From Phaeobacter sp. QD34_24 (GTDB taxonomy: Bacteria; Pseudomonadota; Alphaproteobacteria; Rhodobacterales; Rhodobacteraceae): a stretch of 64,000 nt of DNA. A program made the position numbers and the translations under genes. Every line of letters starts with the position of its first letter. Within the stretch, counting starts at the first letter, position 1. The notes beneath the pieces are model-generated. The model worked only from the letters and a program-made list of their open reading frames with translations, was not told the DNA's origin and did not search any database. Positions 1 to 64,000 of this stretch are shown here, one piece after another. Location of the stretch: assembly GCF_028890115.1 (NCBI RefSeq), contig NZ_JARCJD010000011.1:1-64000 (forward strand), in the 5' to 3' direction.

Positions 1-105
1 ATAAAATGCCTCCGCACCGAATGCAGAAATCATACCATCATTCAGATCAGCAAGGGAGTTTTCACACAGCCTCTCCGCATTGTCGACCAACAAGGCTAGC
101 ACACA

Positions 106-134
106 CAAAAAGCCCGCCGGGTCAGTGGCGGGCT
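106..134 (-). terminator. Intrinsic terminator after the molybdenum hydroxylase operon
   Basis: An 8-bp perfect stem (111-118 with 127-134, 8-nt loop) is followed on the minus strand by five Ts (106-110). It lies 30 bp past the stop codon of the iorB-like gene and suits Rho-independent termination. The rest of 1-163 shows no gene that I can support. Confidence 0.8.
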
Positions 135-163
135 CTCCTTGTTCATAGTCTCGCCACGCCGGT

Positions 164-2404
164 TCAAACCAGCAGGTCGAACTCATGCATCAGGGGCAGG
201 CTGCGGGCGCGTTTGCCGGTGAGGTCGAACAGCGCATTGGCCAATGCCGGGGCTGCCGGGGGGGTGCCGGGCTCGCCCGCGCCGCCCATGTGGGTCTGGT
301 TTTGCAAAACCGCGACCTCGACCGCTGGCATGGTGTGCATGCGCATCGCCTCGTAATCGGGGAAGTTCTGCTGCTCCACCGCGCCGCCCGCAAAGGTGAT
401 CTCGCCAAAACAGGCCGCTGACAGGCCGTAGGCGAGGCCGCTGAACAGCTGTGCCTCGACGTTGCGGGGATCCACGGCCAAGCCGATGTCGGCGGCGATC
501 CAGGCCTTGTTGATGCGGATCTGACCGTCTTCGTCCACCACCTCGATCACCTCGGCCACGGGGGTGCCGAAACTATAGGCCAGTGCGACACCGCGCCCCA
601 CGCCCTCGGGCGTCTTCCCGGTCCAGCCGGACATGTCGCGCACTTTCTCCAGCACCTGTGCGGCAGGCGCCCATTCAGCGCGGGCCAGCTCCAGCCGGAA
701 CTCCAGCGGGTCGCGGCCTGCGGTATGGGCCATCTCGTCAAGGATGGTGTCCGAGAAGAACCCGTTGAAGGAGGCCGCGACCGAGCGCCAGAAGCCCACC
801 GGCACCATCGGCTTCACCAGGTAGCCCTCGACGCGGAAGTTGGGGATTGCCAGCGGCTGGTTGAAGGCCGCATCCACATGACCCTTGTCCGGCCCCGACA
901 TCGGCAGGCCCAGCATGCGGCCCGCGCCCTCCACCGTGGTGGACTGGGCGGCGATCTTGCCGTGCACCATCACCGCCTTGCCGTCTTTCACTGCGGCTCG
1001 GTAGCGCGCAATGGCGCCGGGGCGGTAGAAGTCATGGGTCATGTCCTCTTCGCGGCTCCAGGTGAGCTGGACGGGCGTGCCGCGCATCTGCATGGCGACC
1101 TCTACCGCGCGATTGGCATAGTCGATCTCGATCCTGCGACCAAAGCCGCCGCCCAGATAGGTTGTGTGCACCTCGACCGCTTCTTTCGGCAGGCCCGCGA
1201 TCTTGGCCGCAGATTTCTGCACCACCGTCGGCCCCTGGTTGGGCGCCCAGATCTGCAAGGCATCACCGGTGTAAAGCGCGGTGGCGTTCATCGGCTCCAT
1301 AGTGGCATGGGCGAGGTAGGGCAGGCGGTATTCGGCCTCGATCACCTTGGCACCCTCGGGCAGGCTGTCCACATCGCCATCGTCGCGCAGGGTCGAATTG
1401 GGGCTTTCGTCAAAGGCCTTTGCGATCTCGGCAAAGATCGCATCGGTGGTTTCGGGATAGGGGGCGGGCTCCCATGTGACGTCGATTGCGTCCACCGCCT
1501 GTTGCGCGAGCCAGGTATTCGTCGCAACCACGGCAACGGCATCGCCCAGATCCAGCACCTTTTCCACGCCCGGCATGGTTTCGGCGGCGCTGGCATCAAA
1601 GGAGGTCTTGCCGGTGCCAAAATGCGGGCTTTGTCGGATGGCGGCGAATTTCATGCCCTCAAGGCGCACATCGACGCCAAAGCCAGCGGTGCCGGTGACC
1701 TTGGCTACCATATCAAGCCGCGGCATGTCCTTGCCGACGTATTTCCACTGGGAGGCCGGGCGCAGCTCGGCGTCCTGCGGTTCAACCCCGGCGGCCTCTT
1801 CCGCCAGATCGGTATAGGGGATCCGGCTGCCGTCCGGTGCGATCACATGGCCGTCCTCGGTGCTGAGCAAAGCGCGGGAGGAGCCAAGGCGCTGGGCGGC
1901 GGCCTCTTTCAGGGTTTCGCGCGCGGTGGCCCCGGCCATCCGCATCCGCTCGAACCCGTCCTTCATGGACGACGACCCACCGGTCACCTGCAGGTCGAGG
2001 AATTTCGACATATGCCCGACGACCTGACCCAGGGAATGCTGGAAGTTGCTGGCGTTATAGCCACGACCGGGCAGGGCCTCGGCCATCATGGCGCTGTTGT
2101 AATAGGCCTTGGCGGCGGGGCCATGGATCACCTTGACCGTCTCCGGGCGCACATCCAGTTCTTCGGCGATCAGCGCGACCCAGGAGGTTTCCACACCCTG
2201 ACCCATCTCGGCGCGCGGGGCCACCAGGGTCACGCCGGATTGGTCCACCATGACGAAGGGGTTGAGCGCGGCCTGACCTTCCTTGGGCGACAGCGGGTTC
2301 GGCGCGGGCTGTTGGTACTTGTAGGTGCCAAAGGCCACCCCGCCCAGGATGGCGGCAGAGCCGATCAGGAAGCTGCGGCGGGCGATTTTCTTGATGCTGG
2401 CCAT
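164..2404 (-). CDS. iorB: Molybdopterin-binding subunit of an isoquinoline 1-oxidoreductase-like (xanthine dehydrogenase family) enzyme
   Basis: This 746-residue protein is the large subunit of a two-subunit molybdenum hydroxylase, which would hydroxylate an N-heterocycle or oxidise an aldehyde. The N-terminus has a twin-arginine-type signal (ARRSFLIG at about 8-15, then a hydrophobic stretch), so a periplasmic or membrane-attached location is likely. The cofactor motif GGGFGRR lies near 415-421 and the GGAGEPG segment near 705-711 carries the glutamate that acts as catalytic base in this family. The small [2Fe-2S] subunit is encoded 3 bp upstream, so the two are surely co-transcribed. No cytochrome-containing subunit or XdhC-type maturation factor is visible next to them. 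The substrate cannot be told from sequence; 'isoquinoline' is only the family name. Confidence 0.88.
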   Translation of the reverse strand: MASIKKIARRSFLIGSAAILGGVAFGTYKYQQPAPNPLSPKEGQAALNPFVMVDQSGVTLVAPRAEMGQGVETSWVALIAEELDVRPETVKVIHGPAAKAYYNSAMMAEALPGRGYNASNFQHSLGQVVGHMSKFLDLQVTGGSSSMKDGFERMRMAGATARETLKEAAAQRLGSSRALLSTEDGHVIAPDGSRIPYTDLAEEAAGVEPQDAELRPASQWKYVGKDMPRLDMVAKVTGTAGFGVDVRLEGMKFAAIRQSPHFGTGKTSFDASAAETMPGVEKVLDLGDAVAVVATNTWLAQQAVDAIDVTWEPAPYPETTDAIFAEIAKAFDESPNSTLRDDGDVDSLPEGAKVIEAEYRLPYLAHATMEPMNATALYTGDALQIWAPNQGPTVVQKSAAKIAGLPKEAVEVHTTYLGGGFGRRIEIDYANRAVEVAMQMRGTPVQLTWSREEDMTHDFYRPGAIARYRAAVKDGKAVMVHGKIAAQSTTVEGAGRMLGLPMSGPDKGHVDAAFNQPLAIPNFRVEGYLVKPMVPVGFWRSVAASFNGFFSDTILDEMAHTAGRDPLEFRLELARAEWAPAAQVLEKVRDMSGWTGKTPEGVGRGVALAYSFGTPVAEVIEVVDEDGQIRINKAWIAADIGLAVDPRNVEAQLFSGLAYGLSAACFGEITFAGGAVEQQNFPDYEAMRMHTMPAVEVAVLQNQTHMGGAGEPGTPPAAPALANALFDLTGKRARSLPLMHEFDLLV

Positions 2405-2407
2405 GGT

Positions 2408-2872
2408 TCAAGCCTCCTGCATCATCTTGGCGGCGGCATGGATGGCAGCACGCATGCGCGGGTAGGTGCCGCAGCGGCAGAGGTTGCCCTGCATGGCCTC
2501 GTCGATCTCGCTGTCGCTGGGGGAGGGGTTGTCCTTCAGGAGACTGGCGGCCTGCATGATCTGGCCGGACTGGCAATAGCCGCATTGCGCTACCTGGTGG
2601 TCGACCCAGGCCTGCTGGATCGCCGCCATGGCATCGGGAGTGCCGACGCCTTCGATGGTGGTGATTTCGCCCCAGACATCGCCAAGCGCAACCTGGCAAG
2701 AGCGTGCCGCCTCGCCATCGATATGCACGGTGCAGGCGCCACAGGCGGCAACGCCGCAGCCGAACTTGGTGCCGGTGAGGCCGATCTCGTCTCGCAGAAC
2801 CCACAGGAGGGGCACATCCTGCGGCAGGTCGAGCTCATGGTCGGTTCCGTTGATTCTCAGCGTGGTTGGCAT
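2408..2872 (-). CDS. iorA: [2Fe-2S] small subunit of the isoquinoline 1-oxidoreductase-like enzyme
   Basis: The 154-residue protein carries both iron-sulfur clusters that pass electrons out of the molybdenum centre. The N-terminal plant-type ferredoxin ligands are Cys39, Cys44, Cys47 and Cys59, and the C-terminal helical [2Fe-2S] ligands are Cys97, Cys100, Cys132 and Cys134, so both sets are complete. I chose the ATG at 2872 because a GGAGG lies about 10 nt upstream and the product begins [10 protein letters not shown] as in homologues; an in-frame start at 2914 would add 14 unconserved residues. It is the first gene of the unit and is transcribed away from the TetR gene. Confidence 0.88.
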
Positions 2873-2924
2873 GGGGCTGACCTCCGTATCTGGCTTCTGA
2901 CAAAGTGGCCGCAAAGTGTCAGGG

Positions 2925-2936
2925 TGTCAATTGACA
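2925..2936. promoter_or_regulatory. Perfect 12-bp palindrome, candidate TetR operator
   Basis: TGTCAATTGACA is a perfect inverted repeat in the divergent gap between iorA and the TetR gene. A further half-site GTGTCA lies just upstream (2916-2921), separated from the palindrome by 3 bp. The position suits an operator controlling both promoters. The TTGACA within it could also serve as a -35 element, but I see no convincing -10. Confidence 0.5.
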
Positions 2937-2949
2937 AATTTCCGCAATA

Positions 2950-3540
2950 ATGTCACTAGCCATTGGCATGAACCAATTGTCGCCTGATCCCAAAGCTGAG
3001 ACCATTCTGCACTCTGCCTGGCAGGCCTTTTCCGCCTATGGGTTTCGCAAGACCTCGATGGATGACATAGCGCGCGGCGCGGGAATGTCCCGCCCGGCGG
3101 TCTATCTGCACTTTCGCAACAAGGAAGCGATTTTCACCGCCCTGGTAGAGGCCTATTACACCCAGGCGCTGCACGACGTGCAGGCGGCGCTGGACCAGCG
3201 CGGCACCCTGGCAGAGCGCCTGTCGCGTGCCTTTGAGGCCCACGGTGGCCCGACGATGGAGGCGATGATGTCTTCGGCCCATGGGTTGGAGCTGTTCGAG
3301 GCCAGCATGAGCGTGGCGCCGGAGGCGATCCAGGCTGGTGAGGCGGCTCTGGCGGGCCTCTATGCGGGTTGGCTGGCGCAAAGAGAGTTGCCCGCGACCG
3401 TGGGGCCGGCCGAGGAGGTCGCGCAGGTCTTTTGTTCCGCACTCAAGGGTATCAAGCATACCTCGGCGGATTATGCGGGCTATCGCCAGCGGGTATTGCA
3501 ATTGGCCGCATTGATGGCGCGGGCGTTGCAGGGGACGTGA
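2950..3540 (+). CDS. TetR/AcrR-family transcriptional regulator
   Basis: The 196-residue protein has the usual TetR layout: an N-terminal DNA-binding domain with the helix-turn-helix at about residues 35-55 (TSMDDIARGAGMSRPAVYLHF region) and a helical C-terminal ligand-binding domain. It is transcribed divergently from the iorA/iorB unit with a perfect palindrome between them, so local repression of the molybdenum hydroxylase is the simplest role; this is inference. Neither the ATG at 2950 nor the in-frame ATG at 2968 has a clear ribosome binding site, so the start is uncertain. The effector is unknown. Confidence 0.85.
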   Translation: MSLAIGMNQLSPDPKAETILHSAWQAFSAYGFRKTSMDDIARGAGMSRPAVYLHFRNKEAIFTALVEAYYTQALHDVQAALDQRGTLAERLSRAFEAHGGPTMEAMMSSAHGLELFEASMSVAPEAIQAGEAALAGLYAGWLAQRELPATVGPAEEVAQVFCSALKGIKHTSADYAGYRQRVLQLAALMARALQGT

Positions 3541-3626
3541 TTGTCTTTCAGGGATGGGCCAGGTTGGCGGGGAGGCTCCCGCGCCTGAAGCATGCTCTGC
3601 CTGTGGCAGAGCCTGCTTGCAGCCTT

Positions 3627-3663
3627 GGGCCCGGCGCCGCGCCAAAGGCGCGGCGCCGGGCCC
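3627..3663. repeat. Perfect 17-bp inverted repeat with 3-nt loop
   Basis: The arms 3627-3643 and 3647-3663 are exact reverse complements around an AAA loop and consist only of G and C. A second hairpin (3675-3680 with 3685-3690, loop GCAA) follows 11 bp later. Both lie between the convergent TetR and kynA genes. The stem has no T-run on either side, so it is not a standard terminator. It resembles a dispersed intergenic palindrome but could still stop transcription in both directions. Confidence 0.7.
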
Positions 3664-3728
3664 AACGGGGCGAGGGGGTCGCAAGACCCCAGAGGCCGGG
3701 CGGGAGGGCCTGCGTTGTGGCGCTCTCT

Positions 3729-4577
3729 CTACAGTTCGGTGCGCAGATGCCAAAGCTCAGGAAACAGCTCCACATCGAGCATCCGTTTGAGATAGCTGAC
3801 GCCGCCGGTGCCGCCGGTGCCGCGCTTAAAGCCGATCACTCGTTCCACGGTGGTGACGTGGTTGAAGCGCCAGCGACGGAAGTAATCCTCGAAATCCACC
3901 AGCTTTTCAGCCAGTTCATAAAGTTCCCAATGGGTTTCCGGCGCTTGGTAGACCTTGGTCCAGGCATCCATCACCGCATCGCGGGGCTGATAGGGCTCAG
4001 ACACATCGCGGCTGATCACCTCATCCGGCAGCGGCACCACGTTGGCCAGCAGGCGCAGGGCCACATCATAGAGCGAAGGCTGCGTCAGTTCCGCCTCCAA
4101 CTGTGCGGTGATGGCCGGATCATGGGCGTGGGGGCGCATCATGGCCTTGTTCCGGTTGCCCAGGATGAATTCGATCAGCCGGTACTGATGTGACTGAAAG
4201 CCCGAGCTTTGCCCCAGCGAGTCCCGGAAGTGCGTGTAATCGGACGGGGTCATTGTGCGCAGCACGTCCCAGGCGGAGTTGAGCTGCTCGAAGATCCGCG
4301 CCACGCGGGCCAGCATCTTGAAGGCCGGGCGGGAGTTGCCCGCCAGCAGGCAATCGCGCGCCGCGTTCAGCTCGTGCACCGCCAGGCGCATCCACAATTC
4401 GCTGGTCTGGTGCTGGATGATGAAGAGCATCTCGTCATGGGCATCGCTCAGCGGCTTTTGCGCGGTCAGGAGGCTGTCGAGCTTCAGGTAGTCGCCATAG
4501 GACATACGCCCGTCAAAGGACATTTCGGCGCCGTCCTCGGCTGGGTCAAACGGGGTGGAGATGGGGCATTTGGTCAT
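3729..4577 (-). CDS. kynA: Tryptophan 2,3-dioxygenase
   Basis: This heme enzyme opens the indole ring of tryptophan with O2 to give N-formylkynurenine, the first step of the kynurenine pathway. The 282-residue product shows the family's N-terminal block ([13 protein letters not shown], then [11 protein letters not shown] with the active-site His near 56) and the [10 protein letters not shown] segment near 238 that supplies the axial heme histidine. The ATG at 4577 is preceded by AGGAAAG and gives the normal family length; upstream in-frame ATGs would add about 39 unconserved residues. kynU lies 147 bp upstream in the same orientation. No arylformamidase gene (kynB), needed between the two reactions, is in this window. 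Confidence 0.95.
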
Positions 4578-4724
4578 CGGATCTTTCCTGTTCCTAGGGG
4601 TATCATATATCAGGGAAGGGAAAGCGTCCTCCGGTTTAGACAGCCGCATTGTGCCAGGCGGCGCCACAGCGCCACCCAGCCCGCGGGGCTGCACAGGGGA
4701 ATATGACGGGCGTGATGGCTCATC

Positions 4725-5918
4725 TCAGGTGACAGCGGCGCGCTGCTTGTATTCGGGGCGGTCCCAAAGGGCATTGTCCATCACGTCTTTCAGGATGGCG
4801 ACCGCGCCGCGCACGTCGTCTTCGTCGATGAACAGCGGCGTGAAGCCAAAGCGCATGATGTCGGGGGCGCGGAAATCGCCGATCACGCCGCGCGCGATCA
4901 GCGCCTGCATCGCGGCATAGCCTTCGTGGAAGCGGAAGGAGACCTGGCTGCCGCGCTGGCTGCCATCGCGGGGCGAGGCCAGTTCCAGCGCAGGGCAGGC
5001 GGCTTCGACCTCCGAAATGAACAGATCACACAGGGCAATCGACTTGGCGCGCAGGGCTTGCATGTCGACCCCGTCCCAGATGTCCATCGAGGCTTCGAGC
5101 GACGTGAGCTGGATCACAGGCGGGGTGCCGACGCGCATCCGCTCGATCCCGCGCCCGGGACGATAATCCAGATCAAAGGCAAAGGGGGCCTCGTGCCCTA
5201 GCCAGCCGGACAGGGCGGGGCGGGCCACTTCGGCGTGGCGCGGGGCGACATAGATGAAGGCTGGGCCGCCGGGACCACTGTTGAGATACTTGTAGGTGCA
5301 GCCCACGGCGAAATCCGCCTTGCAGCCTGCCAGATCCACCGGCAGGGCGCCGGCCGAATGGGCCAGATCCCAGACCGTGAGTGCGCCCATGTCATGGGCC
5401 TTGGCGGTGAGCGCCTTCATGTCGTGCTTGCGCCCGGTGCGGTAATCCACCTCGGTCAGCATCAGCACCGCGATCTCCTCGGTGATATTGTCTTCCACCG
5501 CCTTGGGGTCCACGACACGCAGCTCATAGTCTTCGCCAAGGGATTTCAGCAGCCCTTGCACGATGTAAAGGTCCGAGGGGAAGTTGCCATTGTCCGACAG
5601 AACCACCTTGCGGCCCTTGTTCATCTCCAGCGCCGAGGCGACCGCCTGATAGACCTTGATCGACAGGGTGTCGCCCATGATCACATGGTCCGCTTCAGCG
5701 CCGATCAGCCGCGCGATGCGGTTTCCGACAGCGGTGGATTTCTGCATCCAGCCGGCCTTGTTCCAGCCGGTGATCAGCATCTTGCCCCATTCCTCGGTCA
5801 TCATGGCAGACACGCGGGCCGTGGCGGATTTGGGCAGCGGGCCCAAGGAGTTGCCATCGAGATAGATCACCCCTTCGGGCAGGTCGAACAGGGCCTTGGT
5901 GGCGGCAAAATCGGTCAT
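4725..5918 (-). CDS. kynU: Kynureninase
   Basis: A PLP-dependent hydrolase of 397 residues that cleaves kynurenine to anthranilate and alanine. The start MTDFAATKALFDLPEG leads into the family segment YLDGNSLGPLP, and the PLP lysine sits in TYKYLNSGPGG near residue 209. The ATG at 5918 has a GAGG 7-10 nt upstream; an ORF reaching to 6164 is open but unconserved. kynA lies downstream after 147 bp that contains a small hairpin (4677-4691), so the two may be one unit or partly separate. Anthranilate could be recycled to tryptophan or degraded elsewhere in the genome. Confidence 0.95.
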   Translation of the reverse strand: MTDFAATKALFDLPEGVIYLDGNSLGPLPKSATARVSAMMTEEWGKMLITGWNKAGWMQKSTAVGNRIARLIGAEADHVIMGDTLSIKVYQAVASALEMNKGRKVVLSDNGNFPSDLYIVQGLLKSLGEDYELRVVDPKAVEDNITEEIAVLMLTEVDYRTGRKHDMKALTAKAHDMGALTVWDLAHSAGALPVDLAGCKADFAVGCTYKYLNSGPGGPAFIYVAPRHAEVARPALSGWLGHEAPFAFDLDYRPGRGIERMRVGTPPVIQLTSLEASMDIWDGVDMQALRAKSIALCDLFISEVEAACPALELASPRDGSQRGSQVSFRFHEGYAAMQALIARGVIGDFRAPDIMRFGFTPLFIDEDDVRGAVAILKDVMDNALWDRPEYKQRAAVT

Positions 5919-5981
5919 CGGAGCCTCATGAGCGGGAGCAGGATGGATGTCGCGGATCGTCTGGTTTCGTAGATTTCGCAT

Positions 5982-6002
5982 TTTGTATCCAATATTCAAA
6001 AT
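5982..6002. promoter_or_regulatory. Imperfect inverted repeat upstream of kynU, candidate operator
   Basis: TTTTGTAT and ATTCAAAA form 8-bp arms (7 of 8 paired) around 5 bp, about 65 bp upstream of the kynU start. It is an AT-rich island in GC-rich DNA. Lrp-type KynR regulators control kyn genes in other proteobacteria, and GntR regulators like such sites, but no regulator gene is adjacent. Confidence 0.4.
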
Positions 6003-6046
6003 CCTGTCCAGACTTGTTTCGGGGCGCGCGCGGCATGGAAACGAAA

Positions 6047-6071
6047 ACGCCGCCAGATCCTGGCGGCGTTC
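6047..6071 (-). terminator. Intrinsic terminator of the SDR gene
   Basis: An 11-bp perfect stem (6047-6057 with 6061-6071, 3-nt loop) lies 23 bp past the SDR stop. On the minus strand the stem ends in TT and runs on as TTCGTTT. Confidence 0.7.
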
Positions 6072-6094
6072 GCTGGAAACCAAAGTGGGACGGT

Positions 6095-6865
6095 TCAGAT
6101 CTGTCCGCCGGCAATCTGGATGGTCTGGCCATTGATCGATTGGGATCCGGGGCCCACCAGCCACAGGGTGGCAGCAGAGACCTCATCGGGTTCGATCAGG
6201 CGCTGGTGGCGGTTGGCATGGGTCATCATCTTCAACGCCTCGTCCTCGCTGACGCCGGCGCGCTCCGAGATCGAGGTGATGTTGCGCTCCACGATCGGCG
6301 TGTCCACATAGCCGGGGCAGATCGCGTTGAAGGTGAAGGGCGTGCCCATGTAATCCTCGCTCAGCGCGCGGGTCAGGCCGATCATCCCGTGTTTGCTGGC
6401 CGAATAGCAGGCGCCGCCCTTGAGACCGCGCAGCCCCGCGATAGAGGAGACGGTGATCACCCGGCCCCAATCGGTGGTGCGCATGGATTTCAGGCTTTCG
6501 CGGATTGTCAGGAAGGCGCCGTCCAGATTGGTGGCCATCATGTTGCGCCAGAAGTCGAGCGTGGTCTTGTGCAGCGACTTGCCTTCGGCAATGCCGGCAT
6601 TGGCGACGCAGATCTGGATCGGGCCGCGGGCATCGACAGCGGCCTGGATCTTTGTCACGATGTCATCCTCATCGCGCACATCCATGGCCATCGGGTGCAG
6701 CCCCTTGGTGGCGACCTCTTCCAGAACCTCCTGGCGGCGCCCGGTGATGGTCACTTCGGCGCCCTGCTCGGCCAGGGCGCGGGCAATGGCCAGGCCAATG
6801 CCGGTGCCGCCGCCGGTGACCAGCGCGTGTTTGCCTTTCAGCGTTTCAGAACTTTGTGATGTCAT
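6095..6865 (-). CDS. SDR-family NAD(P)-dependent oxidoreductase
   Basis: A classical short-chain dehydrogenase/reductase of 256 residues. The Rossmann motif TGGGTGIG is at 17-24, NAG at 89-91, and the catalytic set Asn113, Ser141, Tyr154 and Lys158 is complete. Similarity in style is to 3-hydroxybutyrate and 3-hydroxyacyl-CoA dehydrogenases (ICPGYVDTPIVE after the active site), but the substrate cannot be assigned. It lies upstream of kynU in the same orientation, yet a strong terminator separates them, so a role in the kynurenine pathway is doubtful. Confidence 0.85.
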   Translation of the reverse strand: MTSQSSETLKGKHALVTGGGTGIGLAIARALAEQGAEVTITGRRQEVLEEVATKGLHPMAMDVRDEDDIVTKIQAAVDARGPIQICVANAGIAEGKSLHKTTLDFWRNMMATNLDGAFLTIRESLKSMRTTDWGRVITVSSIAGLRGLKGGACYSASKHGMIGLTRALSEDYMGTPFTFNAICPGYVDTPIVERNITSISERAGVSEDEALKMMTHANRHQRLIEPDEVSAATLWLVGPGSQSINGQTIQIAGGQI

Positions 6866-7037
6866 GTCTCGTTTCCTCCCTGATTTGCCGCCAGCCTACC
6901 GACCGGCCGGGGCAGGGCAAGAAAGCCGTTCCGTCACATCGGGCGTCAGATGGTGTTTGACGCAGCTTTTTCCGGCTGCCCATTTACAATCATATTCAAA
7001 GGTGTGAATTATTGCGCAGCTTTTCCGGGAGGACACC

Positions 7038-7991
7038 ATGAAGCCATTGTTCACCAGCCTGCTGGCCGCCACCTTTGCTGCGGGCGCCGCATTTGCCAGC
7101 GAAGATATCGCCGACCAATACCCGCAGTCCGAGCTATATTCCAAGCCGGTCGAAGTGATCCCGCATGTGTTTTCGGCGATCGGGGCCACCGCGCCGCCGA
7201 CCTATGAAAACTCGGGCCACAACAACAACCTGTCCTTTGTGGTCACGGACGAGGGTGTCGTGGTGGTCAATGGCGGGGCTTCGGCGCGGCTGGCGGCTGC
7301 CTTGCATGATGAGATCAAGGCCATCACCGATCAGCCGGTGGTGCTGGTGATCAACGAGAACGGCCAGGGCCATGCCATGCTCGGAAATTCCTACTGGGTG
7401 GATCAGGGGGTTGATATCCTTGCCCATGTGGACGCGATCGAGGCCTTCACGGAAGAGGCCGATTTCATCCTGCAGGGTATGCAGCGCTATAACCGGGACA
7501 AGGCGGAAGGCACCCGGATCGTGACGCCGAATCTCACATTCGAGGACAGCTACAGCCGCACCCTCGGCGGGGTCGAGTTCGAGGTGATGCACATGGGACC
7601 GGCCCATGATCCGGGCGACACCCAGGTCTGGCTGCCGCAGTGGAACCTGCTGATCGCCGGCGATATCGCCTTTCATGAACGCATGCTGCCGATCTTCGAA
7701 GGCATCTGCACCTCCTGCTGGCTGGAGACCTGGGAGGAAAAGATGGAGCCCTTGAACCCGACCTATGTGATCCCGGGCCATGGCCATCCCACCAATCTCG
7801 CCCAGGTGCGGCGTTACACCTATGACTACCTCAGCGACCTGCGCGAAAAGATCGGCGCCCATATCGAGGAGGGCGGTGACTTGGCGGGCGCCTATTACGT
7901 GGATCAGGAGCGTTGGAAGGGGCTGGACACCTTCGAAGAGCTGGCGACCAAGAATGCGGGCCGTGTCTTTGAGGAAATGGAGTGGGAATAG
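7038..7991 (+). CDS. Exported MBL-fold protein lacking the canonical HxHxDH motif
   Basis: The 317-residue product has a clear Sec signal peptide (about 1-20, cleavage after AFA) and a metallo-beta-lactamase fold resembling SoxH/quinoprotein-relay hydrolases. Later ligand positions are kept: His190 in GPAHDPGD, Asp209 in AGDI and His248 in PGHGHPT. The first metal motif is not: where the family has H-x-H-x-D-H before GN, this protein has Asn108, Gln110, His112 and Ala113 (NENGQGHAMLGN). It also has a Cys224-x-x-Cys227 pair. A single metal site, a different metal, or a non-hydrolytic role are possible. GGGAGGA lies 7 nt before the ATG. It is transcribed divergently from the SDR gene. Confidence 0.8.
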   Translation: MKPLFTSLLAATFAAGAAFASEDIADQYPQSELYSKPVEVIPHVFSAIGATAPPTYENSGHNNNLSFVVTDEGVVVVNGGASARLAAALHDEIKAITDQPVVLVINENGQGHAMLGNSYWVDQGVDILAHVDAIEAFTEEADFILQGMQRYNRDKAEGTRIVTPNLTFEDSYSRTLGGVEFEVMHMGPAHDPGDTQVWLPQWNLLIAGDIAFHERMLPIFEGICTSCWLETWEEKMEPLNPTYVIPGHGHPTNLAQVRRYTYDYLSDLREKIGAHIEEGGDLAGAYYVDQERWKGLDTFEELATKNAGRVFEEMEWE

Positions 7992-8215
7992 GGCCCGCAG
8001 GGATGGCATGCCAAAGTATACGTAGAAGAATCCGTAGATTCGTGCAGGATCGTGCCGCATCCCGGAACGGATTCGCCGTTTCGGGGCCATTCGGGACATT
8101 CTGTCCTTTTCTTCAGGCGTGCCTGCATGGGGGGCTGGACCCCGTGGCCGGATAAGGGGACTTTGCGCTGGATGACCTTGTACTCAATTCTGGAACTCGC
8201 GAGGGTACGCGCCTG

Positions 8216-8665
8216 ATGCGTTGGATTGATCTGCCCCCCGTCTGGCTTGTTGCCTGTCTTGTCCTGGCCTGGCTCCAGGCGAGCCATCTGTCCTATGGGC
8301 TGACCTTTGGCGGGCCCTGGGCGGATTTCCTGGGCGGGCTGCTGGTTGGCGGCGGCATCCTCTTGATGCTGCTGGCGGTGGTCGAAATGCGGCGCCAGCG
8401 CACCACGATCATTCCGCATCAGACGCCAAGCCGCCTGGTGCAATCGGGGATCTTCAGCCGCAGCCGCAATCCGATCTACCTGGGCGATGTTCTGGTCCTG
8501 GCCGGGCTGATCCTCCGGTTTGACGCAGTGTTGTCCTTGCCGCTGATCCCGATCTTCGTCTGGATCCTGGAACGACGATTCATCGAACCGGAGGAAAACC
8601 GGATGCGCCGGACCTTCCGACAGGACTGGGCACGCTACGAAGGAAAGGTGCGCCGCTGGGTGTGA
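8216..8665 (+). CDS. Isoprenylcysteine carboxylmethyltransferase/PEMT-like membrane methyltransferase
   Basis: The 149-residue protein has about four hydrophobic segments and the ICMT/phospholipid-methyltransferase C-terminal signature: [14 protein letters not shown] at about 84-97, then a glutamate-rich ERRFIEPEE segment and a [12 protein letters not shown] tail. The family transfers methyl groups from S-adenosylmethionine to lipid or small hydrophobic substrates. Bacterial members of this size mostly have unknown substrates. It stands alone between the MBL-fold gene and pntA; the 224 bp before it contain no other gene. Confidence 0.8.
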
Positions 8666-8712
8666 CAATCATGCGGCGGCGCGGCAAAGTGATGCGGCGA
8701 CGCGGCGAAACG

Positions 8713-8740
8713 CTTGCGCAAAAATGTTGCGCAATATAAT
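8713..8740 (+). promoter_or_regulatory. Candidate promoter of pntAB with repeated TTGCGCAA
   Basis: A consensus TATAAT (8735-8740) lies 16 bp after CTTGCG (8713-8718). The octamer TTGCGCAA, itself a palindrome, occurs twice here (8714-8721 and 8727-8734), once over the -35 and once against the -10, which suggests an operator as well. Confidence 0.55.
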
Positions 8741-8804
8741 CAAAATATTTGCGATCCGTACCCGGTGCTTTGCTGGCACGGGCAAGACGAGGGGGACCGA
8801 CAAG

Positions 8805-10379
8805 GTGAAGATAGGTACACCAAAAGAAGTAATGAAGGGCGAAGCGCGCGTCGCGATGACGCCGGATTCGGCCAGGCAGCTGCAAAAGCTGGGCTATGAC
8901 TGCGCGATCGAGACTGGCGCGGGTCAATTGGCCGGTTTCAGCGATGCCGCCTATGAAGAGGCAGGAGTCGAGATCATCAAGACCGCTGCCGCCCTGTGGA
9001 AGGCCTGCGACATCGTCGCTAAGGTCCGCATTCCGACCGAGGCAGAGCTGAAGCGGATGACAGCGGGCAAGACGCTGATCTCCTTCTTCAATCCCGGTGC
9101 CAACGAAGAGGGGCTGGAACTGGCTCGCTCCAAGGGTGCCAATGTCATCGCCATGGAAATGGTGCCGCGCATCAGCCGCGCCCAGAAGATGGACGCGCTG
9201 TCCTCGATGGCGAACATTGCGGGCTACCGTGCCGTGATCGAGGCGGGCAACAACTTTGGCCGCTTCTTCACCGGTCAGATCACCGCTGCGGGCAAGGTGC
9301 CCCCGGCCAAGGTTCTGGTCGTGGGTGCAGGTGTTGCCGGTCTGGCCGCCATTGGTGCCTCCACCAGCCTTGGCGCCGTGACCTACGCCTTTGACGTGCG
9401 CCCCGAAGTGGCCGAGCAGGTCGAATCCATGGGCGCCGAGTTCGTCTACCTCGACTTCGAGGAAGAACAGCAGGACGGTGCGGCGACCGGCGGTTACGCT
9501 TCTGTTTCCTCGCCTGAATTCCGCGAAGCCCAGCTGGCGAAGTTCCGTGAACTGGCGCCGGAAGTGGACATCGTCATCACCACCGCGCTGATCCCGAACC
9601 GCGAAGCGCCCAAGCTGTGGCTTGAGGACATGGTTGCGGCGATGAAGCCGGGCTCGGTGATCGTCGACCTTGCGGCCGAAAAGGGCGGCAACGTCGAAGG
9701 CACCGTGATGGACGAGAAGGTCGTGACCGACAACGGGGTCACCATCATCGGCTACACCGACTTCCCCAGCCGGATGGCGGCGCAGTCCTCGACCCTTTAT
9801 GCCACCAACATCCGTCACATGATGACCGACCTGACCCCGGAAAAGGACGGTCAGATCGTGCACAACATGGAAGACGACGTGATCCGCGGTGCAACGGTCA
9901 CCTTCGAGAAGGAAATCACCTTCCCGCCGCCGCCGCCAAAGATCCAGGCCATTGCCGCGCAGAAGAAACCCGATGCGCCGAAAGAGCTGACCCCGGAAGA
10001 GAAGCGCGCGCAGGAAATCGCCGCCTTCAAGGCGCAGACCAAGAGCCAGGTCACCCTGCTGGTGATCGGTGCCGCGCTTCTGCTGGGCGTCGGCCTGGTC
10101 GCACCGGCCAGCTTCATGCAGCATTTCATCGTCTTCGTGCTGGCGGTCTTTGTTGGCTTCCAGGTCATCTGGGGCGTGGCGCACAGCCTGCACACCCCGC
10201 TGATGGCGGTGACCAATGCGATCTCCTCGATCATCATCCTGGGCGCGCTGATGCAGATCGGCTCTGGCTCCTTCCTGGTGATCGTCTTGGCGGCGCTGTC
10301 GGTCTTCATGGCCGGGATCAATATTTTCGGCGGCTTCCTCGTGACACGGCGCATGCTCGCCATGTTCCAGAAATCCTAA
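8805..10379 (+). CDS. pntA: Proton-translocating NAD(P) transhydrogenase subunit alpha
   Basis: With PntB this inner-membrane enzyme couples inward proton flow to hydride transfer from NADH to NADP+. The 524-residue product is the single-chain alpha type: an NAD-binding domain I (about 1-375, with [14 protein letters not shown] in the Rossmann fold), a proline-rich and charged linker, and three to four membrane helices at the end. I chose the GTG at 8805 because GAGGGGG lies 10 nt upstream and the protein then begins with the family's KIGTPKEV. pntB follows 13 bp later. Confidence 0.95.
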
Positions 10380-10392
10380 GGAGTACAGGTAG

Positions 10393-11826
10393 ATGGAATA
10401 CGGATTCACCACGGCGGCCTATGTGGTCGCGGCTGTGCTCTTCATCCTCTCGCTGGGTGGCCTTTCGGGGCAGGAAAGCGCAAAACGCGCGGTCTGGTAC
10501 GGCATTGTCGGCATGGCCATCGCGGTCTTTGCAACCCTGATCGGACCGGGTTCGGGCTTCTGGATCTTGTCGCTGGTGCTGATCGCGGCCGGTGGCCTGA
10601 TCGGCTATCAGCTGGCCAGCAAGGTCGAAATGACCCAGATGCCGGAGCTTGTGGCCGGCATGCACGCGCTGGTCGGTCTGGCGGCGGTCTTCGTGGGCTA
10701 CAACGCCCATTTCGAACTGGGCAATGTCATGGCCATGGACGAGGCCGCGAAAAAGTCGCTTGAAGGCTTTGCCGCGCTTCTGGCCAAGAAAGACGCGGTC
10801 GAGATCAATATCCTGCGCGTCGAAGCCTCGCTGGGTATCTGGATCGGTGCCGTGACCTTCACCGGCTCGGTCATCGCCTATGGCAAGCTATCGGGTCGTG
10901 TGACCTCGGCTGCCACCAAACTGCCGGGCGGTCATCTGCTCAATGCAGGGGCGGCCGGCCTCTCGGTGCTCTGCCTGATCTGGTATCTCAGCTCCGGCGC
11001 CCTGCTGCCGCTGTTGATCCTGACCATTGCTGCGCTGTTCATCGGCTATCACCTGATCATGGGTATCGGCGGCGCCGACATGCCGGTGGTTGTCTCGATG
11101 CTGAACAGCTACTCAGGCTGGGCGGCTGCGGCGATCGGCTTCTCCCTTGGCAACGACCTTCTGATCGTTGTGGGTGCGCTTGTGGGCTCCTCGGGTGCGA
11201 TCCTGTCGTACATCATGTGTAAGGCGATGAACCGCTCCTTCGTCTCGGTGATCCTGGGCGGCTTTGGTGGCGCCACGGGTCCTGCGATGGAGGTCGAGGG
11301 CGAACAGGTTGCGATCGATGCGGATGGCGTTGCCACCGCGCTGGACGAGGCCGACAGCATCATCATCATCCCTGGCTACGGCATGGCGGTTGCACAGGCA
11401 CAGGCCAATGTGGCCGAACTGACCCGCCGTCTGCGCGCCAAGGGCAAGAACGTGCGTTTCGCGATCCACCCGGTTGCGGGTCGTCTGCCGGGCCACATGA
11501 ACGTGCTGCTGGCCGAAGCCAAGGTGCCTTACGATATCGTTCTGGAAATGGACGAGATCAACGAGGACTTCCCGGACACAGATGTGGCCATCGTCATTGG
11601 CTCCAACGACATCGTGAACCCGGCGGCGCAGGAAGACCCCAACAGCCCCATCGCCGGCATGCCGGTTCTGGAATGCTGGAAGGCCAAGCAGGTCTTCGTC
11701 TCCAAGCGCGGTCAGGGCACCGGCTACTCGGGCATCGAGAACCCGCTGTTCTACAAAGAGAACACCCGCATGTTCTACGGCGACGCCAAGAAGTCGCTGG
11801 ACGATCTGCTGACCAAGATCAGCTGA
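10393..11826 (+). CDS. pntB: Proton-translocating NAD(P) transhydrogenase subunit beta
   Basis: The 477-residue beta subunit has eight to nine predicted membrane helices (roughly 5-270) and a cytoplasmic NADP(H)-binding domain III. In domain III the segments [10 protein letters not shown] near 330 and [16 protein letters not shown] near 398-413 are typical. It forms the proton channel with PntA and completes a two-gene operon that ends in a strong terminator 25 bp after the stop. An AAGGAG spanning the pntA stop precedes the ATG. Length and motifs are normal. Confidence 0.96.
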
Positions 11827-11850
11827 TCTGCTTCAGACGCAAACCATGGC

Positions 11851-11878
11851 AAAGGCGCTCCCTCGGGGGCGCCTTTTT
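11851..11878 (+). terminator. Intrinsic terminator after pntAB
   Basis: An 8-bp stem (11851-11858 with 11869-11876) with a loop that can pair three more G-C bases is followed by a T-run to 11878. Confidence 0.85.
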
Positions 11879-12002
11879 CAATCAGGGGTCTGTCTCAGCT
11901 GTATTGTATGCCGTTGTATTCACGTAAGTGTCTGAATTAATGGAGTTCTTTACAGGGTCTGTGGCCTCGTCTATGGTCGGATCACCCCAATGGAGCCCCG
12001 CA

Positions 12003-13283
12003 ATGCCGCAGATCCAGGATCACCCGTTGCGCTATCAGCTTGCCAATGAGCTGCATGCCCGCCCGTTCCCGACCATGACATGCCCCAGCACCGTGGTGTA
12101 TCTGGCGGTGAAACAGCCCGAAGAAGCGGTGCACCGGGACCGCAGCCTGGATATCGCCCATCTGGTCGATCTTCTGGATCGCCACGGCGCGGCCCATCCC
12201 AAACCCGGCGCCACCCATCACGCGGCCAAGCTGGGCCGCCATGTGCTGAAATGGGAGCAACACACCGAATTCGTGAGCTACACGCTTTACAGCGACGGGG
12301 TCAGCGAACGGCCCTTCGATCCGGTGGATTTCGAGGTCTTCCCCGCAGACTGGCTGGAGCAGGCACCGGGGCAGCGGATCACCTCGCTGATGGTGCGGGT
12401 GTTGCCCCGCCCTGAGACGGGCGAGATCCAGTCCCTGTTGCAGGACTGGCTGGTGCCGGAGAGCATGGCCATGTCACGGGTGCTGGACGACAATGCGGTA
12501 GTGGCCGGGGATTTCCGGATCGATCCGGCGGGGCACATGCGGTTTGCCGCCTTCGTGAGCCCGGGCACCGGCAGCCGCCGCATTGGCCGCATCGTGCAGC
12601 GTCTCTGCGAGATTGAAACCTACCGCGCCATGTCGATGCTCGGGTTTTCCCGCGCCCGCAGCCTGTCGCCCAGCATCGGGGATCTGGACACCCACCTGAG
12701 CGAAATCATGGTGGAGATGACCGGCAGCAGCGCAGCCGCAGAGCAGACCCTGTCGCATCTTCTGACCGTCTCGGCCGAGCTGGAGGCGATGGCGGCCCGC
12801 GCGGCCTTTCGATTTGGTGCAACTGGCGCCTATGAGGCGCTTGTGAACCAGCGGATCAAACTGCTGCGCGAGGAGCGGCTTGAAGGCTATCAGACCTTCT
12901 CGGAATTCATGCTGCGCCGCTATGAGCCTGCGATGCGCACGGTGAAATCGACGGAGAAACGGCTGGCGACCCTCGCCGATCGGGCGCGCAGGGCAGGGGA
13001 GCTGCTCAGAACCCGTGTGGATGTGGAACGCAGCGCCCAGAACCAGGAGCTGCTGGCCAGCATGGATCGCCGCGCCGATACGGCGCTGCGTCTGCAGCAT
13101 ACGGTGGAGGGGCTGTCGGTGGTGGCGATCAGCTACTACGCCGTCTCGCTTGCCGCTTATGCGCTTTATCCCCTTGCCGGGCCGCTGGGCCTCAGCAAGG
13201 GGATGATGACGGCGCTGATCACTCTGCCGGTTGTGGCGCTGGTGTGGCTTGCCGTGCGGCGGATCCGGAAGAAGCTGCATTAA
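12003..13283 (+). CDS. DUF3422 family membrane-anchored protein
   Basis: The 426-residue product matches the DUF3422 family by its opening (DHPLRYQLANELHARPFP), a central region rich in helices with coiled-coil character, and a C-terminal pair of hydrophobic segments (about 375-415) ending in a basic tail (RRIRKKLH). The function of the family is unknown. I chose the ATG at 12003, which has TGGAG 8 nt upstream and opens directly into the conserved region; in-frame starts at 11928, 11940 and 11973 are also possible. Its 3' end overlaps the convergent YeeE/YedE gene by 65 bp. Confidence 0.8.
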   Translation: MPQIQDHPLRYQLANELHARPFPTMTCPSTVVYLAVKQPEEAVHRDRSLDIAHLVDLLDRHGAAHPKPGATHHAAKLGRHVLKWEQHTEFVSYTLYSDGVSERPFDPVDFEVFPADWLEQAPGQRITSLMVRVLPRPETGEIQSLLQDWLVPESMAMSRVLDDNAVVAGDFRIDPAGHMRFAAFVSPGTGSRRIGRIVQRLCEIETYRAMSMLGFSRARSLSPSIGDLDTHLSEIMVEMTGSSAAAEQTLSHLLTVSAELEAMAARAAFRFGATGAYEALVNQRIKLLREERLEGYQTFSEFMLRRYEPAMRTVKSTEKRLATLADRARRAGELLRTRVDVERSAQNQELLASMDRRADTALRLQHTVEGLSVVAISYYAVSLAAYALYPLAGPLGLSKGMMTALITLPVVALVWLAVRRIRKKLH

Positions 13284-14292
13284 GGGCAGCATGCATGGCA
13301 ATGCCGCCTGCGATGATCGAGGCAAAGGCCAGAATGGCAGCGACACCCAGGGTCGGAATGCCGGCAAGGCCCGCGCCCACGGTGCAGCCTCCGGCCAGCA
13401 CCCCGCCGACACCCATCAGAACCGCACCCAGCAGGTAGCGTCCGGTCTGGGCGGGGCTTTCAAAGCTCTGCCACTGGAAGCGACCGGTGACCAGGGCCGC
13501 AATCAAGGCGCCCGCCAGCACACCGCCCACAAGGCCAGTGCCAAAGCTGCCCGACACCGCGCTGGAAGCCACCAGGTAGAACAGCGAATCGGCAGAGGGT
13601 GCGGTGAAGGACAGGCTCTCCATCGCGATGGGATCGAAGTCGTCATAGAGCACGAAACCGGTGCCAACCCAGGCCAGCGGCACCAGCAGACCGATGACAG
13701 CGGCGCCGATCAGCGCAGGCAGGCGGTTGCCAGAGCGCAAGGCAATCACCAGCGCTGCAAGGCTGATCAACACGGCCCAGACCATCCCGCCGCCACTCAA
13801 GGAAGCCAGCGAGACCGCATCGCCCAGGGGCAGGGTCACCGAACCGAGGCTGGTGCGCAGCGGTGCCAGAACGCCTTTGAGCGTGGCATGGGCGGTGATC
13901 GCAAAGACGCCGATCACCAGGAGTGCGCGCAGGTTGCCGGTGCCGCTCAGCACCATCAGGCGGGAGACGCAGCCGCGGGTCAGGATCATGCCTGCCCCGA
14001 ACATCAGGCCCCCGGCGACAACCGCAAGAATGGGCAGGTCAGCCGCCAGCAGGCGGTGCTCTTCAAAGCTGATCCAGCCTTGCGAGACCGCGCCTTGAGT
14101 GCCAAGCACGGCAACCGCCAGCGCCAGGGCCCAGACACCCGCCGCCTGACGGCGATCGCTGCCGGTGATGGTACGGCGCAGGCAGAAGCTGGTGAGCTGA
14201 GCCAGCACACCAAAGACAAGGCCCAGGGCAAGGGCCAGGAGAACAGAAGCCTCTCGGGCGGTGGTCTCTTCAAAACCAAGTGTTTCGAACAT
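13219..14292 (-). CDS. YeeE/YedE (TsuA-like) membrane transporter of sulfur compounds
   Basis: The 357-residue protein has about ten hydrophobic segments and the internal duplication of the YeeE/YedE family. The family's pore cysteines are visible at Cys37 (TSFCLRR), Cys108 (LTRGCVSR) and about Cys303 (LAGGCTVGAG), spaced as in the thiosulfate importer TsuA. Thiosulfate uptake is therefore a fair guess, though no TusA-like or sulfur-oxidation gene is adjacent. The ATG at 14292 has GGAG 7 nt upstream; an ORF extending to 14394 is unconserved. The last 65 bp overlap the 3' end of the DUF3422 gene on the other strand. Confidence 0.85.
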   Translation of the reverse strand: MFETLGFEETTAREASVLLALALGLVFGVLAQLTSFCLRRTITGSDRRQAAGVWALALAVAVLGTQGAVSQGWISFEEHRLLAADLPILAVVAGGLMFGAGMILTRGCVSRLMVLSGTGNLRALLVIGVFAITAHATLKGVLAPLRTSLGSVTLPLGDAVSLASLSGGGMVWAVLISLAALVIALRSGNRLPALIGAAVIGLLVPLAWVGTGFVLYDDFDPIAMESLSFTAPSADSLFYLVASSAVSGSFGTGLVGGVLAGALIAALVTGRFQWQSFESPAQTGRYLLGAVLMGVGGVLAGGCTVGAGLAGIPTLGVAAILAFASIIAGGIAMHAALNAASSGSAARQATPAPQPAE

Positions 14293-14450
14293 GATGGTCT
14301 CCATCGGAAAATCGGAACATTTTCCCGAAATGAAGAGAAAAACCCGCTCCGGCAAGGGGAAGCGCCGCAGGGCGCGCGGTGTTGGCTGGAACAAAGTTCC
14401 GTGATGGGGTCGTGATCGGGAAGTCCGTTTTGCCGTGGGGTGCGCCTGAA

Positions 14451-14482
14451 AACAAACTGGCCGCCCAATGTGGGGCGGCCAG
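14451..14482 (-). terminator. Intrinsic terminator of the dpp-like permease operon
   Basis: A perfect 10-bp GC stem (14457-14466 with 14473-14482, 6-nt loop) lies 40 bp past the dppC-like stop, followed on the minus strand by TTTGTTT. Confidence 0.85.
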
Positions 14483-14522
14483 TGGCTATGTTCTTATTTG
14501 AATATGTGCGGGTGTTACCCGA

Positions 14523-15507
14523 TCAGCGGCCCCGGATACGGGGATCCAATGCATCGCGGAGACCATCGCCCAGATAGTTCACGCTCAGCACGGTCAGCGA
14601 GATCAGGATACCGGGCCAGAGCACACGCTCGGGGAAGAGCGTCATCCGGTCCACCGCGTCATTGAGCAGCCGTCCCCAGGTCGGGAAATCCGGCGGGAAG
14701 CCGAAGCCCAGGAAGGACAGCGCCGATTCCGTGATGATCGCGGTTGCAATCCCCAGCGTGGCCGAGACCATGATGGGCGACAGCACGTTGGGCAGGATGT
14801 GTCGCGAGATGATGCTGCGCGGCTTGGTGCCGATGGAGCGGGCCGCCAGCACGAACTCGCGTTCCTTGATCGCCAGCACATCGCCGCGCACGATCCGCGC
14901 CGTGGGCATCCAGGAGGTGATCCCAATGAGGCAGACGATCAGCACGAAGACACCGCCTTCGGGGCCGATGCTCTTGGACAGGGATTCGCGGAACAGCACC
15001 GCAGCCACCAGGATCATCGGCAACAGCGGCAGCGCCAGGAACAGGTCGGTGAGGCGCATCAAGAGCCCGTCGAGCTTCTTGAAATAGCCCGCGATCACGC
15101 CCACGAAGGAGCCCAGCAAGAGCGCCAGGATCATCGCGGCCATGCCAACCGCCAGCGACACACGACCACCGAACATTAGGCGGGCCAGGGTGTCACGGCC
15201 CAGGTTGTCGGTGCCCAGGGGGTAGGCCCAGTCCATCTTGGCGGACGGGTCCCACAGCATGTGGTAGATCGGCCGCATGTCGCGCAGCTTGATGAAGTCG
15301 CGGCCCGTCGGTACGAATTGCGCGTCATTCCAGTACACATAGGGCCCAACGATCACGCCAAGGCAGATCAACAGGAACAGGCAGCCGCCGAACAGGGCGC
15401 CGCGGTGGGACTTGAACTGGTCCCAGATGTCGCGCCATTGGCTGCGGGCGGGCTTTCCGGCTTCCTGCTGAACGCTGGAGTGCTGCAGGGTCTTGTCTTT
15501 GGCAGCA

Positions 15508-15515
<8 letters not shown>
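14523..15515 (-). CDS. Peptide ABC transporter permease, DppC/OppC type
   Basis: One of two inner-membrane subunits of a peptide-type ABC importer (330 residues). It has an N-terminal cytoplasmic stretch, a first membrane helix near 40-60, a periplasmic insert, and five more helices; the ATPase-contacting EAA loop is in the KEREFVLAARSIG segment and the C-terminus has the typical DALDPRIRGR ending. The ATG at 15515 has GAGGA 7 nt upstream and overlaps the end of the dppB-like gene by 8 bp, which implies translational coupling. A strong terminator follows, so this is the last gene of the minus-strand unit. Confidence 0.92.
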
Positions 15516-16515
<1,000 letters not shown>

Positions 16516-16623
16516 CAGGGAGGCGCCTTTGGATGTTCGTTTGTGTCAGGATGGAGCGACGGTTGTCCGCCTATGCTCCAAATTCGTCCGGCGCCCTAAA
16601 GCGGAACGGGACGGAAATGGCAA

Positions 16624-16650
16624 GAGGCCCCGGTGCTGAACCGGGGCCTC
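16624..16650 (-). terminator. Intercistronic hairpin between binding-protein and permease genes
   Basis: A perfect 11-bp stem (16624-16634 with 16640-16650, 5-nt loop) lies 18 bp after the binding-protein stop. There is no T-run, so it probably stabilises the upstream message or attenuates readthrough. That is the usual way to make more binding protein than permease. Confidence 0.65.
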
Positions 16651-16667
16651 GAGGGGCCTAGAGCCGC

Positions 16668-18368
16668 TTACTTGATGCGGTGCCAGTCGGCTGCATCCCA
16701 CAGTTCGCTGTCCCAGACGTTCAGGACGTGACCACCAAGGGACAGGGCCTGACCGGACAGACGGCCGCGGTGAACCAGCGGGATCATGCCGCCTTTTTCC
16801 ACGATCATCGCGTTCAGCTGTTGACCGATTTCGGCGCGCTTGGCAGCGTCGGCGGTCTTGGTCAGCTCAGCGTGCAGCGCGTCGAACTCTTCATCGCAGA
16901 AGCGGGAGATGTTCTCACCCTGCCACTGGGACGCCGGGCTCGGTGCCTTGTCGCACAGACCGTTGCCGAAGTAGGACTGCGGGTCGGTGCCGTTGAAGGT
17001 GTTGGCGTACATTTCAACGTCGGCATAGAACTTCTGGAAGGTATCCGGGGAGCCCGGGTCACCACCGAAGAAGACCGATGCGTTGATGTTGCGCAGTTCG
17101 GTTTCGATACCGATCTCGCTCCACCACTGTTTAATCAGGGCCTGGAAGTCCTGACGCACGGCGTTGGTCGAGGTTTGGTACAGGATCTTCATCGGCTTGC
17201 CGTCCGGGGTCTCGCGAACGCCGTCACCGTTGGTGTCCTTGTAGCCTGCATCATCCAGCATCTTGTTGGCGCCGGCGATGTCCTGCACGTCACAGCCTGC
17301 GATGTCGGCGGCGTAAACGGCAGGTGCGGGAACCCAGTTACAGGTCACTTTACCAGCCTTGCCGTAGCCGATTTCGACCAGCAGCGGGCGGTCGATGGCC
17401 ATGGACATGGCTTTGTAGACAGCCGGATCGCTCAGGAAGGGGTGCGGGCGCACAACCGAACGCTCGTCCGGGCCAAGCGCCGGATCGGGGTTGGTGTTGT
17501 TCAGCATCAGGCGCTCGACCAGCGGGCCGAAGCCTGCGATCGCCTTGCCTTTGCCGCCTGCTTCCATCTGCGCGATGACGTCGGGCGCCAGCTGCAGGTT
17601 CCAGGCGTAGTCGAATTCACCGGTTTCCATCACGGCACGGCCGGCTGCGGTTGCGTCACCGCCACCTTTGAACAGGACCTTGCCGAAGGCGGGCTTGGCC
17701 GGGTCACGGTAGTTCGGGTTGGCCGAGAAGGTGATCACGTCGTTCGGCTTGAACTCGTCGACCACGAAGGGGCCGGTGCCGATCGGGTTGAAGTTGGCCT
17801 CGGTGCACTCGGGCGCCTTGGCACCCAGGCAGTCGGCGAATTGCGCGGCCTGGATGATCGGGCTTTCACCGCCCACGAAGGGGCCATAGGGGAAGGGGGT
17901 CGGGCCGCCGAAGGTGACCTTGACGGTCAGATCGTCCGGGGTTTCAACGGAAGTTACGCCTTCGAATTTGGTCACCTGCGCACAACCACCTTCGGGGTGG
18001 GTGCAATAGTCATAGGTGAACTTCACGTCCTTGGAGGTGAAGGGGCTTCCATCGGACCAGGTTAGACCGGATTTGATCTTCCAGGTGATGGAGGTCAGGT
18101 CTTCGCTGACGCCGCCATTGGCAACGGTCGGGATCTCTTCCGCCAGGAAGGGCACCATCTGACCATTGGGGTCGTAGCGCGCCAGGGGTTCGATGACCAG
18201 CGAGGAGGCCTCGACGTCCTTGGTGCCGCCGGACAGGAACGGGTTCAGAATCGACGGGGCCTGCCAGTAGATGATGCTCACCTGGCCGTCGGCGCCGCGC
18301 TCAGCAAAAGCTGCCGGAGCAAGCGCTGCCGATGCAATGGCCCCCATCAAAAGGGTTTTGATCTTCAT
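16668..18368 (-). CDS. Periplasmic peptide-binding protein of an ABC transporter (SBP family 5)
   Basis: A 566-residue extracytoplasmic solute-binding protein with a clear Sec signal peptide (1-22, ending AFA). The body shows the family-5 pattern: ADGQVSIIYWQAPSILNPF at the start, the segment LTWSDGSPFTSKDVKFTYDY near 105-125, and the GTGPFVVDEFKPND region near 205. Family-5 proteins bind dipeptides, oligopeptides, nickel or sugars; the neighbouring ArgE-type and M20 hydrolases favour peptides or N-acylated amino acids. It is the first gene of the minus-strand unit and is divergent from the ATPase gene. Confidence 0.92.
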   Translation of the reverse strand: MKIKTLLMGAIASAALAPAAFAERGADGQVSIIYWQAPSILNPFLSGGTKDVEASSLVIEPLARYDPNGQMVPFLAEEIPTVANGGVSEDLTSITWKIKSGLTWSDGSPFTSKDVKFTYDYCTHPEGGCAQVTKFEGVTSVETPDDLTVKVTFGGPTPFPYGPFVGGESPIIQAAQFADCLGAKAPECTEANFNPIGTGPFVVDEFKPNDVITFSANPNYRDPAKPAFGKVLFKGGGDATAAGRAVMETGEFDYAWNLQLAPDVIAQMEAGGKGKAIAGFGPLVERLMLNNTNPDPALGPDERSVVRPHPFLSDPAVYKAMSMAIDRPLLVEIGYGKAGKVTCNWVPAPAVYAADIAGCDVQDIAGANKMLDDAGYKDTNGDGVRETPDGKPMKILYQTSTNAVRQDFQALIKQWWSEIGIETELRNINASVFFGGDPGSPDTFQKFYADVEMYANTFNGTDPQSYFGNGLCDKAPSPASQWQGENISRFCDEEFDALHAELTKTADAAKRAEIGQQLNAMIVEKGGMIPLVHRGRLSGQALSLGGHVLNVWDSELWDAADWHRIK

Positions 18369-18731
18369 TTCACACTCTCCTTGTCGAACACAGAATCAGT
18401 GCTCTTCGTGTTTATTGCGGCCGGGCATTGTCTACCCAGCCTGTTGCCGCAGGGTTGCGGATGGTTTGTCGCACCACCAAGAGGGAGATAAGTGCTTGAT
18501 AATTATAGCACCATATCGGGCTGCAAGTGACCTTGCGTCGCCCCAATCCCCCTGGCGGACACTGAGGGTATCGAAACAGAGTTTGCGGAAATTGCAAGCC
18601 TTTGGATCCAAAATTTCCCCTATCCCCCTTGCATAGGTTTGACGAAGGTTCTTCGATCAGCTTACATCACGGCCTTGAAACCCTGCCATTGACGCAGTGG
18701 ATAAGAATAAAGCCATAAGGGGACGACTGGG
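18369..18731. other. Divergent regulatory region of the peptide transporter, no gene
   Basis: These 363 bp separate the two divergent transporter units. On the minus strand a TATAAT (18507-18502) could be the -10 for the binding-protein gene, though its -35 is poor. The central part (18480-18520) is distinctly AT-richer than its surroundings. An AAGGGGAC near 18717 is the ribosome binding site of the ATPase gene. I see no coding sequence or stable RNA. Confidence 0.6.
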
Positions 18732-20552
18732 GTGCTGGACCAACCGATTGCACAAATAAGAGGCTTGCGGGTCGAATTTCAGACCAAGGATGGACCCGTC
18801 GTGGGGGTGGAGAACGTCTCGTTCGACGTCAACCCGGGCGAAACCGTCTGTATCGTGGGCGAATCCGGCTCCGGAAAATCGGTGTCGTCCCTGTCCCTGA
18901 TGCGGCTGGTGGAATTTGGTGGCGGCGAAATTGCCGGTGGCGAGCTTCTGTTCAATGGGCGCGGTGGCGAAAGCACCGATCTGGCCCAGGCCGAACAGGA
19001 GATGATGAAGCAGATTCGCGGCAATGAGATCGGCATGATCTTCCAGGAGCCGATGACCGCTTTGAATCCGGTGTTCACCGTGGGTCGCCAGTTGACCGAA
19101 GGTCTGCGTATCCACAAGAACATGACCAAGAAGCAGGCCGAGGACCGCGCGCTGGAGCTGCTGCGCCAGGTCCGCATCCCGGAACCGGAGCGACGCCTGA
19201 AGCAATATCCGCACGAACTCTCGGGTGGGATGCGCCAGCGGGTGGTGATCGCCATGGCCATGGCCTGCGAGCCGCGCCTCTTGATCGCGGACGAACCCAC
19301 CACCGCGCTGGATGTGACCATCCAGGCCGAGATCCTTGCGCTGATGGATCGCCTCAAGCGCGAGACCGGCACGGCGGTGATGTTCATCACCCACGACATG
19401 GCCGTGGTGGCGCAGATGGCCGACCGGGTCGTGGTCATGTTCCGCGGCAACAAGGTCGAAGAGGGCACCGTCACCGAGATCTTCGAGAACCCGCAGCACG
19501 ATTACACCAAGGCCCTGCTGGCCGCCGTGCCCAAGCTGGGCGAGATGGTCGGCAAGGACTACCCCGAGCCGATGAAGCTGATGGGCGTCGAGGATCAGAA
19601 GATCGAGCCGATCAAGGGCACTGACGAGGTGCTGCTCGAGGTGAAGCACCTGACCACCCGTTTCCCGGTCAAGGGCGGTCTTTTGCGTCGCACCGTTGCC
19701 AATGTGCACGCGGTCGAAGATGTCTCCTTCAAGGTCTTCAAGGGCCAGACCCTGTCCCTGGTGGGCGAATCCGGCTGCGGCAAGTCCAGCGCCGGCCGTT
19801 CGATCCTGCGCCTGGTGGAGCCGATGTCGGGAGAGGTGAACTTCGAGGGCCGCGATATTCTGAAGCTGAACCAGTCTCAGCTGCACGAGGCGCGGCTCGA
19901 TATGCAGATGATCTTCCAGGATCCATTTGCTTCGCTGAACCCGCAGATGCAGCTGATGGATCAGGTGGCCGAACCGATGCGCAACTACGGGTTGGCCTCG
20001 GGGTCGGAATTGCAGGATCGGGTGGCCTCGCTGTTTGACCGGGTGCACCTGCCGCGCAGCTTCATGCGCCGCTTCCCGCATGAAATGTCCGGCGGTCAGC
20101 GTCAGCGGATCGCCATTGCCCGCGCCCTGGCCCTGAACCCCAAGCTGATCGTCGCGGACGAGGCCGTGTCGGCGCTGGATGTGTCGGTGCAGGCGCAGGT
20201 GCTGAACCTGATGATGGAGCTGCAGTCCGAACTGGGACTCTCCTTCCTGTTCATCAGCCATGACATGGCGGTGGTGGAGCGCGTCAGCCACCAGGTCGGC
20301 GTGATGTACCTGGGCCGCATCGTCGAGATCGGCCCGCGCGACCGCGTTTTTGCCAATCCGCTCCATGCCTATACTCAGGCCTTGATGAAGGCGGTTCCGA
20401 TTGCCGACCCGCGCCAGCGCAAGAGCGAGAAGGATCTGAACTTCAAACCGATTCCCTCTCCGATTCACCCGGTCGGCTACAAGCCGGAGCCGTCGGAATA
20501 CCTTGAGCTGGAGCCGGGTCACTTTGTTCTGACCACCGACAGCGGGTATTGA
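18732..20552 (+). CDS. Fused two-domain peptide ABC transporter ATPase (DppD-DppF type)
   Basis: The 606-residue protein joins both nucleotide-binding subunits of a peptide importer in one chain. Domain 1 has Walker A GESGSGKS (about 46-53), signature LSGGMRQR and Walker B LLIADEPTTALD. Domain 2 has Walker A GESGCGKS (near 345), signature MSGGQRQR and Walker B LIVADEAVSALD. Both domains look catalytically complete. The GTG start at 18732 has AAGGGGAC upstream. It would power the permeases encoded on the opposite strand; the argE-like gene follows 4 bp later, so uptake and hydrolysis are co-expressed. Confidence 0.93.
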   Translation: MLDQPIAQIRGLRVEFQTKDGPVVGVENVSFDVNPGETVCIVGESGSGKSVSSLSLMRLVEFGGGEIAGGELLFNGRGGESTDLAQAEQEMMKQIRGNEIGMIFQEPMTALNPVFTVGRQLTEGLRIHKNMTKKQAEDRALELLRQVRIPEPERRLKQYPHELSGGMRQRVVIAMAMACEPRLLIADEPTTALDVTIQAEILALMDRLKRETGTAVMFITHDMAVVAQMADRVVVMFRGNKVEEGTVTEIFENPQHDYTKALLAAVPKLGEMVGKDYPEPMKLMGVEDQKIEPIKGTDEVLLEVKHLTTRFPVKGGLLRRTVANVHAVEDVSFKVFKGQTLSLVGESGCGKSSAGRSILRLVEPMSGEVNFEGRDILKLNQSQLHEARLDMQMIFQDPFASLNPQMQLMDQVAEPMRNYGLASGSELQDRVASLFDRVHLPRSFMRRFPHEMSGGQRQRIAIARALALNPKLIVADEAVSALDVSVQAQVLNLMMELQSELGLSFLFISHDMAVVERVSHQVGVMYLGRIVEIGPRDRVFANPLHAYTQALMKAVPIADPRQRKSEKDLNFKPIPSPIHPVGYKPEPSEYLELEPGHFVLTTDSGY

Positions 20553-20556
20553 TCCC

Positions 20557-21723
20557 GTGGCTGAAGTGCTATCGCCGCTCCAGCTGATGGAGAAACTGGT
20601 GTCTTTCCCGACGGTCAGCCGGGACACCAACCTGCCGCTGGTGGAATGGGTGGAGGCGTATCTCTCTTCCCATGGCATCACCCCGCACCGCTGGACCGAT
20701 CCGGATCAGCTGCACAAGGCGGCGGTCTTTGCCCATGTTGGGCCGATGGTCGAAGGCGCCGTGGTCCTGTCGGGCCATACCGATGTGGTGCCCGTGGATG
20801 GCCAGCCCTGGGACAGCGATCCCTTCACCGTGGTGGAACGGAACGGCAAATACTACGGGCGTGGCTGCTGCGACATGAAGGGCTTTGATGCCCTCGCCAT
20901 CTGGGCGCTGGTCGAGGCGCACCGGCGTGGTGTCAAGCGCCCGCTGCAACTGGCGCTCTCCTTTGATGAGGAGATCGGCTGCACCGGCGCGCCGCCGATG
21001 ATCGAGGCCATGCAGCCCGTGCTGCCCAAGGGTAGCTCCGTGATCGTGGGGGAGCCTTCGATGATGAAGGCGGTGACCGGCCACAAGGGCGGTATCGGCT
21101 ATGACACCCATCTGGTGGGCTTCGAGGTGCACAGCTCCCTGATGCACACCGGGGTCAGCGCCATCATGCAGGGCGCGCGGCTGATCGACTGGGCCAATCA
21201 CCGCAATGCCGAGAATATGGTAGCGGAGCCGGGCGAGATCCCGGCGATGTTCACGCCCCCCTATACCACCTGCCACGTCGGCATGATCGAAGGCGGCACC
21301 GCCCATAATATCACCGCCAAGGACTGCCGCTTCGTGATGGATTTCCGGGTGGTGCCTGGAGAGCAGGCCTCTGACTGGGAGGCGGCTTACCTGGCCGAGG
21401 TGGCTCGGGTCGAGGCAGAGATGCAGGCGATCCATCCCGACACCCGCATCGAGATCAACAAGAAGTTCAACGTGCCGGGCCTTGTCCCTGAACAGGATGG
21501 CGCGGCGGAAACGCTGGTGCGCGCGATCACGGGTGACAACGGCACCCATGTGGTCAGCTACGGCACCGAGGCGGGACAGTTTCAGGAGGCGGGATATTCG
21601 GCGGTGATCTGCGGTCCCGGCGATATCGCCCAGGCGCATCAGCCCAATGAATTCATCACCGTGGCGCAGTTCAATGCCGGTCATGACTTCATGCGTCAGC
21701 TGGTGGATCGCCTGGCGGCCTGA
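20557..21723 (+). CDS. argE: Acetylornithine deacetylase (ArgE) type M20 peptidase
   Basis: A 388-residue zinc hydrolase of the M20A group. The metal motifs are complete: SGHTDVVPVDGQPW (His near 71), GRGCCDMKGF with the bridging Asp, and FDEEIGCTGA with the catalytic Glu-Glu pair. ArgE removes the acetyl group from N-acetylornithine, but many alphaproteobacteria make ornithine with ArgJ and use such enzymes on scavenged N-acyl amino acids. Being coupled to a peptide transporter (GTG start 4 bp after the ATPase stop) supports a scavenging role here; this is inference. Confidence 0.85.
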   Translation: MAEVLSPLQLMEKLVSFPTVSRDTNLPLVEWVEAYLSSHGITPHRWTDPDQLHKAAVFAHVGPMVEGAVVLSGHTDVVPVDGQPWDSDPFTVVERNGKYYGRGCCDMKGFDALAIWALVEAHRRGVKRPLQLALSFDEEIGCTGAPPMIEAMQPVLPKGSSVIVGEPSMMKAVTGHKGGIGYDTHLVGFEVHSSLMHTGVSAIMQGARLIDWANHRNAENMVAEPGEIPAMFTPPYTTCHVGMIEGGTAHNITAKDCRFVMDFRVVPGEQASDWEAAYLAEVARVEAEMQAIHPDTRIEINKKFNVPGLVPEQDGAAETLVRAITGDNGTHVVSYGTEAGQFQEAGYSAVICGPGDIAQAHQPNEFITVAQFNAGHDFMRQLVDRLAA

Positions 21724-22025
21724 TCACTGTGTTTGCCTGTGGCGGGACAGCCTGACACAGGCTGCTCCGGCAGGGGCCGAGGTCAATATCTGTGCACATG
21801 GAAATATTTTTCTGAGACTTCCTGAGCGCGGATATTGAAACTCGATTGGATTGGTGCTCCGTAAGCACTTGAAACAAATAGCCTGTTCGGGTTGCGCGCG
21901 ACCCTGTTCACGGAAATGCGATCCGGGAGATGTCTTGGCTGCTCGCAGATACTTGCTAAGGCAAGTGAATTGTCTGAGAGTGCCCGTGAACAAATGACGC
22001 AGCACTGCAAACCATGAGGTGAAGG
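21724..22025. other. Intergenic region before the tandem amidohydrolases, no gene
   Basis: This 302-bp gap holds two inverted repeats. A 7-bp stem with a 3-nt loop (21748-21764) lies 25 bp after argE and has no T-run. A 6-bp perfect repeat (21951-21956 with 21961-21966) lies about 60 bp before the first amidohydrolase gene and could be an operator. I see no open reading frame or RNA that I can support. Confidence 0.55.
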
Positions 22026-23198
22026 ATGCCAGTCAAGAATCGTTTTGCCGAGATGCAGACGGAAATCACCAAGTGGCGCCGCCACCTGCATGAGAATCCC
22101 GAACTGCTTTATGAGGTGCACAAGACCGCGGCCTTTGTGGTGGATCGGTTGAAGGAGATCGGCCTCGAGGACAGTGCCATCACCACCGGCATCGGCCGCA
22201 CCGGCGTGGTTGCGGTGATCGAGGGCAAGACCAATACCTCGGGGCGGGTGATTGGCCTGCGCGCCGATATGGATGCCTTGCCCATTCATGAGGCGTCCGG
22301 TGTAGACTATGCCTCCAAGACGCCCGGTGTCATGCATGCCTGCGGCCATGACGGCCATACCGCCATCCTGCTGGGCGCTGCGAAATACCTCTCCGAGACG
22401 CGCAATTTCGACGGCACCGTGGTGCTGATCTTCCAACCTGCCGAAGAGGGTGGTGCCGGTGGCAAGGCCATGTGCGACGATGGATTGATGGAGCGCTGGG
22501 GCATCCAGGAGGTCTATGGGCTGCACAACATGCCGGGCCTGCCGGTCGGTCAGTTCGCCACCCGCCCCGGTGGGCTTCTGGCCTCTGCCGATGAGTTCGA
22601 AATCACGGTCACCGGCAAGGGCGGTCATGCCGCAGCACCCCATGATGCGATCGACACCACGCTGGTGGCCTCGCAGATCGTGGTCTCGCTGCATGCGATC
22701 GTGTCGCGCAACGTCAATCCGATCAAACGGGTGGTGCTGACCGTGGGTACCTTTGAAACCGACAGTGCGGCCTCGAATGTCATTGCCCATACGGTGCGGC
22801 TGAAGGGCACCGTGCGCACGCTGGATACCGAGTATCGCGAACAGGCCGAAACCTGGGTGCGCCGGGTCGTGGAAAACACCGCCGCCGCCTTTGGGGCCAC
22901 GGCAGAGGTCGACTGGTCTCCGGGCTATCCGGTGACGATCAACACGCCCGATGAAACCCAATATGCGGTCGAGGCCGCGCGGGCGGTGTCGCCGGATGTG
23001 AATGACGACACCGATCCCATCATGCCCTCGGAAGATTTCGCCTATATGCTGGAAGAACGCCCCGGCGCCTATATCTTCCTTGGCAATGGCGACACGGCCA
23101 TGTGCCACCATCCGGCCTATGTGTTCGATGACGAGGCGATCCCCTTGGGATGCAGCTGGTTTGCCGAACTGGTCGAACGACGAATGCCCGCCGCCTGA
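22026..23198 (+). CDS. M20D-family amidohydrolase (hippurate hydrolase-like), copy 1
   Basis: The first of three tandem paralogues (390 residues). It begins MPVKNR like the other two and carries the family's metal site: HACGHDGHTA near 103-112 with the ligand cysteine, PAEEGGAGG with the catalytic Glu pair, a conserved GKGGHAA histidine, and the late HHPAYVFDDEAIP segment. The family splits N-acyl or N-aroyl amino acids (hippurate, indole-acetyl amino acids, N-acetyl amino acids) in the cytoplasm. Compared with copies 2 and 3 it has a small insertion in the first lobe (LEDSAIT) and diverges most. GAGGTGAAGG precedes the ATG. Substrate unknown. Confidence 0.88.
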   Translation: MPVKNRFAEMQTEITKWRRHLHENPELLYEVHKTAAFVVDRLKEIGLEDSAITTGIGRTGVVAVIEGKTNTSGRVIGLRADMDALPIHEASGVDYASKTPGVMHACGHDGHTAILLGAAKYLSETRNFDGTVVLIFQPAEEGGAGGKAMCDDGLMERWGIQEVYGLHNMPGLPVGQFATRPGGLLASADEFEITVTGKGGHAAAPHDAIDTTLVASQIVVSLHAIVSRNVNPIKRVVLTVGTFETDSAASNVIAHTVRLKGTVRTLDTEYREQAETWVRRVVENTAAAFGATAEVDWSPGYPVTINTPDETQYAVEAARAVSPDVNDDTDPIMPSEDFAYMLEERPGAYIFLGNGDTAMCHHPAYVFDDEAIPLGCSWFAELVERRMPAA

Positions 23199-23208
23199 GG
23201 AGACAAGA

Positions 23209-24369
23209 ATGCCCGTCAAGAACCGCGCCGCAGAGTTCCAGGAAGAGGTCGCTGGCTGGCGCCGCGATATCCACGAACACCCCGAGATCCTCTATGATAC
23301 GCACCGGACCTCGGCCCTGGTGGCGGAAAAGCTGCAAAGCTTTGGCTGCGACGAGGTGGTGACGGGCATCGGGCGCACCGGCGTTGTTGCCGTGATACGG
23401 GGACGCACCGATACCAAGGGCCGCGCCATTGGCCTGCGGGCCGATATGGACGCGCTGCCGATGCAGGAACAGACCGGCCTGCCGCATGCCTCCAAGATCC
23501 CGCAAGCCATGCATGCCTGCGGCCATGACGGGCACACGGCGATGCTCTTGGGGGCCGCGAAATACCTGGCCGAGACCCGTAACTTCGATGGCACCGCCGT
23601 GGTGATCTTCCAGCCCGCCGAAGAGGGCGGCAATGGCGGCGAGGCCATGTGCAAGGACGGCATGATGGATCGCTTCGGCATCGATGAGGTCTACGCGATC
23701 CACAACAGCCCCGGCATCGAGGCGGGCAAGTTCGCGATCCGCCCCGGGCCGATCCTGGCGTCGGTGGACGAGTTTTCCCTCCTGCTGCAGGGCAAGGGCG
23801 GCCATGCGGCCCACCCGGAGGATGTGGTCGATACCACGGTGATGATGTGCCATATGATCGCCGCCCTGCAGAGCATCGTGTCGCGCAACATGGATCCGAT
23901 CGAGAAGGCGGTGATGACGCTGACCAGTGCGGAGACCTCCTCCAAGGCCTTCAACGTGATCCCCGACAAGGCAGAGGTGCGCGGCACCATCCGCACCCAT
24001 TCCGAAGAGGTGCGCGCAATGATCCCGCAGCGCATCAAGGAGATCGCCGAAGGCGTGGCCGAAACATTCGGCGGCTTGGTCGAGGTCAAGATGCGCATCG
24101 GCGTGCCCGTCACCATCAACGATGACGCCGCCACCGAATACGCGCGCGAGGCTGCAGAGGCTGTCACCACCTGCGGGGATGTGCCGATCCTGATGGGCGG
24201 AGAGGATTTCTCCTTCATGCTGATGGAGCGCCCCGGCGCCATGATCCGCCTCGGCAATGGCGACAGCGCGGGTCTCCACCATCCCGAATACGATTTCAAC
24301 GACGAGATCATCCCGGCCGGTATCAGCTGGTTCGCGGAACTCGTTGAACGAAGAATGCCTGTGGCCTGA
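23209..24369 (+). CDS. M20D-family amidohydrolase (hippurate hydrolase-like), copy 2
   Basis: The second paralogue (386 residues) starts 10 bp after copy 1 at an ATG preceded by GAGGAGA. Metal ligands are intact (HACGHDGHTA near 99-108, PAEEGG, GKGGHAA, HHPEYDFND). It differs from the others in the substrate-facing middle: the usual HNMPG/HNWPG tryptophan or methionine position is HNSPG, and the following IRPGPILASVDEFS stretch is distinct. That suggests a different acyl or amino-acid preference rather than a redundant copy. The frame is open upstream to 23002, but that part overlaps copy 1 and is not conserved. Confidence 0.88.
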   Translation: MPVKNRAAEFQEEVAGWRRDIHEHPEILYDTHRTSALVAEKLQSFGCDEVVTGIGRTGVVAVIRGRTDTKGRAIGLRADMDALPMQEQTGLPHASKIPQAMHACGHDGHTAMLLGAAKYLAETRNFDGTAVVIFQPAEEGGNGGEAMCKDGMMDRFGIDEVYAIHNSPGIEAGKFAIRPGPILASVDEFSLLLQGKGGHAAHPEDVVDTTVMMCHMIAALQSIVSRNMDPIEKAVMTLTSAETSSKAFNVIPDKAEVRGTIRTHSEEVRAMIPQRIKEIAEGVAETFGGLVEVKMRIGVPVTINDDAATEYAREAAEAVTTCGDVPILMGGEDFSFMLMERPGAMIRLGNGDSAGLHHPEYDFNDEIIPAGISWFAELVERRMPVA

Positions 24370-24386
24370 ACAGGCCCCGGGTCCCA

Positions 24387-24405
24387 CCGGCGCAGGCAGC
24401 GCCGG
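24387..24405. repeat. Intercistronic hairpin between amidohydrolase copies 2 and 3
   Basis: A perfect 7-bp GC stem (24387-24393 with 24399-24405, 5-nt loop) lies in the 63-bp gap. There is no T-run, so it is more likely a processing or stability element than a terminator. Confidence 0.5.
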
Positions 24406-24432
24406 ACCGATATAACAAAAGGAGTGAATGAA

Positions 24433-25596
24433 ATGCCGGTCAAGAACCGTTTTGCCGAGCTTCAGGAGGAAATCACCGCCTGGCGCCGTGATATCCACGA
24501 AAACCCCGAGATCCTGTTCGAAACCCACCGCACCTCGGCGCTGGTGGCGGAAAAGCTGAAGGAATTCGGCTGCGACGAGATCGTCACCGGCATTGGCCGC
24601 ACCGGCGTTGTCGGCGTGATCAAGGGCAAGGCTGACACCTCGGGCAAGGTCATCGGGTTGCGCGCCGACATGGACGCGCTGCCGATCCACGAACAGACCG
24701 GGCTGGACTATGCCTCCAAGACCGCCAACGCCATGCATGCCTGCGGCCATGACGGCCACACCGCGATGCTGCTGGGTGCTGCCAAATACCTGTCGGAGAC
24801 GCGCAACTTCGATGGCACCGTCGTGGTGATCTTCCAGCCCGCCGAAGAAGGCGGCGGCGGCGGCAAGGAGATGTGCGACGATGGCATGATGGACCGCTGG
24901 AACATCCAGGAGGTCTACGGCATGCACAACTGGCCGGGTAAACCGATCGGCAGCTTTGCGATCCGCCCCGGTGCCTTCTTTGCGGCGACCGATACCTTTG
25001 ACATCACCTTTGAAGGGCGCGGCGGCCATGCGGCGAAACCGCATGAGACCATCGACACCACCGTGATGACCGCCCAGGCGGTACTGGCGCTGCAGACCAT
25101 CGCCTCGCGCAATGCCGATCCCGTGGATCGTATCGTGGTCTCGGTGACCTCCTTCGAGACCTCCTCGAAGGCGTTCAACGTGATCCCGCAGCGGGTGCAG
25201 ATCAAGGGCACTGTGCGCACCATGTCCAAGGAAATGCGCGATCTGGCCGAAAAGCGGATCAAGGAGATCTGCGCCGGTGTGGCGGCGACCTATGGCGGCA
25301 CCGCGGATGTCACCTACAACCGCGGCTACCCGGTAATGGTGAACCACGAGGAGCAGACCGAATTCGCGGCCAAGGTTGCCAGCGACATTTCCGGCAATTG
25401 CGAAGAGGCGCCGCTGGTCATGGGCGGTGAGGATTTCGCCTATATGCTGGAAGAGCGCCCTGGCGCCTATATCCTGGTCGGCAATGGCGACAGCGCCGAT
25501 GTGCACCACCCGGAATACAACTTCAACGACGAGGCCATCCCCGCGGGCTGCAGCTGGTGGGCCGGTATCGTCGAACAGCGCATGCCTGCCGCGTAA
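24433..25596 (+). CDS. M20D-family amidohydrolase (hippurate hydrolase-like), copy 3
   Basis: The third paralogue (387 residues). The ATG at 24433 follows AAAGGAG at 8 nt; an upstream in-frame GTG overlaps that site and is unlikely. The first lobe is closest to copy 2 (HRTSALVAEKL, GCDE-VTGIGRTGVV), and the metal site is complete. The substrate region reads HNWPGKPIGSFAIRPGAFF, again unlike its neighbours. A strong terminator follows, so copies 1-3 form a unit. Proximity to the peptide transporter suggests hydrolysis of imported acylated amino acids. Confidence 0.88.
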   Translation: MPVKNRFAELQEEITAWRRDIHENPEILFETHRTSALVAEKLKEFGCDEIVTGIGRTGVVGVIKGKADTSGKVIGLRADMDALPIHEQTGLDYASKTANAMHACGHDGHTAMLLGAAKYLSETRNFDGTVVVIFQPAEEGGGGGKEMCDDGMMDRWNIQEVYGMHNWPGKPIGSFAIRPGAFFAATDTFDITFEGRGGHAAKPHETIDTTVMTAQAVLALQTIASRNADPVDRIVVSVTSFETSSKAFNVIPQRVQIKGTVRTMSKEMRDLAEKRIKEICAGVAATYGGTADVTYNRGYPVMVNHEEQTEFAAKVASDISGNCEEAPLVMGGEDFAYMLEERPGAYILVGNGDSADVHHPEYNFNDEAIPAGCSWWAGIVEQRMPAA

Positions 25597-25618
25597 GGCG
25601 ATCTTGATGTGAAACGAA

Positions 25619-25647
25619 AAGGCCCGGTTCTCCGCCGGGCCTTTTTT
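25619..25647 (+). terminator. Intrinsic terminator after the amidohydrolase cluster
   Basis: A 9-bp stem (25619-25627 with 25635-25643, 7-nt loop) ends in six Ts (25642-25647). The A-run on its left also allows function for the convergent glycosyltransferase gene, whose stop is only a few bases away. Confidence 0.88.
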
Positions 25648-25652
25648 GATGC

Positions 25653-26696
25653 TCAGCCCTCGGACCAGAGAGCCTGATAGACGGCTTCGATCCCCTCGGC
25701 CTCGGACCTTGCGCTGAAACTGTGCAGGGCGATCTCGCGGGCGTCTTGGGCCATCTGCGCGTGGCGCCCCGGATCGCTCAGGATGCTTTGGGCCGCCTGC
25801 GCCGCAGCTGCTCCGGCCTCCAGCGGGACAATCAGCCCGCTTTTGCCCTGTGCGGAAAAGGCGCGGTAGTACCCTGCTTCGGAGCCGACAAAGGGCACGC
25901 CGCTGGCCATGCCTTCCAGCGGGGCCATACCGTAGCCCTCGTAGCGGGGCAGTTGCATCACCAGCGACAGGGCGCGCATGATCTGGGGCAGGTCGGCGGC
26001 TGGGATTTCGCCGGGAAACAGGATCCGATCTGTCAGGCCCGCATCCGCAATGCGGGATTTCAAATCCTTCAGGAAGCCTTGATGTTCCCGCGCGGCCCGG
26101 CCAATGATCAAAGCCACGGCGCCGGGCAGGGAGGGCAGAAGGTCGATCATCGCATCGACAAAGACATCGGTGCCCTTTTCGGGGCGGATACGCCCAACCG
26201 TGGCGATCCCGAGACTGCCGCCATAGCCCAGAGCGGCCCAGGCCGTTTCGCGACTCTCGGCTGGCTGAAACAGATCGGTATCCACGCCATGGGGCACCAC
26301 GGCACGCACATGGGGGACGAACTCGGCGGCCTTTTCGGTGGTGGCCACAACCGCATCCATGCGGCTGATCAGCCAGCGCGGAAAGGCCGAGTGCCGCCGC
26401 TGTGCCGCCGAGGTGAAGACAATGCGGATCGGCAGGCGCAGCACGTCCCGCGCCCAGATCGCCGCGCGCATTTCCGTGTTGCGGCGCACATGCCAGATCG
26501 CAAAGGGCTTGCCGTCTGGGGCCTGTTTGCATAGGCGCCGTGCCTCGGATGTGGTGATGGGGGCAGGGCAGCCGGGCAGGGGCTGACCCACCAGGCGCAG
26601 ATCATGGGTCCGGGCCTGCTGGCGGATCACATTGGCGGCCGTGGCGGAAACGCCGGTGAAATTGCGGTTGAAGTTGGTGACAAAAAGATCAGGCAT
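25653..26696 (-). CDS. Glycosyltransferase family 4, LpcC-like, LPS core
   Basis: A 347-residue GT-B glycosyltransferase. The C-terminal nucleotide-sugar half has VVPHGVDTDLF, then GRIRPEKGTDVFVDA and the EX7E-type motif in YEGYGMAPLEGMASGVPFVGSEAG. The gene overlaps the 3' end of waaA by 8 bp. In Rhizobium, LpcC adds a mannose to Kdo next to WaaA, so an early LPS-core sugar transfer is the best guess; donor and linkage are inferred. The ATG at 26696 is preferred over 26708 because it opens directly into the conserved PDLFVTNFNRN segment, though its ribosome binding site is weak. Confidence 0.8.
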   Translation of the reverse strand: MPDLFVTNFNRNFTGVSATAANVIRQQARTHDLRLVGQPLPGCPAPITTSEARRLCKQAPDGKPFAIWHVRRNTEMRAAIWARDVLRLPIRIVFTSAAQRRHSAFPRWLISRMDAVVATTEKAAEFVPHVRAVVPHGVDTDLFQPAESRETAWAALGYGGSLGIATVGRIRPEKGTDVFVDAMIDLLPSLPGAVALIIGRAAREHQGFLKDLKSRIADAGLTDRILFPGEIPAADLPQIMRALSLVMQLPRYEGYGMAPLEGMASGVPFVGSEAGYYRAFSAQGKSGLIVPLEAGAAAAQAAQSILSDPGRHAQMAQDAREIALHSFSARSEAEGIEAVYQALWSEG

Positions 26697-28029
26697 CGCG
26701 GCTCGCATCCGCAGCTGTCAGGCCCAGCCGGTCGATCAGCATGTCCGTCACCCCATCCAACTGCCGCGCCTGGTCCGCAGCAAACTGCCTTGCCGCCGCG
26801 CGGGCTTGGTCCAGGGCACTTTTGTCCTCCAGCCAATGGGCGACGGTCTGCGCCAGGCCTTTTGAATCGCTCACCTCCACCGCGCCACCGGCTGCGATCA
26901 GGGGAGGAAAGGTCTCGGAGAAATTGCTGGTGCCGGGGCCGGTGATCACGGCGGCGCCTGCACTGGCGACCTCGAAGGGATTATGCCCGCCAATGGGCCG
27001 CAGCGAGCCGCCCAGGAACACGATCGGGGAGAGCGCATAAAAGGTGCCGAGCTCGCCCAGTGTGTCAGCAAGATAGACTTGGACCTGCGGGGTAAGTGCA
27101 TCGCCCGTGCTGCGGCGCGCAGATGTCAGATCCGCGGCATCGATCAGCCCGAGGATCTCATCCGCACGCTCAGGGTGGCGCGGGATCAGTACCAGGCAGA
27201 GGTCAGGGTGCTGCTTCAAGAGGGCGTTATGGGCAGAGAGGATCGTCTCTTCTTCGCCCTGATGGGTCGAGGAGGCAATCCAGACCGGGCGATCTCCCAG
27301 AGCGCCGCGCAGAGCTGTTAGGGCAGTTTCGTCCACCGGCAGGGGCGGTGCGCCGGCCTTGAGGTTGCCGCCAGGCAGAACCCGTGCCGGATCAGCGCCC
27401 AATGCAATCAGGGTCTGGGCCATCTGGTCATTCTGGCTCAGCAGCAGATCAAATCGGGACAGGATGAAACGGGCCGTGGCGGCGCGTTTCTGCCAGCCCT
27501 TGACCGAACGCGCAGAGAGGCGGGCATTGACCAGCGCCAGCCGCGTACCGGCCTTATGGGCTGCTGCCAGTGTCACCGGCCACAGCTCACTTTCCACAAA
27601 GATCCCCGCATCCGGGCGCCAATGTGCAAGGAAGCGGCGCACCGGCGCTGCGGCGTCCAGGGGCGCGAATTGGTGCAGGGCATTGCCCGGCAGGCGTTTT
27701 GCGGCCAGCGCGGCAGAGGTCGCCGTGCCCGAGGTCAGCAGGAACCGCGCCTGTGGCAGGCGTTCGGACAGACGGTTGATCAGGGTCATGGCAGCCTGGC
27801 TTTCCCCGACCGAGGCGCCGTGAAACCAGATCAAGGGTGCGTCGGGGGGCAGTACCGGGCGCGGCAGGCTGGCATGCCCCAGGCGTTCACGCTGGCGCGC
27901 CTCGGCAACACCTTGCGCGGCCAGTTTTGCAGCCACCTTGCGATAGGCCAAGGGCGCAATCAGCGCGGTAATGGCGCGATAGGCGTAAAACAGGGGCGTA
28001 GCCGCGCCGCCCGAGGTCCGGCTGGTCAT
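26689..28029 (-). CDS. waaA: 3-deoxy-D-manno-octulosonic acid (Kdo) transferase
   Basis: WaaA transfers Kdo from CMP-Kdo to lipid IVA at the inner membrane. The 446-residue protein has an N-terminal hydrophobic segment (about 13-28), the acceptor-site motif FHGASVGE near 68-75 with the catalytic Glu, and ESELWP near 145-150. The second half carries GT-B nucleotide-binding features (VFLGGSLRPIGGHNPFE). It is the middle gene of a tight minus-strand run: moaA ends one base before its start, and the glycosyltransferase gene overlaps its end. Confidence 0.94.
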   Translation of the reverse strand: MTSRTSGGAATPLFYAYRAITALIAPLAYRKVAAKLAAQGVAEARQRERLGHASLPRPVLPPDAPLIWFHGASVGESQAAMTLINRLSERLPQARFLLTSGTATSAALAAKRLPGNALHQFAPLDAAAPVRRFLAHWRPDAGIFVESELWPVTLAAAHKAGTRLALVNARLSARSVKGWQKRAATARFILSRFDLLLSQNDQMAQTLIALGADPARVLPGGNLKAGAPPLPVDETALTALRGALGDRPVWIASSTHQGEEETILSAHNALLKQHPDLCLVLIPRHPERADEILGLIDAADLTSARRSTGDALTPQVQVYLADTLGELGTFYALSPIVFLGGSLRPIGGHNPFEVASAGAAVITGPGTSNFSETFPPLIAAGGAVEVSDSKGLAQTVAHWLEDKSALDQARAAARQFAADQARQLDGVTDMLIDRLGLTAADASRDA

Positions 28030-28030
28030 C

Positions 28031-29038
28031 TCAGCCGCCGGTATGGCTCATGTGGCGGGACATCTGTCCGCCGGGCTTCTGCCGGGAATAATCGAAATCA
28101 TGCCCCTTGGGCTTGAGGTTGATGGCGGCGCGGATCGCCTCTTCCAGCGGGGCCTCGGTACCGGGGTGATCGCGCAGGGGCGCGCGCAGATCCGCCATGT
28201 CTTCCTGCCCGAGGCACATGTAAAGTTCGCCCGTGCAGGTGAGGCGCACCCGGTTGCAGCTTTCGCAGAAATTATGGCTGAGCGGGGTGATGAAGCCGAT
28301 CTTCTGGCCCGTCTCCTCCAGACGCACATAGCGGGCCGGGCCGCCGGTGCGTTCGGCCAGATCGGTGACGGTGTAGTGGTTCTCGTACTCGCGGCGCACG
28401 TCCTTCAGCGACCAATACTGATCCAGCCGGTCCTCGTTGCCGATATCGCCCATGGGCATGACCTCGATCCAGGTGAGGTCGATGTCGCGCTCGGCGCACC
28501 AGCGGGTGATCTGGGGAAGTTCGGGTTCGTTGAAGCCTTTCAGCGCCACCGCGTTGATCTTGATCCTGAGACCCGCTTTCTGGGCGGCATCGATGCCGCG
28601 CAGGACCTGCGGCAGGCGGCCCCAACGGGTCACATCCGCGAATTTCTGCTCGTCCAGCGTATCCAGCGAGACATTGACCCGGCGCACGCCCGCTTCGAAC
28701 AGCTCCTGGGCGTATTTCTCCAGCTGCGAACCATTGGTGGTGAGCGTCAGCTCTTTCAATGCGCCGCTGTCCAGGTGCCGCGTCATCGCACGGAAGAAGG
28801 TCATGATATCGCGCCGCACCAGGGGTTCGCCGCCGGTGATACGCAGCTTTTCCACGCCCATGCCGACAAAGGTGGAGCAGAGACGGTCCAGCTCTTCCAG
28901 CGTCAGGAGTTCCTTCTTGGGCAGAAAGGTCATGTTTTCCGACATGCAATAGACGCAGCGGAAATCGCAGCGGTCGGTCACCGAGACGCGCAGGTAGGTG
29001 ATGGCGCGGGCGAAAGGATCAATCAGCGGAGCAGTCAT
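28031..29038 (-). CDS. moaA: GTP 3',8-cyclase, molybdenum cofactor biosynthesis
   Basis: MoaA is the radical-SAM enzyme that starts molybdopterin synthesis by converting GTP to 3',8-cyclo-GTP. The 335-residue protein has the N-terminal CxxxCxxC cluster (Cys24, Cys28, Cys31), the C-terminal cluster (Cys257, Cys260, Cys274) and the conserved Gly-Gly end. The ATG at 29038 gives the family start [21 protein letters not shown]; 12 upstream in-frame codons are unconserved. The cofactor would serve the IorB-like enzyme in this window among others. Being linked with waaA is a gene-order feature, not a functional one as far as I know. Confidence 0.95.
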
Positions 29039-29151
29039 GCCAGAATAGGTAAAGCGCGCTTTGCGCTCCGGCAAGGGGAGAGTGTGTTTTCCTTAACCGA
29101 AGGCCGATTTTGCGTCTGGTCACGGGGCGGATGGGGACGTAGGTTTGCCCC

Positions 29152-29628
29152 ATGCGTATGACATTTTTCACATCTTCTGTCCTGTCTGTGCTGTTGCTTG
29201 GCGGCTGCGGAGACATTGCCTTGCCAACATTGCCGAGCCTCAAGAAAGAGCCGCCCGCACCCGTGGCGGCACCGGCAACACCGGCGGGACCACAGGCACC
29301 ATTGGATGCAACCGGCGGCGCCCTGGATGTGCCCGACCTGGTCGAGGAAGCGCCCGAACAGGAGATTGCCCCGGAAACGGTCTTTACCGGCTCCAAGCAG
29401 GTGGTTGCCTCGCTGGGGGATCCGGCAGTGCCGGGCCTTTGGATGGAGACATCCCTTGTCAGCAATGAACAAAAGGCCCTGTTGCGCAGCGCCAGTGGTG
29501 CCGAGGTTGTCGTGACCCTGAAGCCCTCGCCAAGCGCAGGCAGCGCGCGGGTCTCCATCGCGGCAATGCGGGCCCTTGGCGTGCCCCTGACCGAACTGGT
29601 GGAGCTGCAGGTGCGCCCGGCGAACTAG
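29152..29628 (+). CDS. Putative lipoprotein of unknown function
   Basis: The 158-residue product has a lipoprotein signal (hydrophobic 5-16, lipobox LLGGC with Cys19), then a proline/alanine-rich linker (about 33-60) and a compact C-terminal region (about 75-158) with VVVTLKPSPSAGSARVSIAAMR and a leucine-rich end. I do not recognise the domain; homologues in related genomes are, I believe, sometimes mislabelled 'D-galactarate dehydratase', which the sequence does not support. It is divergent from moaA and converges on the alkD-like gene with a single base between the two stops. Confidence 0.7.
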   Translation: MRMTFFTSSVLSVLLLGGCGDIALPTLPSLKKEPPAPVAAPATPAGPQAPLDATGGALDVPDLVEEAPEQEIAPETVFTGSKQVVASLGDPAVPGLWMETSLVSNEQKALLRSASGAEVVVTLKPSPSAGSARVSIAAMRALGVPLTELVELQVRPAN

Positions 29629-29629
29629 C

Positions 29630-30328
29630 CTAGTCTGCCTCTGGCACAGAGTTCTGCAGGTATTTCCCGGCTTCCTTGCGCGCGAAGGGCTTCATATCCT
29701 TTCCATGGGCGGCAAGAAAGGCGCGGGTGGCTTCGGCCTCGTGTTTGCTGAGGTCGCGCAGCCACCAGGCAATGGCTTTCTGCATGAACCAGTCCCGGTC
29801 GGGCACATAGGACGCGGCCCAGTTCAGGATGCGGGTTCTTCGCGCCTGATCTTCGGGTTTGATATTGTTCAGCTTGGCCCAGGGCAGGGTCGCGACCAGG
29901 GCGGCGCGGCGGGTCCACATGTGATCGGACTGCGTCCAGCTTTCGACCTCGTCAAGCCGGGAGGGGTCGGCGACCAACCGTTTCTGGGCCGCCATGCAGA
30001 CATGATCGGCAATCGCCCAGCTGTCAAACTGGGGCACCCAGGAGGCGATCAGCTGCCACGCGGCCGCGTCCCCCTTGATACGCGCCTGGGTCAGCAGCTT
30101 GGCCGCCGCAATGCGGGCTTCGAATATGTCGGTGTCCCAGAGCGCGCCAGCCAGGGTGACGCGCTCTTCGACCGACAAGGACTGCCGCCAGCGCTTGGTG
30201 AGATCGTTGAGGGCCGGGTTGGGAATGCCAAGAACACTGCGGGCCTGTTTGTGATAGGCGGCCATCTGGTCCGCGCGGCCCGGCTCTATCAGGGCCTCCA
30301 TCTGCTCCAGCGCCTCTGCCAGGGTCAT
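29630..30328 (-). CDS. DNA alkylation repair protein, AlkD-like HEAT-repeat glycosylase
   Basis: The 232-residue all-helical protein fits the AlkD family of DNA glycosylases, which remove bulky or cationic N3/N7-alkyl purines. Family landmarks are FDSWAIADHV (Trp and catalytic-type Asp near 128-134), WTRRAALV, and DWFMQKAIAWWLRDL near 190-204. It starts 3 bp after glmS, so it is probably the last gene of a glmU-glmS-alkD unit. The stop lies one base from the convergent lipoprotein gene. Confidence 0.85.
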   Translation of the reverse strand: MTLAEALEQMEALIEPGRADQMAAYHKQARSVLGIPNPALNDLTKRWRQSLSVEERVTLAGALWDTDIFEARIAAAKLLTQARIKGDAAAWQLIASWVPQFDSWAIADHVCMAAQKRLVADPSRLDEVESWTQSDHMWTRRAALVATLPWAKLNNIKPEDQARRTRILNWAASYVPDRDWFMQKAIAWWLRDLSKHEAEATRAFLAAHGKDMKPFARKEAGKYLQNSVPEAD

Positions 30329-30331
30329 GAG

Positions 30332-32155
30332 TTATTCCACCGTCACGGATTTTGCCAGGTTGCGCGGCTGGTCCACATCGGTGCCCTTGGCCACGGCGGT
30401 GTGATAGGCCAGCATCTGGGCGGGCAGGGCATAAAGGATCGGCGACAGGCTGTCGTGGACCTGCGGCATGCGGATTGCCTGCCAGACCTCGTCACCGGCT
30501 TCGGCCAGCCCTTCTGCGTCCGAGACCAGCATGACCTTGCCCTTGCGCGCCATGACCTCCTGCATGTTCGAAACGGATTTGTCGAACAGGTCGTCACGCG
30601 GGGCCAGCACCACCACCGGCATATTGGCGTCGATCAACGCGATGGGTCCGTGTTTCAGCTCGCCCGAGGCATAGGCCTCGGCGTGGATATAGCTGATCTC
30701 CTTCAGCTTCAGTGCGCCTTCCAGCGCCAGCGGGAACATCAACCCGCGGCCCAGGAACAGCACATCGCGGGCTTCGCTGAGTTTCAGCGAGGCTTGCCGG
30801 ATCGCCTCGTTCTGCTCCAGCGCCGAAGACAGCACATTGGGCAGACCGCGCAGGGCGGAGATATGCGCCTGCAGGTCCTCGTCGCTGATCTCGCCCCGGT
30901 CGGTCGCGGCCTTCAGCGCCAGCATCAAAAGGACGCTCAGCTGGCAGGTGAAGGCCTTGGTCGAGGCAACGCCGATTTCGACACCGGCATGGATCGGCAG
31001 CGCCAGGTCGCTTTCGCGCGCGATGGAGCTTTCGGGGACATTGACCACCGACAGGATGCGGTCTGCCTTGCCCTGGCAATAGCGCAGCGCGGCCAGTGTG
31101 TCGGCGGTCTCGCCCGATTGGGAGACGAACAGCGCTGCCGTGCGCGCCGGGATCGGCGGTTCGCGATAGCGGAATTCAGATGCGATATCGACCTCGACCG
31201 GGATGCGCGCCAGTTTTTCGAACCAGTATTTGGCGGTGAGGCAGGCATAGAAGGCGGTGCCGCAGGCCACCAGAGTCAGCCGGTCGATCTGGGTGAAGTC
31301 GATGCCTTCGCCGGGGAGATGCACCGCGTCTTCTCCCACTGGCAGGTAGTGGCGAATGGCTTCGGCAATGACGGTGGGCTGCTCGGCGATTTCCTTGGCC
31401 ATGAAATGCTTGTGGCCGCCCTTGTCCACCTGCGTGGCGTCGATCTGGATGGTCTTTATGGCGCGGTTGGCCAGTTTGCCGTTTGCGTCGCGGATTTCCA
31501 GGCTGGTGCGGGTCAGCATGGCGCAATCGCCTTCTTCCAGATAGGTGATCCGGTCGGTCAGCGGGGCCAGCGCGATGGCGTCAGAGCCCACGAACATCTC
31601 GCCCTTCCCGTGGCCGATTGCCAGCGGAGAACCCTTGCGGGCGGCGATCATCAGGTCTTCTTCGCCGTCGAACAGGAAGGCGAGGGCAAAGGCCCCCTCC
31701 AGACGTGACAGGGTTTTCTGCGCCGCCTCGGCCGGGGCAAGCCCGCCCTGCATGTAGTGTTCGGTCATCAGGGCGACGGTTTCGGTATCGGTTTCGGTCT
31801 GGAACTTGATCCCCGCCTGGGCCAGTTCGGCGCGCAGATCGCGGTAATTCTCGATGATGCCATTGTGCACCACGGCGACGGCGCCGGCGCGATGGGGATG
31901 GGCATTGCCCACCGAAGGCGCGCCATGGGTGGCCCAGCGGGTGTGACCGATGCCGGATTTTCCGGGCAGGGGGTCATGCACCAGCAGATCGCTGAGGTTC
32001 ACCAGCTTGCCCACGGCGCGGCGCCGCCCCAGCTTGCCCTCGTTGATGGTGGCAATCCCGGCGCTGTCATAGCCGCGATATTCCAGCCGCTTCAGCGCCT
32101 CCACCAGCAGCGGGGCTGCCTCATGATTACCAAGAACTCCGACGATACCGCACAT
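30332..32155 (-). CDS. glmS: Glutamine-fructose-6-phosphate aminotransferase
   Basis: GlmS makes glucosamine-6-phosphate from fructose-6-phosphate and glutamine, the entry step to UDP-GlcNAc for peptidoglycan and LPS. The 607-residue protein begins MCGIVGV, whose Cys becomes the nucleophile of the glutaminase domain (about 1-240), followed by two SIS isomerase domains and the standard C-terminus LAKSVTVE. Its ATG overlaps the glmU stop by one base (TAATG), implying translational coupling. I see no glmS ribozyme-like leader, as expected in this phylum. Confidence 0.97.
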   Translation of the reverse strand: MCGIVGVLGNHEAAPLLVEALKRLEYRGYDSAGIATINEGKLGRRRAVGKLVNLSDLLVHDPLPGKSGIGHTRWATHGAPSVGNAHPHRAGAVAVVHNGIIENYRDLRAELAQAGIKFQTETDTETVALMTEHYMQGGLAPAEAAQKTLSRLEGAFALAFLFDGEEDLMIAARKGSPLAIGHGKGEMFVGSDAIALAPLTDRITYLEEGDCAMLTRTSLEIRDANGKLANRAIKTIQIDATQVDKGGHKHFMAKEIAEQPTVIAEAIRHYLPVGEDAVHLPGEGIDFTQIDRLTLVACGTAFYACLTAKYWFEKLARIPVEVDIASEFRYREPPIPARTAALFVSQSGETADTLAALRYCQGKADRILSVVNVPESSIARESDLALPIHAGVEIGVASTKAFTCQLSVLLMLALKAATDRGEISDEDLQAHISALRGLPNVLSSALEQNEAIRQASLKLSEARDVLFLGRGLMFPLALEGALKLKEISYIHAEAYASGELKHGPIALIDANMPVVVLAPRDDLFDKSVSNMQEVMARKGKVMLVSDAEGLAEAGDEVWQAIRMPQVHDSLSPILYALPAQMLAYHTAVAKGTDVDQPRNLAKSVTVE

Positions 32156-33510
32156 TACTCGGCTCCTTTTGCCTTGCGGGCCTTCTTGGCGCGCAGCATG
32201 TCCATCAGTTTGCGCGCCCGCCCCGGCTTGTTTTCCTGGGCGCTGCGCGAGATCGCCAGATCTCCGTCATCGACGTTCTTGGTGACCACGGTACCGCTGG
32301 CGGTCATCGCCTCATCGCCGACACGCACCGGGGCGACCAGGAGGGTGTTCGATCCGATGAAGCTGCGCGCGCCGATCTCGGTGCGGTGCTTCATCACGCC
32401 GTCGTAGTTGCAGGTGATGGTCCCTGCGCCGATATTGCTGGCTTCGCCGACCGAGGCATCGCCGACGTAAGACAGGTGATTGACCTTGGCGCCCGCCTTG
32501 ATTTCGGCGTTCTTGATCTCGACGAAGTTGCCGATATGGGTGTCCTCGGCCAGCTCGGCGCCGGGACGCAGGCGGGCGTAGGGGCCGACCTTGGCGCCAC
32601 GGCTGACATGGCAGCCCTCCAGATGCGAAAAGGCGCGGATCAGGGCGCCGCTTTCCACCGTCACACTGGGGCCGAAGACCACGTTGGGTTCGATCACCGT
32701 GTCGCGACCCACCACCGTGTCAAAGGCGAAATAGACGGTTTCGGGGGCCATCAGTGTGACACCGTTTTCCAGCGCCTCGGCACGGGCGCGGGTCTGGAAC
32801 AGTGCATCGGCACGGGCCAGTTCGGCGCGCGAATTGATGCCGAGCGTTTCGCTCTCGTCGCAGGCCACGGCAGTGACGCGCAGGCCCTTGGCGCGGGCCA
32901 ATGCCACCAGATCCGTGAGGTAGTATTCGCCCGAGGCGTTTTCGTTGCCCACCTGCGTGATCAGCTCGAACATCACGGGCGAGGCACAGGCCATCAGACC
33001 GGAGTTGCAGAAGGTGATCGCGCGCTCGGCTTCGCTGGCGTCCTTGAACTCCACGATCCGCTCCAGGCTGTCGCCTTCCATTACCAGCCGCCCATAGCGG
33101 CCGGGATCGGCGGCCTCGAACCCCAGAACCACCAGATCGGCCTCTGCGCGCGCCTCGATCATGCGCGCGATGGTGTCGCCGCTGACAAAAGGCGTGTCGC
33201 CGTAAAGAACCACCACATCGCCAGCGAAGCCCGCCAGCGCACCCCGCGCCTGATCCACCGCATGGGCGGTGCCAAGCTGTTCGTCCTGCAGCACGACTTC
33301 GGCGCTCTCGTCGAACTCGGCCACTGCGGCGCGCACGGCCTCGGCCCCATGTCCCGCGACGACCACGATCCGCTCGGGCTCCAAAGCGCGGCCCGCCGCC
33401 ATGGCATGTTCCAGCATCGGCGCCTGCGCGATGGGGTGGAGAACCTTGGGCAGGTCCGAATTCATCCGCGTGCCTTTGCCTGCGGCCAGGATGACGAGAG
33501 CTGTGCTCAT
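32155..33510 (-). CDS. glmU: Bifunctional UDP-N-acetylglucosamine pyrophosphorylase/glucosamine-1-phosphate acetyltransferase
   Basis: GlmU acetylates glucosamine-1-phosphate and then joins it to UMP, finishing UDP-GlcNAc. The 451-residue protein has the N-terminal uridylyltransferase motif LAAGKGTRMNSDLPKVLH (about 7-24) and a C-terminal left-handed beta-helix of hexapeptide repeats (about 245-430) with the NLSYVGD-type and NYDGVMKH acetyltransferase segments (histidine conserved). It is the first gene of the glmU-glmS-alkD unit and diverges from the HAD phosphatase gene. Confidence 0.96.
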   Translation of the reverse strand: MSTALVILAAGKGTRMNSDLPKVLHPIAQAPMLEHAMAAGRALEPERIVVVAGHGAEAVRAAVAEFDESAEVVLQDEQLGTAHAVDQARGALAGFAGDVVVLYGDTPFVSGDTIARMIEARAEADLVVLGFEAADPGRYGRLVMEGDSLERIVEFKDASEAERAITFCNSGLMACASPVMFELITQVGNENASGEYYLTDLVALARAKGLRVTAVACDESETLGINSRAELARADALFQTRARAEALENGVTLMAPETVYFAFDTVVGRDTVIEPNVVFGPSVTVESGALIRAFSHLEGCHVSRGAKVGPYARLRPGAELAEDTHIGNFVEIKNAEIKAGAKVNHLSYVGDASVGEASNIGAGTITCNYDGVMKHRTEIGARSFIGSNTLLVAPVRVGDEAMTASGTVVTKNVDDGDLAISRSAQENKPGRARKLMDMLRAKKARKAKGAE

Positions 33511-33640
33511 GTGATGTTTCTCTTTGTCTTTTCAGCGCCCCCGTTTTATCCGCTAACAAAAGGCGCGCAAGCCATTCGGCCATCAAACTAGGTTGCGGCT
33601 TGCAACATCATGCGGCGGAAATGCGCCGAAAGGGGGCAAT

Positions 33641-34303
33641 ATGCGAACGGTGATCTTCGATCTGGACGGAACTCTGGCCGATACCTCGGGGGATCTTCTG
33701 GCGGCGGCCAATGCCTGTTTCCGCCAGATGGGGCATGGTGATGTGCTGACCCAGCCCGGTGATGCGGGCATCGCCCTGCGTGGCGGCAAGCGGATGCTGA
33801 CCGAGGGGTTGAAACGCGTCGGCGCATATCAGGAGACCATGGTCGAAGATTATTACCCCGTCCTGCTGGAGGCCTACCGCGAGGCGATCGACCTGCATAC
33901 CTTCCTCTATCCCGGCGCGATGGACGCGGTGGAGGCGCTGAAAACCGCGGGCTATGGCGTCGGCATCTGCACCAACAAGCCCGAGGCCCTGGCCGAGCAG
34001 CTGATGCGGTCCTTGGGCGTGCGGGATGCCTTTGCCTCGCTCGTGGGGGCGGATACGCTGCCCGTGCGCAAACCCGATCCTGCCCCCCTGTTCGAGGCAG
34101 CCCGTCGCGCGGGCGGTGACCCTGCGCGCACCATCCTGATCGGTGACAGCGACACCGACCGCAATACCTCGGCGGCGGCTGGGGTGCCTTCGGTACTGGT
34201 CACCTTCGGCCCCTCGGGCGAGGATATGGCGGCGCTCAAGCCCGAAGCGCTGCTGCACCGCTATGAGGATCTGCCAGCTGTGGTCGCCGACCTGCTGCCC
34301 TGA
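33641..34303 (+). CDS. HAD-family hydrolase, phosphoglycolate phosphatase-like
   Basis: The 220-residue protein has the HAD motifs in order: DLDGTLADT near 7-15 (nucleophile Asp7), the CTNKPE segment near 124-129, KPDPAPL near 146, and IGDSDTDRNTSAAAGV near 166. It has the cap domain of the Gph group, so 2-phosphoglycolate is a plausible substrate, but HAD phosphatases are hard to assign from sequence. The ATG at 33641 has AGGGGG upstream; an in-frame ATG at 33593 adds 16 unconserved residues. It lies 63 bp before the aminotransferase gene. Confidence 0.85.
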   Translation: MRTVIFDLDGTLADTSGDLLAAANACFRQMGHGDVLTQPGDAGIALRGGKRMLTEGLKRVGAYQETMVEDYYPVLLEAYREAIDLHTFLYPGAMDAVEALKTAGYGVGICTNKPEALAEQLMRSLGVRDAFASLVGADTLPVRKPDPAPLFEAARRAGGDPARTILIGDSDTDRNTSAAAGVPSVLVTFGPSGEDMAALKPEALLHRYEDLPAVVADLLP

Positions 34304-34366
34304 TGGGGTGAGACTGGACGTGGCTTCCCCCTTGACCATGGGGCGGGGCAGGCTCACAAACACAGC

Positions 34367-35569
34367 ATGAGCGAGATTTTCACCGGCAGTTTCACCCAGC
34401 AGGAACCAATCCCCGACGAGGCGATTGCCGCGGCGGTGGAGGTGATGCGCCACGGGCGCCTGCACCGCTATAATGTGGCGGAAGGCGAAGTGGGCGAGAC
34501 CGCGTTGCTGGAACGTGAATTCGCCGATCAGATGGGGCCGAAATACTGTCTGGCGGTGGCCTCGGGCGGCTATGCGCTGGCAACGGCGCTGCGGGCTGTC
34601 GGCGTGGGGCATGGCGATCGGGTGCTGACCAATGCCTTTACCCTGGCACCGGTGCCGGGCTCCATCGCCGCCGTAGGGGCAACGCCCGTCTATGTGGATG
34701 TGAGTGAAGACCTTACCATCGATTTGGAGGATCTTGCGGCCAAGGCGGATCAGGCGCGTGTCCTGATGCTGAGCCATATGCGTGGCCATCTGTGCGACAT
34801 GGACCGGCTGATGGAGATCTGCAACGCAGCCGGGATCACCGTGATCGAGGATTGCGCCCATACCATGGGGGCGGCCTGGAACGGTGTGCCTTCAGGGCGG
34901 CACGGGGCGGTGGGCTGCTACTCCTGCCAGACCTACAAGCATGTGAATTCGGGCGAGGGCGGCTTGCTGATCACAGACGATGCTGAGCTTGCCGCGCGAG
35001 CGATCATGCTGTCGGGCTCCTATATGCTTTATGGGCGGCATCTGGCGGCGCCGGATCCCGAAGTTTTCGAGCAGGTGAAATACGAGACCCCCAATATCTC
35101 GGGGCGGATGGACAATCTGCGCGCGGCCATCCTGCGGCCGCAGCTGCGCGATCTGCAGGCGCAGGTGGCGCGTTGGAACGAGCGCTACCGCACGGTCGAG
35201 GCGGGTCTGCGTGGCACGCCCGGTCTGACCGTGGTGGAGCGTCCGGAAGCGGAGGTTTACGTCGGTTCCTCGATCCAGTTCCTGCTGCTCGACTGGGCGG
35301 CGGAGCGGGTGCAGGAGGTGCTGCGGCGTTGCGCGGATCGTGGGGTGGAGCTGAAGTGGTTCGGCACCCCCGAACCGGTTGCTTTTACCTCGCGCTATGA
35401 CAGCTGGCGCTACGCCGAGTCCCCCGCGCTGCCCAACAGCGACCGAATTCTGGCCGGGATCATCGATATGCGGGTGCCTCTGACCTTTTCTCTGGAAGAC
35501 TGCGCCCAGATTGCCCGCATCATCCGCGCCGAGGTCGGCGCGGTGTTTCAGGGCAAAGCTGTCACATAA
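34367..35569 (+). CDS. DegT/DnrJ/EryC1/StrS-family PLP aminotransferase
   Basis: A 400-residue sugar-aminotransferase-type enzyme. The PLP lysine is Lys191 in TYKHVNSGEGG, preceded by the IEDCAHTMGAAW segment with the PLP-contacting Asp. Family members aminate keto sugars of surface polysaccharides or antibiotics, usually beside their own nucleotide-sugar dehydratases. Here no dehydratase is nearby, so the acceptor is unknown. Its 3' end overlaps the convergent KpsS/KpsC-like gene by 8 bp, and both may belong to glycan decoration. Confidence 0.85.
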   Translation: MSEIFTGSFTQQEPIPDEAIAAAVEVMRHGRLHRYNVAEGEVGETALLEREFADQMGPKYCLAVASGGYALATALRAVGVGHGDRVLTNAFTLAPVPGSIAAVGATPVYVDVSEDLTIDLEDLAAKADQARVLMLSHMRGHLCDMDRLMEICNAAGITVIEDCAHTMGAAWNGVPSGRHGAVGCYSCQTYKHVNSGEGGLLITDDAELAARAIMLSGSYMLYGRHLAAPDPEVFEQVKYETPNISGRMDNLRAAILRPQLRDLQAQVARWNERYRTVEAGLRGTPGLTVVERPEAEVYVGSSIQFLLLDWAAERVQEVLRRCADRGVELKWFGTPEPVAFTSRYDSWRYAESPALPNSDRILAGIIDMRVPLTFSLEDCAQIARIIRAEVGAVFQGKAVT

Positions 35570-36530
35570 AGCGGGATTGCGGAAAGCCCGCATCGGAGAA
35601 GATCTGCCAGATCCGCTGTTCCAGGCGGGCACTGTTGAGTGGCAGGCACTTCTTGAGGAAATACCAGGCCAGGAATTGCTCATAGCCTTCGTCGCGCTCA
35701 AGTTCCCGACCAAACACGGTGGCAAACTCCTGCGGGTCGTGCACCTGGCCTGCCAGGTGGTGAAAGTCCGAGCGGCCAAACAGGATCGCGGGCTTTCGGT
35801 GCAGGAAGCCTTCAAGGGCGACGGTCGAGTTGATCGAAACCGTGGCGCAGCAGGCGCTGAGGATGTCATGCACATTGGCGTCGGTCACAGTGATCCGGCT
35901 GTCTGTCTCGGCCAGGGATAGGGTTTCGGCGATATCCGGGATGCGGCTGGCCAGCGGGTGTGGCTTGACGAGGATGGGTCGGTCCCCGGCACCGGCCTGA
36001 ACCGCCTTCAGCATCTCGATATCCGTGGTCGATGTGGCGCCGGAGGTGACGGGATAATCGCCCTGGTAGAAGACCGAGATCGCACCCTTTGGAAACCGCT
36101 GCGGGGCGTCAGGCTGGGCATATTTCGATTTGCGGGACTGCACATAGCGTTTGAGCATGTTGTCAAAGAAGCTCTGCGCCCGGCGCAGCGGCATCTCGGC
36201 AGGGTCATAGGGCGCGGTGCCGGTTGAACTGAAGGCCTTCACGCCTTGGGGATCCAGCTGCCAGAACCGCCAGAAATAAGCCGCGCCTGCATTGAGCACA
36301 TTGGGCGCCCTCAGCGAGCGATCATCAATGATGTGCAGGTTGCCGTCGTCAAAGCGGTCGTCCGGACATTCCCGCGTGCCGATGCGGATATCGCCGTCGC
36401 GTTGGCGGCTTTCGACCTGAATGCCATGGGCCGCCATCAGGTCGTTCAGGATGCGATAAAACTCAAGGTGACGACCGCGAAAGCCATTTTGCAGGTCGCT
36501 CGCTTTGAGATGAAGGACGATCTTGGTCAT
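35562..36530 (-). CDS. Capsule polysaccharide biosynthesis (KpsS/KpsC)-like protein
   Basis: The 322-residue protein has the late signature of the capsule KpsC/KpsS group: VKPHPLASR near 195-203 followed by NSTVALEGFLHRKPAILFG near 245-263. Such proteins are Kdo-type or related glycosyltransferases that build the lipid-linked capsule linker. It is much shorter than KpsC and close to KpsS in size. No kps export genes accompany it, so it may be an orphan transferase that acts on LPS or another glycan. The start at 36530 (MTKIVLHLKASDL) has no strong ribosome binding site. Confidence 0.65.
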   Translation of the reverse strand: MTKIVLHLKASDLQNGFRGRHLEFYRILNDLMAAHGIQVESRQRDGDIRIGTRECPDDRFDDGNLHIIDDRSLRAPNVLNAGAAYFWRFWQLDPQGVKAFSSTGTAPYDPAEMPLRRAQSFFDNMLKRYVQSRKSKYAQPDAPQRFPKGAISVFYQGDYPVTSGATSTTDIEMLKAVQAGAGDRPILVKPHPLASRIPDIAETLSLAETDSRITVTDANVHDILSACCATVSINSTVALEGFLHRKPAILFGRSDFHHLAGQVHDPQEFATVFGRELERDEGYEQFLAWYFLKKCLPLNSARLEQRIWQIFSDAGFPQSRFM

Positions 36531-36717
36531 CGGGCGGAACTTGGTTTTCTTATGCGATCAGAAGGGGTTGCGCCCCAGGATAGGGGGGCGATGGGCGCCT
36601 GTCCATCGCTTGCTGCGGGTATTTCGCCTGGGGTGCAGGCGGGGCAGAGGATCCCTGTGATACCATCGGTGGGTCGGCGCCAAGCTGCCGGAAATGCGCT
36701 TTTGGATGATCAGGTGC

Positions 36718-36746
36718 TTGACGGAGAAGGGGGTGATGGTGATAAA
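36718..36746 (+). promoter_or_regulatory. Candidate sigma-70-type promoter of ivd
   Basis: TTGACG (36718-36723) is followed after 17 bp by GATAAA (36741-36746), about 50 bp before the ivd start. No other gene is evident in 36531-36793. Confidence 0.45.
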
Positions 36747-36793
36747 TGAACGCATGTTCAAATAATTCGCGATGACTCGGGAGGAGACGCGGG

Positions 36794-37954
36794 ATGTTCA
36801 ACGCAAGCATGACCTTTGATCTGGGTGAAGATGTGAATGCGCTGCGCGATATGGTGCACCGCTGGGCGCAGGAGCGCGTCAAGCCCATGGCGCAGGAGAT
36901 CGACCAAAAGAACGAATTCCCTGCCGAGCTGTGGAAAGAGATGGGCGATCTCGGCCTGCTTGGCATCACGGTTCCCGAAGAGTTCGGCGGCGCGGGCATG
37001 TCCTACCTGGCCCATACCATCGCGGTCGAGGAAATCGCCCGCGCCAGCGCATCCGTTTCGCTGTCCTATGGCGCGCATTCCAACCTCTGCGTCAACCAGA
37101 TCAAGCTGAACGCCAATGAGGAGCAGAAGCAGAAATACCTGCCGCGCCTGATTTCCGGCGAACATGTGGGCGCCCTGGCCATGTCCGAAGCGGGCGCCGG
37201 TTCCGATGTGGTCTCGATGTCCCTGCGCGCCGAAAAGCGCAACGATCATTACCGTCTCAATGGCAACAAGTACTGGATCACCAACGGCCCCGACGCCGAC
37301 ACCCTGGTGGTTTATGCCAAGACCGACCCCGAAGCGGGCTCCAAGGGCATCACCGCCTTCCTGATCGAAAAGGAATTCAAGGGGTTCTCGACCTCGGTGC
37401 ACTTCGACAAGCTGGGCATGCGTGGCTCCAACACCGCCGAGCTGATCTTTGAAGACTGCGAAGTGCCGTTTGAAAACGTGCTGGGTGAAGAGGGCAAGGG
37501 CGTCAAGGTTCTGATGTCCGGCCTCGACTACGAGCGCGTTGTTCTGGCCGGGATCGGCACCGGTATCATGGCGGCCTGCATGGACGAGATGATGCCCTAC
37601 ATGAAAGAGCGCAAGCAGTTCGGCCAGCCGATCGGGAACTTCCAGCTGATGCAGGGCAAGATCGCCGATATGTACACGGCGATGAACTCGGCCCGCGCCT
37701 ATATCTACGAGGTGGCCAAGGCCTGCGATGCCGGCACGGTGACGCGCCAGGATGCGGCGGCCTGCTGTCTATATGCCTCCGAGCAGGCGATGGTGCAGGC
37801 GCATCAGGCGGTGCAGGCTTTTGGCGGTGCCGGTTACCTCAGCGATAACCCTGTTGGCCGGATCTTCCGCGATGCCAAGCTGATGGAGATCGGCGCGGGC
37901 ACCTCGGAAATCCGTCGGATGCTGATCGGTCGCGAGCTGATGGGCACCATGTAA
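36794..37954 (+). CDS. ivd: Isovaleryl-CoA dehydrogenase
   Basis: This FAD enzyme oxidises isovaleryl-CoA to 3-methylcrotonyl-CoA in leucine breakdown and passes electrons to ETF. The 386-residue protein has the acyl-CoA dehydrogenase fold with [11 protein letters not shown] near 131-141 and the catalytic glutamate at Glu247 in [10 protein letters not shown]. That position in helix G, rather than the usual late site, is diagnostic for isovaleryl-CoA dehydrogenase. GGGAGGAG precedes the ATG. A terminator follows directly, and the rest of the leucine pathway lies 0.8 kb downstream beyond the OmpW gene. Confidence 0.95.
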
Positions 37955-37963
37955 AAACAGAAC

Positions 37964-37999
37964 GCCCGCGCGACCGAGGGAAGGCGCGCGGGCTTCTTT
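37964..37999 (+). terminator. Intrinsic terminator after ivd
   Basis: A 9-bp GC stem (37964-37972 with 37985-37993, 12-nt loop) is followed by TTCTTT. It lies 9 bp after the ivd stop, so ivd is transcribed separately from the ligase-mcc genes. Confidence 0.8.
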
Positions 38000-38046
38000 G
38001 TGGTTCGGGCAGGCTTGGCGGCCCGCCCGAAAACCGGATCAGGGGA

Positions 38047-38643
38047 TCAGAAGCGGTGGACGTAGGCTACACCCACAATCAGCGGATCAATCTCGGCGGT
38101 GCCGATCGAGGCGCCGTTCAGGAAGGCTTCGCTGTCGATATCGATGTAGCGCACATTGAGGCGCAGCGCTCCTTTGTCCGACACCTGCCAGTCCGCACCG
38201 GCGTTCAGCGCCAGACCCCAGCTGTCATCCAGGGAGAGCGTGCCCAGGGGCGAGCTTTCCTCAAAGAAGGTGGTGTAGTTCAGGCCGACCCCCAGGAAGG
38301 GCTTGATCTTGCCCTTGGTGGGGAAGTGGTAGTTCAGCGACAGGGTGGGCGGCAGTTGCTTGGTGGTGCCCGCATAGGCGCCCGCGAGCGCGATATCATG
38401 CTCGAACGGGGTTGCGGCCAGCAGTTCGATGCCAAGGTTGTCGCGGATGAAGTATTCGACCGTGAGCGAGATCTGCGTGTCGTCGTTGAGCGTCGCGGCA
38501 GCGCCCGCAAGGGTGCCGTTGTCCGATTTGGGGTTCACGTTGATGATACCGGCGCCAAAGGTCCAATCGCCCTGCGACTGTGCAAAGGCAGGCGCGGCAA
38601 GCGCGGTGGACAGGGCAAGAGCGGTTGCGATGCGTTTCATCAT
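38047..38643 (-). CDS. ompW: OmpW-family outer-membrane protein
   Basis: The 198-residue product has a Sec signal peptide (1-21, ending AFAQ) and the OmpW pattern: FGAGIINVNPKSD at the start of the mature part, alternating beta strands, the LPPTLSLNYHF and KPFLGVGLNYTTFF strands, and a C-terminal aromatic (HRF) used for outer-membrane insertion. OmpW forms a small eight-stranded channel for hydrophobic compounds. It sits in opposite orientation inside the leucine-degradation cluster. Two adjacent ATGs (38643 and 38640) are possible starts. Confidence 0.9.
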   Translation of the reverse strand: MMKRIATALALSTALAAPAFAQSQGDWTFGAGIINVNPKSDNGTLAGAAATLNDDTQISLTVEYFIRDNLGIELLAATPFEHDIALAGAYAGTTKQLPPTLSLNYHFPTKGKIKPFLGVGLNYTTFFEESSPLGTLSLDDSWGLALNAGADWQVSDKGALRLNVRYIDIDSEAFLNGASIGTAEIDPLIVGVAYVHRF

Positions 38644-38792
38644 GGGGGGCGTCCCTTCTTTGTAGTGATTGACGCCCTTATGCGCCCGGGCTGCGGCGGA
38701 GTCTCTGATCTGAGTCAACTTGCCTCCGGCTTTGTCGCTGAAATGACTGGAAAAAACCGCATAGCAGCTATGCGTTTTGGGAAGGGCTGAGC

Positions 38793-40328
38793 GTGGGAAA
38801 GATGTACCATTCGCCTGGATTGACGCCTGAGGGGCGCTGGGATGTGCCGCAGGGGCTGAACATGGCGGCGCAGGCCCTGGATCATGATCCCGAAGCCTGC
38901 GCGCTGATCGACCTGACCGGGCCTGAACGGCGCGACATCTCATATGGTGAGCTGTCGGAAATGGTCGACGGGCTGGCGCGCTATCTCCTGTCGCGGATCA
39001 AGCCGGGCGACCGCGTCGGGGTTCTCCTGAGCCAATCGCCCTGGTGCGCTGCGGCCCATCTGGCGATCTGGAAGGTCGGCGCCATATCGGTGCCGCTGTT
39101 CAAGCTGTTCAAACACGATGCGCTGGCTTCGCGCGCGGGCGATGCGGGGGTGCGTTTCGTGCTGACCGACCCCGAGGGCGCGCTGCTGCTGGGTGATCTG
39201 GCCGAGGCGGTGATGGTGCAGGAGGCAGGCGTCGCGGGCGCTCCGGTCCCTTTTGCCGAGACCACCTCGGAAACTCCCGCTGTCCTTATATATACCTCCG
39301 GCACCACCGGCAGCCCCAAGGGGGCGCTGCATGCCCACCGGGTGCTGACCGGTCACCTGCCAGGTGTTGCCATCAGCCACGATCACCTCGGCCAGCCGGG
39401 TGACTGCATCTGGACCCCGGCGGACTGGGCCTGGATCGGTGGCCTGTTCGATGTCCTGATGCCCGGTCTGGCGCTGGGCGTGCCGGTGGTTGCCGCGCGG
39501 CTCGACAAATTCACGCCTGAGGCCTGCGTCGATCTGATCGCACGCGGCGGCGTACGCAATATCTTCTTCCCGCCCACGGCACTGCGCATGCTCAAGGCTG
39601 CTGGCAAGGCCGTTCCCGGCCTGCGCTCGGTCGCCTCGGGCGGTGAGCCCTTGGGGGCCGAGATGCTCGCCTGGGGGCAGGAGGCATTCGGCCTCACCAT
39701 CAACGAATTCTACGGGCAGACCGAATGCAACATGGTTGCCTCCTCCTGCGGGGTGGATTTTGCGCCACGTCCGGGCTGCATCGGCAAGGCGGTGCCGGGG
39801 CATCAGGTCGCCGTGATCGACGCCGATGGCAACCCCACCGATCAGGAAGGCGATGTGGCCATCCGGCGCGGCTCTGCCTCGATGATGCTGGAATACTGGA
39901 ACCGCCCCAAGGAGACGGCGGAGAAATTCCACGGCGACTGGCTGGTGACCGGCGATCGCGGCATCTGGGAGGGCGATTACCTGCGCTTTGTCGGCCGCGA
40001 GGATGATGTCATCACCTCCTCCGGCTATCGCATCGGCCCGGCGGAGATCGAGGACTGCCTGCTGACCCATCCAAGCGTCGCCACGGTCGGCGTCGTCGGC
40101 AAGCCCGACCCGATGCGCACCGAGATCGTCAAGGCCTATGTGGTGCTGAAAGAGGGCGCTACAGCGACGGAGAAAGAGCTGCAGGACTACGTCAAGGACC
40201 GTCTGGCCCATTATTCCTACCCCCGCGAAATCGCATTTCTGGACGCTCTGCCGATGACCGTGACCGGCAAGGTGATCCGCAAAGAGTTGAAGGCCCGCGC
40301 GGCCGCTGAACAGGAGTCTTCCGAATGA
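38793..40328 (+). CDS. AMP-binding acyl-CoA synthetase of the leucine cluster
   Basis: A 511-residue ANL-superfamily ligase that would activate a carboxylic acid with ATP and CoA. The P-loop [12 protein letters not shown] is near 165-176, the adenylate motif [11 protein letters not shown] near 303-313, [11 protein letters not shown] near 384, and the C-terminal catalytic Lys in GKVIRKELK near 492-500. Its stop overlaps the mccB start (ATGA), so it is coupled to leucine catabolism. Likely substrates are isovalerate, methylcrotonate or acetoacetate; sequence alone does not decide. The GTG at 38793 suits the GAAGGG spacing better than the ATG at 38802. Confidence 0.85.
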
Positions 40329-41929
40329 AACTTCAATCCAAGGCAATGCCCTCTTCCGAAGGGTTCAAGGCCAATAAGGCCGCGCATCTTGAGGCGCTGG
40401 CGCAGATCGATGCGGCGGCAGAGGCGGCGCGCATGGGCGGCGGCGAGAAATCCCGCGCCCGCCACGAAAGCCGGGGCAAGATGCTGCCGCGTCGGCGGGT
40501 TGCGAACCTCTTGGATCCGGGCTCTCCCTTCCTTGAGGTCGGCGCGACGGCGGCCCACAACATGTATGACGGTGCCGCCCCTGCGGCGGGCGTCATTGCG
40601 GGCATTGGCCGGGTGCACGGGCAAGAGGTGATGGTGGTCTGCAATGACGCCACCGTGAAGGGCGGCACCTATTATCCGATGACGGTCAAGAAACACCTGC
40701 GCGCGCAGGAGATCGCTGAGGAAAACCGCCTGCCGTGCATCTATCTGGTGGACTCTGGCGGGGCCAACCTGCCCAACCAGGACGAGGTCTTCCCGGACCG
40801 CGACCACTTTGGCCGGATCTTCTACAATCAGGCGCGCATGTCGGCCAAGGGCATCCCGCAGATCGCCGTGGTCATGGGCTCCTGTACCGCGGGCGGCGCC
40901 TATGTGCCCGCGATGTCGGATGTCACCATCATCGTCAAGGAACAGGGCACCATCTTCCTGGCCGGCCCGCCGCTGGTGAAGGCGGCCACCGGAGAGGTGG
41001 TCAGCGCCGAGGATCTGGGCGGTGGCGATGTGCACACGCGCCTCTCTGGTGTCGCTGACTATCTGGCCGAGGATGACGCCCATGCGCTGGCGCTGGCACG
41101 CCGTGCGGTGCAGTCGCTCAACATCACCAAACCCCTGACCGTGAACTGGGCCTTCCCTGAGGAACCCGCTTATGACCCCGAGGAAATCCTTGGCGTGGTA
41201 CCGGGCGATCTGCGCACGCCTTATGATATCCGCGAGGTGATCGCGCGGCTGGTCGACGGCTCGCGCTTTGACGAATTCAAGCCGCGCTTTGGTGAGACTT
41301 TGGTCACGGGCTTTGCCCATGTGAAGGGCTGCCCGGTCGGCATCATCGCCAACAATGGCGTGCTGTTCTCCGAGGCCGCGCAGAAGGGTGCGCATTTTGT
41401 GGAGTTGTGCTCCCAGCGCAAGATCCCGCTGGTCTTCCTGCAGAACATCACCGGCTTCATGGTGGGCCGCAAGTACGAGAACGAAGGCATCGCCCGCCAT
41501 GGCGCCAAGATGGTGACAGCGGTGGCGACGACCAATGTGCCGAAAGTCACCATGCTGGTCGGCGGCTCGTTCGGGGCCGGGAACTACGGCATGTCGGGGC
41601 GGGCCTATCAGCCGCGCTTCCTGTGGACCTGGCCGAACAGCCGCATTTCCGTGATGGGCGGCGAACAGGCGGCAGGCGTTCTTGCCACCGTGAAACGCGA
41701 CGCCATCGAACGCCAGGGCGGGGCGTGGTCGGCCGAGGAAGAGGCCGAGTTCAAGCGCCCCACCATCGAGATGTTCGAGGAACAGAGCCATCCGCTCTAT
41801 GCCTCGGCGCGGCTTTGGGACGATGGCATCATCGACCCGCGCAAATCCCGCGAGGTGCTGGCCCTGTCGCTGAGCGCCGCCCTCAATGCCCCGATTGAAG
41901 ACACGCGCTTTGGCGTGTTCCGGATGTGA
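40325..41929 (+). CDS. mccB: 3-methylcrotonyl-CoA carboxylase beta (carboxyltransferase) subunit
   Basis: MccB moves the carboxyl group from carboxybiotin on MccA to 3-methylcrotonyl-CoA, giving 3-methylglutaconyl-CoA. The 534-residue protein has the two crotonase-like halves of acyl-CoA carboxyltransferases: [16 protein letters not shown] near 182-197 and the [21 protein letters not shown] region near 413-433. The opening [17 protein letters not shown] is typical of the family. It starts within the stop of the ligase gene and is followed 9 bp later by mccA. Confidence 0.95.
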
Positions 41930-41938
41930 GGACGAACC

Positions 41939-43879
41939 ATGTTTGACAAAATTCTGATCGCAAACCGAGGCGAGATCGCCTGCCGCGTTATGGAAACCGC
42001 CCGCGCCATGGGCGTGAAGACCGTGGCCATCTACTCAGACGCCGACCGCGCATCGAAACATGTGGCGATGGCGGATGAGGCCTGCCACATCGGCACCGGT
42101 TCGGCGCCCGCCGACAGCTACCTTCTGGGGGATGAGATCATCGCCATCGCCAAGGCAACCGGCGCCGAGGCAATCCATCCCGGCTATGGCTTCCTGTCGG
42201 AAAACCCCGAGTTCGTGGACGCGGTAGAGGCGGCTGGCCTCACCTTCATCGGCCCCTCGGCGGATGCGATCCGCAAGATGGGCCTGAAAGACGCCGCCAA
42301 GGCTCTGATGGAGGAGGCGGGCGTGCCCGTCGTGCCCGGCTATCACGGCAAGAACCAGGATCCCGAGCATCTGTCCGGTGCGGCCGATGCCATCGGCTAT
42401 CCCGTCCTGATCAAGGCGGTCGCGGGCGGCGGCGGCAAAGGCATGCGCCTGGTGGAGCGTGCCGGGGATTTCATGGAGGCGCTGAAAAGCGCACAGGGTG
42501 AAGCCACCACGGCCTTTGGCAACCCGGATGTGTTGATCGAGAAATACATCCAGCAGCCCCGCCATATTGAGGTGCAGGTCTTTGGCGATGGCACCACGGC
42601 GGTGCACCTGTTCGAGCGCGACTGCTCGCTGCAGCGTCGTCACCAGAAGGTCATCGAGGAGGCGCCCGCGCCCGGCATGACCGAAGAGATGCGCGAGGCC
42701 ATGGGCCGCGCCGGTGTGCGCGCCGCCGAGGCGATTGGCTACAAGGGCGCCGGTACGGTGGAATTCATCGTCGATGGGTCGAATGGTCTGCGCCCCGACG
42801 GGTTCTGGTTCATGGAGATGAACACCCGCCTGCAGGTGGAGCACCCGGTCACCGAACTGATCACCGGCGTCGATCTGGTGGAATGGCAGCTGCGCGTGGC
42901 GTCGGGTGAAAGCCTGCCGAAACAGCAGGGTGAACTGACCATCACCGGCCATGCCTTCGAAGCGCGCCTTTATGCCGAGGACGTACCGAAGGGCTTCCTG
43001 CCCGCGACCGGCACGCTGACGCATCTGCAATTCCCGGCCAGCTGCCGCGCCGACAGCGGCGTGCGGGCAGGGGACACGATCAGCCCCTGGTATGATCCGA
43101 TGATCTCCAAGGTGATCGTGCATGGTCCCACCCGCGCGGTCGCCCTGTCGCGCCTGTCACAGGCGCTGGCGGAAACGCAGGTGGGTGGCACCGTGACCAA
43201 CCTTGCCTTCCTCGGCGCGCTGGCCGCGCATGACGGGTTCTCGGCAGGGGAGGTGGACACCGGCCTGATTGCACGGGACCTCGACCAGCTAGTGCAGGCG
43301 CCAGAGGTGACACCCGCGCATAAGGCCGCCGCAGCCATGCAGGCGCTTGGCCTGATCGACACCGCTTGGGACACAGGGTTTACGCTGTGGTCCGACCTGC
43401 ACCGCTCGGTTCACCTGAGCTACGAGGGCGAGGCGTTTGAGGCACTGGTCGAGGTGGACGGGCCGGATCGCCAGGTCTGGGTCATCGGCGAGGACCAGGT
43501 CATGGCAAACCGCATCGGTGGCGCTTGGGTTCTGGGGGGTGACCGACTGCCGCCGATCTCCCAGGCGGAGAACACAATCACTGTCTTCGATGGCTACGGC
43601 ATTCAGTTCGATGTCATCGATCCGCTGGATCGGGCCTCTGCCGCTGGCGGCGACATGAACGTGATCGAAGCGCCGATGCCGGGTCTTGTGAAGGCGGTCT
43701 TTGCCGAAGCAGGCCAAGAGGTGAAAGAGGGCGACCGTCTAGCCATTCTCGAAGCCATGAAGATGGAGCATTCGCTCTTGGCTGCGCGTGATGGCACCGT
43801 CGCCGAGGTTCTGGCCGCCGCTGGCGATCAGGTGGAGGCCGGCGCGGCGCTGGTGCGCCTCGACGCAGCGGAAGACTGA
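41939..43879 (+). CDS. mccA: 3-methylcrotonyl-CoA carboxylase alpha (biotin carboxylase/BCCP) subunit
   Basis: This 646-residue subunit carboxylates biotin with ATP and bicarbonate and carries the biotin. It opens FDKILIANRGEIACRV, has the ATP-grasp glycine loop AVAGGGGKGMRLVE near 160-173, the MNTRLQVEHPVTE active-site strand near 297-309, and the biotin attachment site EAMKMEH with Lys608 near the C-terminus. BirA, which would attach the biotin, is encoded near the end of this window. GGACGAACC precedes the ATG. Confidence 0.96.
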   Translation: MFDKILIANRGEIACRVMETARAMGVKTVAIYSDADRASKHVAMADEACHIGTGSAPADSYLLGDEIIAIAKATGAEAIHPGYGFLSENPEFVDAVEAAGLTFIGPSADAIRKMGLKDAAKALMEEAGVPVVPGYHGKNQDPEHLSGAADAIGYPVLIKAVAGGGGKGMRLVERAGDFMEALKSAQGEATTAFGNPDVLIEKYIQQPRHIEVQVFGDGTTAVHLFERDCSLQRRHQKVIEEAPAPGMTEEMREAMGRAGVRAAEAIGYKGAGTVEFIVDGSNGLRPDGFWFMEMNTRLQVEHPVTELITGVDLVEWQLRVASGESLPKQQGELTITGHAFEARLYAEDVPKGFLPATGTLTHLQFPASCRADSGVRAGDTISPWYDPMISKVIVHGPTRAVALSRLSQALAETQVGGTVTNLAFLGALAAHDGFSAGEVDTGLIARDLDQLVQAPEVTPAHKAAAAMQALGLIDTAWDTGFTLWSDLHRSVHLSYEGEAFEALVEVDGPDRQVWVIGEDQVMANRIGGAWVLGGDRLPPISQAENTITVFDGYGIQFDVIDPLDRASAAGGDMNVIEAPMPGLVKAVFAEAGQEVKEGDRLAILEAMKMEHSLLAARDGTVAEVLAAAGDQVEAGAALVRLDAAED

Positions 43880-43962
43880 TCTGCAGTAGAAAAGCAAAAG
43901 CCTTGGCGGCAGTCTGTCGCCAGGCCGGATGAGATGGCCGGATCGCCAAGGGAGGGCGCGCC

Positions 43963-44823
43963 ATGACGCACAGCGTTGAAATTTTCGAGATGGGTCCGCG
44001 CGACGGGCTGCAGAATGAAAAACGGGCGATTCCCATCGCCGAGAAAATTGCGCTGGTGGATTGCCTGTCGCGCGCGGGCTTCCGCCGGATTGAGGTGGCG
44101 AGTTTTGTCTCTCCCAAATGGGTGCCGCAGATGGCGGGCAGTGGCGAGGTGCTGGCAGGTATCACGCGCGCGCCGGGCGTATCCTATGCGGCGCTGACCC
44201 CGAACATGCGCGGCTACGAGGACGCTGTGGCGGCCAAAGCGGACGAGATCGCGGTCTTTGCCGCAGCCTCCGAAGGGTTCTCCAAGGCCAATATCAACGC
44301 CACCATCGCCGAAAGCATCGAACGCTTCGTGCCGATCCTTGAGGCGGCAAAACAGATCGACCTGCCAGTGCGGGGTTATGTCTCCTGCGTGACCGATTGC
44401 CCCTATGATGGCGCGACCCCGCCCGAGAAGGTGGCCGAGGTGGCGGAGCGGCTGTTTGACCTTGGCTGCTATGAAATCTCGCTGGGGGATACCATCGGAC
44501 AGGGCAGGCCTGAGACGATCACGAAAATGCTGGAGGCGGTGAAATCCCGCGTGCCGGTTGAAAAACTGGCCGGCCATTATCACGACACCGCCGGGCGGGC
44601 GATTGCCAATATCGATGCCTCGCTGGCCCAGGGCGTGCGGGTGTTCGATGCTGCCGTCGGCGGGCTGGGCGGTTGCCCATACGCGCCGGGGGCAGCAGGC
44701 AATGTGGCGACCGAAGCTGTGCATGCGCATCTGACGGCGCTTGGCCATGACACCGGGCTTGATGCGGATGTGCTGGCAGAGGCCGCTGGGATTGCCCGTG
44801 CCATGCGCGGCACGGCGGACTGA
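43963..44823 (+). CDS. mvaB: Hydroxymethylglutaryl-CoA lyase
   Basis: The enzyme splits HMG-CoA into acetoacetate and acetyl-CoA, the last step of leucine degradation. The 286-residue TIM-barrel protein has EMGPRDGLQNEK near 7-18 with the metal and substrate residues, and the HMG-CoA lyase signature GGLGGCPYAPGAAGN near 228-242 with its catalytic Cys. GGGAGGG lies 11 nt before the ATG. It follows mccA after 83 bp with no clear terminator, and the hydratase gene follows 25 bp later. Confidence 0.95.
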   Translation: MTHSVEIFEMGPRDGLQNEKRAIPIAEKIALVDCLSRAGFRRIEVASFVSPKWVPQMAGSGEVLAGITRAPGVSYAALTPNMRGYEDAVAAKADEIAVFAAASEGFSKANINATIAESIERFVPILEAAKQIDLPVRGYVSCVTDCPYDGATPPEKVAEVAERLFDLGCYEISLGDTIGQGRPETITKMLEAVKSRVPVEKLAGHYHDTAGRAIANIDASLAQGVRVFDAAVGGLGGCPYAPGAAGNVATEAVHAHLTALGHDTGLDADVLAEAAGIARAMRGTAD

Positions 44824-44848
44824 CAGGATTAGGAAAGAGAGCGAAACC

Positions 44849-45631
44849 ATGTTCAACACAATCACTTTGGAAACGGACGACCGCGGCGTCGCAACCCTGA
44901 CTCTGAACCGGCCCGAGAAACACAATGCCATGTCGGGCGAGATGCTGCTGGAGCTGAAACAGGCCGCGCAGGATCTGGCTGCTGACGATGCTGTGCGCGT
45001 GGTGGTGCTGACCGGAGCGGGCAAGAGTTTCTGTGCAGGCGGCGATCTGGGCTGGATGCAGGCGCAGATGACCGCCGATGCCGAGACCCGCGCCAAGGAG
45101 GCCCGCGTTCTGGCCGAGATGCTGATGCTGCTGAACACCCTGCCCAAGCCCCTGATCGGCGCGATCCAGGGCAATGCCTTTGGCGGCGGTGTCGGCATGG
45201 CCTCGGTCTGCGACGTGGCGATCGGTGTCGATAGCCTGAAAATGGGCCTCACCGAGACCAAGTTGGGCCTGATCCCGGCCACCATCGGCCCCTATGTGAT
45301 TGCCCGCATGGGCGAAGCGCGCGCCCGCCGCGTCTTCATGTCGGCGCGTCTGTTCGGCGCGGCCGAAGCGGTGGATCTGGGCCTCCTGGCGAGAATCGTT
45401 CCCGCCGACCAACTGGCCGAAGCGGTCGAGGCGGAAGTGGCGCCCTACATGGCCTGCGCGCCGGGGGCGGTTGCCGCGGCCAAGAAACTGACCCGCGACC
45501 TGGGGCCGCGCCTGGATGACGCCACCATCGACCACACCATCGAGGCGCTGGTGGCGCGCTGGGAAGGTGGCGAGGCCTCGGAAGGGATCGCGGCGTTTTT
45601 CGAGAAACGCAAGCCCAGCTGGCAGTCCTGA
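44849..45631 (+). CDS. liuC: Enoyl-CoA hydratase, probable methylglutaconyl-CoA hydratase
   Basis: The 260-residue crotonase-family protein has LTLNRPEKHNAMS near 17-29, the oxyanion segment GAGKSFCAGGDLGWM near 56-70 and the IQGNAFGGGVGMASVCDVAI segment near 106-125. Its place after HMG-CoA lyase supports hydration of 3-methylglutaconyl-CoA to HMG-CoA, the only step otherwise missing from the cluster. I chose the ATG at 44849, preceded by AGGAAAGAG; the frame is open further upstream into the lyase gene but that part is unconserved. A hairpin terminator candidate follows. Confidence 0.9.
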   Translation: MFNTITLETDDRGVATLTLNRPEKHNAMSGEMLLELKQAAQDLAADDAVRVVVLTGAGKSFCAGGDLGWMQAQMTADAETRAKEARVLAEMLMLLNTLPKPLIGAIQGNAFGGGVGMASVCDVAIGVDSLKMGLTETKLGLIPATIGPYVIARMGEARARRVFMSARLFGAAEAVDLGLLARIVPADQLAEAVEAEVAPYMACAPGAVAAAKKLTRDLGPRLDDATIDHTIEALVARWEGGEASEGIAAFFEKRKPSWQS

Positions 45632-45640
45632 GAAACCGTT

Positions 45641-45667
45641 TTCGGAGCCGCACTGACAGGCTCCGAA
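45641..45667 (+). terminator. Hairpin, candidate terminator of the leucine operon
   Basis: A perfect 9-bp stem (45641-45649 with 45659-45667, 9-nt loop) lies 10 bp after the liuC stop. It has no immediate T-run. A second stem at 45733-45755 (11 bp with one G-T pair) is followed by TTATCTTTT and may be the actual stop. Confidence 0.55.
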
Positions 45668-45781
45668 GGCCCGTTTTGCGGGGGATTTGCGCGGGCTGTG
45701 CACGACCTAGAAAAGTTGAGCATTTTGATCAGGCGCGTCCGAAATTCGGGCGCGCTTATCTTTTGAAATATATAGACAAAT

Positions 45782-45799
45782 ACGCATATGTTGATGCGT
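45782..45799. promoter_or_regulatory. Inverted repeat ACGCAT-6-ATGCGT upstream of nuoA
   Basis: Perfect 6-bp arms flank 6 bp, about 160 bp before the nuoA start, at the edge of an AT-rich stretch. The spacing suits a dimeric regulator, but none can be named. Confidence 0.4.
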
Positions 45800-45867
45800 T
45801 TGCGCGGCAATGTGATGTGCCTGCGCCGCGCTGTTAAAGTAAGGGTAATCCAAACCAAATGCCTGTG

Positions 45868-45896
45868 TTGACGGTAGGGGGGCAGGGGAGTAGACA
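45868..45896 (+). promoter_or_regulatory. Candidate nuo operon promoter
   Basis: TTGACG (45868-45873) and TAGACA (45891-45896) are 17 bp apart, with the start of nuoA 65 bp downstream. The -10 is a weak match, so confidence is modest. Confidence 0.4.
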
Positions 45897-45924
45897 CGGC
45901 CCAAGTCAACACGCCAATTGACGA

Positions 45925-45942
45925 CGCGCGAGATTTCGCGCG
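45925..45942 (+). promoter_or_regulatory. Leader hairpin next to the nuoA ribosome binding site
   Basis: CGCGCGA and TCGCGCG (loop GATT) form a perfect 7-bp stem ending 5 bp before the AAAGGAG that serves nuoA. It could modulate translation or RNA stability. Confidence 0.45.
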
Positions 45943-45960
45943 CGCGGAAAGGAGCCACTC

Positions 45961-46326
45961 GTGGAAGAGATGTTGCGGGAATACCTACCGATCCTCGTGT
46001 TTCTGGCTGTCGCCATCGGTCTTGGAATTGTTTTGATTCTGGCGGCCGTTGTGCTGGCGGTGCGCAACCCCGACCCGGAAAAAGTCAGCGCTTACGAATG
46101 TGGTTTCAACGCTTTCGATGACGCCCGTATGAAATTCGATGTGCGGTTTTACCTGGTGTCGATTCTGTTCATCATTTTCGATCTGGAAATCGCCTTCCTG
46201 TTCCCCTGGGCCGTGGGCTTTGCGGATCTCAGCGATGTGGCCTTCTGGTCGATGATGGTGTTCCTGGGCGTGCTCACAGCCGGCTTTGCCTATGAATGGA
46301 AGAAGGGGGCCCTGGAATGGGAGTGA
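45961..46326 (+). CDS. nuoA: NADH-quinone oxidoreductase subunit A
   Basis: A 121-residue membrane subunit of complex I with three membrane helices. The conserved middle reads [20 protein letters not shown], including the loop Cys near 47 whose exposure marks the deactive state in the mitochondrial homologue. The GTG start is preceded by AAAGGAG at 6 nt. It is the first gene of the nuo operon, and its stop overlaps the nuoB reading frame. Confidence 0.97.
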
Positions 46327-46850
46327 TGACCGGAGCCAACACGGCGGGCATCGACAAGGAAGTCGTGACCCAGGCCCTGAACGCTGAACTGCAGGACAAG
46401 GGGTTTTTGCTGACCTCGGCCGAGGATATCATCAACTGGGCCCGCACCGGCTCCCTGCACTGGATGACCTTTGGTCTGGCCTGCTGCGCGGTCGAGATGA
46501 TGCACACCTCGATGCCCCGCTATGATGCCGAGCGGTTTGGCATCGCGCCGCGCGCCTCTCCGCGCCAGTCGGACGTGATGATCGTGGCCGGGACGCTGAC
46601 CAACAAGATGGCGCCCGCGCTGCGCAAGGTCTACGACCAGATGCCCGAGCCGCGCTACGTGATCTCGATGGGCTCCTGCGCCAATGGTGGCGGCTATTAT
46701 CACTACAGCTACTCGGTTGTGCGCGGCTGTGACCGCATCGTTCCGGTGGATGTCTATGTGCCCGGCTGCCCGCCGACGGCAGAGGCGCTGCTTTATGGTC
46801 TGATGCAGCTGCAGCGCAAGATCCGCCGCACCGGCACCCTGGTCCGCTGA
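46317..46850 (+). CDS. nuoB: NADH-quinone oxidoreductase subunit B (PSST)
   Basis: The 177-residue peripheral-arm subunit holds cluster N2, the last iron-sulfur centre before quinone. The ligands are seen as the tandem Cys pair in GLACCAVE near 45-48, GSCANGGG near 111 and PGCPPTAE near 141. The ATG at 46317 has a GGGGG site 7 nt upstream and overlaps nuoA by 10 bp; an ATG at 46326 overlapping the nuoA stop is an alternative. Confidence 0.97.
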
Positions 46851-46874
46851 ACGGCTTTGGTTGGAGAATGGATG

Positions 46875-47480
46875 ATGACTGAAGCACTGAACGAACTCGG
46901 ATCGCAGATCGCCGCCAAGCGCACCGAATGCGTGCTGTCCTGGGATGTCACCCACGATGAGCTGAACGTGGATGTGGCGCCCGCCAATATCGCCGAGCTG
47001 GTCGAGTTCCTGAAGACCGATCCGACCTGCAAGTTTTCCACCTTGGTGGACATCACCGCGGTCGACTACCCGGAACGAGCCAAGCGGTTCGACGTGGTCT
47101 ATCACTTCCTATCGATGTACCAGAACCAGCGTATCCGCCTGCGGGTCTCTGTGCGCGAGGATGAAATGGTGCCCTCGATCGTCGATGTGCACCCCTCGGC
47201 CAACTGGTTCGAGCGCGAGGTCTTCGACATGTTCGGGATCCTCTTCACCGGCCACCCGGACCTGCGCCGCATCCTGACCGACTATGGGTTCCGCGGCCAT
47301 CCGCTGCGCAAGGACTTCCCGACCACCGGCTATACCGAGGTCCGCTATGACGAGGCGCAAAAGCGCGTGGTCTACGAACCCGTCAGCCTGGTGCAGGAAT
47401 ACCGCCAGTTTGACTTCATGTCCCCGTGGGAGGGTGCCGAATACATCCTGCCCGGCGATGAAAAAGAGGGGGCGAAATGA
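46875..47480 (+). CDS. nuoC: NADH-quinone oxidoreductase subunit C (30 kDa)
   Basis: The 201-residue hydrophilic subunit supports the quinone-site region with NuoD. The 30-kDa signature is visible as [20 protein letters not shown] near 114-133, followed by HPLRKDFP. NuoC and NuoD are separate here, unlike the fused form of E. coli. ATGs at 46872 and 46875 are both usable behind GGAG; I prefer the second for spacing. The stop overlaps the nuoD start. Confidence 0.96.
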
Positions 47481-48694
47481 TGGACGGCTCCAAAGGTTTC
47501 GACGACGCCCTGACCGGCGAACAGAAGATCCGCAACTTCAACATCAACTTCGGTCCGCAGCACCCGGCCGCGCACGGCGTGCTGCGTCTGGTGCTCGAAC
47601 TCGACGGTGAGATCGTCGAACGCTGCGATCCGCACATCGGCCTGCTTCACCGTGGCACCGAAAAGCTGATGGAAAGCCGCACCTACCTGCAGAACCTGCC
47701 GTACTTCGATCGCCTCGACTATGTGGCGCCGATGAACCAGGAACATGCATGGTGTCTGGCCATCGAAAAGCTCTGCGGTGTCGAAGTGCCCCGCCGGGCC
47801 TCGCTGATCCGGGTTCTGTACTCGGAAATCGGCCGCATCCTGAACCACCTCTTGAACGTCACCACGCAGGCGATGGACGTTGGCGCGCTGACCCCGCCGT
47901 TGTGGGGGTTTGAAGAGCGCGAGAAGCTGATGATCTTCTACGAGCGCGCCTGTGGTGCCCGCCTTCACGCGGCCTACTTCCGCCCCGGCGGCGTGCATCA
48001 GGATCTGCCGGATGAACTGATCGACGATATCGAGGAATGGGCGATCGAATTCCCCAATGTTCTCTCTGATATCGACGGGCTTTTGACCGAGAACCGCATC
48101 TTCAAGCAGCGTAACTGCGACATCGGCGTCGTCAGCGAGGAAGAGATCCAGGACTACGGATTCTCCGGCGTGATGGTGCGGGGATCGGGCCTCGCATGGG
48201 ACCTGCGCCGCGCGCAGCCCTATGAGTGTTACGACGAATTCGACTTCCAGATCCCGGTCGGCAAGAACGGCGACTGCTATGACCGCTACCTTGTCCGCAT
48301 GGAAGAGATGCGCCAGTCTCTGTCGATCATCCGTCAGGCCATCCACAAGCTGCGCGAAGCCACCGGCGACGTGCTGGGCCGTGGCAAGCTGACCCCGCCG
48401 AAACGCGGTGACATGAAAACCTCGATGGAAAGCCTGATCCACCACTTCAAGCTTTACACCGAAGGCTTCCACGTGCCTGCAGGCGAAGTCTACGCCGCCG
48501 TCGAGGCGCCCAAGGGCGAATTCGGCGTCTACCTTGTGGCGGACGGGAGCAACAAACCCTACCGCGCCAAGCTGCGCGCGCCGGGCTTCCTGCACCTGCA
48601 AGCCATGGACCATGTGGCCAAGGGTCACCAACTTGCCGACGTGGCTGCCATCATCGGCACCATGGACGTCGTATTTGGAGAGATTGACCGCTAA
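47477..48694 (+). CDS. nuoD: NADH-quinone oxidoreductase subunit D (49 kDa)
   Basis: The 405-residue subunit forms most of the quinone-binding pocket. Typical blocks are [14 protein letters not shown] near 22-35 (quinone head-group His), [14 protein letters not shown] near 53-66 and the C-terminal DVVFGEIDR ending. It begins inside the nuoC stop (ATGA) and ends one base into the nuoE start (TAATG), which indicates coupled translation. Confidence 0.97.
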
Positions 48695-49854
48695 TGCTCC
48701 GTCGTCTGCATTCCGAACAGCCCGATAGCTTTGCCTTCACGCCCGACAACCAGAAATGGGCCGAAGCGCAAGTGACCAAATACCCCGAAGGCCGCCAGGC
48801 CTCTGCCGTGATCCCGCTGCTGTGGCGTGCGCAGGAACAGGAAGGCTGGGTCAGCAAGCCCGCGATCGAATATATCGCCGACATGCTGGGCATGGCCTAT
48901 ATCCGCGTTCTGGAAGTGGCCTCCTTCTATTTCATGTTCCAGCTTCAGCCCACGGGCTCGGTGGCGCATGTGCAGATCTGCGGCACGACCTCCTGCATGA
49001 TCTGCGGCGCCGAGGACCTGATTGCGGTCTGCAAGGAAAAGATTGCCGAGAAGCCTTTTACCCTGTCGGCGGATGGCAAATACACGTGGGAAGAGGTCGA
49101 ATGCCTCGGCTCCTGCACCAACGCCCCCATGGCGCAGATCGGCAAGGACTATTTCGAGGACCTGACCACCGAAAGCTTTACCAAGATCCTGGACGATCTG
49201 GCGGCAGGTAAACCGGTTGTACCTGGGCCGCAGAATGGCCGTTACGCGGCAGAGCCGAAATCGGGCCTGACCTCGCTCACCGAATATGACAGCGGCAAGA
49301 CGCAGTATAACGCCTCTGCGCAGTTGGCGGTCGATCTGGGGGACAGCGTCAAGCGCATCCAGGGCGACGAGGTGCCGATCCTGACGCCGTGGATCGGCAA
49401 GGACGGTGTGGTCGCGGGCCGTGCCGCCGAGGGCCAGCCCCCGAAGGCACCTGAGGCTGCGAAACCCGCTGCCAAACAGGCTGCCGAAGCCAAGCCCGCG
49501 CCGAAGAAGGCACCGGCTAAGAAGGCGCCCGCCAAGAAAGCCGAAGCCGCAGAACCCGTGGCAGAGGCCGCACCCGAGACGCTGAAAGCGGCGCGCGGTG
49601 GCCAGGCGGATGATCTGAAACTGCTGAAGGGCGTCGGCCCCAAGCTGGAGCAGACCCTGAACGAGCTGGGCTTCTTCCACTTTGACCAGATCGCCAAATG
49701 GACCGAGGCCGAAGTCGCATGGGTCGATAGCCGCCTGAAGTTCAAGGGCCGCATCGAACGCGATGGCTGGATCGCCCAGGCCGCACAGCTGGCCTCCGGG
49801 GAAGAGACCGAATTCGCCAAGAAGGCCAAGGAAGACGGCCGCTACGAAGATTAA
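48694..49854 (+). CDS. nuoE: NADH-quinone oxidoreductase subunit E (24 kDa) with C-terminal extension
   Basis: Residues 1 to about 175 are the thioredoxin-like 24-kDa subunit with the N1a [2Fe-2S] ligands in ICGTTSCM near 91-98 and [10 protein letters not shown] near 133-142. The protein runs on to 386 residues, more than twice the usual length. The extension has a linker rich in Ala, Lys and Pro (about 248-290) and ends in a helix-hairpin-helix-like domain (about 300-386, with [16 protein letters not shown]). A similar tail occurs on some alphaproteobacterial ribosomal L21 proteins and on other Rhodobacter-group NuoE. Its role in complex I is unknown. Confidence 0.95.
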
Positions 49855-49864
49855 TACGCCATCT

Positions 49865-49882
49865 GCCCCGGATAGCCGGGGC
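49865..49882 (+). repeat. Intercistronic hairpin between nuoE and the DUF5337 gene
   Basis: A perfect 7-bp GC stem with an ATAG loop lies in the 50-bp gap and has no T-run. It probably affects message processing or stability. Confidence 0.5.
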
Positions 49883-49904
49883 GGGGCACTGAGATTGGGA
49901 CCCA

Positions 49905-50132
49905 ATGAGCGCCGAACAGAACAAAGCCATTGCCGCCAAGGGACGCCATATTTCCCTTGTGATTGCCGGGACCATGCTGGCCTGGCTCGCTTTGACCCTG
50001 TTCATTGGTCCGGCCATCGGATTGCCGGGCCGCTATGCGCTTCTGTTCGATTTCCTCGCACTGGCGGGGATGATCTATGCAGGGGTCAACATCGTTCAAC
50101 TCTGGCGCATGCGCCAGGACAACCAAAGGTAG
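49905..50132 (+). CDS. DUF5337 family small membrane protein in the nuo operon
   Basis: The 75-residue product has two membrane helices (about 17-37 and 43-66) with a short loop (GLPGR) and charged ends. It fits the Rhodobacteraceae-restricted family DUF5337, known from this position in nuo operons. There is no known function. The gene sits between nuoE and nuoF, 6 bp before nuoF, so it is co-translated with complex I subunits. An assembly factor or small accessory subunit are possibilities; neither is shown. Confidence 0.8.
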   Translation: MSAEQNKAIAAKGRHISLVIAGTMLAWLALTLFIGPAIGLPGRYALLFDFLALAGMIYAGVNIVQLWRMRQDNQR

Positions 50133-50138
50133 GCAGAC

Positions 50139-51437
50139 ATGCTGAAGGACCAGGACCGGATCTTTACCAACCTGTACGGTATGCATGAGCGGACGCTCAA
50201 AGGCGCTCAGGCGCGCGGCCATTGGGATGGCACCGCCGGTCTGATCGAAAAGGGGCGGGACTGGATCATCCAGACCATGAAGGATTCCGGTCTGCGCGGC
50301 CGTGGCGGTGCGGGCTTCCCCACCGGCCTGAAATGGTCCTTCATGCCCAAGGAAAGCGATGGCCGCCCGGCCTATCTGGTGATCAACGCCGATGAATCCG
50401 AACCCGGTACCTGCAAGGACCGCGAAATCATGCGTCACGATCCGCACACGCTGATCGAAGGCGCGCTGATCGCGTCTTTCGCGATGAATGCTCATACCTG
50501 CTATATCTACCTGCGCGGGGAATATATCCGCGAGCGCGAGGCGCTGCAGGCGGCCATCGACGAATGCTATGACAAGGGCCTTCTGGGCAAGAACGCTGCT
50601 GGTTCCGGTTGGGACTTTGACGTCTTCCTGCACCACGGTGCCGGCGCCTATATCTGCGGCGAGGAAACCGCGCTGATCGAAAGCCTTGAAGGCAAGAAGG
50701 GCATGCCCCGCATGAAGCCGCCGTTCCCGGCGGGTGCGGGTCTTTATGGCTGCCCGACCACGGTGAACAATGTTGAATCCATCGCCGTGGTGCCCACCAT
50801 CCTGCGCCGCGGCGCCGAATGGTTTGCAGGCTTTGGTCGCCCCAACAATGCGGGCACCAAGCTGTTTGCGATCTCGGGCCATGTGAACAACCCCTGCGTC
50901 GTCGAAGAGGCGATGTCGATCTCCTTCGAGGAATTGATCGAAAAGCATTGCGGCGGTATTCGTGGCGGTTGGGACAACCTTTTGGCGGTGATCCCCGGCG
51001 GCTCGTCCGTGCCTTGCGTGCGCGGTGAAAACATGCGCGACGCGATCATGGATTTCGACTACCTGCGCGGCGAGCTGGGCTCTGGCCTTGGTACCGCGGC
51101 AGTGATCGTCATGGACAAGCAGACCGATATCATCAAGGCGATCTGGCGCCTGTCGAAGTTCTACAAGCACGAAAGCTGCGGCCAGTGCACCCCCTGCCGT
51201 GAAGGCACCGGCTGGATGATGCGCGTCATGGACCGCCTGGTCAAAGGTGAGGCCGAGCTGGAAGAGATCGACATGCTGTGGGATGTGACCAAACAGGTCG
51301 AAGGCCACACCATCTGCGCCCTTGGCGACGCGGCGGCCTGGCCGATCCAGGGCCTGATCAAGAACTTCCGCGAAGAAATCGAAGACCGCATCAAGGCGCA
51401 GAAATCGGGCAGCATCGGCGCGATGGCGGCCGAGTAG
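50139..51437 (+). CDS. nuoF: NADH-quinone oxidoreductase subunit F (51 kDa)
   Basis: The 432-residue NADH-binding subunit carries FMN and the N3 [4Fe-4S] cluster. The FMN loop [13 protein letters not shown] is near 54-66, [14 protein letters not shown] near 84-97, [19 protein letters not shown] near 168-186, and the cluster ligands [12 protein letters not shown] near 346-357 plus the Cys in HTICALGD near 392. Length and motifs are normal. The next gene of the operon begins 174 bp later. Confidence 0.97.
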
Positions 51438-51563
51438 CGGTAGAGATAGGCAGATCGTTAGGCTCATGGTTTACTTCCCCATCCACAGCGACAGGCAAGA
51501 TCGGACCGCAGCGGGCGCAACCGCTGACATCGGTCGCGGGCGCTTGGGCCATCTGCGTCAACC

Positions 51564-51584
51564 GGGGCAGGGATCCTGCGCCCC
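51564..51584 (+). repeat. Hairpin in the nuoF-lipoprotein gap
   Basis: Arms 51564-51571 and 51575-51584 pair with a two-base bulge and a 3-nt loop, followed by GTTTCGCCTTT. It may reduce readthrough past nuoF or protect the upstream message. The rest of the 174-bp gap shows no gene. Confidence 0.4.
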
Positions 51585-51611
51585 GTTTCGCCTTTGGGGA
51601 GAGGATCTGTG

Positions 51612-51965
51612 ATGATGACTAAAATGAAGCTCGTACCTGTTCTTGTGCTGATCGCTGCCAGCGTTGCTGGCTGTGGCCGTGGGTCAAGCGATCGCGTGCT
51701 CTACGATGGCGTGCCCTTCAAGGCGAAGGCCAAAGCCGTGGACAAGAAAGTCACGCGGGCGGACTTCCGTGTGGAAGTCTCCAAAGCGTCGCAGTCCTAC
51801 AAAGGTGCGCGGCTGGCCGCCCATCACGCAGGCGTCACCTATTGCCTGACCGAGGCTGGCTACGGCACCTCCGAAATCATCTGGGACGTGGATCCCTATG
51901 ATCCCGAGGCGGAACTGCGCCTTGAGGGGGATACCGCCGTTTTCCACGGGACCTGTGACTCGTGA
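51612..51965 (+). CDS. Putative lipoprotein in the nuo operon
   Basis: The 117-residue product has a lipoprotein signal (hydrophobic 7-18, lipobox VAGC with Cys21). The mature part is about 97 residues with a basic stretch (KAKAKAVDKKVTRADFRVE), a beta-rich middle and two further cysteines (TYC near 78 and HGTC near 115) that could form a disulfide. I do not recognise a domain. GAGAGGA lies 6-9 nt before the ATG at 51612; ATGs at 51615 and 51624 are alternatives. Its place between nuoF and nuoG is all that hints at function. Confidence 0.75.
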   Translation: MMTKMKLVPVLVLIAASVAGCGRGSSDRVLYDGVPFKAKAKAVDKKVTRADFRVEVSKASQSYKGARLAAHHAGVTYCLTEAGYGTSEIIWDVDPYDPEAELRLEGDTAVFHGTCDS

Positions 51966-52060
51966 GTGCAACAGTGTCATATCCCGGCTCCGGCGCACCG
52001 TTATTGCATAGCGGATGCTTCGGTCTGTTCACTGCACACTCCTTTTCTGGAGAGAGATGC

Positions 52061-52471
52061 ATGAAACAGATTGTCCTGTCGCTGTTGTCCGCTGCCGTCG
52101 TGGCACTGACCCCGTCGGCGCTGCTGGCAAAACCGCCTCTGCGCAGCGTGGCCGAGATTGAAGAACCGCTCTTTGCCGTGGCCGTTGCCAAGGAGGTCGC
52201 CGATCATTGCGACAGCCTTGCCGCCCGGTTCTGGAAGGGGGTGGCAGAGTTGCGCCGCCTGCGCGCGCGGGCCAACGAGCTTGGCTATTCCGACCAGGAA
52301 ATCCGTGCCTACATCGGCTCGGACAGTGAAAAGGCCCGGATGCGGGCAAAGGGTGAGGCGCTTTTTAACAGTCGTGGCGTCTCTTACGACAAACCGGAAA
52401 CGTTCTGTGCGTTTGGTCGCGCGGAAATCAAGAAAAACAGCGCGATCGGCGTGTTACTGAGGGCGAAATAG
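52061..52471 (+). CDS. DUF5333 family exported protein in the nuo operon
   Basis: The 136-residue product has a Sec signal peptide (about 1-23, ending LLA) and a mostly helical mature part with two cysteines (DHC near 50 and ETFC near 117). It fits the Rhodobacteraceae family DUF5333, of unknown function. GGAGAGAG precedes the ATG at 52061; the frame is open to 51962 but that part lacks a signal peptide or ribosome binding site. nuoG starts 3 bp after the stop. Confidence 0.8.
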   Translation: MKQIVLSLLSAAVVALTPSALLAKPPLRSVAEIEEPLFAVAVAKEVADHCDSLAARFWKGVAELRRLRARANELGYSDQEIRAYIGSDSEKARMRAKGEALFNSRGVSYDKPETFCAFGRAEIKKNSAIGVLLRAK

Positions 52472-52474
52472 ACC

Positions 52475-54490
52475 ATGTCTGACCTCCGCAAGATCAACAT
52501 TGACGGAACCGAGATCGAGGTGGACGGGGCGATGACCCTGATCCAGGCCTGTGAAGTCGCCGGGGTAGAGATCCCGCGGTTCTGCTATCACGAGCGTCTG
52601 TCCATTGCCGGCAACTGCCGTATGTGTCTGGTCGAAGTCGTCGGTGGCCCGCCGAAACCCGCAGCCTCCTGTGCCATGCAGGTGCGCGACCTGCGCCCCG
52701 GTCCCGAAGGTCAGGCGCCGGTGGTGAAGACCAATTCACCGATGGTGAAGAAGGCCCGCGAAGGCGTGATGGAGTTCCTGCTGATCAACCACCCGCTGGA
52801 TTGCCCGATCTGCGATCAGGGCGGCGAGTGCGACCTGCAGGATCAGGCGATGGCCTATGGTGTTGATTTCAGCCGCTTCCGTGAAGCCAAGCGCGCGGTG
52901 GATGACCTGGACCTCGGCCCGCTGGTGGGCACCGCCATGACCCGCTGCATCAGCTGCACCCGCTGCGTGCGTTTCACCACCGAGGTGGCGGGCATCACCC
53001 AGATGGGCCAGACCGGTCGCGGCGAAGATGCAGAAATCACCAGTTACCTGAACGAGACACTGGATTCGAACCTGCAGGGCAATATCATCGACCTGTGCCC
53101 GGTCGGGGCGCTGACCTCGAAACCCTATGCGTTTACGGCCCGCCCCTGGGAACTGACCAAGACCGAGACCATCGACGTGATGGATGCGCTTGGCTCCAAC
53201 ATCCGCGTCGACACCAAGGGCCGCGAAGTGATGCGCATCCTGCCGCGCAACAACGACGGCGTGAATGAAGAGTGGATTTCGGACAAGACCCGTTTCGTCT
53301 GGGACGGCCTGCGCCGCCAGCGTCTGGATCGTCCTTACGTGCGCGTCGACGGCAAGCTGAAGCCCGCCACCTGGCCCGAGGCCCTGGCCGCGGTTGCCTC
53401 TGCGATGAAGGGCAAGAAGGTTGCCGGTCTGATCGGCGACCTGGTTCCGGTCGAAGCGGCATTCGCGCTGAAACAGTTGATCGAAGGGCAGGGGGGCGCC
53501 GTGGAGTGCCGCACCGACAATGCCCGTCTCGCGATCGGAAACCGGTCTGCCTATGTGGGCACCGCCGCGATCGAGGATATCGATGCGGCACAGGCGATCC
53601 TGCTGGTCGGCACCAACCCGCGCGACGAGGCGCCGGTGCTGAACGCCCGGATCCGCAAGGCCTGGCTGAATGGGGCCAACGTTGGTCTGATCGGCGTCGC
53701 TGCGGATCTGACCTATGACTACGAGCATATCGGCACCGATCGTGCCGCGCTGGAGGCCGCGGCCCAGAACGCCCATGACATCGCGGATAAGGCGCCGGTG
53801 ATCATCGTTGGCCAGGGCGCCCTGCGCGAGGCGGACGGTCTGGCCGTGATGGCCAAGGTTCAGGAGCTGGCCGCCAAATCCGGCGCCAAGGTGCTGGTGC
53901 TGCATTCCGCAGCAGCCCGCGTGGGCGCCATGGATATCGGGGCCGTGACCGAGGGCGGCATGGCTGCGGCCATCGACGGGGCAGAGGTGATCTACAACCT
54001 CGGCGCCGATGAGGTCGAGATCGATCCGGGTGCCTTCGTGATCTATCAGGGCAGCCATGGTGACCGCGGCGCGCATCGCGCCGATGTGATCCTGCCGGGC
54101 GCCGCCTATACCGAGGAGAACGGTCTCTTCGTCAACACCGAAGGCCGCCCGCAACTTGCGTTCCGCGCCGGCTTTGCTCCGGGTGACGCGAAAGAGAACT
54201 GGGCCATCCTGCGCGCGCTCAGCGCCGAACTCGGAGCGACACTGCCCTATGACTCGCTGGCGCAGCTGCGCAAGGCGCTGGTCGCAGAGGTGCCGCATCT
54301 GGCGAAAGTGGGCGAGGTTGCCGAGAACGAAGTCGTGGCACTGGAGAGCGAACCGCTGGGCAAGGCGGACTTCCTGCCTGCGGTGAAGGATTTCTACCTG
54401 ACCAACCCGATTGCGCGTGCGTCGCAGCTGATGGCCGAACTTTCGGCCAATGCGAAGGCCCGCAACACAGACAAGATCGCGGCAGAGTGA
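52475..54490 (+). CDS. nuoG: NADH-quinone oxidoreductase subunit G (75 kDa)
   Basis: The 671-residue subunit carries three iron-sulfur clusters. The [2Fe-2S] ligands are in [20 protein letters not shown] near 29-48, the His-coordinated [4Fe-4S] in [18 protein letters not shown] near 104-121, and the third in [10 protein letters not shown] near 157-166 with [13 protein letters not shown] near 207. The long molybdopterin-oxidoreductase-like tail is the short mitochondrial type without the extra cluster of E. coli. It is flanked by exported-protein genes on both sides. Confidence 0.97.
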
Positions 54491-54867
54491 TCCGCGCGGC
54501 ACTCATATCGTCCCTGATGCTGGGGGCCTGTGCGCAGGCGCCCGGCACCGGTGAGACTTCTCCCCAATACAAAGGGGTGAAGACCAGCCTGCTGGGCGGC
54601 GATCTGGTGCAGTTCAACGTCACGATGTCCGGCGCCCGCGCTAAGGCGGAGCTGGATGACTATGCCGAATGTGCCGCCGCGCAATATGCGCTGATCCGGG
54701 GTTACGGGTTTGCGCGTCACGTGCGTACAAAAATGAAACAAGAGGGTGGCAATCAGACTGCAGATGCTGTCTACACCATCTCGCCTGCCCTCCCGCGCGG
54801 TCTGCGCACCATCGACGCCGAAGTCGTGGTGGCGGACTGCAAGGCAAACGGAATACCCACGGTGTGA
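54487..54867 (+). CDS. Small putative lipoprotein in the nuo operon
   Basis: The 126-residue product begins at a GTG that overlaps the nuoG stop (GTGA), a coupled arrangement. It has a short lipoprotein signal with lipobox LGAC (Cys15). The mature part has a [21 protein letters not shown] segment and a [10 protein letters not shown] end, so again two cysteines (near 62 and 118) beyond the lipidated one. No domain is recognised. It is followed 6 bp later by nuoH. Confidence 0.75.
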
Positions 54868-54873
54868 GGACCT

Positions 54874-55911
54874 ATGGCTGACTTCTTTAACACCCCAGGC
54901 GGCATCGCCGTTCTGATATTGGCGCAAGTTCTTGCAGTTGTTGCCTTTGTCATGATTTCGCTCCTGTTCCTGGTCTACGGGGACCGCAAGATCTGGGCGG
55001 CGGTGCAGATGCGCCGGGGCCCCAACGTGGTGGGCGTCTATGGCCTGCTGCAATCGGTGGCCGATGCGTTGAAATACGTGGTGAAAGAGGTCGTGATCCC
55101 CGCCGGTGCGGACCGCGCCGTCTTCATCCTGGCGCCGCTCACCTCATTCGTGCTGGCGATGATCGCCTGGGCGGTGATCCCCTTCAACGATGGCTGGGTG
55201 CTGAGCGATATCAACGTCGCGATCCTCTACGTCTTTGCGGTGTCCAGCCTCGAGGTCTACGGCGTCATCATGGGCGGCTGGGCGTCGAACTCGAAATATC
55301 CCTTCCTTGGCTCCTTGCGCTCTGCCGCGCAGATGATTTCCTACGAGGTCTCCATCGGGTTGATCATCATCGGTGTGATCCTGTCGACCGGTTCGATGAA
55401 CTTCGGTGACATCGTGCGCGCGCAGGATGGCAATGCGGGCCTGTTCAACTGGTACTGGCTGCCGCATTTCCCGATGGTCTTCCTGTTCTTCATCTCGGCG
55501 CTTGCGGAAACCAACCGCCCGCCGTTCGACCTGCCCGAAGCGGAATCGGAACTGGTGGCTGGCTATCAGGTGGAATATTCGGCCACGCCCTTCCTTCTGT
55601 TCATGGCCGGTGAATATATCGCCATCTTCCTGATGTGCGCCCTGACCACGCTGCTGTTCTTTGGCGGCTGGCTTTCCCCGATCCCCGGCCTGCCGGACGG
55701 TGTTCTGTGGATGGTGGGCAAGATGGCCTTCTTCTTCTTCCTCTTCGCAATGGTGAAGGCGATCACCCCGCGCTATCGCTATGATCAGCTGATGCGCCTT
55801 GGCTGGAAGGTCTTCCTGCCCTTCAGCCTCGTCTGGGTGGTCTTCGTCTCCTTCGCTGCAAAATTCGACTGGTTCTGGGGTGCTTTCGCACGCTGGACAA
55901 CAGGGGGCTGA
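54874..55911 (+). CDS. nuoH: NADH-quinone oxidoreductase subunit H (ND1)
   Basis: The 345-residue membrane subunit lines the quinone channel with eight membrane helices. Its family signatures are [20 protein letters not shown] near 34-53 and [20 protein letters not shown] near 211-230, which includes the acidic loop next to the quinone site. nuoI follows 2 bp later. Nothing unusual is seen. Confidence 0.97.
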
Positions 55912-55913
55912 TC

Positions 55914-56408
55914 ATGACGCAGATCGATTACACCCGCGCCGCCAAATACTTCCTGCTGCAGGATTTCTGGGTCGGCTTCAAACTGGGACTGAAGTATTTC
56001 TTCGCCCCCAAGGCCACCCTGAACTACCCGCACGAAAAGGGCCCGCTGTCCCCGCGCTTTCGTGGTGAGCACGCCCTGCGCCGTTACCCCAACGGCGAGG
56101 AACGCTGCATTGCCTGCAAACTCTGCGAGGCCGTTTGCCCGGCGCAGGCGATCACCATCGATGCCGAACCGCGCGAGGACGGCAGCCGCCGCACCACGCG
56201 TTACGACATCGACATGACCAAATGCATCTACTGCGGTTTCTGCCAGGAAGCCTGCCCGGTGGATGCCATCGTGGAAGGGCCGAACTTCGAATTCGCCACC
56301 GAAACCCGCGAAGAGCTGTTCTACGACAAGGAAAAGCTGCTTTCGAACGGGGAACGCTGGGAAGCCGAAATCGCCCGCAACCTGGAAATCGACGCACCCT
56401 ACCGGTGA
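55914..56408 (+). CDS. nuoI: NADH-quinone oxidoreductase subunit I (TYKY)
   Basis: The 164-residue ferredoxin-like subunit holds clusters N6a and N6b. The two [4Fe-4S] motifs are [12 protein letters not shown] near 63-74 and [12 protein letters not shown] near 102-113. The N-terminal amphipathic helix ([22 protein letters not shown]) packs on the membrane in known structures. It begins 2 bp after nuoH and is followed by a non-subunit gene 7 bp downstream. Confidence 0.97.
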
Positions 56409-56415
56409 TAGGACC

Positions 56416-56838
56416 ATGACCGAGACGCCAAAGAACCCCTTCGAGGCCATGATGGCCCAGGCCCATGAGATGGCAAAAGCGTTCAATCCGGCGCTTGAGC
56501 ATTTCTCGCCTGCCGAGGCCATGAAAGGGTTCGAGGCGCTGTGGCCGACCATGCCCAAAGAGGCCATGGAACTGATGTTCGGCAAGACCGTCAACAAGGA
56601 CGGTCTGGATGCCAAGACCCGCCTGCTTTTGACGTTGGCGGGGCTGACCATGCAGGGCGCACAGGCGGATACCGCCCTGCGCCAGACCGTGCGCCACGCA
56701 CTCGAGGCGGGCGCGAAGAAACAAGAGATCGTTGAAACGATCGGACAGATGTCGGTCTTTGCCGGCATCCCGGCCATGACCCGGGCGCTGGAGCTGGCGC
56801 AAGAGGTCCTGGACGACAAAAGGGACGATGAGACATGA
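56416..56838 (+). CDS. Carboxymuconolactone decarboxylase-like protein in the nuo operon
   Basis: The 140-residue helical protein has the CMD/AhpD-type core: [20 protein letters not shown] near 67-86, [21 protein letters not shown] near 95-115 and [18 protein letters not shown] near 118-135. It contains no cysteine at all, so the CxxC thiol chemistry of AhpD is impossible; the gamma-carboxymuconolactone type needs none. A decarboxylase substrate is not suggested by the context. The ATG at 56416 follows AGGACC, and the stop overlaps the nuoJ start. Function inside the operon is unknown. Confidence 0.8.
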
Positions 56839-57437
56839 GCGTTTTTGCCTTCTACCTCTTCGCCATCAGCGCCATCACCGGCGGGCTGTTCACCGTGATC
56901 AGCCGTCAGCCGGTGCATTCTGTGCTGTGGCTGATCCTGGCCTTCATTTCCTCGGCCGGGCTGTTCGTGCTTCTGGGGGCGGAATTCGTCGCCATGCTGC
57001 TGGTCATCGTCTACGTGGGGGCGGTCGCGGTTCTGTTCCTCTTCGTGGTGATGATGCTGGATGTGGACTTTGCCGAGCTGAAGGCCGAGATGGCCCGCTA
57101 CATGCCGGTCGCCTTGCTGATCGGGCTTGTGATCCTGATGCAGCTGGTCATGGCCTATGGCACCTGGGTCAGCGCGCCGCTGGCATCCGACCTGATCGCG
57201 CAGCCGGTCCCGGCAGACAAGCACAACACCGAGGCGCTTGGCCTCATCATCTATGACCAATACTTCCTTCTGTTCCAGCTGGCGGGTCTGATCCTGCTGG
57301 TCGCCATGATCGGCGCCATCGTGCTGACCCTGCGCCACCGCAAGGACGTCAAGCGCCAGGACATCGTCGCCCAGATGATGCGCGACCCGGCCAAGGCGAT
57401 GGAACTCAAGGACGTAAAACCGGGGCAGGGGCTGTAA
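56835..57437 (+). CDS. nuoJ: NADH-quinone oxidoreductase subunit J (ND6)
   Basis: The 200-residue membrane subunit has five helices. The conserved [20 protein letters not shown] segment (about 56-75) contains the pi-bulge helix of ND6. The start overlaps the end of the CMD-like gene by 4 bp (ATGA). The C-terminal tail (about 160-200) is hydrophilic and somewhat extended. nuoK follows 4 bp later. Confidence 0.96.
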
Positions 57438-57441
57438 GGCG

Positions 57442-57747
57442 ATGATCGGACTTGAACACTATCTCACCGTTGCGGCGACGCTGTTCGTCATTGGCATCTT
57501 TGGCCTGTTCCTGAACCGCAAGAACGTGATCATCCTCTTGATGAGCATCGAGTTGATGCTCTTGGCGGTGAACATCAACCTTGTGGCCTTCTCCAGCTTC
57601 CTGGGCGATCTGGTGGGGCAGGTCTTTACCCTGTTCGTGCTGACCGTGGCCGCCGCCGAGGCCGCCATCGGCCTTGCGATCCTGGTTTGCTTCTTCCGTA
57701 ACCGCGGCACCATCGCCGTCGAAGATATCAACGTGATGAAGGGCTAA
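57442..57747 (+). CDS. nuoK: NADH-quinone oxidoreductase subunit K (ND4L)
   Basis: The 101-residue subunit has three membrane helices and the two conserved membrane glutamates (Glu in [12 protein letters not shown] near 36 and in [11 protein letters not shown] near 72) of the proton path. AAGGCG precedes the ATG. nuoL follows 6 bp later. Length is standard. Confidence 0.97.
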
Positions 57748-57753
57748 AGCGTC

Positions 57754-59844
57754 ATGGAAACCATCCTTCTCTTTGCCCCTCTGGTCGGGGCAGTGATCTG
57801 CGGCTTTGGCTGGAAGTTCATCGGCGAAAAGGCGGCGATGATCACGGCCACGGGGCTGCTGTTCCTCTCTGCCGTGCTGTCCTGGACCGTCTTCCTGACC
57901 TTCGATGGCACCACCCAGAACATCGAGATCCTGCGCTGGATCGAGAGCGGTTCGCTCTCGACCTCCTGGGGGATCCGGCTGGACCGTCTGACCGCGATCA
58001 TGCTGATCGTTGTGACCACGGTCTCGAGCCTCGTGCATCTCTACTCCTTTGGCTACATGGCGCATGACCCGCAGTGGAAAGACGGCGAAAGCTACAAGCC
58101 GCGCTTCTTTGCCTACCTGTCCTTCTTCACCTTTGCGATGCTGATGCTGGTGACCTCGGACAACCTAGTGCAGATGTTCTTTGGCTGGGAAGGCGTGGGC
58201 GTTGCCTCTTACCTGCTGATCGGGTTCTACTACCGCAAGCCCTCGGCCAATGCGGCGGCGATGAAGGCCTTTATCGTCAACCGTGTCGGTGACTTCGGCT
58301 TTGCGCTGGGTATCTTTGGCCTGTTCCTCTTGACCGACAGCATCAGCTTCAACGACATCTTCGCGGCCACGCCCGAGATTGCCGAAACCCAGCTGAGCTT
58401 CCTCTGGGGCGAATGGAATGCGGCGAACCTTCTGGCGGTGTTGCTGTTCATCGGCGCCATGGGTAAATCGGCGCAGCTGATCCTGCACACCTGGCTGCCG
58501 GACGCGATGGAAGGCCCGACCCCTGTGTCGGCGCTGATCCACGCCGCAACCATGGTGACCGCCGGCGTCTTCCTGGTCTGCCGCATGTCGCCGCTGATGG
58601 AGGTTGCACCGCAAGCGACCATGTTCATCACGGTGCTGGGCGCCACGACAGCCTTCTTTGCCGCGACCGTGGGCCTGGTTCAGACCGACATCAAGCGCGT
58701 CATCGCCTATTCCACCTGTTCGCAGCTTGGTTACATGTTCGTGGCTGCTGGTGTCGGCATGTATTCGGCGGCAATGTTCCACCTGTTCACCCACGCCTTC
58801 TTCAAGGCGATGCTGTTCCTTGGCGCGGGCTCCGTGATCCACGCGATGCACCACGAGCAGGACATGATGAACTACGGTGGTCTGCGCAAGAAGATCCCCT
58901 ATACCTTTGCGGCGATGATGATCGGCACGCTGGCCATCACCGGTGTTGGTATTCCGCTCACCCACTTCGGCTTTGCCGGTTTCCTCTCCAAGGACGCAAT
59001 CATCGAAAGCGCCTATGCGGGCGGATCGTCCTACGGCTTCTGGCTCTTGGTCGTGGCTGCCGCGATGACCTCGTTCTACTCGTGGCGCCTGATCTTCCTG
59101 ACCTTCTACGGCAAGCCGCGCGGCGATAAGCACACCCATGATCACGCGCATGAAAGCCCGATGGTCATGCTGATCCCGCTGGGCGTTCTGGCACTCGGTG
59201 CGGTCTTCTCCGGCATGATCTGGTACAACAGCTTCTTTGGTCACACCGACACGGTGGGCAAGTTCTACGGCATTCCCTACGCCGAGGCTGAGGCCGGAGG
59301 TCACGGCGAAGAAGCTGCGCATGGTGAGGCGAAGGACGATCACGGCGAAGTTGCCAAGGGTGAACATCATTATGTCTTCACCGGCAAGCCGGGCGAGGGG
59401 GCGCTGTACATCGCGCCGGACAACACCGTACTGGACGATGCCCATGCCGCTCCGAAATGGGTGAAGGTGTCGCCGTTCATCGCCATGCTGGGCGGTCTGA
59501 TCATGGCGCTGTGGTTCTACATCTGGAACCCCTCGCTGCCCGCACGCCTGGCAGAGAACCAGCGCCCCTTGTATCTGTTCCTCAAGAACAAGTGGTACTT
59601 TGACGAGCTCTATGATGCGATCTTTGTCAAACCGGCCATTGCGATCGGTCGCTTCTTCTGGCGCAAGGGCGACGGCAAGACGATCGACGGTTTCCTGAAC
59701 GGTGTGGCCATGGGCATCGTGCCCTTCTTCACCCGTCTCGCTGGCCGGGCCCAGTCCGGCTTCATCTTTACCTATGCCTTCTGGATGGTGCTGGGCATTG
59801 CCGCCCTTGTCACCTGGATGTCGATCGGCGGAGGAGCGCACTGA
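57754..59844 (+). CDS. nuoL: NADH-quinone oxidoreductase subunit L (ND5)
   Basis: The 696-residue antiporter-like subunit includes the long lateral helix at its C-terminus. Key residues are in the [20 protein letters not shown] segment near 145-164 and [27 protein letters not shown] near 245-271. Two polar loops are rich in His and acidic residues: KHTHDHAHE near 459-467 and the [11 protein letters not shown]...GEHH stretch near 513-540. These may bind metal or simply be flexible. The stop overlaps the nuoM start (TGATG). Confidence 0.96.
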
Positions 59845-61391
59845 TGGACAACATCCTTTCTATTGTCACCTTTATCCCGGCTTTTGCGGCGGGCCTGATG
59901 GCCCTGCTGCTCCGGGGAGAGGATGCTGCGGCACAACGCAACGCCAAATGGATCGCGCTCCTGGCGACCTCGATCACCTTCCTGGTGTCGCTGGCGATCT
60001 ACCTGGACTTCGACCCTGCCAATACGGGCTTTCAGTTCGTGGAAGAGGCCGAGTGGATCTTTGGCCTGAAGTACAAGATGGGCGTCGATGGCATTTCGGT
60101 GCTGTTCGTGATGCTCACCACCTTCGTGATGCCGCTGACCATCCTGGCCAGCTGGAACGTGACCACCCGGGTCAAGGAATACATGGTGGCCTTCCTGCTG
60201 CTTGAGACCCTGATGCTGGGTGTCTTCATGGCGCTGGATCTGGTGCTCTTCTACCTGTTCTTCGAGGCGGGCCTCATTCCGATGTTCCTGATCATCGGCA
60301 TCTGGGGTGGCAAGGAGCGGATCTACGCCTCCTTCAAGTTCTTCCTCTATACCTTCTTCGGCTCGGTGCTGATGCTGGTGGCCATGGTGGCGATGTACGC
60401 CGATGCGGGCACCACCGATATCGAGACCCTGCTGACGCACAGCTTCTCGGCTGCAAGCTTTGATGTTCTGGGCGTCCATATCGTTGGCGGCATGCAGACG
60501 CTGATGTTCCTGGCGTTCTTCGCCTCCTTTGCGGTGAAGATGCCGATGTGGCCGGTGCACACCTGGCTGCCCGACGCGCACGTGCAGGCGCCGACGGCTG
60601 GGTCTGTCGTGCTGGCGGCGATCCTCCTGAAGATGGGCGGTTACGGCTTCCTGCGCTTCTCCTTGCCGATGTTCCCGGTGGGTGCGGATGTGATGACTGA
60701 CCTGATCCTCTGGATGTCGGCCATCGCGGTTGTCTACACCTCGCTGGTGGCGATGGTGCAGGAGGACATGAAGAAGCTGATCGCCTATTCGTCCGTCGCG
60801 CATATGGGCTTTGTCACCATGGGCATCTTTGCGGCCAACCAGCAGGGCATTGACGGCGCGATCTTCCAGATGCTGAGCCACGGCTTCATCTCGGCCGCAT
60901 TGTTCCTGTGCGTGGGCGTCATCTATGACCGTATGCACACCCGCGACATCGACGCCTATGGCGGCCTTGTGATCCGCATGCCGGCTTACGCGCTGGTCTT
61001 CATGTTCTTCACCATGGGCAACGTGGGCCTGCCGGGCACCTCGGGCTTTGTCGGTGAATTCCTGACCCTGATGGGCACCTTCCAGAAAAACACCTGGGTG
61101 GCGGCTGTCGCCGCAACCGGGGTGATCTTCTCGGCTGGTTATGCGCTGTGGCTTTTTCGCCGCGTGGTCTTTGGTGATCTGATCAAGGAAAGCCTCAAGA
61201 CCATCAAGGACATGGACGCCCGCGAGCGGTTCATCTTTGCGCCGCTGGTGGTGATGACCATTCTGCTGGGCGTCTACCCGTCGCTTGTCACCGATATCAT
61301 CGGCCCGTCCACCGAGGCGCTGATCTCGAACTTCAACCAATCTCTGGCCGCCGCTGACACCGCGTCTGCGACCCAGATTGCTTCGCACTAA
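59844..61391 (+). CDS. nuoM: NADH-quinone oxidoreductase subunit M (ND4)
   Basis: The 515-residue proton-pumping subunit has fourteen membrane helices. The conserved glutamate is in [22 protein letters not shown] near 135-156, and the [30 protein letters not shown] block near 239-268 holds the key lysine. The start overlaps nuoL by one base. nuoN follows 14 bp later. Confidence 0.97.
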
Positions 61392-61405
61392 GGGAGCCAA
61401 GGCAG

Positions 61406-62845
61406 ATGATCCAAGCTGATCTCTCCATCGTCCTGCCAGAGATTGTTCTGGCGCTTTACGCAATGGTTGCGCTGCTGGCCGCGGTCTATACCGGCAAGGA
61501 CAAGCTGGCTTCGACGCTGGTCTGGGTCACCGGCGGTCTGATGGTCGCGCTGGCGGTCTGGATCGCCACCGGCGGTAACGGCAGCCAAGAGGCATTCGGC
61601 GGCATGTTCGTCGACGACGGTTTCTCGCGCTTTGCCAAGGTGGTGATCCTGGTGGCCGCCGCTGCCGTGATGATCATGGGGCAGGACTACATGTCGCGCC
61701 GCGGCATGCTGCCCTTCGAATACCCCATCCTGATCGCGCTTTCCGCGGTCGGCATGATGGTCATGGTCTCCGCTGGCGATCTGATGGCGCTCTACATGGG
61801 GCTCGAGCTGCAGTCGCTGGCGCTTTACGTGGTTGCCTCCCTGCGTCGTGACAGCGTGAAATCCACCGAAGCCGGCCTCAAGTATTTCGTGCTCGGCGCG
61901 CTCTCCTCGGGTCTGCTCTTGTATGGTGCATCGCTGGTCTATGGCTTTGCCGGAACCACCAAGTTCGCGGGCATCATCCAGGTCGCGGAACATGGCCACA
62001 TGTCGCTGGGCATGCTCTTTGGCCTCGTCTTCCTGATCTCGGGCATGGCCTTCAAGGTCTCTGCCGTGCCCTTTCATATGTGGACGCCGGATGTCTACGA
62101 AGGCTCCCCCACGCCGGTCACCGCCTTCTTTGCCACCGCACCGAAAGTGGCTGCTATGGGGCTGTTTGCCCGCGTGCTGCATGACGCCTTTGGCGGCGCC
62201 ATTGTTGACTGGCAGCAGGTCATCGTCGTGTTGTCCGTGCTGTCGATGTTCCTGGGCGCTGTTGCGGCCATCGGTCAGCGTGACATCAAGCGCCTGATGG
62301 CTTTCTCGTCCATCGCGCATATGGGCTATGCGCTGATCGGCCTGGCCGCGGGCACCGAAGCGGGTGTTTCGGCGATGCTCGTGTACCTTGCGATCTACGT
62401 CACCATGAATGTCGGCACCTTCTCCTTCATCCTGATGCTGGAAAAGGACGGCAAGCCGGTCACCGATATCGACGCTCTGAACCAATTCGCATCGCGTGAG
62501 CCGGGCAAGGCGCTGGCGGTTCTGGTCCTGATGTTCTCGCTGGCTGGCGTTCCGCCGATGTTGGGCTTCTTTGCCAAGCTGGGCGTCTGGCAGGCGGGTG
62601 TGGATGCGGGCCTGATGGGGTTGGTCATTGCCTCCGCCGTGGCCTCGGTCATTGGTGCCTTCTACTACCTGCGGATCGTCTTCTACATGTACTTCGGCGC
62701 CTCCGAGGGAGAGGTCGAGGCCAAGGGGTCGCCGGTTCTGACCCTGGGGCTGATGGCGTCGGCTGCGCTGATGCTGATCGGGGTCGTCTATCAATTTGGC
62801 ATCGACGGGGCTGCTGCTGCGGCGGCTGCAACTCTTGTCAATTGA
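61406..62845 (+). CDS. nuoN: NADH-quinone oxidoreductase subunit N (ND2)
   Basis: The 479-residue subunit completes the set of antiporter-like subunits. Typical segments are [19 protein letters not shown] near 131-149 and [28 protein letters not shown] near 223-250, with the channel lysine. GGAGCCAAGG precedes the ATG. A strong hairpin 20 bp after the stop closes the operon. All 14 nuo subunits are present and intact. Confidence 0.97.
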
Positions 62846-62865
62846 TCAAGCAAAGTGACAAACAC

Positions 62866-62895
62866 AAAAGGCCCGGTCGCAGGACCGGGCCTTTT
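62866..62895 (+). terminator. Intrinsic terminator after nuoN
   Basis: A perfect 13-bp stem (62866-62878 with 62883-62895, 4-nt loop) ends in four Ts. The T-run is short, so some readthrough into birA, which starts 27 bp later, is likely. Confidence 0.8.
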
Positions 62896-62921
62896 GCGCA
62901 TTTGGACAAAGGGTGACAGCG

Positions 62922-63668
62922 ATGACCTGGCCAGTGGGATATGGCAAACGCGTGCTGGCCGAGGTGGACAGCACCCTGGACGAAGCCGCCCGGATTGCAG
63001 GCGAGTTGTCGGGCCCCGAGTGGATCCTGGCCCTGCGTCAGACCAAGGGGCGCGGGCGCCGGGGGCGGGACTGGAAGGATCCGAAAGGCAACTTTGCCGC
63101 CACGCTGGTGATGCGTCCCGAAGGCGCCGCCGATCAGGTGGCCCTGCGAAGTTTCGTGGCCTCTCTGGCGTTGTTCGATGCATGCGTCGCCTTGACGGGC
63201 CGCACCGATGGCTTGGCCCTGAAATGGCCCAACGATGTGCTGCTGAACGGTGGCAAGCTGGCGGGGATCCTCTTGGAAAGCGCAGGCCAGGGGAGCGGGG
63301 TCACCTATCTGTCGATCGGGATCGGGGTCAACTTGATGGAAACCCCGATGAAGGAATGGCTGGAGCCGGGTGCCGTCTGGCCGGTGTCGCTGCTCTCGGA
63401 AACCGGGATGCAGGTCGGCCCCGAGGATTTCCTCGAGGCCCTGGCAGAGGCCTATGCCCGCTATGAGCAGCAGTTCGTGACCTATGGGTTCGAGCCGATC
63501 CGCACCGCCTGGCTGGCCCGCGCGGCCAAGCTGGGGGAGGTCATCACCGCCCGCACCGCAACGTCGGAAACCGAGGGCACCTTTGAAACGGTGGACGCCC
63601 AGGGCAACCTTGTCCTAAACAGCGCCAAAGGCCGCGTCACCATTCCCGCCGCGGATGTCTATTTCTAG
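62922..63668 (+). CDS. birA: Biotin-[acetyl-CoA carboxylase] ligase
   Basis: BirA makes biotinyl-AMP and attaches biotin to carrier lysines such as that of MccA in this window and acetyl-CoA carboxylase. The 248-residue protein has the catalytic motif TKGRGRRGRDW near 41-51 and KWPNDVLLNGGKLAGILLE near 105-123. It lacks the N-terminal DNA-binding domain of E. coli BirA, so it is an enzyme only. AAAGGG lies 8 nt before the ATG at 62922; an in-frame GTG at 62913 is less likely. Confidence 0.93.
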   Translation: MTWPVGYGKRVLAEVDSTLDEAARIAGELSGPEWILALRQTKGRGRRGRDWKDPKGNFAATLVMRPEGAADQVALRSFVASLALFDACVALTGRTDGLALKWPNDVLLNGGKLAGILLESAGQGSGVTYLSIGIGVNLMETPMKEWLEPGAVWPVSLLSETGMQVGPEDFLEALAEAYARYEQQFVTYGFEPIRTAWLARAAKLGEVITARTATSETEGTFETVDAQGNLVLNSAKGRVTIPAADVYF

Positions 63669-63681
63669 GAAAGGCGTGCCC

Positions 63682-64000
63682 ATGCTTCTGGCCGTTGATT
63701 GTGGCAATACCAATACTGTCTTCTCGATCTGGGATGGGGAGCAGTTCATCGGCACCTGGCGCACGGCGACCGACTGGCGGCGCACGGCGGATCAGTATTT
63801 CGTCTGGCTCAACACGCTGATGCGGTTGCAGGGCATCGAGGCGGATATCACCGATATGATCGTTTCCTCGACCGTGCCGCGGGTGGTCTTCAACCTGCGT
63901 GTGCTGGGCGATCGCTATTTCAACACAAGGCCGCTGGTGGTCGGGAAACCCGATTGCCTCTTGCCGGTGGAAGTGCGGGTCGATGAAGGCACCGCTGTCG
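63682..64000 (+). CDS. coaX: Type III pantothenate kinase, start only (cut by the window edge)
   Basis: The 106 codons visible begin MLLAVDCGNTNTVFSIWDG, with the phosphate-binding DxGNTNT loop (6-12) of CoaX, and continue with a conserved IVSSTVPRV segment near 74. CoaX phosphorylates pantothenate in the first step of CoA synthesis. The ATG follows AGGAAAGG and lies 13 bp after birA, so the two are co-transcribed. The 3' part lies outside the window. Confidence 0.92.
   Translation, partial: MLLAVDCGNTNTVFSIWDGEQFIGTWRTATDWRRTADQYFVWLNTLMRLQGIEADITDMIVSSTVPRVVFNLRVLGDRYFNTRPLVVGKPDCLLPVEVRVDEGTAV

Follow-up and report, generated by a model that had tools for sequence, protein, structure and literature searches.

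Knowledge of SoxH, a protein of the Sox thiosulfate-oxidation system, dates back to 2001. In that year Rother et al. reportedly noted two metal-binding motifs together with a low Zn and Cu content in their abstract; they are said to have measured about 0.29 Zn and 0.20 Cu for each SoxH subunit, to have described SoxH as thiosulfate-inducible and to have reconstituted thiosulfate oxidation without SoxFGH. Such low metal occupancy and dispensability speak against an essential zinc hydrolase. Among the enzymes with the metallo-β-lactamase (MBL) fold, the subclass B2 β-lactamases hold one zinc in site 2, as the titles of their structure entries also indicate, and carry Cys221. Their first motif is NxHxDR, according to one study (PMC7785958). 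Another describes soxH as a gene of unknown function (PMC11237559). For the SoxH of Campylobacterota, a putative metallo-hydrolase, release of sulfate from SoxY has been proposed (PMC10045233), a proposal also mentioned in PMC11237559. The quinoprotein-linked forms are assigned maturation or redox roles in a review of the ped cluster (PMC12997753). Our literature search, thin on subscription papers, found no description of an NxQxHA motif, or of the loss of HxHxDH ligands, in Alphaproteobacterial SoxH.

Here we analyse a gene from Phaeobacter sp. QD34_24 that lies at positions 7038..7991 (forward strand) of a 64,000-nucleotide stretch of DNA, which we call the window. The gene starts with ATG and encodes a probably exported MBL-fold protein of 317 amino acids. 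By eye, a probable ribosome-binding site, GGGAGG (7027..7032, forward strand), stands 5 bases before the ATG, and the N terminus is hydrophobic and signal-like, lacks twin arginines and probably forms a signal peptide of residues 1–21 (7038..7100, forward strand). Lactamase_B (26.7 bits) is the sole Pfam match. The top NCBIfam matches, TIGR04559 (140.5 bits, cut-off 280) and TIGR04558 (116.7 bits, cut-off 300), are both named as SoxH-related, and both span the whole domain; the protein is a member of neither family, as the scores lie under the cut-offs and its motif is NxQxHA, not HxHxDH. The NCBIfam scores for the β-lactamase classes are also under their cut-offs, including that for subclass B2 (42.9 bits against 240), and membership of these classes is rejected. 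No relatives were found among viral contigs.

The identity of the protein as SoxH is well supported by sequence comparison with Paracoccus, the source of its closest plasmid matches. Query residues 22–317 (93% of the query) align at 75.3% identity with an ORF of P. pantotrophus DSM 11072 (L108:11938-12891) that lies directly after a 303-aa SoxG-like ORF. The P. pantotrophus ORF shares with the window protein its length of 317 aa, its NGQGHA motif and its CTSC pair; the two differ at the N terminus, which begins with MRR (twin arginines) in P. pantotrophus and with MKP in the window. The lengths of 303 and 317 aa are presumably those of SoxG and SoxH. SoxA, SoxB and SoxC of the cluster that holds these ORFs pass the NCBIfam cut-offs, and the names SoxG, SoxX, SoxY, SoxZ, SoxD, SoxE and SoxF are taken from ORF order and size, not from family scores. 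SoxH homologues also occur in regions with annotated soxABC in Ruegeria SCSIO 43209 and Paracoccus SMMA_5_TC. The window protein is a member of the already known SoxH, and its odd motif is a family trait. The original prediction, made from the window alone, had recognized the oddity but missed the SoxH identity; the motif is not a local peculiarity but common to SoxH relatives.

At the place of HxHxDH, row and profile alignments put the residues N108-G-Q110-G-H112-A113 (7359..7376, forward strand). Downstream, also on the forward strand, His190 (7605..7607), Asp209 (7662..7664) and His248 (7779..7781) take the positions of His196, Asp/Cys221 and His263, and each is present in 100 of 100 rows. 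The residues that the original prediction had named (N108, Q110, H112, A113, H190, D209, C224, C227 and H248) are all found as claimed. Its count of three replaced ligands out of four needs one correction: all four positions differ from HxHxDH, three having turned into poor ligands or non-ligands and the Asp into His. A profile alignment of 101 SoxH rows with 15 canonical rows (T-H-x-H-P-D-H-x-x-G-N) runs through the motif ungapped (probability 99.9, E = 3.5e-37); in standard β-lactamase numbering, H116 therefore corresponds to N108, H118 to Q110, D120 to H112 and H121 to A113. A shifted register, in which the Asp-His of a sister clade described below would equal Asp120-His121, is opposed by the ungapped profile alignments, at the level of sequence only. 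In either register, His112 is predicted to stand at a site-2 position.

The motif is strongly conserved. N108, Q110, H112, H190, D209 and H248 are invariant in all 100 rows with at least 58% identity, window included, and A113 is kept in 99 of them, with Ser in the one other. N108, Q110, G111, H112 and A113 are invariant as well in 80 loci from named genomes and in the window. Rows L001, L129 and L131 were left out of the alignment as duplicates; the duplicate pairs L002/L115 and L003/L116 were retained, and both lie outside the 100 close rows. Because the motif is identical across the 100 rows, we reject decay or sequencing error as its origin. The gene is intact, as had been proposed, and the random substitutions among homologues that would have spoken against a conserved motif are absent.

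To this we add a quick tree of 70 rows (every seventh row at 73% identity or more, and the complete set under 73% but for L002 and L003), computed with the motif columns left out. The 28 NxQxH rows form one group (SH-aLRT 100) and the 11 GxQDH rows a group of their own (SH-aLRT 99); the two groups join at SH-aLRT 94, under the starred level, the 17 HxHxDH rows need three changes, and the tree carries long-branch warnings for several outer rows. N-x-Q-x-H-A defines a single clade, next to which stand a G-x-Q-D-H-R sister clade and canonical HxHxDH relatives; this answers in the affirmative a question that the original prediction had raised. In a wider sample, 12 of 349 genomes match SoxH at E ≤ 1e-40, and the loci whose motif was read, leaving out the cut fragment L171, comprise seven of NxQxH type (the window's included) and six of GxQDH type. 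One genome from another class of the same phylum (G594) holds an N-x-Q-x-H-S SoxH, 50% identical, within 9 kb of soxY-, soxA-, soxB- and soxC-like genes. A separate SoxH-related protein, L130 (G087:C2:479726-480547), has N-x-H-x-D-Y replacing HxHxDH and Gly at the Asp209 position.

An AlphaFold2 model of the window SoxH, built with 81 close sequences, has a mean pLDDT of 84.6 and a pTM of 0.82, with pLDDT 86–91 in the blocks that hold the site residues. The solved folds nearest to the model are 8d2z and 6uxu (Z = 29.8 each), followed by mono- and di-zinc CphA (Z = 24.2). The Burkholderia cenocepacia MBL superfamily protein 8d2z, the best solved match by sequence (E = 2.3e-19) as well as by fold, carries HYHAVR where the window SoxH has NGQGHA. 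The B2 enzymes CphA and Sfh-I share with SoxH the fold (rmsd 2.5–2.7 for CphA) and the Asn at position 116. They differ in combining NxHxDR with Cys221, whereas SoxH combines NxQxHA with Asp209 at the Cys221 place. Against a B2-like reading, 8d2z, with its HxHAVR motif, and 6uxu rank above CphA, and the nearest solved structures are not SoxH.

On balance, and with some reserve, we read SoxH as a periplasmic, one-metal MBL-fold protein of the Sox pathway that has lost site 1 and whose probable activity is to hydrolyse a SoxYZ sulfur adduct. Site 1 (H116/H118/H196) corresponds by position to Asn108, Gln110 and His190, and would be lost, as Asn108 and Gln110 stand at two of its three ligand positions. 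Site 2 would be kept, with His112 (at the Asp120 position), Asp209 and His248 holding one metal, putatively Zn and perhaps Cu or Fe, and Gln110, Asn108 and His190 would line the pocket. The metal-bound water would most likely hydrolyse a sulfonate or polysulfide adduct on the SoxY cysteine or spilled from there, in a side or repair role that the pathway does not strictly require. A one-metal enzyme is favoured because site 1 is without two strong ligands, site 2 has three, and the B2 enzymes offer a precedent; the original prediction had listed a one-metal site including His112 among its options, and the conservation of His112, Asp209 and His248 speaks for that option. The metal number, the ligands, the substrate and the hydrolysis itself we infer from sequence and association.

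The proposed substrate follows from association, of the SoxH clade with Sox genes and of the HxHxDH relatives with SoxYZ-like carriers. These relatives, the quinoprotein relay metallohydrolases, share with SoxH the C terminus -EMEWE/-ELEWE but keep THxHPDH where SoxH has NxQxHA. They adjoin SoxYZ-like carrier genes in three of the three plasmid regions opened, and PQQ dehydrogenases too in two of the three. A SoxY-type carrier would therefore be the shared partner. Beside one such quinoprotein-linked HxHxDH protein and its SoxYZ-like carrier, in Azoarcus, we observed a second MBL protein (L147:7665-8618) with the motif HxLxEF and Ser at the His190 place, which is possibly another MBL protein with lost ligands.

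The same residues can be read differently. Every SoxH row has Asn and Gln at two site-1 ligand positions, and the P. pantotrophus protein reportedly holds substoichiometric metal. Both would suit a former enzyme that now serves as a scaffold or binding protein, with weak metal or none, and attaches to SoxYZ or to a small sulfur compound but catalyses nothing. We consider this fairly unlikely, as none of the 100 rows departs from H112, H190, D209 or H248, which a pure binder would not need.

The sister clade offers a further reading. Its members (for example G000:C6:97320-98153) are 36–41% identical to SoxH and share with it Gln110, His112, His190, Asp209 and His248; they differ in having Gly at 108, Asp at 111 and Arg at 113, and several of their genes adjoin arsenic-type genes, not sox genes. 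SoxH and this arsenic-associated clade might together be a branch of the MBL superfamily with a remodelled single-metal centre (Gln110/His112, His190, Asp209 and His248), whose chemistry, perhaps a redox or transfer reaction acting on protein-bound sulfur, would differ from that of ordinary two-metal hydrolases. We regard this as doubtful.

The sister-clade member just cited is a paralogue in the window's own genome, with the motif G-G-Q-D-H-R and 38% identity to the window SoxH. Immediately downstream of it come genes that Pfam assigns to HTH+LMWPc, GAPDH, MFS and SBF (L115:7246-12401), in an operon of arsenic type whose ArsR-ArsC, GapA, ArsJ and Acr3 are named from gene order. Arsenic-type neighbours are present in 7 of the 11 sister-clade loci with wide flanks and absent in the other 4, and four of the seven come from the window's genus; among further loci with 1.5-kb flanks they occur in one of five (L172, another class). 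One GGQDHR copy (L174, G747:C4:404377-405054) contains an internal TAG stop and is probably a broken gene.

Returning to SoxH, a redox metalloenzyme would use His112, His248 and Asp209 as a 2-His-1-carboxylate set with Fe or Cu, acting on a persulfide. One study (PMC6060420) describes persulfide dioxygenases as MBL-fold enzymes with one iron on two His and one Asp, and gives His57 as an iron ligand of AcPDO. The ligand set of SoxH is of the same type, though it uses another His pair, and the pathway is one of sulfur oxidation. This reading is nonetheless improbable. The first-motif His ligand of the dioxygenase iron gives way to Asn108 and Gln110 in SoxH, His57 probably falling at the N108 place; neither the predicted periplasmic location nor the reported Zn and Cu content points to iron; and the Pfam, NCBIfam and solved-structure sequence matches of the window SoxH include no dioxygenase family.

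The gene neighbourhood might suggest that soxH has left the Sox pathway. In the window it is flanked by a divergent SDR oxidoreductase gene (6095..6865, reverse strand; Pfam adh_short) and genes for tryptophan 2,3-dioxygenase and kynureninase (3729-6083, reverse strand; both above the NCBIfam cut-offs) on one side, and on the other by a PEMT/ICMT-type methyltransferase-like gene (8216..8665, forward strand; Pfam PEMT) and the transhydrogenase genes pntA and pntB (8724..11826, forward strand; Pfam). Similar genes recur across the 80 SoxH loci from named genomes: SDR in 64, PEMT in 72, pntA in 72, pntB in 69, kynureninase-like in 50 and tryptophan 2,3-dioxygenase-like in 30, by a bit-score limit alone, so that some matches may be paralogues. 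No sox genes were found near soxH in these 80 loci, up to 5 kb a side.

Unlike in P. pantotrophus, where soxH follows a SoxG-like ORF within the sox cluster, in the window's genome soxH, the sox cluster and soxG lie apart. The cluster, with soxX-to-soxF-like genes, is on another contig, C54 (L114, G000:C54:22000-41900); it ends after the soxF-like gene, neither soxG nor soxH gives a match in it at E = 1e-10, and a soxG-like gene stands alone on contig C25. In another genome (G010), about 7 kb separate a sox cluster from a block of kynureninase, soxH, PEMT and pntAB genes, a layout that suggests how the soxH block and the sox cluster became parted. Across the family, soxH adjoins soxG in 40 of the 98 genomes that hold SoxH, on a SoxG call that leaves out 30 of 112 genomes with a match as weaker than E = 1e-88. 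Separate soxH genes have also been reported in some Sulfitobacter (PMC11034169). Adjacency to soxG is not essential to SoxH identity.

Across genomes, SoxH co-occurs with SoxB. In 248 genomes of the family, called by match thresholds alone and not by motif, SoxH (E ≤ 1e-90) is present in 98 and SoxB (E ≤ 1e-200) in 154. Of the 98 genomes that hold SoxH, 95 also hold SoxB; of the 150 that lack SoxH, 59 do (Fisher p = 4e-23, with no correction for kinship). Three SoxH genomes (G351, G410 and G426) lack a full SoxB and have partial matches at a looser threshold, which makes 98 of 98 if partial SoxB counts; as this recheck covered SoxH genomes only, the fair comparison is 95/98 against 59/150. In a smaller sample of relatives, SoxB is above the cut-off in all 15 genomes whose SoxH reaches 61% identity or more, against 28 of 61 overall, and it is present in the window's genome. 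SoxH is not needed for Sox, since 59 of the 150 genomes without SoxH hold SoxB.

That a stand-alone soxH no longer serves the Sox pathway but its new neighbours (SDR, tryptophan degradation and transhydrogenase) would agree with the conserved flanking genes and with the lack of a sox gene within up to 5 kb a side in all 80 loci. It is very unlikely, because, of the 54 genomes whose soxH has no soxG next to it and no soxB within 30 kb, 52 hold SoxB at E ≤ 1e-200 (the SoxB position in one, G385, is unlisted), the other two have partial SoxB matches, and the stand-alone motif is the same as that of the sox-linked forms.

The two cysteines, C224-T-S-C227 (7707..7718, forward strand), form an optional pair: of 101 SoxH rows, 88 have the two together and 13 lack them, and neither ever occurs alone. 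The 13 rows keep the motif and have D/A, D/G, Y/D, I/E or H/D at these positions. In the window protein, they are the only cysteines of the mature form. Joint gain or loss, together with this solitary status, fits a disulfide better than a set of ligands, and we take the pair as an optional disulfide that would not bind the metal. A working metal site made of the CxxC pair and His112 is hardly credible, despite the presence of the pair in the window protein and most rows, because the 13 rows without it rule out an essential CxxC site; the suggestion that the cysteines belong to an essential rebuilt site thus finds no support.

If Alphaproteobacterial SoxH has one metal site, with His in place of the catalytic Asp, a search for its activity should fit that site. 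Under the same premise, transfer of annotation between Paracoccus-type SoxH and the HxHxDH quinoprotein relay zinc metallohydrolases may mislead. A remodelled single-metal centre shared with the sister clade, if true, would explain why SoxH has no assigned activity. Since the tie to SoxB is close even in genomes with an unlinked soxH, a sulfur phenotype can be tested directly.
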